Assembly (NCBI GenBank): GCA_008933995.1
Contig: WARS01000029.1
Coordinates: 8,866,332-8,930,331 of the forward strand
DNA length: 64,000 nucleotides
Source of the DNA: Datnioides undecimradiatus
Taxonomy: Eukaryota > Chordata > Actinopteri > Lobotiformes > Datnioididae
Reading direction: 5' to 3'
Both the position numbers and the translations under genes were made by a program. The notes under the pieces were generated by a model that did not search any database, was not told where the DNA came from, and worked only from the letters and a program-made list of their open reading frames with translations. Positions 1 to 64,000 of this stretch are shown piece by piece (position 1 is the first letter of the stretch; each line of letters starts with the position of its first letter).

Positions 1-1359
1 AAGGGTTTTGATCAAATCCTTTAAGTGACATTTAAGTTTTTCCTCTAAATCTCACATCACATATTGTTCAAACCGATTTATTTTTGTTATTTTTCTTAAC
101 ATCAGCTGTAATTCTGTTAACTTGGTCTTAACCCTTTTTTGTATTGTGTTTTATTTAATTTCTTGAATTAGAATTGAAGCTTTTGTGAGGATAAATATCA
201 AAATTTACTGAAATAAAGTATTTGTCAGACCAGGGGGCAGCGTCTGTGGTGAAAGGGCGTCATGTGCAGCTATTATAAGGAAGTTTATTGGGCAGACGCA
301 GGCACGGGCCCAGAGGTCAGTGGGGACAATAGGACTCTTCAGTGGCCCTCACTGCCCTCTTTATAGTGGGGCGTTAGAAAGAGGCTTCACAGATGCCGTC
401 TCGCTCTGGCTCTCCTCTGTTCAAGACACATGAGCCGCGAAGTTAAACAGATTGCCAGCAACGTACACCATGTCCTGTTCAGGTTGAAATGAGTTTACTC
501 AGTGCCTCAGTAGACATGGAACATAACTTTGTGTAAATAATGATGCCTCTGTGGGCTTCATTATTATTTACACCACTAAGAGAGAAATACTTGTTGACTG
601 GAGAGGTGTTAACACTAAATTAATGCACCAGCTAAATTTGCCTTATTTCAATCCTGCACAGGTGTGTTGTCTGTCAGCTTGTTGTCAGCACACTGCTTTA
701 TGCTGCTGTTGTCAAAAACTAGAAAATAAATATGATCTAAGTGGAATATTCCCAACAGTCAAAAGCTGGTGCTCTATTGTCTAATGTAACAAATAAATTA
801 CTACCTTATTCATTTAAATCACTGAGAATACTGTCAGCTTCTTGAGAGACACTAGCTCAGATCCAAAGCAAACTCACAGTACAGGAGGCAAACCCCTTTT
901 TTTGTTGCAGCTATTACAAGTAGCAGCATCCTCTTTGCAGAGGGAAGCAATATGGCTTACTGGGACTGTGATCCTGAGTTCGACAAACGTGAAATGTTTC
1001 ATTTAACACCTTTTAAAACTGTCTTGTGCTTTTAGTCACATCTGGGAAGCTGTTTTTTTGTGTTTCACATACCAAAAATCTTTTAAATATAATATAAACA
1101 CTATACGAGATAGAAAGGCTCATTGTAACCACAGCAGTGTGGAGTTTTGATTTAATGTCCTTCAGAATTCAGTTGAGTCATTAGAAGTGTTTGTTATTCA
1201 CTGTTATTCGAACACTTATCTCAGGTTAAAGGAGGAGATGGTAAATGTGCTGTATATTTTGGCTGCATTAAAAGCAGATGAATATGAAGATTTCAACCAG
1301 GTGACTGTAGAAATCAGAATAAATTTTCTCGACTGATCGACCCTTCTTTGTGTCTGCAG
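1..1359. other. upstream intron sequence of mast3, no gene recognised
   Basis: AT-rich sequence ending in a clear splice acceptor (tttgtgtctgcag) before the first visible exon. The short open frames here have no recognisable family features. Human MAST3 has further N-terminal exons; I do not see them, so they probably lie to the left of the window. Confidence 0.6.
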
Positions 1360-17796
<16,437 letters not shown>

Positions 17797-20700
17797 CTGC
17801 TCACCACTGCATCATCTCAACTGCTTGAATGTTTTCTTTCGAAAGATGTAAGCTCGTTTACAGACTTGTCTGGTCGAGAGTGAGTGGAAGAGGATTTTAC
17901 TTGAATTTTGTAATTGTAAATTTTTGCCTCAAGGCATTGCAGACCTTCTGGTCTTATTTATTACATTTATAAACTATGATGAGTTAGTAACAGGGGAATA
18001 GAGAAGCTGGCATTGGTTGAATAGCCAATACTCAACATTTTTGTATCCATAAAATGTTGTTTTATGTCTTTTGACTGTTTTTTTTTGTTGTTGTTGGGTT
18101 TTTTTGTTTTGTTTTTTTAATAAATGTATTTTTTATTGCATTGCATTACAGAGTAGTTTGACAATGCTGGACATGATTGTTGCAGGACCAAACGGTACGA
18201 GATGTCATTTTAGAAATTGAAGTTGTTCGTTTTTGTTTCTCCTTCTCAGTGTCAGTTTTTATGTGAACAGTGCAGCTTCCAATAGCATAATAACGCAATT
18301 ATCTTGATCTCCATAAACCTAAGAATGACCTCAGGTCAGGTTCACGCTGCGAAACAACATGGTTGATGTGTCATTTCCTGATCTGTTGTCAGCCAGACAA
18401 TATTCTACTACAGTACTGATGTTTTGGCTGCAACACTACACTGTAGAAGAAAACGCCAAAGCTACGAAGCGCTTCTTCTTTGGAATTCTTCCATTTTGCA
18501 AAAACTGTTGTTTGTAACAAAGTCACATCAGAGGGGAAAAGAAGCACTGAATTATGGACACAGACATGAGAAAATTAGTTGTGCTGAGTTTCTCTGACAA
18601 CTTCTTCACATTTATGAGAAATACTTCCATTGACTTGATGATCATGTTCCTTGCAGTGTGAATTCAGTCACAGAATCATTCTTAAAGGTGGAACCATGTA
18701 GTGAAGGGTAATGTTGCACACCAACAGTGTCCAAGTATGACTTTAAAGTACAATCAGTTGTGAAGCCGACATGAAAAAAAGGTTTTTATGTGCCATGATA
18801 TCGGTGAAGCATCCTCTAAGCCATATCTTTGACAACAAGAGATGTCAGTTGAAATCATTTGTGCTGTTTGTACAGCTCTACATGAAGTACGTGTCTTTTG
18901 TTGATTTTTTTTTTTTTTTTTTTTTTGGCATTTTACCGTCTCATCAAAAAAATGTAGTCGTGGACGAAGTTCTGGATGTTGGGGGAACTTTACACGCTCT
19001 ACACGCTCCGCTCTTTGGCTACTCGATATTCACAGTGTGATACCGTATCATGGAGGTTTCTAAAATGACTCTACAATTAGCTTGATTTATTTTCTCCTGC
19101 TCTAAACACTGGTTCAGCATGGTTCTGCGTTTCACTGTAATAACTTGTTCTACTCGAAGCATGCAATTTGCAGGTTAAAACATTGAGCAACCAAATGAAA
19201 GTCTTCATCTTCTTCAGAGCCTGGAGAGAATATCTTTTCATTTAAAACATTTTAAAAAACATTGACTTTTTTCCCCCTTACTTGTTGTAAGAGGACATTT
19301 TGTACCCGGTCGTTTTTCTGATCCTTGTGTATTTTTTTTCTGTGACAGTAGCTATGGTCTTTTTTCCACAAGCATGCAGACACCATGCCTGAAAGACCCG
19401 TTCCTACCTAATTTACTGTGTAGTGATGTTTACATGGAAGGGGAAAGTGCACTAATGTATTTTGACGTGAATTTTCTAAGTGAATGTTGAAGGTCAACAG
19501 TAGAGGTAAAACCCTTACATCGAATCCAAACCCAGGGCTTCTTTGATCAAATGTTTTATGTTTTTGTATTGTACAAATATTGATGTATATTTTGATAACA
19601 AGGATGTATAATTCCAAATGTGTTGAAGGGCAGGATATGCACGATGACAATGCCAATTTAAGGCACCAGGATTTTGGAAAGTCTTGCTTGAGGGAATGGG
19701 CTGTTTTTGAACAAACAAAACAAAACCAAAAAAAGACCCCAAATAAACAAACTAAAGCTAAAAACAAAAAAAACCCCACCTTGTTGGGATTCATTCAACA
19801 GTATTTCACATGTGGCACAGGATGTATTTCACATTTTTCCACTACAGAGACAGTTCGGAGGTTCGTTGTCTCATTTGTCAGTGGCTGTTGCTGGCTTTTG
19901 TACCAACTTTGTCTTGAGTCTGTTGTTTATAAAATCCAAATTATTGACGTGTTCCTGAAGTCCTTCTTCTTCCTCTTCTAGAAAAAAAGTCTCTCATGCT
20001 TGACTTTTACAGGATGCCATTGTCATGTCAGCACAGCTCAGTTATTTTTGCAGTCTGACAGAATTGTTTACAAAGAACCCACATGCTATGTACTGTACAG
20101 ACATTTTATATCCTGTGGCTGTATATGATGAAACTACCCTCTTTGATACTATGGGAGAAAACAACACTTATTGATGTAACATATCTGATATTGTTTTGTT
20201 TTGAGAACCTGCTCATAAAGAGTTATTTACCACCAAGCTGAGAAGCATGTAGTGTTTTCACATGCATTTAAGTAACCAGCCTATCCCCTTTTGGAGAATA
20301 CCTGCTTTTGGGAGATGTCTTTAAAGAATCTGATGGATCAAAGAAGATCTGTTTAATAGCTAGATGTCTGATAAAACCTGATTGCTTGGCTACATGTACA
20401 CTTTACCTAGTTTGGGAAGTTTTTTATTAGCCCGTTTGCATGAAAAAGCAGTCATGATAAGATGCTGCAGAGGGTTGGATAAAGCTCGAGGTGTTTGCAA
20501 GTGAGGAAATAAGTCAGACCACACAAACAGTGATTTAAAAGCTGTGTGGTTAAGACAAACAAACTTGAGGCAGTTGAGACGAGCACAGATAAGAATCTCA
20601 GCTGGTGTTAAACTTACTCTTTAGGAGCAAACGGGCAGGTCAAACTGTTGTACATGTGCATGTGATCTCCTGTGGACTCTTCTGTTCAGTGCATGCTGCA

Positions 20701-20800
20701 TGAGACAAGCACACATCTGTAATACTTGACTGCATGGTATACTGGCCAAATTGCCCCCGTACTGTGTTTTCTTGTGCAACAAATAAAATTTCTATTTCTC
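17797..20800 (+). other. mast3: mast3 3' UTR with two candidate poly(A) signals
   Basis: AT-rich noncoding sequence after the mast3 stop. AATAAA hexamers occur at 18119-18124 (after a T-rich stretch) and at 20782-20787. The second is followed by a sharp loss of gene-like context before ndufa7. Two UTR lengths, about 0.3 kb and 3 kb, are therefore possible. Short open frames in this block (for example near 19408-19981) look random and Lys/Phe-rich. Confidence 0.6.
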
Positions 20801-21417
20801 ATCCTAAGTCCGACTCTACGAGTAATCCAGATTCATGTGCTTAGTTATTATTTCCCATACAGAGAACTTTGTTTAGTCATATATAGTTTTCTTACACAGC
20901 TCTGATATTGGAAAAGAATTAGATAATATAGTTTGTAACAATTCCATCCTCAGCCATACACAATTTCTTTTATATCACGTTTAACTTTGTATCCAATCAT
21001 CTAACAAGAAATGAGGTATTTCAGATAATGGTGACAAACGTTTTACCAGTAAGGCAACAAAACATGGTAAATGCTTTTTGACAGCAATTTGTTACTGGCC
21101 ACAAATTTGCATAGTTACCAATACAACAGAACTGAGCTGTACATGTAAAGAGATACAGTAAGTGTGGTCTGAGAACAAAAAACAGTTTCCAAGCTCCAGT
21201 ATAGTATTTATTTTGAATAAAGTTTTAATTATTAAAGTAATTACGTTTTTTTAAGTACGTTTCTGCCTCCCAACGGTGCCTTTAAGCTGTTCTTAGCCAC
21301 AAGATCCAGAACCAATAAATTATACATTTCCCACCTCTCTGAAAGTGCCTGTGCTTTCAGTGAGCCAGCTGTTCGTCGTGTAATGCTGCAGTTCTCTTTT
21401 CAGGCCGCGAGGTGTCA

Positions 21418-21490
21418 GTCGCGCGATGACACATGCGCGATGTTTTCACAGAAGAAGCTCTGTGTCCTTCACAACAGCAAACATGGCGAC
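21418..21490 (+). promoter_or_regulatory. ndufa7: GC-rich start region of ndufa7 with NRF1-like and YY1-like motifs
   Basis: Around 21418-21442 the sequence has two CGCG-containing stretches including atgcgcga, which resembles half of an NRF1 site. The start codon lies in AAACATGGCGAC (21479-21490), close to the YY1 consensus AANATGGCG. Both are frequent at genes for respiratory-chain subunits. Function is inferred from motif resemblance only. Confidence 0.4.
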
Positions 21491-23449
21491 AGCTACCAAA
21501 ATCATTCAGAGGATCCGAAATTATTTATCAGGGGTGAGAAAAACGGCCATTACTTAAATCCTAACCAGGAAGTAACGTAACTGTGAGATAAACACAATCT
21601 CCGGATGCTTTCTTGGACTAAAGTTGCTAATTTAACTGGAAGACGTTGCCTAATCGAGCTAACAGCAAGCTAGTTTTCAAGCTAGTGGGGTGATAAGTGC
21701 ATGTGGAAGAATAACGTTAATGTAATTAGGGGGTCTATTTTGGTGCAATGACTTTTCCTCAGCATCTGTCAATAATAGAGAGAGCAATTAATCCAATAAT
21801 GGTTCATTTTCAGCACAACCTTCAAGCCAAACTGCAGCTGAGATACGAGGAAGTTTCAAAGAGGTAAGGCTACATGCACTCCTGTTACCCTGCAGTAATT
21901 CAGCTTCCCATCAGCGCTGTTACAGACTCAACTACAGATGGTTTAGTTGTCCCTGGGAACACCTCGTAGCCGGTTAGTAGTGTAGTGATACATGACTGTT
22001 GTGTTTGTGTAGGGTGCTTTACTTGGCGCGTCTTAGCAGGAATTGGCACACCTGCTTGCACCTGTCTCACCTCGGATCTGATTCAGACCACTTAGGTTGG
22101 ATCTGAGGTAAACGATGACACCTGTGTCAGTGTTGGACTTGAAGCAGTGCTCTGCACGGCACTGAAAAATAGTTAACTCTGCTGTCAACGGCGGGTGTGC
22201 CACTGCTCATTAAAGGTCAGACCAACAGTTCTGGAGTCTGAAATATACCGTTATTAGCTCTGCTTCCCAAGATTAGACACATAACGGCATCTATGTCTAA
22301 TCAGTCTAATCTAGTGACTCCGGTGAAATGTTACAGTGTCAAAATCATGGATCCACAACACAAACTAACCATGCTTATCACACCAGTGCCTCAAATAAAC
22401 ACCCCTCCTCAAACAAATGCACAAAATGCAAGGGTCTACAGTAAAAGAAGTAGCAGTGGTGCTGTTAAAACATAGCACCATACTCTATTTTGGGTGATGA
22501 CATTGAAATTGGACAGCTTTAACTTTCTTTCTTCACAGCACACAATCAGGTACGTTTTGTTTACAATGCTTTTTTTCTATAGGACACAGCCACCACCTAA
22601 ACTGGCAGTAGGCCCAAGCCACAAGTATGCCAGCAACTACTACTACACCAGGGATGGACGTAGGGAGTCAGTACCTGCCACAATTGTCATGTCTTCACAG
22701 AAGGCTCTCACTGCTGGCAGGTAAAAAATGGCATTTTCATGTTGATTATAACCAGATAAGAAGATTACCAGATAATCCTCAATCTTATTCTGTCAATGCA
22801 TTGGAGTGCCTTTGAGCAAGACACTGAGCCCCAAATGGCCCTGATGGTCAGGGCACCGGTGTATGATTGTGCATCACTGCGAGAATGAAAGGCAATTTGT
22901 GAAGTGCTTTGGACAAAAGGGTGGTAGCTTTCATTTATCTTATTTATTTATCTTTATCTTTATTTTTATTTTATCTTAAGGGGATTCATGACAAAAGTGG
23001 CATCAGCGACACTTAAGTAAAAATGACCTGATTTCAATTTATGGCCAAAAAGATTATATGGATAATGGATGAAAAAAACGTATGTTATCCATTCTGCAGT
23101 AAGCGCCTGCAACTACTCATCTAGCGAATCAGTTACTGTCAAAAGTTAAATTTGATGAAAAATATGTATCTAAATGTAGAATTAGACCAATTTCCATCCC
23201 ACCGTCCCTCCCTTCTAGTTTTTTTTTTTTTTACGTCAGTCTGTTATCTTTGTTGAAACTGCTTTCTACTACTACTCTTCCAACCTCTCAGTGTGCTTCT
23301 ACTTAATATTAATTAATATTTAATTAACTGTGATATTTTCCACCCTTCTGATCTCCTGTAGTCAAGTTGCTGAGGCCCCAAAGCCCCCAGTGACCCCTGG
23401 TGCTGTATATAAGGAGCCACAACTCTCCACAGACCAGCCATACCTCTGA
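21483..23449 (+). CDS. ndufa7: NADH:ubiquinone oxidoreductase subunit A7 (B14.5a)
   Basis: Four coding exons, 21483-21533, 21814-21863, 22583-22720 and 23362-23449, join into 327 nt or 108 residues plus stop. The human protein is 113 residues. The N-terminus [17 protein letters not shown] is followed by [49 protein letters not shown] and the ending LSTDQPYL, all matching the NDUFA7 family. It is an accessory subunit of mitochondrial complex I on the matrix side, with no cleavable presequence expected. The start is fixed by the family N-terminus. A poly(A) signal lies at 23563-23568. Human NDUFA7 also lies beside CD320, and here it is followed by a CD320-position receptor. Confidence 0.96.
22795..22935. 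repeat. dispersed-repeat fragment in ndufa7 intron 3
   Basis: The stretch beginning tgcctttgagcaagacac and continuing through gagccccaaat, tgtgaagtgctttgga resembles a short interspersed repeat common in teleost genomes, remembered by its 'gagcaaggcac ... gtgctttg' core. No terminal structure or target duplication was found, so the class is not assigned. Confidence 0.45.
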
Positions 23450-24500
23450 GGAGCAGGATTAACTCCGTCAGCAACTACAACAACTTAAATTTTCCATCTA
23501 AACCTCCTGTAGAGGCCCGACCACTGCGTCTGTTGGTTGTATCCTGTACAAAATTAAGTGTGAATAAAATGTGTTCTATTTACGTTTTGTGTCCAAGTGG
23601 TTATTTGGGTGGTATTATACAGTGAACAAGCATGAAGTGGGTTTAGACTTGGTGCTGTGTGGATGAAAGGTTTAGGAAATGCTGGTTGCAAGATAAGAGC
23701 AATAACAGGGTGGATTATGCAAGTTTGCTGATTTATTAGCTGGATCATCTCAGGGGGTCATTTCCCATAGAGGCAAGGACCTAAAGGCATGCAGCTTGAG
23801 ACCTCATAAAGTCCAGCTAACATAACAACTAATGCTGTGTTCAGGTGACCTAATTTTGAGAAGCAAATGTGTTATTTACCTTTACTAAAAAAAATGCCCC
23901 AAATTAACTGAGAAAATATAAGTGATTTTGATACATGAAAATGATCAGTCAGGGTGTATTTTGCATTGTTTGTATTTAATTTCCTTGGATTTGGCATATT
24001 GAGTGTCTCATGCAGGCTTGAGAAATTAACTCCCACAAGTGTGTTATAATGAACCTGCCAAAGCACCTGTGACTTTAAAGGGAAATTCTTCTGGTGTTGT
24101 TGCAGCTCTGCTTCTGTCAGTTTAAGTCTGGTTTTGTGTTTGTGCAAGAAAAAAAATGAGAAAACTAGGTACTTTGAACATGAAGAAAAGAAGAACATTT
24201 GAAGAGCATTTGTTGATGAAGGTACAGTCAATCAAAGTTGGGTCTACAATTGTACTTGTAGTACTAATTGTACATATAATGAAGAAACTTAAAGGATCAA
24301 CAGTAAAAAAGTTACTGACTGTTACATTGTGTCCATTGCATTACCACTACCGATGCCTTCATGTCTAAGCAGCATTTAATATTGTAGCTGATGGTGAAGC
24401 TGTTTTTAAATATTATGTATAGGACAGCAAACAATGATGATTTTTTTTAAGGCTTAATCTGCATTTTGTCTTCTGAAGTCATCAATTTGATCGTTTTGTT

Positions 24501-24505
<5 letters not shown>

Positions 24506-24559
<54 letters not shown>
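24506..24559. repeat. (TA)n microsatellite
   Basis: About 27 uninterrupted TA units between ndufa7 and the receptor gene. Such tracts are length-variable and can extrude as cruciforms. Confidence 0.95.
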
Positions 24560-24564
<5 letters not shown>

Positions 24565-24689
24565 TATTGGCTGTTGATACAATACAAACCTTAAAAATTA
24601 TTCAAGAACTAAAATGATTGTAAGGAAAAAGTATGAAGTTCACATTTAAGAAGCTCGATGTAAACACCGCGTTACGCTTCATGGAGCAG

Positions 24690-24772
24690 TGACGTCAACA
24701 AAGATCAGGTTTAACCAGCAAAAGCGATTGGAAACACCTTTTTTGTAATTACCCGCAGAAAGGAATGAGTCA
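24690..24772 (+). promoter_or_regulatory. CRE palindrome and AP-1 site upstream of the receptor gene
   Basis: A full palindromic CRE, TGACGTCA, lies at 24690-24697, and an AP-1 consensus TGAGTCA at 24766-24772. They are about 340 and 265 bases before the receptor start codon. The sequences are exact matches. Promoter function is inferred from position and the CpG content of 24830-25020. Confidence 0.45.
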
Positions 24773-25031
24773 CCTACTTTATGTAGGTTACAGCTAAAAA
24801 CTAATACCCAGGTCGTCAATTTTAAAAGGTACATTACGACGTCCGCGTCACACCTGGAAACGACTCAGTTTGACACTAAAACAAATGAACAACATGCTGG
24901 GCGACATTAATTAAACTGTAAAACAAGACTGGCGCTCATAGTAAAGCTGCTACCTGCAGGCTGACGGATTCGGCTATTGCGTCATATTTCCGCGCCGCGT
25001 GCGTGCATTGCAACTGTGGAGGTCATCCACG

Positions 25032-28000
25032 ATGGGACACCTTGGAGGGCTATTTCTTCTCATCTTCACTCTGGCCTGCAATAACATCTGGGGTAAGTTT
25101 CTAGAATTACTTCTGCGTGTGTGTGTGTGTGTGTGAAACACAGAGCTGCTCTTGTTTCAGCGTTTCGTTTTGGAAGCGGGTGAACAGCGGAGAGTGCAGT
25201 CAAGCAGAAGCGCCTGCTCGTTTGAATGAAGTCCGTTTACAAACTATATCGGCAACTCAATCGTTAACTTGAAGTGTTTGATAAGGTTTTAGACTTGCCA
25301 TGTTATACATATTACGTCACGGGAAGCTTGTTTTTTAACAGCTTTTGCCAAGAACATGATAATGTCTATTAATGCACTAAATTGCAGCCTAGATACAGAA
25401 GAAAACCCTGTGCACAAGTCAGTGTAGCACTGTCAGCCCCAATATAGTCCAAATATGGTTGGAGTTTTGAGAGAAATGACAGAAATCGTATTTTGAGCAG
25501 GCAATTTATCAGATAAATCAGTCAAAAAAGTCAAATTACAATTTCTTTGATCTGACACAAGTGAAATTTAGTTTTATGCGGTTTTAGTGGTTTTACTGTG
25601 ATAATCATGAGTTAAAGGAACAAAACCTACGAGAAAAAAGATTAATTTGTCCATTCATTGAATAACTTCAGTCTATTAGGCTTCAGGTCACCACATATTA
25701 ACATGTTATGTCTTTACAGAATAAAAACAGAAAATGTGAAGGTTCTGCTGAAAATACCAATTAAGTTAATAATATTTTATTATTGTTGAAGGCGTTAGAT
25801 GTTATATTCCTTTACTTTTTATTTACATATATTTTATGTAACCTATAAGCTGTCATTTTCCTCCCGGTCTATTATGTAACTTTAAAACACTTGTATTGTC
25901 CTGATGACGCTTCTTTGATTTCTATCTTAACAACTGACATTCTGCACACTAACAGTAAACAGTGTCTCACGCATGTGCTTCAGGTGCTGCTGGTCACTCT
26001 CTGTCCCCCTGCCACGTAACCACAGGAGTTCAGGTGTAGTACGGCTCATGTGATCCCAAGACTGAGTGTGTGACGACACTCAGACTGTGGAGGATGGGTC
26101 AGATAACACCGCTGTGGTGAGTCAACAACCCTGACCGCATCCCAGACTATGAACATACACCGATTCATAAGCCTATTTTTTATCTTGGCAGCACAAACCA
26201 AAAGAATTAAAAACAAGGAATGCAGGCTTGTTTCTATAGCATCGCTTTTAATAATCTGGCAATTCAGCTTACTCTCATATAAGACATAAAAGGCATTCAG
26301 ACAAAAAAAACCCTCTAACTTAAAAGTCAAATTAAAGCTGCTTTTATGGGGCCTCACACTGTCTAAGAGAGAAGCCATTAGCCTAGCCTGTTGCTAATCA
26401 CTCTTCATTCTCCTGGAGCAATCCTGAAGGCATGCTGTAGAAAGTTTTCCATCCACAGTCTGTGTTAATAGTTAGTTAGTTGCTGGCAAAGCCAAAGTAG
26501 TAGTGTCAACTTGGTCAGTCCAAGTCACTCTTGTCATGTGCAGTCAATGTCTCTACCATGTAGAATTTTTGACAGTGCAGCTTCAGTGTCTGCAGTATTT
26601 GCGTCTACTGGCTGAAAGAACAATAATTCCTTTATCTTTTGTTTCTCCATCAGTGTTTTTGTAGTGTTTTGAATGGCAGTAATGCATTTGTGAAAGAGAG
26701 ATTTGCCCTCTGTTGTGATCCTAAAAAGATCGCTTCGTTGCAGAACCTATTATTTAAATATATAATTTGCTTAAACTGGCTTTTGTGGACCATTACCAGC
26801 CAAATGTTGCAATAATGGCCTTTGTGTCAGATTCACAAGCTTCTTCTCGGTGAGCAGATTGTTAAAATTATCAACATGCTGTAGAAGTGGCTTCTCTGTT
26901 TTATGAAAACAAAGAAAAATGCAAAGCTATATGTTAAGAGTCTTTCTGCAAAGGAATGCTGAGCCAGAAACACTACAAACATTTTGATTAATTACGTTCT
27001 TTATTTAAAGGAGGGCTTTGATATTCTTCAACCTGGACCCCTTGTGTTTGTGTGTCTGGTATAGAGATACCCGTCCAGTATAGTAGCAAGTCACCGGCTA
27101 GGGAAACAAGCTACAATGCACACACATGCTGTCAATAAACTCCTCCAGTAAAAGTACCTTTTTTTTTCCACTGACAAACTCACATTGTTGTTAAAATTGT
27201 CCAGCAACTTTAGGAAAACATTTGCTTTTCTGTGTACTGAAACCAAGTTAACACAATAATTTTAGCTGCAGCTATGCTATTTATGATTCCATTTCTTCTT
27301 CAGCTTCAAGTTTTTATCCTGGATAAAATGTTTCCGGGCAAGACTTCCCCTCTGTTTCATGATGTTGCCAGACAATTTTTAAAAACGTAGTAGATGTGCA
27401 CTGATGAATGCTGAAACAATTTTTAAGTATAAAGTATATCCACAGTTGTCATTCAAACAGGTCCAGGTTGAAAATAATGGAAATTCCACCTCTTTCAAGT
27501 AGAGGCAAACAGATAAACATCAATATAAATAAGACCAAGTTTTTATATTTGTTACATGTTTTGGTGCAAAACTGAGCGCTAAGCTGAATATGTAAACATC
27601 TAACTGATCTATTAACTAACGCTAGCTTCTTTGTAACACCTAACCTTTAGACATTGAGGATGGATGGATGGATTCTTTCATTGATTTGACAATAATAAAG
27701 TTAAAGTAAGAGTTGTACTGTCCAGTTGTGGCACACAGGAGAGGCTGAAACCAAAAGCTGACATTAAGAAGTCTGACTATGTGACTTTGAAGTCCCAGAA
27801 AACAGAAATATTGTGCAATGCACTTATCATGATAATTGCTCGCCAAGTGAAAAACTCAAACAAGTCCACGCTGGCTGCAAAATGTAGTTCAAAGGTGATT
27901 ATTTCAGTTTTTTCTGCTCTGTGTCAAAGTCTAACGGCGCCACACTGTCAGTCCGATTATTGTGATATGATGTGATGTGCTGTGCTCTTTTACCTACAGT

Positions 28001-28587
28001 TGTTGTCCTGTTTGGACATTAGTACTGTGTAATGGAGTTAAAAAACTAATTATGAATCACTTTTGAAGCAGAATTTCTTCTTTTAAACAGAAAATTTATT
28101 TTTAAACTAATGTTAATAAACCCCCAACATTATGTAAACACCTATTTTTATCGACCATACAATATATATAGATACGCTTTCTTTCATCTCTGTAATACTG
28201 TAAAAGATATCTCATTTATTCACTGTGTGAAGAAAAATACCATTGCAGATTTTTGTCTTATAATCCTGTTTAAGTCATTAGCTTACTCTGGATATTGAAT
28301 TCCAGAGCCATTTGGTGTTCAGCTGAACCTCATACTCCATAACATTTACAAACAAAGTATTTTTTGAGGATTTAATGTGATTGCAGGCATTAAACATAAA
28401 TACTGTTGATGCAAGTAACACCAGCAGCATGAATATTGTCAGTGTTGCAAGGAGCTTAGAGAGTTAGAGTCTTGAATACCTGCCAGGAAAATGTAGAAAG
28501 ATTTTTTTTCTCCCACCAGAAAACAGACATCCTAGTGCAACGCCAGTCATTTTAGAGACCCAGTAGTTACATTACATGTATCTCCTG

Positions 28588-28647
<60 letters not shown>

Positions 28648-31600
28648 ATTTATGTTGGTTCCTCTTTTAATTAATTACTGTGGATCAATAGGCCTTACAA
28701 ACATCACTATTTCAGTAACTGTGAGCCTCCCTGTTTACAGGTGACCTTTGGTGTAAAAAACATGAATTTGCTTGCCACAACGGACAGTGCATACCTCTAC
28801 ATTTCCTATGCAATGGTGTGGACAACTGCGGTGACAGGAGCGATGAGGCCTCCTGCCAGAACTGCACAGTGTTTTCATGCGGGCCGTACGACACTTGCCT
28901 ACCCAGGGACAAACTGTGTGATGGGCGCAAGGACTGCAGAGATGGGCGGGATGAGTCTAGGAAGTTGTGTGGTTTGTCTCAATCTAGCCCGCAGGCCTCT
29001 CATAAATGTTTGCCATCTGAGTTTCACTGTGGAGACGAGCAGTGCATCCCCCAGTCCTGGAGGTGTGACAACGCAATAGACTGCTCAGATGGTAGCGACG
29101 AGCACAACTGTGGTGAGTGAGACGGGTGCAAAACCAAAAGAAACTCTGTGGAGTCGCCCTTTTGTATACACTGTCTCTACTGTTTCTTCCTGGTTGGGAT
29201 GATGAGCTGCGATAAGAGAAATCTTTCAGATACTTCTGATAAGTCCAGAGGTAAATTTCCCAGTTTGGTGTTGAGGAATTTTACTAGCCTGATATCAACT
29301 CATGCAAAAAGCTTTGTGACAAACTGGAACATCGACCACACACCTGGTCTTATTACCAAACATCTGTGTCTGACCAAGAAAAAGGCGGGGCTATGTTCAA
29401 CATATGCTGACATGTCGTCGAATCGTGTCTGAAAGCAAAACTGCTCCTCTGAAGAGCCACACGCAGAGGGATAACAGAGCCTTAGGAAAGTATCTCCTCA
29501 GAGTAATTTAGAGATTCCTGCACTTGGTTGTACTCATGAAAGTGATAGAAGGTATTATGTGAGGACTGAAAAAAACCCCTGTTTTTCATTGTTGCACATC
29601 TCAATAAACAGCATGTGGGTGTGACTGTCAGATTGTTGATTTTAAGAAGATATAGAATTTGTTGTACAAAGTGTTGTCACTTCATCTCTGCATGGAGAGA
29701 ACATAAACTCGGGATGGTCACAAATGTGTGTTACATGATGTACTGAAGAAAAATACGATTTTTGGAGGAGCTGGTGATGCGGAGTGCAACAATTTATGCA
29801 CTTCTGCGAGTATAGTAGACATTTTTTTCAATCAGACAGTACAGGACTTCAGCCCTTGATCAGAACACCAGGTGTATTTTTTATAAGCCAGCTTATTAAC
29901 ATAAATCCACAGTTTAATCAGTTACTGCCAAGTGGTGGACTGCTGGGAAAACAGTCGGTACAGGCAAACTGAAGTAAATTTAACCCCAGCCACTGAGGGG
30001 GAAATGCAGTTTGATGATGGAACAAACAGACACAACAGATGTTGTCTAATTACGTTTACGGGCTCCTGAATTAAGTCTGTAGCCTGTTACCATACAAGCT
30101 ATTCTATTTAGGAAAAAGCATCTCCCTCACTTTTAAATGACAGTTTACTGAAGCCCAGATGTCCTGGTTTTAAAGGGACCACACGCTGGTGATCTGTGAG
30201 GGGCTGGTTAGTGTCAAGACTCTCATAGCTCCAAATGCAAATGTAGCATCAGGCTATTCATGAGCACACATTTAACAATCTGTCAGTGAAGACAAAAGAA
30301 AGTCATGAATATTTTTAGACTTTTGTTTCTAAAAATACAAGCTTTTTCAAAGTGAAAATTCTCTGTGTTTAGTCTGTACGTAAAATATTATTCTGTTAAA
30401 CTTTTGTTTTATGCTGTTGCTGCGTTTGTAGCTGAAAGTGCTGCAGCTCAGACCAAATATGCTGATTGTTTAACAAACTCTTATTGTATTTGAGAGGCTG
30501 AATATAGGCTCATGCTTTATTGCTGATGTTGCTAACCGGCCAGCAGAGGGCAGTGTATAGTGGAGAGTCCAGAGTGACAAATTGTTCAGTGCCTGACTCT
30601 CCGGTTTAGATCACAACAGACAGGATAGATTTGTTTGGTCTTTTTCAATGTTGACACTGAAAGGTAGTACAGAAGTCTTAAGCGCATAACACAAGCAGCT
30701 TTGTTCAGGCAGAAGGCTCATTTACTGCTCACCACAAACAACAAAACAAAGTCGAGCCCTGTTTAGAGGCATTCGCCCACAAATCATTTGACAAACAGCA
30801 CACACTGTTATTCAAACTGTGAATTAGCTTGTGGTTAACCACATTTTCAGATGTTTAGAAGCCAGAGTGTATTTGAATATTATTCAAAACCATTTCACTG
30901 TTGTTTGAATTTAAAACGTTTGTTTTGTGTCTGTCATGCAAAAATGCTAAAACATGGTAACCATAACGTCTGTCATGCCAATTTAAACATGCTGATGTTT
31001 ACAATATGATGATGCTCAAAGCACAGCTGCACTTTAATATAGCTTCAGTGAGCTGCTAGCATGGCGGTAGACCCTTAGTTGTGTTGTTTCACTTGTTATT
31101 TATATCGCTCTGTGTCTATAGATGTTGTTTGCAAAAGCTGTTTAAGTTTACTTTACTTAAACTCCTCCACTGTGAGGAAATGGAAAGGAGAGGAGCTATA
31201 CCTAAAAGCTCAATGGACAATCCAGAAGCCCCAGTCAAGAACCTAATGTACCCATCTCTGAAACAGCAACCAAAATACCTTTCACCACACACACCGACTT
31301 GACTCAATTATGTGAAATGGAGACCCATCCCAGAGGACTGCGCAGGTGACATTCGGGGCATCAGTTCTTCAGCAAAGTGGACTAAAGTTATCGTCTTTCT
31401 GGAATGATCCCCAGTCCAAAGTCAGCCCTCTGACATCTAAACCTCAGTGCTAAATGAATAAACCTCATGGTCACTGCATTTTTTTTTTTTTTTTTAGTAA
31501 ATAGAAATATTCCACACCATCGCCAAAATATGGTTTTGGATCCAGACAATCAGTTTGTTTTTGTTGTTATGACATCAGGAATGACGACAGTACAGACTTG

Positions 31601-34600
31601 TGTCACACGATATTGACACTGAACAACGCTCTGTGCTTCCTTGTACGAAACCACTCATTGTGTAATGTTTGTTCTTTGCAGATGTGAACGAGTGTGAAGT
31701 CAATAATGGTGGCTGCTCTCATCAATGTGTCAACCAGGATATGGGTTTCTTCTGCGACTGCCCCGACAACATGAGGCTGGTCAGAGACAGCCAGTGTGAG
31801 GGTGAGTGGCAGCAGCTTCGTACCTGCTAAATTTACTCCACCATTACATCAGCACGTGGAAAGATTTGTGACCACTGCACAAAACTCCTTATTACATCTG
31901 ACAATATCAATTACTTTTTGAAGGGATAGTTTATTGTTGAGGAGAAACTGATACAATTTACATAACTTTTGCTACTAACAGAAACGGGACTTCAGTCTAC
32001 ACGTATTTAACAGCTGCCTCCTTGAAACACCTTTTAATCTCTACTTTACCAAGTATCTGTTTTATCATCTAGAGGTGAACGCATGTCTGGAGAGCGACGT
32101 GTGTGATCAGCTGTGCGTTCACGACAGCCTTACCTGCGACTGCAACGAGGACTACCTGATGAATCAAACAACCAGAGAGTGTAAAGCCAAAGGTGAGATC
32201 TGAATGACTGATGATCGTGGAGGTCTGCCACCAGCAAAATGAAGGATTTTATATTGTAAGGTGATTTATAAGTCACGCCACTGTGGTAATTTCAGTCGTA
32301 CAACCAATAAACCCAAGAGCAGAACATTATTAAGAACACTGTCCTTCGATGCAGACTTCTGTTGACCGTTGCACCATAACAAACTAATACAGTGAAATAA
32401 ATTGACCAATTTAAACTCCATTCCTGTTTCCCCAAATTGTTAAAATGTCTGAGGTTTTCCTTTTTAAGCTGTGAGTAATCAACAAATGTCACCTAAGCTG
32501 AATCAAACAGACATAAGCATATCTTCACTCATACTCAATTTGGTTACTATTGCCATTATTTAGTTACTAATTACTATTTATTTGATCAACACATTTGATC
32601 TCATTTTAACCAGAATCTCAAGTTAAGTCAGATTATTTATGTCCGTCAAAAACGAGATGCACCTGTGGTGAAGATGTGAGCGTGAGATGGGTTTAAATTC
32701 ATTTCAGTGAGAGACTAGGAAGCTTGGAACAGGCAGGACGGTAACTTATTACTGCAGACATTTTAGGTGAACGTGTCCCTATTGTTCCTTTTTCCAACTG
32801 GAGCAAGTATTTGCATAAGCATACCGGAGAATACAGCTTTGCAATTATTTGTACATTATCAGTGGCGTTTGGCAGCTATGTGTACTCTGTCAGGAACTGT
32901 TTGAAGCTCATATTGGTCCCACCTTCATAAACTTTGAGTTATTTACACTGCAAACGAAAGGATGGCTGTACAAATATATTGTTGATCATCTATCACTTCA
33001 CTGAAGACACACCTATTGAACAAGCCCCTACATAGTTCTCAGCAGTGAATTATTTCTATTGTGATCTGCTTAACTGTGACATCATTTCTATTGTATAAGT
33101 GAATAATGCAGTCGCATTGGTTATGGTTTGATTTTTTTTTTTTTTTTCCCCCTGATATGAAACTGATATGATAGCTGATATTTGTCACAGATGGCAAAAC
33201 ATGAACTTGAAATTTTACACGTGTTGGGTCGCTGTCATTTTCCAGCTGATTTCATGTCTTACTTGTTGTGGATAATGTTAGTTTGATTTGCATCTTAGTA
33301 TTTGCATGTAAAACAAACAATGTAGTGACTTTCATTGATGTTTGTTTTTCCAGGAGATGAGGCTCAACTTGTTTTCACCTCCTTTCAAGGACTGCGAAGG
33401 TTAAACATCACTGGCACTGAATACAGAGATCCAGCTCCACGTTTACCAGGACCAGGGCCAGTAGCGGCCTTGGCCTCTAACCGAACACTGTACTGGGCCC
33501 GGCAGGGACAAGGCTCCGTGTACAGGTAACATAGTGGAGCTGTAGCTGCTGCAACCACCACACACTGTTTTGTGTTACTTAGTAAAAGCCAAAGCCGTGC
33601 TTGAGGAATGGGACAGTTGGTAACTCCCTTTTGTTAATAGCACAGTTTGTGATCCAATTGTAAACAAATAAATAACCCCATTCACCCATCTTCCATTACT
33701 AACCGCAGTGTCTGTAACAGTTGTTGGGCATCTCAAAAGTTTGCTTGAGCAAATGGGTTAGTCACCCCCCCCAGGACATCCTCTGTGAGTCCACAGCTGA
33801 ACATGACTGGAATACCTCTAACAGGGGAAATTTGTTTGCATTATTTCTTTTATTATGTTCTTTGAAAGGGACAGCTCCAGTTAAACAACATAAAAACATA
33901 TTAATATAAATGAGCCCGCAGTTCATTAAGCCAGGAAGAATCCAGGCAATCTCACCAAAGTCTGTTTAGATGAATGCCGTTAGTCTTGCAGTTGTCTCCT
34001 CACTGCCCTCATTCAACATATACTAGTTAAATAATGAATTACATCATGTGTGAGGAGACTAAACAAATAACAAAACCACCTTATGTAAAAGTAAACATCA
34101 CAGTGACGATTACAACTTCCGGCAAGCACATGCGCGCACACAGGCGTGCGGGCAAGAGTCCACACGTGTAAGAGCGCTGGCGTAGATATTGTGCATAATA
34201 CGGGCTGTACTGCACATGTTTGAACTTGTCCACTTATGCAAATACCTTGTGTAGAACAAATACAGCCTTGTGCATGTATCCTTTCTCTGTAGGTGTTGGT
34301 GAGCCATTCTGTTCAGGTAGCTAATATCAGTCATGTATATCCATATTGCACATTATGAGTCACTAATTTAGCATTGCAGACTTGGTTTGTTTTAAAAACA
34401 ATATCAATGTAGCAGAACTGTCAGAGAGATATTGTCTTTCTGATTCAACACTTTCTTCTTCCTTGTCATCACCTGGTCCCTACAATACCCACAATGCAAT
34501 AGGACTGCCACGGTTTGGCTCAAGATTTGGAGGTGTTATGCTGGTTGCAGCTAATGCAGCCCTTCTAACTCCACACTCAATGAATTTATGTCGTTTTCAA

Positions 34601-37600
34601 ACTTGTAGTCTTTTGATCCACACTAGGTCAGAGCTCATGCAACTCTTTCTGGAGCCTTAAAAGGCTTTCAACAGCACTTTTTCCCCATGTATGCAGTTCT
34701 CCTCAAGACTTGTTAACAGATGTTGATGTGTAAAATTGGTGTGGTTCCCCATTCAGTTCAGGAAGCTAGAGAGCCACAACCCAAAACTTGTTGACTGATA
34801 AATTGAGAGTTTCACTTTCAAAAAACCTTTTAAGGTTTCATTAACCTGCTGCCAAACAGCAGCTATGAAATGTTTGTAGTGTGATAGTGCTGCTTTGGTC
34901 AGTTTGTACACATGCTGCTTACAGTTGGTTCTAATAGTGGATTATTTTTCAAAGCAGAAATAAAAATAGTATAAAAACATTAATAGAAACTTGACTGAAC
35001 TGCTGCCGAGCTTTATGCATTTGTTCCCTATTCTGCACTCTCCTTACGTTTCAACCAGTTGATTTATATCACGGAAACACTTGGCATTTGATCTTATGAG
35101 AAGTACAGGCTGATGTTGTACGTTGTCACCGATAATGGTTATTGTCAGTTTAAAGAAATTGTCTGTATTGGTTCCTGTTTGTGTAGTTTGACTCTGGTCG
35201 AGGAGAAGTCTTTTGGCTTGAAGTGAAGCGATGAAACATGAATAGAATATAAAATAAAAACATAAAAGAGGAGAACAAGGCTGTGACATTCAACTTTGAC
35301 GCACAGTCTGCTCCTGTGGGCGAGTGCAACAAAATGCTTTATCAAAATGAATGAAGTGGAAATTAATCACTGACAATTATGACATTTAGACATCTCCTTT
35401 GTCCTGATTTTTGAATCTTTGACATTTTACAAACCCAATAAAAAGTTTAGATTGAAAAACTATGCTAGACGGAAAGTCCAAGGATCACCAAAGCTATTGC
35501 AGTTTATCCTAAAAATGACATGGATGTCTGAACCTAATATCCATTCCAATAGCTGAGATATTTGTTTTTTGTTTTAAATGTGACCCTCGTGCGATGCTAG
35601 AGGAAAAGTCAAAGGTTAAAGCTTCATCTTCTGGTGACCGTGAGTAGTTGCACAAACCATCATGCAGGATATTTCAGTGGGCCGACCACGTCACTAGTAT
35701 GAATGACCACACTCGATCAAATAGATGGATAGAATGATAGATAGTTTATTGGTTGTATTTTGCTTTAAAGTTTTCTGAGTCTGCACTTTATAATGAGAAG
35801 AGATGCATGAACTCATTGAGGCGCTGCTTTGAATAAATACCTTCCTTTCAATCAGAGTCTCATTGGATGGAGGAGCGCAGGATTCAGTGTTGGTGCTGAA
35901 AGGCCAAGGGTCAGTGTCGGGCCTGGCTGTGGACTGGATCCACCAGCTCCTCTACTGGACCAGCATGGAGAGCGGTTCTGTAAATGTTGGCCTGCTGGAT
36001 GGTTCAGCTCAGCGTCCCCTTATCACAGGACTTGACAAACCTTCTGCAGTGGCTGTTGATCCTCGCCAAGGGTAGGAGAGCCCCGGCATTTACTACTCAT
36101 TTAAAGTATTAGTTATGAGGAGGAAATCATCAAGGAGGTTTGTCACACTAACTCATTGTTGCATCATGAAGTTGCATGTAATGTTTGTTTTAAAAGCTTT
36201 CCCCAGGTTTTTATGATGTAACGCAACACAACAAAGACCACATTAAGAGTTCGTTAAACACGAGACTACTTTAATCAAGCATTTACCCAGGGAGGGGCAA
36301 TGAGGTGCATACTAATACATGCATGAACAAATAGCAGCTGCACAGTCAAAAAAAAAAAAAAAAAAAGGTGTTTGAAGTGCGTGGCTCCATCTTTCACCTC
36401 ATCTGTCAGTCAGAGCGGCACGTTTTTGAAATATAAGTACTTGTATCTGTTCATTTGGGTGTTAGCTTATTCATTTTAATTCTTTGTTGTAGCAACAGCA
36501 TTTAGAGGAAAAACAAAGCACAGTCTGAATAACTTTTTTATTACTCTGATAAAGATAGAGTTTAAGGTATTATATAATAAATTAGTATCAATAACTTTTA
36601 AAGGAAAAAAAGGAATACAGTTTAAATACCATGTGTATGTAACAGAATAAAGCACAGTTTTCAGCCCCAGAACTCCAGTTTTCAGTCAGCTGCTTCTGTT
36701 TCCTCAGGCTGCTGTTCTGGGCGCAGTGTGGCAGCTCCTCAAAGATTGAGAGGGCTAGCTTGGACGGCTGGGACAGGATGGCTCTGGTCACTGACTCGAT
36801 ACGCCACCCCGTTGCACTCTCTCTGGGTATGTTCTCCAGGATTGCTGAGCTAATCAGACAGTGATTTTTGAATGTGGCTAAAGTCCTTCTCTTCAGATTT
36901 ATGTAAATTGTTTAGAGAAGTGCAATGAACTACAGAAAGCCATAGCTTCCCCGTTTTAGTCTGTATGCATGGTCTGCTGAAGACAGAGGTCTGAATGCCT
37001 CACACGGTTCTGTTTAAGTCACTCAGTTGTTGCTTTCTACGGTGCAGGTGTTGTTTTGATGTTTGTTTGTTTTTCTAGACATGCCTCGGCAGCTGCTGTA
37101 CTGGGTTGATCAGGGAACCAGAAGTATCTCCAGAGTAAATCTAGTGGGTGGTCATCGTAAAACAGTGGTAGAGTCTAACGGTTACCTTGACCGGCCCTTC
37201 GGACTGGCTGTGTTTGAGGTAAATTAACATTACAGTCGCATGTTGAAGTAGAGGCCATGTCTGAACTCCACTTGATTCCTTTCAAATCACATATTAGCCG
37301 AGCACTCTGAAATTTTCCTCTTAGGTTTTTCGTTTTCTTTTCTGACACACATGAATGTTAATGTTGAAGACAGAGCTGCTACACAAATATCGGTGTGTAG
37401 TTAAATGACTAGTAATCATTTAGTAAGAAGAATATGTGTGAGTGCTCACTTACCATGTGAATAATATAACCTTTCCTTTACTGCTTGCATAGCGACATCT
37501 TCCCTGACCTGTCTTTGTCGTATAATCGCACATACTTAAATAACCCTTAGAAGTCCAGTTTATCAGTTACAATATTTATAACTGTTTTTATAATTTTTTC

Positions 37601-40600
37601 TTAATCCTTTTTTGTCTCATCTTGTACTGACAGCATTTGCTAGTGTAAGCCAAAATGGGCCAGTGCAAACAACAGACACATAAGACACAAAGACCCAACA
37701 TAACAAAGACTTCCTGTTGTTATTAAATGATAAATGAAGCTTGGTTATTTGTTTAAATGGCATTTTGTAATCCTATTGACAACATAGGTTCTCTGTTACC
37801 TTCTTGCTAAGATGACCTTTAAATCTAGAAATCAACCCTACATCTAATCAAGGATATCGATAACGCAAAATTCTTTTTGTTATTTTCTATGAAACTTTTG
37901 CTTCTACTTTACTAACTCAAGTTCTTGGCCACTTGTGTCCCTAGGTTTTGATGACTGTTTCTGCATTTTGTTTGTATCTTTTTGCTTCTGCCAGCATGCA
38001 CTTGATTACAGCTGATCTAACACACATTCCTGCACACACATGTATTGCGCAGGCAAGTTCTAAAACACAAAATAAAGATGCAGGACTGATGAAACATTTA
38101 AAAATTGGCATACGCACGTGCTGTTCGCCAAGCCTGCACGTAAACTCAAGCAGTGTAAAGTGGTAAAGGAAGTTGGCATTTACTTTGGCTATGTCTACTG
38201 AATGAAAACAGACAATATGAGGCCCTTTGGTTTCATGCTGTTTCACTCATCGACTGTGCTGGTAAAATCTAGAATTTAAAAAAAAAAAAAAAAAAAGATT
38301 ATGACAGAGCACCTTTTCAATACAACCTATCAAGTCATAATTACAATGATGAATGATGTGATTTTCGCTGAGAAATACCAGTTCTGTTAAGTCTGAACAT
38401 TCTGCTTCAGGGTTTTGTTTACTGGAGTGAAGATGTGACGCACTCTGTCTGCCGAGCCAACAAACATAACGGCAAGGACTTCCAAGTCTTGTTGTCCAAT
38501 GCCGCCTCACCGGGCGGTGTGGTCATCGTTCAGCTGGCTCTTCAGCCAAATGGTATGATCAGAATAAATGAAACCTGTACTGCTGTAGTGATTTTGCTAA
38601 ATGTGAAAAGCTTTGTTTCTGTAAGAAGCCCAGTGGTTCGTATGGATACTTCTGCTGGTGCTGCAGCGTGATTTAATTTGGAGTCACCTCATCACTCCTC
38701 TCTCTGGTTCTTAGGGCCATCTGTATGCGGACATACCAGGACAGTGTGCCAGCACGAGTGCCTCGTTGACCTGATGTCTGAGAGTCCAGAGTTTAGCTGC
38801 ACTCCTCCAGAAAGACAAATCTCAAAACAAAACAAATCTCATGAAATTCCTGCCATTGCTCGCACAATACCTACATCAACTTTATCTGATCCTACATTTG
38901 CTGGAATCCTTTCTCTCATCAGTAAGAAATTTTGTATTTCAAAAAAATATTTTGTGAAAACAAACCCTCACCACATGACTGATAAACCTCCTGCACTTAT
39001 CTTTCTTCAGTATCAGCCCAGAACACACCGCTGCTTAAAATAGCTGCTTTCCTATCACACAGGGCAGGTAACCTGCCTGCAAGTAAAATAAAATGCTCAA
39101 ACAGAAACAAAGGGGCACTTTTGCAATCTAGAGTTTGTCACCGGCATAGTTTAACTGTAAAAAATAGTGACTCATAATCAAATATTGACATATTGTATAA
39201 GATACATGTTGTTGTAATTTTGTCCTTCAGATTGCCTCAAGTTACAGTTTTCCAGCTGCTTCACAACATGAGTTTAAAGTTTTCAATTGCGAAATCGAGG
39301 GTCTAAAAGTGATGTCAACACACTCTGAGGCTGTCATGGCCACTCCCCGCTGACTAATAAACATGCATCAGGCAGCATCTGTCATTGTGTATGCACACTG
39401 GTGAAGAGCTCTTGAGCAACTTATTCCACATACATATTTGTTAAGAATTTAGCCCTTTATGACTGAAGGTTAAGAAGAAAAGAGAAGTGGCTAACAGTTT
39501 GTTGAATAGGACTTTACAGATCAGACACTTTTTTCTTCATGATACTTCCTTGGTTTTCAGCTACATGTGTTGTATTTGCTTAGCTCCCTTATCATGTAAT
39601 ACATTTAAAATGTAAGCTTCTAACAACTTCTAATCTTTGTGTGTGTCACAGTGTTTCTGAGTGTGCTGCTGGTGGGAATGGCTCTGTGGTGGTGGAGAGA
39701 GGAGTTCAGGCCGTCCAGGTCTCTCATTGAGCAGAGCTTCTCCCTGAAAGAGTCCCAGGACCCACTCATCATCCAGGGGCCACCCATGGCTCCAAACACA
39801 TGTTTTATCAAGGCAAGAGATGTTTGTGCACACACACACGCACACATAAAAAAACTGACACAGGCACCTTCATTCACCTTCAGAGAGGAGATACCATTCA
39901 TACAGTTGCATATATGTACACATGTCGAACTGTTATAAAGAGCTGCTTAATTTCTAAGTGGTTATTTTAGAGGCTGTGTTTTATGATTTGGCACCACAGG
40001 AAAGACACGAGGAACACATTTAATGCTGAGAGAAGCCGACTTTTAGAGGTGTGCCTTTGTCCTTAGAATTTATGTTTTTAGGGCTTTTAAAAGGTAAAAC
40101 CAATTTCTGTTTCTTTCAGTGTCCGGTCAGAGTTGGAACAGTTTTGATTATTTCTTCAAAACTTTGGTGGAGGAGCTACTGTGTTTTAGCCATGCTGAGA
40201 ACACGTCGTTCTCAGGATGTTTCAGCTTAAACATGACAAGGGATTAACAAAATCTACTGTCAGTTCCTGTAAACATCATAGGCTGTTAACAGTTTAAGCA
40301 AGGGTGTTGGGCCTACTGTATATGTTCAGCAGGCAGCTACTTCAAAAGCAGGGTGCGAAAGCATGCAGCACAGAACTAAACAAAGCGCTTCATCAGCGGC
40401 TTCATCAGTATCATTTAGCCAGAGTGTGATCCTCAGCGCTTTAGAACTATAACTCAACATAACAAACCATGCTCAGCATCTGAGTCCAGTTTCCAGCTTA
40501 ACCCTCCTGCTGCTAATGTGAGGGTACGCAGAAGGACAGGCGAAGCATTATCTCCAGCAAGAATTAAAAGCAGTTAATCAAGAAGAATGGGACAAGATTA

Positions 40601-41214
40601 TCTCTCAACAGTGTGAAAGGCTTGTGGAGAGCTGACCAGCCAGGATTAGTGCTCTACTGCTCTACTGCTAATGGCAGGACTACATTCATTTGATGATATG
40701 ATGGTTTACTTATTTTTTGTTCAGTTTTTAACACATTCTTTGTTATTTCTTAACTCTGATACTGACAATGGAGAGAACTGACATGTTGAAACTATCAAGA
40801 ATTTAGTTTTGTTATTTTTTTCTTAACAATACACAAAAAATTAATCATTTTCATTTGTTTGCGTCTGCATTTGTCTGATGCAGCCACACCTTTTGCAACA
40901 CAAAAAAAGATTTTTCCACAAATATTTCATGATAATATTTGGGATTGTGTAAAATTTTTAGGGTGTCCAAAAACATTTTTCCACCACTGTAATTGTTAAA
41001 AGTGCAGTTTGAGTTGGAGTTTGCTGTTTGAGCTTTTTGTGTTTGAAACACCTCTTGGGTTTTCTTAAAAAACACTGTGTCAGCTTCCCAGATAAACACA
41101 GCTCAATCTTCTCCCATCGGGTTAAAGGCTTATGCTGTGCAGTATGTCGACTAAGCCGCGTGTTGTCTCTGCCGCCAGGAAACTCTCCTTAAGATCGACT
41201 TGGATGGTGAATGA
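25032..41214 (+). CDS. CD320-position LDL-receptor-family receptor with YWTD propeller (12 exons)
   Basis: Exons 25032-25092, 28741-29112, 31682-31801, 32073-32192, 33354-33525, 35856-36071, 36708-36826, 37079-37218, 38411-38552, 38715-38921, 39652-39812 and 41179-41214 join into 1866 nt, or 621 residues. Order: signal peptide ([20 protein letters not shown]), LDLa modules at 25-59, 62-97 and 110-144, EGF modules at 145-184 and 185-224, a YWTD propeller at about 225-487, a third EGF lacking its last two cysteines, a transmembrane helix at about 550-571 and a 50-residue tail without NPxY. This is the LDLR/VLDLR plan with few LDLa modules. Position next to ndufa7 and the tail pattern R-RP...KES..L point to orthology with mammalian CD320, the transcobalamin-B12 receptor. 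An Lrp13-type or other fish LDLR relative is the alternative. The ligand is unknown. The last intron is read as GC-AG. Confidence 0.8.
25984..26116 (+). pseudogene. decayed LDLa exon in receptor intron 1
   Basis: The stretch is bounded by an AG acceptor (25982-25983) and a GTGAGT donor at 26117, as for a phase 1-1 LDLa exon. Six cysteine codons stand at 26010, 26035, 26049, 26069, 26086 and 26113, separated by 22, 11, 17, 14 and 24 nt. An LDLa module with typical spacing would give about 21, 12, 18, 15 and 24. Fragments in different frames read EFRCST..VIPRLSV and EDGSDN, the LDLa signature. The length is 133 nt (not a multiple of three after phase) and stops occur in every frame, so it cannot be a working exon. 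Confidence 0.7.
28591..28644. repeat. (CT)n microsatellite
   Basis: About 27 uninterrupted CT units, ending about 95 bases before receptor exon 2. Confidence 0.95.
28741..29112 (+). other. receptor exon 2: three LDLa modules in one exon
   Basis: One exon encodes three tandem LDLa modules in phase 1-1. Modules 1 and 3 have the calcium-binding signature ([10 protein letters not shown] and [10 protein letters not shown]). The middle one runs from CTVFSC to ESRKLC, with six cysteines but a shortened first loop, no aromatic before Cys4, and DGRDE in place of DGSDE. LDLR itself encodes LA3-LA5 in one exon, so this exon may correspond to it. Confidence 0.88.
31682..32192 (+). other. receptor exons 3-4: paired EGF modules
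   Basis: Each exon is 120 nt, phase 1-1, and encodes one six-cysteine EGF. The first, [16 protein letters not shown] with [10 protein letters not shown], has the D-N-E calcium-binding start. The second, [15 protein letters not shown] with [10 protein letters not shown], matches EGF-B of the LDLR family. Together they are the fixed EGF pair ahead of the propeller in LDLR, VLDLR and LRP8. Confidence 0.88.
33354..38552 (+). other. receptor exons 5-9: YWTD beta-propeller
   Basis: Five exons encode the propeller. Blade motifs seen in order are TLYWAR, LLYWTS, LLFWAQ, LLYWVD and FVYWSE, each followed by the usual I/V-x-R/N-x-x-L-x-G pattern (for example [16 protein letters not shown]). In LDLR this domain drives ligand release at endosomal pH and is needed for recycling. 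Mammalian CD320 has no such domain. Confidence 0.87.
39813..41178 (+). other. receptor intron 11, read as a GC-AG intron
   Basis: The donor is AAG|GCAAGA and the acceptor CCGCCAG|GAA. Joining them keeps frame (phase 0), adds [11 protein letters not shown] and ends in TGA at 41212-41214. GCAAG is the usual donor of the rare GC-AG class. If the exon is not spliced here, the frame stays open to TAA at 39937 and gives a different tail of 42 residues. Confidence 0.55.
40860..40996 (-). mobile_element. Tc1/mariner-like terminal fragment
   Basis: Read on the minus strand, the stretch begins tacagtggtggaaaaatg and continues with ttggacaccctaaaaa. This matches the terminal-inverted-repeat style of fish Tc1-like elements (CAGTGGTGG start next to TA). 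No transposase reading was seen, so it is a short non-autonomous copy or solo end. Confidence 0.5.
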
Positions 41215-43760
41215 AGGTGTGACACAGATGGCCAGCTGACTGTGTTTCACCTGATGCTGTCTCAAGCCCCGCAGTGACCTCAGAGCCGACAGGACAACAA
41301 GAAAACAAATCCAGCTGTTCAGCCTGTCATGTCCCAACGCCCTCTGGAGGTTTAACCCAATCAAGAAATGGCTCAGCGGTAAATATTCAGATGGGGAAAA
41401 TATTTTCAAACTGTCGCTTCAAATTTAAGAAGGATTAGTTTCAGTGTTAGGGCTTCAACAATTCTGCTTGGTTGTTAATGAGTTTATGTTCACTCTTTTA
41501 GCTGAGCGCAGCAGAGAATATCAGCATGGTTGAAGTGTTTATATTTTGCCTTACTTTTTGAACCCTGCTATTTTCCTCGACAGGTTACCAGTTTTGTTAC
41601 AATTCTGAGACAATCAGCTTAAGTGTGATCTGTTTAGATTTGAGATGAAACATTAGTTGATTTATTGAACAGTTGATTGACTGTTTTTCCTCTCTTCTGT
41701 GAAACAAAACTGAATGTATTTTGGTTTCATTTATTTATTTTTTTCACTATTTTCACAGACCAAATGATTCAACAAATGATAATTATAAGGAAGGTGGAGG
41801 AAGATGAATTGATCTTTGCAATCCCCAAAACTTAAGTTTTGCAGTATTAAGGTTGGTTTTTATGTTCATGCTTTTGCGCTCCACTGGTTTGTTGTTGTTT
41901 GTAACAGTAGCAGATGCATCAGCACCTTGTGAAAGTATGCTCTCTTGAGCCAAATGGACATTGGGATCGGATTATCCATTAAAGGAATGACAGTTCGCAG
42001 ACTGGATTATATGAATAGTTACACATCTTTTTAGGTGATAGTTAGATGAGAAAACTGATACCACTTGTATAACTGTGGGGTAAATATTATCCCTCAGCCA
42101 TCTTGGATCCCCTGTTGGTTGCATAACAACCACACTATGTTGACCAAGCCAAATAATAAAAGACATAAATGTTATAATAAGGTTTTTGTATCTATAAACC
42201 ACATTATACCTAGCATATAAATTGGTGAGCATCAGGTGTGCTGGTTGGTTTTGTTACGTTTGGACAGGGCCACGTTAACTATGTTGTCCTATGTTCAGAC
42301 TCTATGCTAAAGTAAGCTAAGCCAAGCTGAACTGGCTCTTGTTATTTACTCTTCTGATATAAGAGTGGTATCAATCTTATCTAACTTAACTTTATGTAAT
42401 AAAGCAAATGACTGTTTTTCCCAAAACTTAACTGGTCTACAAAAAAAGCAATATATTTTGAATATAAAAATCTGACCTTTCTCAGTAAAGACCTGGTATG
42501 GTTTCTGGGAACTTCAGTCCACATGAACGTACTCTCTGTTTTCCCCTCACTGAATCTGTTGTACTTTATCTGCCAACAAGTGGAAAAGGTACAGACATCC
42601 TCTTTGCTTACTAAACTACTGTTTTTTTTGACTCCTTCCAACATATCTGTGGCATGTTCTCTTGGTGATGAAGTGATCTGGCAGTGAAACATAGCTTTCA
42701 GTTCATTTTTTTACTGTAGTATTTGTTGTCATAGCAGTCCTCATCACTTATTTGCATTTTTGCTAAGAATTAGATAAGAAGATTGTTGCCAATTTCACAT
42801 ACGCACAATAAATATCAATCTTAGCTTAGCACAGAAGCTGGAAACAAGGAAACATATAGTCAGTTGCCTTGTAAGGTCATGGTGACAACAAGACTCCAGG
42901 AAGTCGGTGCACTCTTTAATGGTCCAGCACAAAACTCCCTGTAAAAACCACAAAGTACACAACCCTTATTTACACTGAGGCTTTTGCACAGATTAAATAA
43001 CAAGATACAGTGTGATAAGTTATCAGTGAGCATGAAAGGTGCTTGTAGGGAGTGGTTTGGACAGAGCCACACGAGCTATGTCCCCCTGTTTACAGTCTTT
43101 ATGATATGTGAGGCTGAGCAGCCTCAAGCTGTAGCTTCATATTCACTGTACAGACATGAGAGTGGCATCAATTTTCTTTTATAAATGAAAGAAAGCATAT
43201 TTTCCAAAGTGTCAAAGTATTAATTTAAGAAAAGATTGGTACAAGTACTAATGCTTGACAAAAAATTCAGGGTTAAAGCCGAGTTTGCTCATTGGTAATA
43301 ATACTGTACTATAGTTGATGAAACTGATGTCGGTTAAGAGGCAAAGAGGTTTTCTTGAGTCTGGTATTTTGATGCTACACTGGGAACAAATATGTTATGT
43401 TTTGTTAACTCTCTCGTTTGCTCTTGTGGATGCAGATTTTGGTTAGTGTTGGAGTGAGTGTTTGGTTGACGGACCTGCCTTGTTTCAGTCCTTTTTGTGT
43501 TGTTTTTGTGTGTGATAGTCTCAAAGAAATGTATAAGTCTGATGGACCGATACAAAAACATCGGCCGTAATTGAGAGAGAATTCTGTACGTGTGCTCACA
43601 TTTTCCTCATGTTGAGTTGTGTGGCTGATATTTATTTTTAAGGAAGGTTTTTATTTATTTTTGGGCAGAATTACAGTTATTGTCATTCTGTATTTGCTTT
43701 TTGGATCAAAGTATTAGATGCTGAAAAAGAATCAAATAAAAGTAGTCTTTCTCATATAAC
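41215..43760 (+). other. receptor 3' UTR with two candidate poly(A) signals
   Basis: Noncoding sequence after the receptor stop. AATAAA occurs at 42398-42403 and 43735-43740. The second is followed by an imperfect tandem copy of a 19-base T-rich unit (43747-43787) and then by apparent intergenic sequence. Confidence 0.45.
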
Positions 43761-46537
43761 TGTGTCTTTCTCATATAACTGTGTCTTTATCTTTTTATTA
43801 CATGTTGAGTCCTCTCATCTCTCTGTCCATTATAACAATATAAAATCTCAGCGCGTCACATTGACATCTCTGTAGTTGATTAACCACAGTGTTAAGGTAT
43901 TCACTTAAGTCACTTAAGATCTGAATGTGTGCATAACAACGTCATGAGCCTGTGGGCTTTCTAACAAGTGAAACCTTGTGGAAGGTTGTGATGAACTGTC
44001 ATCATCCCTGTTTGTTTGGTTTTTTTGCTCTTTTCAAGCTAGAGGAAAGAAAATGACAGACCACAGCACAGTCAGTGAAGTTACTTGAATCAGCTCAGGT
44101 CAGCTGCAGATACTGCTAGGGCTCTGAGCGAGATGCTAAAATATCTTTAGGTTGTTTAGGTTGTAAGCATACTAATATGTTCTTAACGTTAAACACACAG
44201 CATAGCTGGGGATGATAGCAATCTCATTAGATTTCCAGGTATTTGGCCATAAACAAAACTATTGATTAAATCGACAATTTGTCCTTATGACTGTTGTCCT
44301 CATTGATTGCACTTCCTCCCTAATGTATCAAACTTTGTTCCAGTTAGTTCCAGTTTATTTCACAGGAAAAGAGTAGACTTTGAGCTGCTGGTCGTACAAC
44401 GGGAAGGGATGGAATCAACAAAGTTCTACGGAATCTTTAACTGAGCACTGCAGATATCTGTACTAAAGTTTTTCAGGAGTCCATACAGCAGGTGTTATAT
44501 TATAGTGTTACAGGAACAGCCCAAAGTGTCAACCTGTTGGTGACGGTAGAGGAAAAGTGAGAAAGTCATCACAGTCAGTAGACTTCATTGTTTTCTGATT
44601 AAATTTTTTTCTCAGTGTTTTTGTGTTTATCAAATCTATCAGTCATTACTGTAATCTAATTTGCTGTACTGTTGACAGCAAATCTAATTGTCATGTCCTT
44701 TATTATCTTGACACACAGTCTGCAGGTTCTAGATTGAGTAATTTACAAACTGACCCCTACATTTCCTGTTTCTTGGCGCAGCTTTGCTGCCACTTTCGAT
44801 ACATCATCAGTGCAATAAGAGAACAGCTGGCAAGTGGAGGATGTAGTTTTATAGCATCCTCAAGTTTCAGGTAAAAGTTTTGGATTGTAAAAAACTGTAC
44901 ATGAGAGGAACAGTACCTTGTAAGCCTCTAGTAGATAATGGCACAGCTGACAGCTGTCAAAGCTTATAACACCTGTATTGGGGTTTTTTTGTTTTTAACA
45001 TGACCCTTCTGACTGTTTACAGAGTGCTTTGTTTTCCTTCTGTAATATGTGTTTATAGGTTACCATTAAATCTGGCCTGTTCGTCTTTCCCTTAAAGGTA
45101 TAATCTCGTAATTAGTTGTAAGGCTTGTCAAGTAGGTTAGCAGGAGAAGATCACACTTAGTCAATTAAGCTGAGAGAAATCACCTTCAAATGATTTCATA
45201 GGATCAAAAACAATGGTACTTTTTGGCTACTTTTAGTCTGATGTTGCTGACCTACCTTAGTTGTATGTGACATCTCAATTACAAAGCACTATAAAATTTG
45301 TATAGTGTGTTTTCATTCTAACACATTAAATACACATTTTACATCAGGAGTAGGCAAATAGCACACTATGGGTTTAATCTGGCCCTGCAACTGAACACAA
45401 AAAACAGTTTTTAAATTCAAATTTGTACATGCTCTCTCAAAAATCTACTACTAGATAATATCAATATGAGACTATGTCAATATGAGACTCATGTAAACCC
45501 TAATAAAGATATACCAGTTTATGAATAATCAATGCCTCATGTAAGGACAGACATGGCTACTAGATAAATAACACAGGTAAATAATATCATCTATTTGACT
45601 TAGATGTGCTGCTAACAATATCATTAGCAGAATTCATTTTCAGAATGAATATGCTTTTGTGACTCTGTTAGCACCGAGTGTGAGTGTGAGGTGTATGATA
45701 AATTTCATGAGGTTTCCTGAGAAAACAACCAGTTCAATTAAATAAATTTATTCTTAAATTACTTGAAATAACTGGACATGAAATAAACAGAAATGGTCCC
45801 TTATTGAACATCAGTGACAACTGCTGTATGTAATGTACAGATATACAATATTATATATTTCATACAAAATTGGATTTAAAACCAAATTGCTACAGACAGT
45901 GGGGAGCTGCAAAGCACAAATCTAAATTTCCACTCCTCTTTACAAATGTATACTCTCCTTTTAAGGTTTATTTAGAATAATTTCTAAGGGGAGGTTCAGA
46001 GTTATGAAAATGGTATAAGTAAATGAAAGACAGGAATATTAATTGGGTCATTTAAAAGCTGAATAAGTATAACTGCAAATTCATAAGGTCTTTGACTGCC
46101 CTTTGTCTCGTCACTTCAAAATCCCTAAATCAACTTTGTTTTCTAATCCCGCCTCCCCACCTAAATTTACAACTGCTTAAGGAAACTTGGAAAGGCACCA
46201 ATGGGATTAAATGGGTGACATCCCTGCTGCTTGCCCTTGATCTCCTAGTCTGATGTATCGAATGTCTATGTGTTGTCTCACAGTAACAGTCAGAGAGGGG
46301 AATATCTTTCTCTGGATTCTCTGGACAACAATGCCAGCCACAACTGACCCACAAAAACAGGATGAGCTGCTATTCAACAGGATGTCACTTCCAAAACGAG
46401 CAGACACATTCTTTCTGATGGCTTAGCAGGAGACAGCGTGTTGCTAGAATCATTTTCCTGGAGTGTTTCCTGTCATGCTTTTTTTCTTTCAATTTTGCTT
46501 CTTTGACTTCCTGCTTTGAACCACAGTTGGCTTCACT
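43761..46537. other. receptor to kcnv2 intergenic and 5' region
   Basis: About 2.8 kb without a supported gene. A strong polypyrimidine tract ending in ccacag (46521-46526), twelve bases before the kcnv2 ATG, suggests a spliced 5' UTR. Two CRX-type motifs lie at 46144 and 46204. Short open frames do not resemble known proteins. Confidence 0.55.
46144..46209 (+). promoter_or_regulatory. kcnv2: two CRX/OTX-type motifs upstream of kcnv2
   Basis: TAATCC at 46144-46149 and its reverse complement GGATTA at 46204-46209, both within 400 bases of the coding start. KCNV2 is a photoreceptor gene in mammals and CRX/OTX factors bind these cores. Six-base motifs are common by chance, so this is only suggestive. 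Confidence 0.25.
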
Positions 46538-48845
46538 ATGGCTTCAGTGAATGTTCAGCTGCAGAGATGTTTGCAAAACCGTCGCTCAACTGTCAACTGT
46601 CTGCCAAAGGGTGCTGAAGACAACAAAACATTCCCATTTTCTCAGGAGAAAACAGTGAAAGCATGGAGATCGCTGGAGAATCTGGATAGTCCTGTCTTTA
46701 AAGCAGAACACTCCAAAGCAGAGGACAGACCAGAACGCCAACACAGCATCCACATTAATGTCGGAGGGAAAGTATTTCATATCCCGAAACAGTGTGCTAT
46801 TAAGTATCCCCAAACCCGAATAGGCTCATTGGCCCTGTGCAGGGACAAAGCAAAGCTCCTCAAGCTGTGCGACGACTACTCTGTACAGAAGAATGAATTC
46901 TTCTTTGACCGTGACCCTGCTTTCTTTCACCATATTTTCCATTTCTACACAAGCGGAGTGCTGTGGGTCATACGGGAAATGTGCCCCATCAACTTTGAGG
47001 AGGAGATTGCATACTGGGGCCTGAGCCTGAAGGACACCCAGCTCTGCTGCTGGATGATGTTTGAGGAGAAGGTCGATGAGGTGCGAGACAACCTGAAGGT
47101 GGAAAGAGAGCTGATGGCTGAGATTGAGGTAAAGTATGACAATGAGCATTTCAAGGACATGATGTTTGGGAATATACGGAAGACTCTGTGGAACATCGTG
47201 GAGGATCCATTTTCCTCATGTCTGGCAAAGGCTTTCACTGTGATCTCCAACCTTTTTGTGCTCTTCTCCATTGTCGCAATGGCCCTCAATACTGTGGAGG
47301 AACTTCAAACATACAGAATCAAAGACAAAACGCACATGGAATGGGTGGAGATCATCACCATTGTGTTCTTTACTTTTGAATATTTAATTCGCCTTGTCAC
47401 CACTCCTAACATCAAACTATTTTTGAGGAGTGGACTGAACTTCGTGGACATGGTGGCAGTCATGCCTTATTTCATCCAGATCGTCTTTGAAGCCTTTAGT
47501 AACACTAAAGACATAAATGCACAGGTAGACCTCAGCGCCATGGCTCGGGTTAGCAAGGTCAGCCACGTCCTCAAAGTCATCAAGCTGCTGCGGATCTTTC
47601 GGATTTTAAAACTGGCCCGACACTCAACTGGAATGAGAGCTTTTGGGTTCACTCTGCGGCAGTGTTACCAGCAGACCTGTTGCATTTTCCTTTTCATTGC
47701 CATGGGAATCTTCACTTTCTCCGCTCTCCTTCATTCAGCCGAGAAGGAAACTGAAGGGTCTCCTATCAGCAGTATCCCATATGCATGGTGGTGGGCTGCA
47801 GTGAGTATCAGTAGCCAAACATCTCAATGTCATTCTCCAGCTTTTCCTAATCTACAAACATCTGCCCTTCACCCTTCTTCTTATCCTGAGAGATGTCAAC
47901 TGTTATTTCCCAAAATTTACTCTGCTCCTGCTAGACAAAATATATGTGAATGCATTTGTGAATGCAAAATATATGTGAATGCATGTGTTTGAGGTGCTTC
48001 TTGTCCCCAGAGTTGTCCAATCTGACACCAGGGCAAAATCAAGAGGATCATGGAAATATTATCCATGGTCTCACCCAGGACTAAGTTTATATCAGGCCTT
48101 CTCTTGCTGACAATGGTTTTCGATATTCAAAACCAGTTCGCCTGTTTGTTACCAGTCATTACAGTTGGCAGTTTGCAACTCTATGTTATGAAACTCTGCA
48201 TCTCGATAGCTCTGAACCGAGCCACTGGCACAAAAATTACAAATAGCTCACTTGAAACTGGCAGCTGCATGAGACTATTTTACCTACCGTGTGTAGCATT
48301 ATTTGTGATGTACTAAGTCCAGCTGGAGGCAGAAAGGCGATGTTTCCTTTTAACTGCACCAGCCAGTACAGAGGTTCAACCGGTCTCAACTGGGCAAAGG
48401 GAATTGTCTTACCAATTTGCAAAGCCTTTTCATTGGCCAACAGGGGCTCTAACTCACGTTTAAACTAGTTCACTTTTACTCATCATCATGAAGAATCATG
48501 TTATAATTAAGAAAATATTAATGAATTCTGAATAATATGAGACTGTTCACTTTTCTGTCTTAGGTCAGCATCTCCACTGTTGGTTATGGGGATGTGGTTC
48601 CAGTAACAATCCTTGGCCGCATTGTGGCCTTTGGCTGCATCTCATTTGGAATCATCCTCAATGGCATGCCGATCTCTTTCCTCTTCAACAAGTTCTCTGA
48701 TTATTATGCCAAGCTAAAAGCCCAGGAGTACAACGCTACTCTAGTGCAGCGGCGCTTTCAGCTCAAGAAGCGCCTCCGACGCAAAATGGACATGTGCTTT
48801 CATCCAACGGAGGAAGACAATAGTACAGAGAGCCACTGCGAGTGA
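46538..48845 (+). CDS. kcnv2: electrically silent potassium-channel subunit Kv8.2-like
   Basis: Two coding exons, 46538-47800 and 48564-48845, join in phase 0 into 514 residues. The T1 domain starts at [10 protein letters not shown] (73) and includes [11 protein letters not shown]1 is near 230-250 ([20 protein letters not shown]), S4 near 336-361 ([20 protein letters not shown]), the selectivity filter TVGYGD at 426-431, and S6 ends ILNGMPIS, without the second proline of the PxP gate, as in silent subunits. [19 protein letters not shown] and [10 protein letters not shown], and the intron placed just before the filter, match KCNV2 as I recall it. Such subunits do not form channels alone; they join Kv2 subunits in photoreceptor inner segments and shape I(Kx). 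A poly(A) signal lies at 49624-49629. Teleosts have more than one kcnv2, and which copy this is remains open. Confidence 0.85.
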
Positions 48846-49650
48846 CTACTTTGAGTGAATCTTAAAATGTTGTGTGTTGATTTAGGGGCTGTCTTAAGAA
48901 GGTGTTGCTTGGTAAACCTGAAACTGAGTCTTAATGCACCCAATGTTTCAATATATCAATATGCACTCGTGTTTCCTATTAATTCAGTCATGCATGTTAC
49001 CTTAAGATTTTCTAATTGGAGCAGGAAAATGACTTGCATTAAACCTCTGGCTGGTATTGACCTGTAAACACACCTGTCCATGTGCAGAGACTCTTTGTTA
49101 CAGTGAAAAACCAACTGTTGTCATCAGTCAATTGTTTTTATAATTTATTGGAGTTAGCTTGCCTCGCTTCTCCTGTTAATATTCTTGTTGTAATATTTTG
49201 CCAAGTTTCTACATGAAGATAAATTAAACTGAGAACACTGGACATCATGCATTGACATCTTATTACTACTATTACGTCCTCTGACAACCGTGCATTATAA
49301 GATCCTCTCTGCTCAGATTTGCAATAGCATGTCTAAATATAAGATTGGATTGATGGATTTGGAGACATTTTCTGTCAAATTCTGTTTATTCCAGATAATT
49401 TATGTACATATTTGTGTAAAACAGTCAAAGCCAAAAGTTGAAATTTAGAAAATATGATTATTTTCTCTGCAAAGTGAAATGAGAGGATCTGAAGATACAA
49501 CCAACAGTTAGCTTAATCAGGTGGTTTCTCCCTCTGTCTAGTCAGAGTTTATGCTAAGCTAATCAGCTGCTTTAGCATGTATGTGAGTGGTGTCTTCTCA
49601 CCTAACTGCTTTCTTAATATACAAATAAATTAAATTGATATTGATTATAG
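48846..49650 (+). other. kcnv2: kcnv2 3' UTR
   Basis: AT-rich noncoding sequence after the kcnv2 stop, with an AATAAA hexamer at 49624-49629 as the likely poly(A) signal. No coding feature. Confidence 0.5.
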
Positions 49651-52600
49651 CAGTAGTTTTTAACCTTTTGATTTGCTTATTTACTGCTGAAGATTCAAGT
49701 GGCTGCCACCTGTCTGTTGGACAGTCCTGGTTGATTAAAAGCTTAGTACGCAGCACCTGTCCACTGGACCATGACACAACCTCTGTGCATTATTAAGCCA
49801 AAGCCGTAACAGTCAGCTTTGTTGACTTTGGCATTCTTTAGCCTCATAGTTTTTCTTATTCTACGCTTGTGAAGTAAAAGATCTCTGAGTAAATATTGAG
49901 TTAGGATAGGATTGTGATTATTAGATCATTGTGTTTTGTTACTCATGGTAGACAGCCTGCTTTTGTTCCACTGTGTTTGCCCTTCTTCTGTTAAGTTTCC
50001 CATTGGGGTGTGTTTGATTCATCATTTTCTTTTCTGAATGCACCGATGTTGCAAGTGGTCAGATATTTGATATAAATTTAATGTGAGTATTTGTTATATG
50101 TAACAATGAACTAGCATTTCTACTGTACAACACAGAATCCGGGTGTGCGGTTTGTGTCAGGCACCTCCTCTCTTTAACAACTTTAAAGTGTAACCTGGCT
50201 GAATACAATGTACACATGCAGTATTAATGAGTTTTTGGAGTTGAGTTGATGTCATAATGGAAAAAGGTGAAAGGCCCCACTCACCTGAACAATGTGTGAA
50301 CAATGTGTGCCATTATTAGATACAGTCCAGGTCTCGAGGAAAAAAAATAGGAAGGGGATAAGGAGGACACAAACTGTTCTCCAAAACACAAATCAGCATT
50401 TCATTAATCAGCTGTAGACAGTCTTTGATTAATCACTTATCCTCATTTGTCTAGTGATTTTAATATTTCTTGCCTAAAACTGAGGATTTATGACAATGCA
50501 ATGCCATGGAAAGCGAAGTAAAAGTAGCTTTAGAGAAGGGAAGAAGGGGTTAGGTGCAGACAGATCAAGGTTCAGCTTTGGTCTGTAAAGATCACTTCTA
50601 CCAACACCTCCAGATTTTTTTCCTATTCAGCCTTTAAGTCTCAACACAAACTCCAGTAACATCACTTAAACAACTGCAAAATGAAATGCAGCTGTAGCTC
50701 ACGTGCTATTTTAAAGAACTGGTTTATATTGGATAATGGTAACAAGGTGCTTAGCTTTTATAAAAGCTTCATCGCCCCTTAGGCAGGGATCCTCTGAAAC
50801 TGGGTGGACTGAACACCAAATTATCCAAAATCATTTTAAAGCGTCACAAAAGTGTTTGGTTCCGTTGAGTGTTGGTAATGGCCAGATCACATCATCGTTA
50901 TACTCATCATTATTTGGATTTGTTAAGCTACACATATCATTTGATTCCATGAGAAGTACATAAATAACAACCAGCGATCCTGCCCTGCTGCTAAACTGCA
51001 GATCACAATCCATGTCAAATTTCTTTGAATAGCCACAGTCAACATTTACACTGTCTCAAACAGCTCCACAGAACCAACACAGCAACTGATCCAGACCCAG
51101 ATCAAGATCCTAGGAAAATCAAAAACAAACTTAAAGCCCATTTCTAAGAATTTGGCACTGGGCCTGGACATCACCCTGCTCTGTCCCCAAGTGATGCAAT
51201 TGCATCTGCAGTCCTGCAGTTTGAAGTCCCCTCCATCGCAAAGCTTTTTTGCACCATTTCAGACAGCTTCACTTATGCTCTGCTTGGTGAGGAGGTAAAA
51301 AGAAAAGCAGGATCACACAACAGTGTGGTTCTGCCTTTAAGGTTTATATTATCATCTGCAAATGGGACTTGGCTATTGAAGCAAAAAATATTTCTATTTT
51401 AAATAAGGCAACATATCCCATGACCTCGCTTTCTGAGAGCACGATATCAGAGCACTGATGTGACAGTCTTTTTTGCTGTACTTTCCTAGTTAGATTTTAA
51501 AAAAATGTTTGTTGTACATAAAACTGTTTGCTGGCAGTCCAGCAGACTTACTTTTTCTGAGCAGGGCTGAAGAGGATAGCCGTGTCCGATGTGTAGAGGT
51601 TATTGTAAAGTGAAACCATCTTCTCTATGGTGCATGCTGTGGTGTACCTTTAAACCGTTCACGTCACGCAGCTCCAAAACTCAGTTATAGCTGCACATGC
51701 GGCTCTTAAATATATCTATGTATCTTTGTGTGTAAATAGAGTTTTTGTCATGGATTTACACAGAGTTATATGCGTCTTGCTGCTAAACTGCGGTCAGTTA
51801 GGGTTAGTAAATTACTCTTTATACTCTTTCACCTGGTGTTTTATTCATGGGATGAACATGAGTATCACCTAAACGCAGTTTTAAAGTCCGTAGAGTCTGA
51901 ATATACCGTATGTCTGCCTTAGGTACAGGTAACATACCTGTTATAATTGCGATGAAGGGATTTGTGCGGGTTTACCGTGAACAGTTAAATCCGATGAGGA
52001 TTACAAAGGGAGTGTAACACAGGAATGAACACTGAAAGAAGAATCATACTCCGGTAAAGTTGGAAAGATAATCACAGAAACTCAAACTCCCGGATCAAAA
52101 ACCTATAAGCAAAATACAAAACGACAACTTTCCAACCGCAGTGAGGAAGACAGCGAGGTATTTCTTTATCGAAAGGAGCCGTCACCCGCGCTGCGCAGAC
52201 AGCTGTGAGACGAGTGCGCAGGGACCGGCAACAAAATGCAACACGGATAAAAACATACTCGCAAAAATGTCACCTCACTTCTGTACAATTATTAAAATCT
52301 CTTTACACCCCACTCGTCTCCCGGTGATTACTATGAGACATCCTTTGTAAAAATTGGCTTTCACATAAAGTTAATTGATATATCTGCAGAAATATTCAAT
52401 AACTTCACGCTCATACAATATTGTGCCCTCACACGCTAACGGTCTCCCGTTTATTATACCAGCAACACTTTGTTGGTGTATTTTCCTAAGCGAAGATAGG
52501 AAGGCTAAACACTCTTTAAGGCTACAACAGGTACATCTCACGTGAATGTAGAATTATAACAACAGGTAAAGTCGAAACGGAGTGTGAGGTAAAGCAAATT

Positions 52601-55600
52601 TATGTGTGGATGATTTTAGATGAAGTGGGGCAAACATCAAGCGGTCTTTTCCAAAGATGGTGATAAACGATGTATGGACAGATAGATGGTGGTGTTCCTG
52701 ACGCGGACTGACTGACCCTGTTCAGCTGTCGTCAAGTTAGCCGTTACCGCAGTAACGCAGCAGGCAGGCCACGCCTCAGTGCCTGTAAATCTGACTGCAT
52801 CTCAGATTCATGCTTTAGCACGTTCTCTCTTTAATTATATGTATTACCGGAGCAGAGACAGACGGCAGGATCTGTTTTCTTTTAACGGTAAGTTGACTTC
52901 AGCTATTGTCGGATACACTAACCAGCTTCATAATATAAGGCTGTTCCTCCACTAAGCCACTCGCTGTTGAGTTTCCGTTTCCAATATAACGGAAGATATT
53001 TCACATGACAACGACAGTAACGTTTTTAACATTTTTCCCGTGAGACTGATTCGATCATCTCAAATACAATCCCGTTTAAGCAAGTAGAATCAAGTTTAAT
53101 AAAGTATACCACACTGATTAAATAGCATACAAACATATGGTACACCGACGACCGTAAAAACTACGCGTCAAAACAGAAAAATTGAGTAGTTTGTAATATG
53201 TTTTGTTCCTTTAAAAGCTTTTTTAAAATGGTTATTCTGACAGTCCTCTCCTGTAGAGAATATACGTCGTGAAACTGTCCGTTATGTGAGTTTAATATAA
53301 ATGTCACATGATCCTTTAAATTATGACTTTCTCCAGCACAGTAGCCAACAGGCTTTGGGTGTTTTGCGACTGTGTAGTTAAACTCGAAGAAGTAGCCTAC
53401 AGTTATTGTTATTATTCTATTGTATACAGTATTTGTATTGTCTTTATTAAGAAATTAATGCTCAGTCGGGTTTATCTCAACTCTAATGTGCTTTTAATTT
53501 AAAACTTAAATATTTGGCTGAATATTCTTTCACAACAGTACAAAACACAACTTGTGTCACTTTAAGAAATATAGTTGTGTGGGTGACAGCAAACAAATAA
53601 TGCTAAATTTACAATAAACTTAAGAAGAAGTTCAGGCTTTGTACCTAACGTAGACTTCCTCAGCTGGTTTTCTCACATACTTTTTCCTCTGCAGCAAGGC
53701 TAAATTTTATCTTTGACTTTTAAGTTATGCTTTTATCTGAACCGCGCTGTCATTCTCTCTCTCCTCATATGTGTGTGAGTGTGATAAGCCACTGTCTTAC
53801 AGTAATTTAAATTTGAGTCTTAAGTCTTAAGATTTTTTGCATGTTTCTCTCAAAAAGTAGGTCCAGTCTCCATCTGAAATGTAGAGGAGGGAGACTATAA
53901 AGCAGCAGAGAAATGCAAGTGTCTGTACTTTGGGATATATATGTATTTTAGGATATAAAATATCCTGCAAGCGATGACCAGAGATGGTCCAGAGATCTTC
54001 TAACACCTCTTACATTCAAGAAATCTTAAGGCTGTTCTCAGTAAAGCCAGATGACCACAGTAAATTGCCAATGCATCACTGCAAAGTTATTCAGTAATGA
54101 AATAATGGAAAGTGTCTCAAAAAATATAACATCATGCAAAACACAAACACACAACACTAGAGAAGAGGGCGCAGACATTCATATAGCCTGTTTTTAACAA
54201 CACAGAAAGTGAGCCTTGACAGTCTTGCAGACAGTTTTGTAGTCCACCACAACAGTCCCGTAGTATAAATGATAATAATATATATAATATGTAGCTATAA
54301 TATATGATCTGCTTTTAATTTGGTGAAGGATATACACTTATTGCACTCATTTTCACACTGACTTTTACCAGGATTGCAGTAGACATAAATGCAGCATGCA
54401 GTCTCTCAGCTGCGATTCCTTTCAGCTGTCTTGTGCTGAGTGCGGCTGGCGTTAAGACTGGGCGGGTCATTTTTTCACAGTAAATGTCAGTGGTGGGTTG
54501 GGAGCTCTCTGTTTTTTTTCTCACATGTTTCACTAAATGCCTGTGTAGTTTGTCCTAATGACTAAACCCCTGACGTCACCTATGTAGCATATTCCACCCA
54601 TTTTAAGGAGACATGACAGCATTTGATTTGTTGCCACCTCACGCCCCTATGTAATACTACAGCGTGTGAGGATTCTGCAGGCAAATGCCAAGACACCTCA
54701 TGTCTGCTCTGAGGTCTAGTTTGCTCATTCCGGTTGGCTTGTGGTGTGTTCTGCATTACAGCTAAACTCAAACAGTCAAAATGTTAGCTCAATGAGATAT
54801 CTCATCCAAACTCAATGCATTGTGTGTTTTCCAGTGAGACAAGATAGAATGCAACCCCCTCACAACTGTTTATACCAAAAGCCTGTGCTTGAACTGAGGA
54901 GAAGTTTCATATTGTAGATAAAAAATAAAGTTGGTCAAATCATTTGTTGAAATCATACTCCACTCATCCTCCGCACAGCATGTGCAGTGTCTGCCACCAC
55001 AACATGATTTAATAATAATCCAGGAGCATAGAGTTGCACCATTGTGACTTCATGGAGACCCACAGACTTCAAGTACAAGTACTCTGGTTTGTTCTAACTA
55101 TAACATTAGTGTTTAAACTGGTGCTGTTGGTGCTGCTCTCTGACATTAACAGTGGAGGTGGAGTTGGATATTTGATAGCACATGTCACAGGATACCCCTC
55201 AATTCATTACTGTGCAAACATACTAGATGGTGTTAATCAAGTAGTAGGTTAAAAGAGACTTGAGGCGCTGCAGTTTGGTCGGGTCAGTGTTCAGATTTTT
55301 CTTCTTTATGGGGTGAATTCTGGGAAATGGCTGTAGTTAAACAATGTAACTTTAACAGTCAACGAAACAGCTTAATGACAGGCTGCAAAAAATGTCAGTG
55401 GGAGGTGTGAAGAGGCCATCTACTGAAAGAAAACATATTACAAAGAAGTTGTTGGCTGCACACCACGAGAACAACATATCAGATTACCCAGAATCGCCTG
55501 AAATGAACTAATTCCTTTGGAAAGCATGAACTGTCTGCTGGTTTGAGTCTTCACACAAAGGCCAGTATATATAATATAATATACATACAATAAATGTAAT

Positions 55601-56475
55601 ATACATGTGAACCGTGAATTTCCTGGAGGCATAATGTTCTCTGTCAACTGTCAGACTTGCCGCTCTATACACACTATAATTAGTCCTTGGGTAATCAGCT
55701 CTCATCTATCTTATCCTTTTGTGTAAGTATAACTTATTTTTATTCACTTACCGCAGTAATATGCAACAAGGGAAGTATAAGATAGCAGTAAAAAAAAAAG
55801 AGTTTTCCCATGATAATGCAGGCTCAGCTATTTTTGTTGGTCACATGAGTCTGGTTTGGTCTGTGTTTGATGTGTTTGCTTATGCAGTCTGTCAGATGAA
55901 CCATCAGCTAAAAAAATATAGGACTTTTGGATCATATATAATAAACTAATTAAAATTGAGATTAAAGTTTGAATAAAATCCTCTTGCTTTAATAAAATGT
56001 TCAATTTAAATGAAGGATGTTTTTAAAAAAAAACAACAACATGGACTCAACAACCCTCAGTACTGCATCATCTTATCAAACTTGGACTGACCGCTGCCTG
56101 TTTAAACACCGAGCAGGAACAGAGCAACTTGTGTAAGTTAGTGTATTCAGTCTGTCAAATGTAAGCCCAATATTTAATCAGCTTTTACAGTAGTTTTGGT
56201 TGCTTTTTGGTCTTTTTGGTTTAGTCGACCGACTCCTCAGAATAATATCCGGCTCTGTTTAGTATAGTCAAATATGTTGCTTCAACAGCTGCTTGCGCAC
56301 TTTAATGTGAGCAGGAAGTACACCAAGAATAAAGCCCCCATTTCTTCCTGTTAATCTATTGTTGTGTGAGAGTTGCTGCAATGGTATTCTTAGCTTTAAT
56401 TTAACAGAGAGGTGATTAATTGTTTTTTTTCCTGTGTTTTGTGTGTCTTTGTTTTGTCACTGCAGAATTTCAAGG
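49651..56475. other. kcnv2 to b3gnt3 intergenic region with possible 5' UTR exons
   Basis: Nearly 7 kb with no supported coding gene on either strand. The b3gnt3 coding exon is preceded by a splice acceptor (cactgcag, ending 56465), so noncoding first exons are expected here. Two stretches end in consensus donors: acg|GTAAGT at 52887 and tgt|GTAAGT-like at 56132. Neither is proven. The rest is AT-rich. Confidence 0.45.
52840..52887 (+). other. candidate noncoding first exon of b3gnt3
   Basis: A short stretch ending in a perfect GTAAGT donor, about 3.6 kb before the b3gnt3 acceptor. It follows a CpG-containing block at 52690-52770, as a promoter might. The start is not defined. A rival candidate ends at 56132. 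RNA evidence would decide. Confidence 0.25.
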
Positions 56476-57615
56476 ATGAGAAACATCAGAGCAAAAACTT
56501 TATTGCTGGCAGTAGCTCTTGGTCTGCTGGTCCTCCATCTCTGTAAAGTTTTTATTGACCCTAAAGCCATCCGCCTTCATGAAGAGGTGAGACAGGATGA
56601 CAGTGAAAATACAACACCCACCAAAAACAACAAGTATGTCTACTCCTGGCCGAAATGTGAACAAAACACGTCTGCTGCCAACATCACAGGCTTTAACTCA
56701 CTTCCTGAGGCAATAAAAGACTTTCTCTACTATCGACACTGTCGCAATTTCCCCATGCTACTGGACCGGCCTGATAAATGTGGTGGAGCTGATAAATCTG
56801 CAGACGTGTTCCTTCTGCTGGTCATTAAAAGCTCCCCTGTGAACTACGACCGCAGAGAGGTGCTGCGCAAAACCTGGGCTGAAGAAAGGTTACACAACGG
56901 TGTGTGGATCCGGAGGATCTTCATCTCAGGAACGACAGATGTCGGATTTGAGAAAGAGAGACTGAACAAACTACTGGAGCTGGAGCAACGTGAGTACAAT
57001 GACATCCTCCAGTGGGACTTCAGTGACACATTTTACAACCTCACCTTGAAGCAGATGCTCTTCTTGGAGTGGATGGAGAGAAACTGTCCAAATGCTCACT
57101 TCCTGCTAAATGGTGATGATGACGTGTTTGCCAACACAGACAACATGGTGGAGTACCTTCAAAGCCTCAAGGACAATGATGGAAGCAAGCACCTCTTCAC
57201 TGGCCATCTCATCGAGAACGTGGGGCCCATTAGGTCATCAGAGAGCAAGTATTTTATCCCAGTTCAAGTACAGGAATCAGACTCATATCCCTCCTACTGT
57301 GGCGGTGGGGGCTTCCTCTTGTCTGGCCATACAGCTTTAGTCATATACAACATGTCCCAGTCCATTACCATTCTTCCCATCGATGATGTGTACATGGGGA
57401 TGTGTCTGGCCAAAGCAGGACTTGCTCCTAGTTCACATATGGGTGTGAAGACAGCAGGACTGCACATTCCCTCCAGCACACTAGATGAATATGACCCTTG
57501 CTATTATAAAGATGTTTTACTGGTACACAGGTTCCTGTCCGGCCGCATGTATCTTATGTGGCACAGAGTACATGATCCTAATCTGGAATGTGGTTCCTCT
57601 AAGACAAAGCTTTAG
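56476..57615 (+). CDS. b3gnt3: beta-1,3-N-acetylglucosaminyltransferase 3-like
   Basis: One exon encodes 379 residues of a type II Golgi enzyme that adds GlcNAc in beta-1,3 linkage to galactose, extending core-1 and poly-lactosamine chains. A short basic N-terminus is followed by a transmembrane anchor at about residues 8-26. The family motifs are VFLLLVIKSSPVNYDRREVL, RKTWAEE, DILQWDFSDTFYNLTLKQ, the DxD metal site NGDDDVFANTDNM (Asp214-216), YCGGGGFLLS and PIDDVYMGMCL. N-glycosylation sequons stand at Asn64, 69, 188 and 292. The region LYYRHCRNFPMLLDRP-KC and the YKDVLLVHRFL ending fit B3GNT3 among the family. I chose the ATG at 56476 because it directly follows a splice acceptor and gives a normal anchor; an in-frame ATG at 56434 lies in the intron. 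Teleosts have tandem b3gnt3 copies, so the exact paralogue is open. Confidence 0.87.
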   Translation: MRNIRAKTLLLAVALGLLVLHLCKVFIDPKAIRLHEEVRQDDSENTTPTKNNKYVYSWPKCEQNTSAANITGFNSLPEAIKDFLYYRHCRNFPMLLDRPDKCGGADKSADVFLLLVIKSSPVNYDRREVLRKTWAEERLHNGVWIRRIFISGTTDVGFEKERLNKLLELEQREYNDILQWDFSDTFYNLTLKQMLFLEWMERNCPNAHFLLNGDDDVFANTDNMVEYLQSLKDNDGSKHLFTGHLIENVGPIRSSESKYFIPVQVQESDSYPSYCGGGGFLLSGHTALVIYNMSQSITILPIDDVYMGMCLAKAGLAPSSHMGVKTAGLHIPSSTLDEYDPCYYKDVLLVHRFLSGRMYLMWHRVHDPNLECGSSKTKL

Positions 57616-60600
57616 TGGCACCAAGCTGTGGCTCACAGGTTGGGACAGGGCTTGATAACACTTTGCTTCCTGCTCCTTCTCTTAGGTTTACGAGCTCAAA
57701 TGTGAGCATGCTCAAAGGTTTGGACCAGTTTTCTACCACGGTTCAGTTGTCAAATGGAATTTTTTTTTGTTTTTTGTCCCTATACTTTTGTTGGACAGAC
57801 ACAAAAGGGGGAGGTAATAGACCTTCTTGAATCCTCTGTTGATGAGCAGCTTTCACAGTGAAGGGACTGACATGCTTGTTTACATTGTTTCACTGACTAA
57901 AAGTGGTGTTACAGAATTTGTTTAGTATCAGGGTTAGCTACAGAAGCACTGACAGTGATTACCAACCCATTCTGTATTTTATGGCAATAATATAATCACC
58001 TTCTAACCCATCCACCATTATTATTATCATAAAATTCCTCACTTTTTTTTAAAACTTGGTTGGTTGCCGTGTAGGTGCCACACAGTAGTTTGTTGGAGTT
58101 TGACTGCTGAAAACAGCTGCTTACTGCTGGAGACTGAGTTGATGGCAGCTTTCAACCATGCAAATCACATTTTTTCCAGGCTAGATCATGTAAAACACAT
58201 GAACAACATCAACAACCAAAAGAGGCTAAACACAATTCAGAGCTGCAGAGATGGGTTACTGTACAAGCTCTCTTTACACATCATTTTACATCCAGTAAAA
58301 TATTTATTGGTGAATGGATTTTTAAGGTTCTCAAATGTAAATCACACTTGGCAACCTCTTAACAAGGCCTAGGTTGACAATGAGCCAGCCTTTATATAAA
58401 AAATGAACACAAAAACTTCACCAGCACAATTTGAGAACTAAACTCTTTCCTTGTCCATATATACAGGAACCTTCAACATGAAGGGTGTTTATGAAGCTTA
58501 GTATTTTTTCCAAATTTTGAACTACTGTGCATATCAGTTGTGTGAAGAGAATGTTAGCATGTCCAGTTAACTTGCTGTTATTTAACCCAGCATTACCTTC
58601 AAAGCCAAAGAATATTTTTATACTTTGTGGTCGTTACAGTGTAGGTTTGCCCTACTCTTTACTGGACAATCAGCTTTAGCCTGAGTGTTATCATGTATGT
58701 AGCCATCAAGGGCAAATAAGAGCATTCTCACTTTAAAATGAGTCAGCTGATTAGATTAAAAGTCATTGTAACAGTCCGCTACAGCTAAAAGGAAGGACTC
58801 ATTGTTTTTGATAAGTATGAATTTTGAGTGGTGAGTTTGCCATGAAAAGGTGTAGCAATAGTAGCAAAAGGGACCGGGTCCCAACAAAAAGTCAGTAATG
58901 TATTAATATTAATATTTGATGGGATATCTATTTACAGTTTCATAAATTCAATTCATTTAGGTTGTTGTCTATAACAAACCTGAAGAGAGCAGTTTTTAGT
59001 CATTCTGGCTGATTAGACATCTGCTCCTCTTGACGCTGGACAGGGAAGGATGTGAGGTCACAAGAAAAGCATCACGTACTGTGATGTAGATTTTCACTCA
59101 CTGGTGCGTGTGTGGCCTTTTGCTTTTTGTTGACACACAGTCCAATCATTACTGCGGTAACATTTCTGGCACAGTACAGACTTTTCCTGTAATGATGACT
59201 GCACATAAGAGTGTGTGTTTTGTGATTTACATATTGATATAATTGCTATAGCTTGATATTGTGACTAGGGCTGGGTATTGATCCATAATCACTGCTGACT
59301 ATATCATCAAAGCACATAAAAACCATCAATTACCAAATGTTAGCACCAAATGCCTTTCTGTCTTAGTTTTCTTACTGATCAACCAGATATTTTCAGTTTT
59401 AAATTAATATAAATTATTGAAGAAAATGAATGGTATTTAGGCAGGCTTCTATTGAAACAGTTACTCAGCTTCAGGTGTAAGTCTGTAAGGGACAGCCTTT
59501 ACACCTAATATCATTGAAAATAATTCCTCAGGGTTTCTCAAAATGAATGTATGTATGTAATATTACTTAATCTTAATCTTACTAAACCTTAATTTAATAA
59601 GTTTACAGTTTTTTTTATAATTTAAAGTTTTTCTGTATAGCCTGTGTTTTGTGTTGGAGTAACATTCGGAAAGAGGTAAATGATTTTGTGCCTTACGTGC
59701 TTTTCAACCAGATACCACTGTTGGAATAGCATGAAGAAGTTTCGGAGGACTGAAAGCACTTTTGTATTGTCAAATGCCTGTTTTAATGTGTCTCCTGTGT
59801 AAATACTCATTTCTCATTATTGTATGCTTTTAGGACTATTGTACGTTTCTTCATTCATTCTTCATTTCTTTTTTCAATGTGACATAAATACAGAAATGTC
59901 CACATCTATTTTATTTTCACGCTGCTAAGAAGAGGTTATATATTTTGTTATTTTATAATTCATTTCTCTAAGATGAACTTGTGCATTGCATATATCAACC
60001 ATGTATTTAATATAAAAAAACAACTGATATTGGTCTCTGTTGTGTTTTTAGACCTTCTCTAGGGAAACAGCACATATGTTAAGACAAACTGATGATAAAC
60101 TGCTTATAAGAAAGCAACCAGGAGCTCACAGTAATCCAAACTAAAATGTCTTCACCTACTATCCCTACTATCCCTGCTGTTATAATTCATATTTGTAGGA
60201 GTGTATCATGAGATATTGACCTTCTTATAATAGTAATATAATGGTCTATAACATTGCCTGACAGTGTCATATTCAGCACACCCCAACCCCCTTGCATTTG
60301 TTCAGGTAGCGACAGTTGACACTATGAGGCAATATATCTTCAGTATCAGCTCATGTGACTTCCTTCCTTCCTGAGACAACTTCAGACGAGCATTTTTGTC
60401 ATTCCACTTTTTAAAATACATTTTAATGAGCTGGAAACCAAAACTGTCCACTTTAATAAATTGTGGTCTAAGTCATTTATAAATGTTAAATACAGAATTT
60501 TAGAATGTGAGAAGCTCTTTTTGTTTGAAATAACAGGGTATATGGGGCAATGTGGGTATACCATACTGTTTATTATTCCATCTACTTTATGTGGGTTGAT

Positions 60601-61100
60601 AGTTGATCATTTCCTTTAGAACAGAACAAGGGTGCACATAAATTCCAGGACAGTAAGAATATGTGTTGACAAGTGAAGGATCTTTGGGGCCCTCTTGTAT
60701 CCAAAATGTGCTACTGCAGTACTAAATGACTACAGTCAGGAAAACGTGCATTGAGGAAATGTGTGCCACATTTAGACAATTTCCTCATGCTAATCCACAT
60801 GCAACATACTGGCAGGGTGAGTAGACTGCACCCAAAACAAAGCAACTTCTGATAAGAGTAAAAGCATAACATTTCAGACAATTAAACTGACCCTGGTATA
60901 ACAGTAGTTGGTCACTAAATATTTTATATGCCTGTATTTCACTAGTGACTGTATGGAAGTATGGGTAACAACAAGGAGGCTCCTGTAGACTGCACAACTA
61001 AGAGTAGAGAAAGATTGACTGATTCAGATCAGATGAGCTGAATTTTCCATGATGACCATCAGCTTTGTTGTCAGGATCAGATGACATCTTAATTTGTTTT
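57616..61100. other. b3gnt3 3' region and intergenic DNA
   Basis: AT-rich sequence with no supported gene. The phrase ctagggctgggtattga at 59266-59282 resembles the start of a common teleost repeat but no further match is visible. Human INSL3 lies between B3GNT3 and JAK3; no relaxin-like B or A chain cysteine pattern was found here. Confidence 0.45.
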
Positions 61101-61129
61101 TCTTGTGTCTCAGTGTTCTATAGTCATGG

Positions 61130-61390
61130 TTTTGAGTTGAGTTTCTTGTTTTGTTATTTCCTGTCTTATTTTTTAAAAGTTTTTCCATTGTGTGTTTCCA
61201 TGTACTTGTTTCCTGTCTGTAATTAGTTCATTGGTTTCACCTGTGTCTTGTTTGCCAGCACTGCCCAGTCTAATTAAGTTGTGTCATTTCCTTTGTTCCC
61301 TGTTGGTTCCTTTGCTGTGTTAGTATCAATGTTCCTGCCTAGTCCGTGTCTGCATTTGGGTCCATCTCTCCTCGTGACCTGGCCTTGACA
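61130..61390 (-). repeat. dispersed-repeat fragment, minus orientation
   Basis: Read on the minus strand it starts tgtcaaggccaggtcacgag, includes gacccaaatgcagac, then caggtgaaaccaatgaa and gacaggaaacaag. This style is shared with the fragment at 62235-62580 and with a family common in teleost introns. Its class is not certain. Confidence 0.45.
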
Positions 61391-61399
61391 TATATATAC

Positions 61400-61772
61400 A
61401 CACTCCTGAACAAAATCTTAAGACCGGGGGAAAAATGACAATAATTCGCATTTTGCTATGGTGGGTCCTAAACTTGCAAAACCAAGAGACTAAAAATAGA
61501 GAATAGGCAATTTATTGAAAACTGCTTATAAACTCAAACAGGCTGTTCATCAGTTGATTAAAAATTTAAGACCATAGCCCAAAAAAACAAAAAGCTGAAC
61601 TAAAAGTATCAAAAAAGGACTCCCCACCGCTCTTGCTTATCCTTTCAAAAATTAATTTAGACATGCTTGATGTGAGGGTTTCCAGGAGGCTGGTGGGAAC
61701 ATTGCTCCATATGGTGAAGATGGCTTCACGAAGGGCATCCATGGTCTGGAACTGACATCTGTTTTTGTAAAC
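61400..61772 (-). mobile_element. Tc1/mariner 3' fragment with transposase C-terminus
   Basis: Read on the minus strand, 61765 to about 61620 encodes a transposase C-terminal end with DALREAIFTIWSNVP and SLLETLTSSMPKLIFER, the W-N-x-P...SMP pattern of Tc1-like enzymes. It is followed by noncoding sequence that ends at a terminal repeat (cctgaacaaaatcttaagacc on the plus strand, near 61405). The N-terminal DNA-binding part and the DDE residues are missing, so the copy is dead. Confidence 0.7.
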
Positions 61773-62234
61773 TTCCCTTAACTTCCCTTTTGTTCAGGAC
61801 ACACAAACCAAATTTTGCACATTGTTTTTTCAGAAAGGTCAGTTATATTTCCATCTATGAAGTAGACAGTCAACAGTCCAGTTAAGAAAGACAGAGAATA
61901 TTTATATTTATTAATATAAATCTTCAGATTTAGTAAGTTCAGGTCAATCTGCCTTTTCATCATAGAAAAATATCAAACATAAATAAATAATAAAATATCT
62001 TGGACCTGGTTTTAATTACACTCTTCCATTGTTTTGACAGCAACATTAAACATTCCCGACCAAAAACACCAATGTCTTTATTTTTAAAATAACCAAATCT
62101 CTTCTAATTTTGGCAGAAAATAGAGCACCCATTATACTAATAGCCACAAACAACTAATCAGGAAGAGTAGGGTTAGTCTCTCAGTGAAGTGTCAGTCAAA
62201 TGTCTCAAATATCTGATGTGAATCCATCCAAGAA

Positions 62235-62580
62235 ATGTTGACAGGAACAAGGCCAGGACCCAAGAGCAATGCACATACAAAATACAAAGTCCTTTATTCA
62301 ACAGGTTTGTTACACATGGGTTCAGTCTCTCAAGGCAAAAGTACAAAATCAGCAGGTCAAAAAATGGCTCAAAAAGCATTCAAGGCAAAAAGAAAACTCA
62401 GTAGAAATCACAGCTGTAATGCTTGACACAAGGACAGAGATGAACTGACACAGAAGGGTTAGACAACGTACATTACTGTGCAACACATTATGGCAGAGCC
62501 AGGTAATCACACAGGAGGGAAACACAGGAGGGCTGGAAGTGGAGGGTGTAAAACTTCAAAAATTCAAAATACAGCAAAAT
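62235..62580 (+). repeat. dispersed-repeat fragment, plus orientation
   Basis: It begins tgacaggaacaaggccagga and has cctttattcaacaggt, a run of caaaaa-rich units, and ends with aatcacacaggagggaaaca. The opening resembles the reverse complement of the 61130-61390 fragment. The two copies face away from the Tc1 remnant between them. Confidence 0.45.
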
Positions 62581-63530
62581 ATTCACTATAATGCTACATA
62601 ACCTCAGTATAAAAGTAGAAAGGAAAATATAACTGGAAAATATATTTTTATCTAATTAGATAAAAAAGTAAGAAAATGCACAAAGCTTTACATCCTTTTT
62701 CAGTTTCCATAATTCTTCTACCCCTTATGTACACATAAAAGTGATATATGTATATGTTATCTTTCTTTACGTTTCCAGTATGTCTATTTTATTTAGTTGA
62801 ATTTCTGGCTTTAGGAATAGGTTGTTGTTCTTTTATCTCCTGTTGAAATGTTGTTGCCTGAAATAAAACTTTCATTAAGTGATTTGATTCTGTAGAAATA
62901 GTACAGAAGTACTGAGTTTTTTTTAAATTACCATGTGCCTTTCAAGGAATAGTACTCTAGAAGGTGCATGGTGTGATTCTGGACACCTAGAAGGGCATTA
63001 TCCCACTTATAAACCCTTGCCAAAGAAAGAAATGAAGGACAATTATTTATCTTTTCATACTGTTCACATGAAACTAGTACCTGGAACAATAATTACCATC
63101 CCACACGTTTCCTATGTAATGGAAACGTTGACTACTAGTCCAGTAAATAAGAACCTGAGTTACGACGCATGACAACAGGAGATATTTGTCGTCTGTAGTT
63201 GTGAGCCAGAAAGCTAATGTCAGCTACCAAGATTCAAAGTCAGTAAGAACAGGTGACAAACAATAAATATAAACTGAGAGTAAGCTGCTGTATTGGGTTG
63301 AAGGGTAAATGGCATGTAAGATAAAAACAAAGACCTCTTTTGGATAAAAACAAACAAACATTCTTAAAAATACACAACTTCTCCAGGGTGATGTTAAATA
63401 AGACAAGACTATTAAATCCTATAATTTTTACAGTGCTGAACACTGCTGTGAGGGTGATATCAGTGTAGATGATGTTGTATCATTTCATAACATTGCCTAC
63501 AAGCAACAAGTTCAACTGTGAATCTCCCAT
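62581..63530. other. AT-rich region before the jak3 terminal exon
   Basis: It probably contains the jak3 3' UTR on the minus strand, but no clear minus-strand AATAAA close to the stop was found. No other feature is supported. Confidence 0.4.
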
Positions 63531-63650
63531 TCAGCCTTTAAAGCTCTCTCTCTCGTCCTGCATGATAGTTTCAATTTGGTTTCCCAGGCTGGAGAAACAC
63601 GGCCTCTCTGTGAAGTCGTATGCCCAGCACTCCATCATCAGACTGTACAC
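63531..63650 (-). CDS. jak3: last coding exon of a tyrosine kinase, probably jak3
   Basis: On the minus strand an acceptor (aacaccag, 63658-63651) is followed by 39 codons and TGA (63533-63531). The exon opens VYSLMMECWAYDFTERPCF and continues SSLGNQIETIM. The M-x-x-CW...RP-F pattern is the last helix of a tyrosine-kinase domain, and the FSxLGxQ(I/L) continuation matches the end of JAK3 as I recall it (FSALGPQL). In human, JAK3 lies beside B3GNT3, which supports the call. JAK3 is the cytosolic kinase bound to the common gamma chain of cytokine receptors. The rest of the gene lies beyond position 64000. A class III receptor tyrosine kinase would share the exon start and is the alternative. Confidence 0.65.
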   Translation of the reverse strand: MYSLMMECWAYDFTERPCFSSLGNQIETIMQDERESFKG

Positions 63651-64000
63651 CTGGTGTTCCAAAGACAAAAATATAATATATCTGTTTTGCCGGGAGAGAC
63701 GGAGCAAACAGCTGTTGATGTTTGAATGGCATGGTGTGACATTGCAATAACTAGTTTACAAGTGGAACAACAACAAAAGATGCTTATAATACAAATCATG
63801 ACTGTAAAGAGAGATGGCCAATATGTTTGAAAGACAAAGTAAAAACATATCTTCAGCTTGTGTGCAAATAACACAACTTTAAACATTCAATGTGCATCAC
63901 ACGAATACGCCAAACTCCAGTTTTGATGCATCACTCAATCCATGTTAATGTGTCTTGGAGAACAGGTCCACAGTCTCATGAACTCAAATTGTGATATGTT
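63651..64000 (-). other. intron of the jak3-like gene
   Basis: The last 350 bases hold no further exon that I recognise on the minus strand. They are taken as the intron before the terminal exon. Confidence 0.5.

Follow-up and report, generated by a model that had tools for sequence, protein, structure and literature searches.

The receptor gene and its first intron

The window, a stretch of 64,000 nucleotides from Datnioides undecimradiatus, carries a gene for a protein of the LDL-receptor family (Table 1). Residues 1-29 of the Siniperca chuatsi protein P0001 align to 25008-25094, and a possible last short exon of the receptor lies at 41173-41211. When the spliced 614-aa model was submitted to Pfam, three PF00057 stretches, all of them in exon 2, and PF00058 were recognized. 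To compare the gene with its relatives, we listed and examined the best 120 of 699 matches, which are named LRP8-like, LDLR-like or VLDLR-like. None of these 120 exceeds 79% identity, indicating that the fish's own protein is absent from them. The nearest relatives of the receptor are percomorph fishes. The modules of the receptor also match CD320 chains, and its tail is presumably similar to that of CD320. An identity with Lrp13 was rejected on domain count, given the three PF00057 stretches in the 614-aa model; an excerpt of PMC9935665 describes Lrp13, the oocyte vitellogenin receptor, as having 7-13 LDLa repeats at the N-terminus, one more repeat at the C-terminus and a length of 1234 aa in eel.

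Several neighbors were recognized in the window: a potassium-channel-like frame (BTB_2 and Ion_trans) at 46532-47989, a complete single-exon b3gnt3 at 56476-57612, and a DUF1908 piece at 3097-3483 that we take to be a MAST kinase. The only N run of the window, at 11778-12273 between CT-rich and GT-rich simple repeats, is an assembly gap.

Table 1. Features of the receptor gene and its first intron in the window
Feature	Position	Strand	Remark
Exon 1, coding part (start codon, signal peptide), with phase 1 at its end and gtaagt following	25032..25092	+	
Splice-acceptor stretch	25962..25983	+	13 of the 20 bases preceding AG are pyrimidines (exon 2: 14)
Exon of the first LDLa module (M1); its assembled sequence has several indels of 1-2 nt	25984..26116	+	Profile, tblastn, splice signals
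Splice donor gtgagt	26117..26122	+	Last three exon bases (GTG) and donor identical to those of exon 2
Copy of a second dispersed repeat, starting about 0.4 kb 3' of the M1 exon	26490..26905	+	Indel count within the range of the other copies
Copy of a first dispersed repeat within this intron, serving as neutral yardstick	27126..27285	+	31 substitutions and 2 indel events relative to a consensus built from the other copies
Exon 2, encoding the intact LDLa modules M3, M4 and M5; phase 1 to phase 1	28741..29112	+	
Further receptor exons: two EGF-like modules, YWTD propeller pieces, stalk, transmembrane segment, tail	31682..39812	+	Outer limits only

The first intron holds the segment studied here. 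It is 133 nt long, with ttcag immediately before 25984 and gtgagt after 26116, so that the intact-looking splice signals of the original prediction are indeed present. TGC or TGT triplets stand at 26010, 26035, 26049, 26069, 26086 and 26113, with the predicted gaps of 22, 11, 17, 14 and 24 nt; these six form the LDLa-spaced set among ten TGY triplets in total. The switching of frames noted earlier is also found: EFRCST and IPRLSV share one frame, EDGSDN requires a second frame, and AAGHSL a third one that continues exon 1 in phase as in the relatives. As assembled, the segment departs from PF00057 in that its six cysteines fall into more than one frame. The acidic motif after the fourth cysteine, which is the calcium-site motif of LDLa modules, is retained, since EDGSDN is readable and matches E-D-G-S-D of the profile. 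All three frames contain stops, and inclusion of the segment after exon 1 leads to a stop at codon 39. If exon 1 is spliced directly to exon 2, reading continues in frame without a stop. The other exons of the receptor and the b3gnt3 frame are open.

Orthology of the intron segment with module M1

A frame-tolerant profile built from 58 M1 sequences scored 83.8 bits over all 45 positions of the segment. The best of 2000 dinucleotide shuffles of the same stretch reached 24.3 bits, and the best spot listed on both strands of the window outside LDLa sequence reached 22.2 bits. The profiles of M2, M3, M4 and M5 gave 23.8, 25.5, 26.4 and 31.1 bits on this stretch, which is thus closer to M1 than to any other module, at the place where gene order puts M1. 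With tblastn, P0001 gave collinear matches in two frames, at 25983-26060 (E=0.13) and 26023-26184 (E=0.011). These scores bear on the idea that TG-rich intron sequence merely resembles an LDLa module by chance: the ten TGY triplets could invite it, but it is refuted by the distance from the shuffles and by the specificity for M1, and we give it practically no weight. The profile score and its specificity, the phase continuity with exon 1 and the donor shared with exon 2 together indicate that the segment, judged by its sequence, is the orthologue of M1, the first of four LDLa modules in this teleost LDL-receptor-family protein. The locus tags of the receptor and b3gnt3 adjoin in Channa striata, Zoarces viviparus and Pampus argenteus, which agrees with orthology.

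In the LRP8-like and LDLR-like receptors of other teleosts (Siniperca chuatsi P0001, Micropterus salmoides P0003), M1 agrees in sequence and in its place between the signal peptide and the CKKDEFAC module. The original prediction was right to recognize an LDLa exon here, with the signal-peptide exon before it and the three-module exon after it. The 1-1 phases are read in the window, and the likeness to the M1 of relatives is at the protein level; unlike theirs, the reading frame here is broken by small indels in the assembly. A search by DNA for a second copy of the M1 exon in the 581-Mb assembly (497 contigs) returned its own place only. The protein P0004, compared with the assembly, recovered this gene exon by exon and elsewhere gave at most 48% identity among the best candidates scored. 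A remnant of M2 was sought in the rest of the intron, where the best score, 13.2 bits, was at noise level.

LDLa arrays among the relatives

Module profiles run on the 120 relatives listed of 699 detected a whole M1 in 101, a partial M1 in 7 and none in 12, so that the intact counterparts proposed as a check are abundant. The partial cases are six goby-type stubs and one truncated protein; the set with none includes two more goby-like stubs and the doubtful gene models P0065, P0086 and P0117. The combination M1+M3+M4+M5 was tallied in 79 of the 120 (six being goby-type stubs), and the five-module array M1-M5 in 11, including Megalops, Anguilla, Myripristis and Polymixia; the remainder have other sets. 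M2 follows M1 in P0022, P0027, P0060, P0070, P0071, P0077, P0102, P0104, P0109, P0112 and P0114, and occurs without M1 in P0088 and P0100. We take all 13 carriers of M2 to lie taxonomically outside percomorphs, and on that basis the reduction of the array from five to four modules seems to have preceded the spread of percomorphs.

In eight entries (P0097, P0098, P0101, P0106, P0107, P0108, P0111 and P0118) M1 is reduced to a short in-frame remnant of about ten residues that ends at the last M1 cysteine. They consist of Neogobius (P0108) and seven lgn entries on 2.0-2.8 kb, transcript-like contigs, and two other gobies, P0116 and P0119, keep the full M1. In these stubs, for instance P0108, P0098 and P0106, M1 is not a full module, as is also the case for the window's exon as assembled. 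The stub is however an in-frame remnant while the window's M1 is frame-broken, and the goby type is a clearer module reduction. Proteins annotated without M1 were also found in Takifugu, Pholidichthys, Oryzias latipes, two salmonid entries and Dallia (P0058, P0073, P0076, P0088, P0100, P0120). This scatter over the tree reflects either repeated loss or annotation gaps.

To place the window's receptor, we computed a tree of 62 rows, comprising 61 of the 120 listed relatives and the window. The part before the first EGF module was cut off, except in P0100, which was used as a whole protein, because lost modules should not steer the tree. The receptor adjoins Micropterus with a support of 95/77, and the path distances are 0.21 to Siniperca P0001, 0.22 to Micropterus P0003 and 0.24 to Chaetodon P0002, all three with an intact M1. 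The label "no full M1", carried by nine rows including the window, requires nine changes, at least 8 of which are forced by starred branches, a count that errors in gene models or annotation may inflate. The part of the original prediction that saw the ligand-binding array shrinking is borne out in other teleosts but not established for this fish.

Damage in the M1 exon and its possible origins

The match of the M1 profile to the exon requires seven frame jumps in 133 nt. We asked how well the residues were kept between these jumps. When the profiles of all modules were built from one set of 50 proteins, 41 of 45 M1 residues were seen at the same position in relatives, or 37/41 when codons overlapping a neighbor are left out, counts that are somewhat flattered since the aligner chooses frames to its own advantage; the working modules M3, M4 and M5 gave 37/38, 37/38 and 35/38. 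M1 is thus conserved like M5 and slightly less than M3 and M4. Identity to Siniperca amounts to 35/45 in M1, compared with 28/38, 31/38 and 26/38 for M3, M4 and M5; for Micropterus the figures are 33/45, 29/37, 30/38 and 25/38. In its residues, the divergence of the M1 exon is not clearly above that of modules under selection.

The damage was then compared with simulations in which M1 proteins of relatives were back-translated at random and then damaged, the count of indels and the average number of substitutions per indel being fixed for each setting. With 5, 8 or 10 substitutions per indel, none of 9000 runs attained the observed score; with three, it was attained in 1.3% of runs with seven indels and in 0.07% with nine. 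In a grid of nine settings with 6300 runs each, a run was accepted if it came near the observed score, length, jumps and unseen residues. At 0, 0.25, 0.5, 1, 1.5, 2, 3, 5 and 8 substitutions per indel, 332, 266, 241, 93, 43, 22, 2, 0 and 0 runs were accepted, so that 839 of the 999 accepted runs came from at most 0.5 substitution per indel and none from the 12600 at five or eight. The damage in M1 fits at most about two substitutions per indel. The aligner undercounts indels, finding a mean of 4.0-4.1 jumps for seven planted (at most 0.5 substitution per indel), which suggests that the seven jumps in M1 stand for at least seven indels.

Two dispersed repeats served as yardsticks in the same genome, 15 other copies of the first and 5 of the second being compared with those of the window as part of the 41 other matches listed. 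Over its 16 copies, one of which lies about 1 kb downstream of M1 in the same intron, the first family shows 328 substitutions and 32 indel events, or about ten substitutions per indel. The second, which is poorly alignable, shows 245 substitutions and 76 indels over six copies, about 3 per indel; its copy near M1 carries 13 indels, compared with 5-20 in the five others. In human trios, 17,812 SNVs were counted against 1,282 indels, according to an excerpt of PMC5147774, and no published substitution-to-indel ratio for fish was found in our literature searches. Taken together, the excess of indels, the near-normal residues and the repeat yardstick indicate that ordinary neutral decay does not explain the M1 exon.

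Which process, then, produced this sequence? The exon bears disabling lesions, as a fossil exon should (seven frame jumps and the stop at codon 39). Substitutions do not outnumber indels to the extent seen in neutral DNA, nor do the residues fall clearly below those of working exons, both of which would be expected of a fossil. Lesions dominated by indels in conserved sequence, the pattern expected of an assembly error, are found. The original prediction regarded the exon as a module caught in decay, with function lost long ago and the array shrinking from four to three modules in this lineage. The off-frame cysteine triplets, the stops, the frame switches and the clear orthology to an intact module could all be accommodated by such a history. 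It is nevertheless quite improbable in view of the simulations with five or more substitutions per indel, of a residue conservation near that of working modules and of splice signals that look unspoilt. A unitary exon pseudogene would likewise have a broken frame at the orthologous place and intact copies in relatives, but neutral decay would have given it the excess of substitutions over indels that M1 lacks. Still less credible is a poison exon, whose occasional inclusion would silence the transcript through the stop. Both splice sites look usable and 133 nt is not a multiple of three, but a single stop would suffice for that role, the many indels would be unneeded and the LDLa residues would not have to be kept.

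The damage could also be real and recent, a burst of indels unaccompanied by substitutions in an exon constrained until then, which would now be skipped to give a three-module receptor. Inclusion of M1 would then stop translation at codon 39, and the stopped transcript would presumably be degraded. Since the array varies among teleosts, with M1 absent or reduced in several other lineages, real loss is possible in this fish and not implausible a priori. The in-frame junction of exon 1 with exon 2, the scattered lineages lacking a full M1 (with the reservation on annotation made above), the single copy of the exon in the assembly and indel counts that are not raised nearby all agree with such a burst. 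We know of no usual mutational source that would put seven frame jumps but hardly any substitutions into 133 nt, and the human trio counts likewise argue against it, so that we consider this origin unlikely. If the indels were real, the exon would have died by a mode that ordinary neutral decay does not yield, through at least about seven indels of 1-2 bases. For a receptor family in which teleosts differ in LDLa number, this would be a peculiar way of losing a module.

The account that we favor, and that is probably correct, is that the exon works and that indel errors are locally clustered in its assembled sequence. In the living fish, M1 would be a phase 1-1 cassette exon providing a fourth LDLa module ahead of the three of exon 2. 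In the assembly, insertions and deletions of 1-2 bases would be clustered in a short stretch around M1, breaking its frame and mimicking a fossil. As substitutions are almost absent, these indels would probably be base-call or polishing errors. The exon is genuine and belongs to a known type; on this account, only its decay would be spurious. The data show homology, position, phase, an excess of indels and near-normal residue conservation, from which we infer the erroneous nature of the indels, judged by their pattern, and the use of the exon. For this fish, the pattern points to the assembly rather than to a loss of M1. Against this stand the conservation of M1, slightly below that of M3 and M4, and the ratio of only about 3 substitutions per indel in the second repeat. 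An excerpt of PMC8081667, from the vertebrate genome project, reports that short indels causing frameshifts are the commonest assembly errors before polishing, and that a gene kept frameshift errors where its locus had not been polished. Those long-read errors likewise break conserved coding exons by short indels; the cluster in M1 is unusually dense, with seven frame jumps in 133 nt and clean flanking exons. An exon in a single assembly may thus look decayed because the assembly is, which calls for caution in fossil-hunting. The substitution-to-indel ratio, calibrated on repeats of the same genome, can separate decay from assembly error without reads.

Finally, we considered the extent of a putative bad stretch and the frequency of such errors. 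The downstream copy of the second repeat shows no excess of indels, indicating that any bad patch ends before about 26.5 kb; upstream, exon 1 is the closest bound that can be set. As a control, 200 kb around other LDLa genes of the assembly were scanned for modules of at least 38 bits. Of the 169 modules, 161 had no frame jump and 8 had one or two. The assembly is otherwise good, so errors in M1 would need tight clustering; such errors are rare in it, and a cluster like that of M1 would be exceptional. On inspection, the jumps in seven of these eight control modules seem to stem from alignment effects, from exon edges or from inserted residues. The other, a module of an LRP-type gene (L025 963-1070; G000:C468, ~14.705 Mb), shows an apparent lone 1-nt frameshift beside three T, which is probably a consensus error in the assembly.
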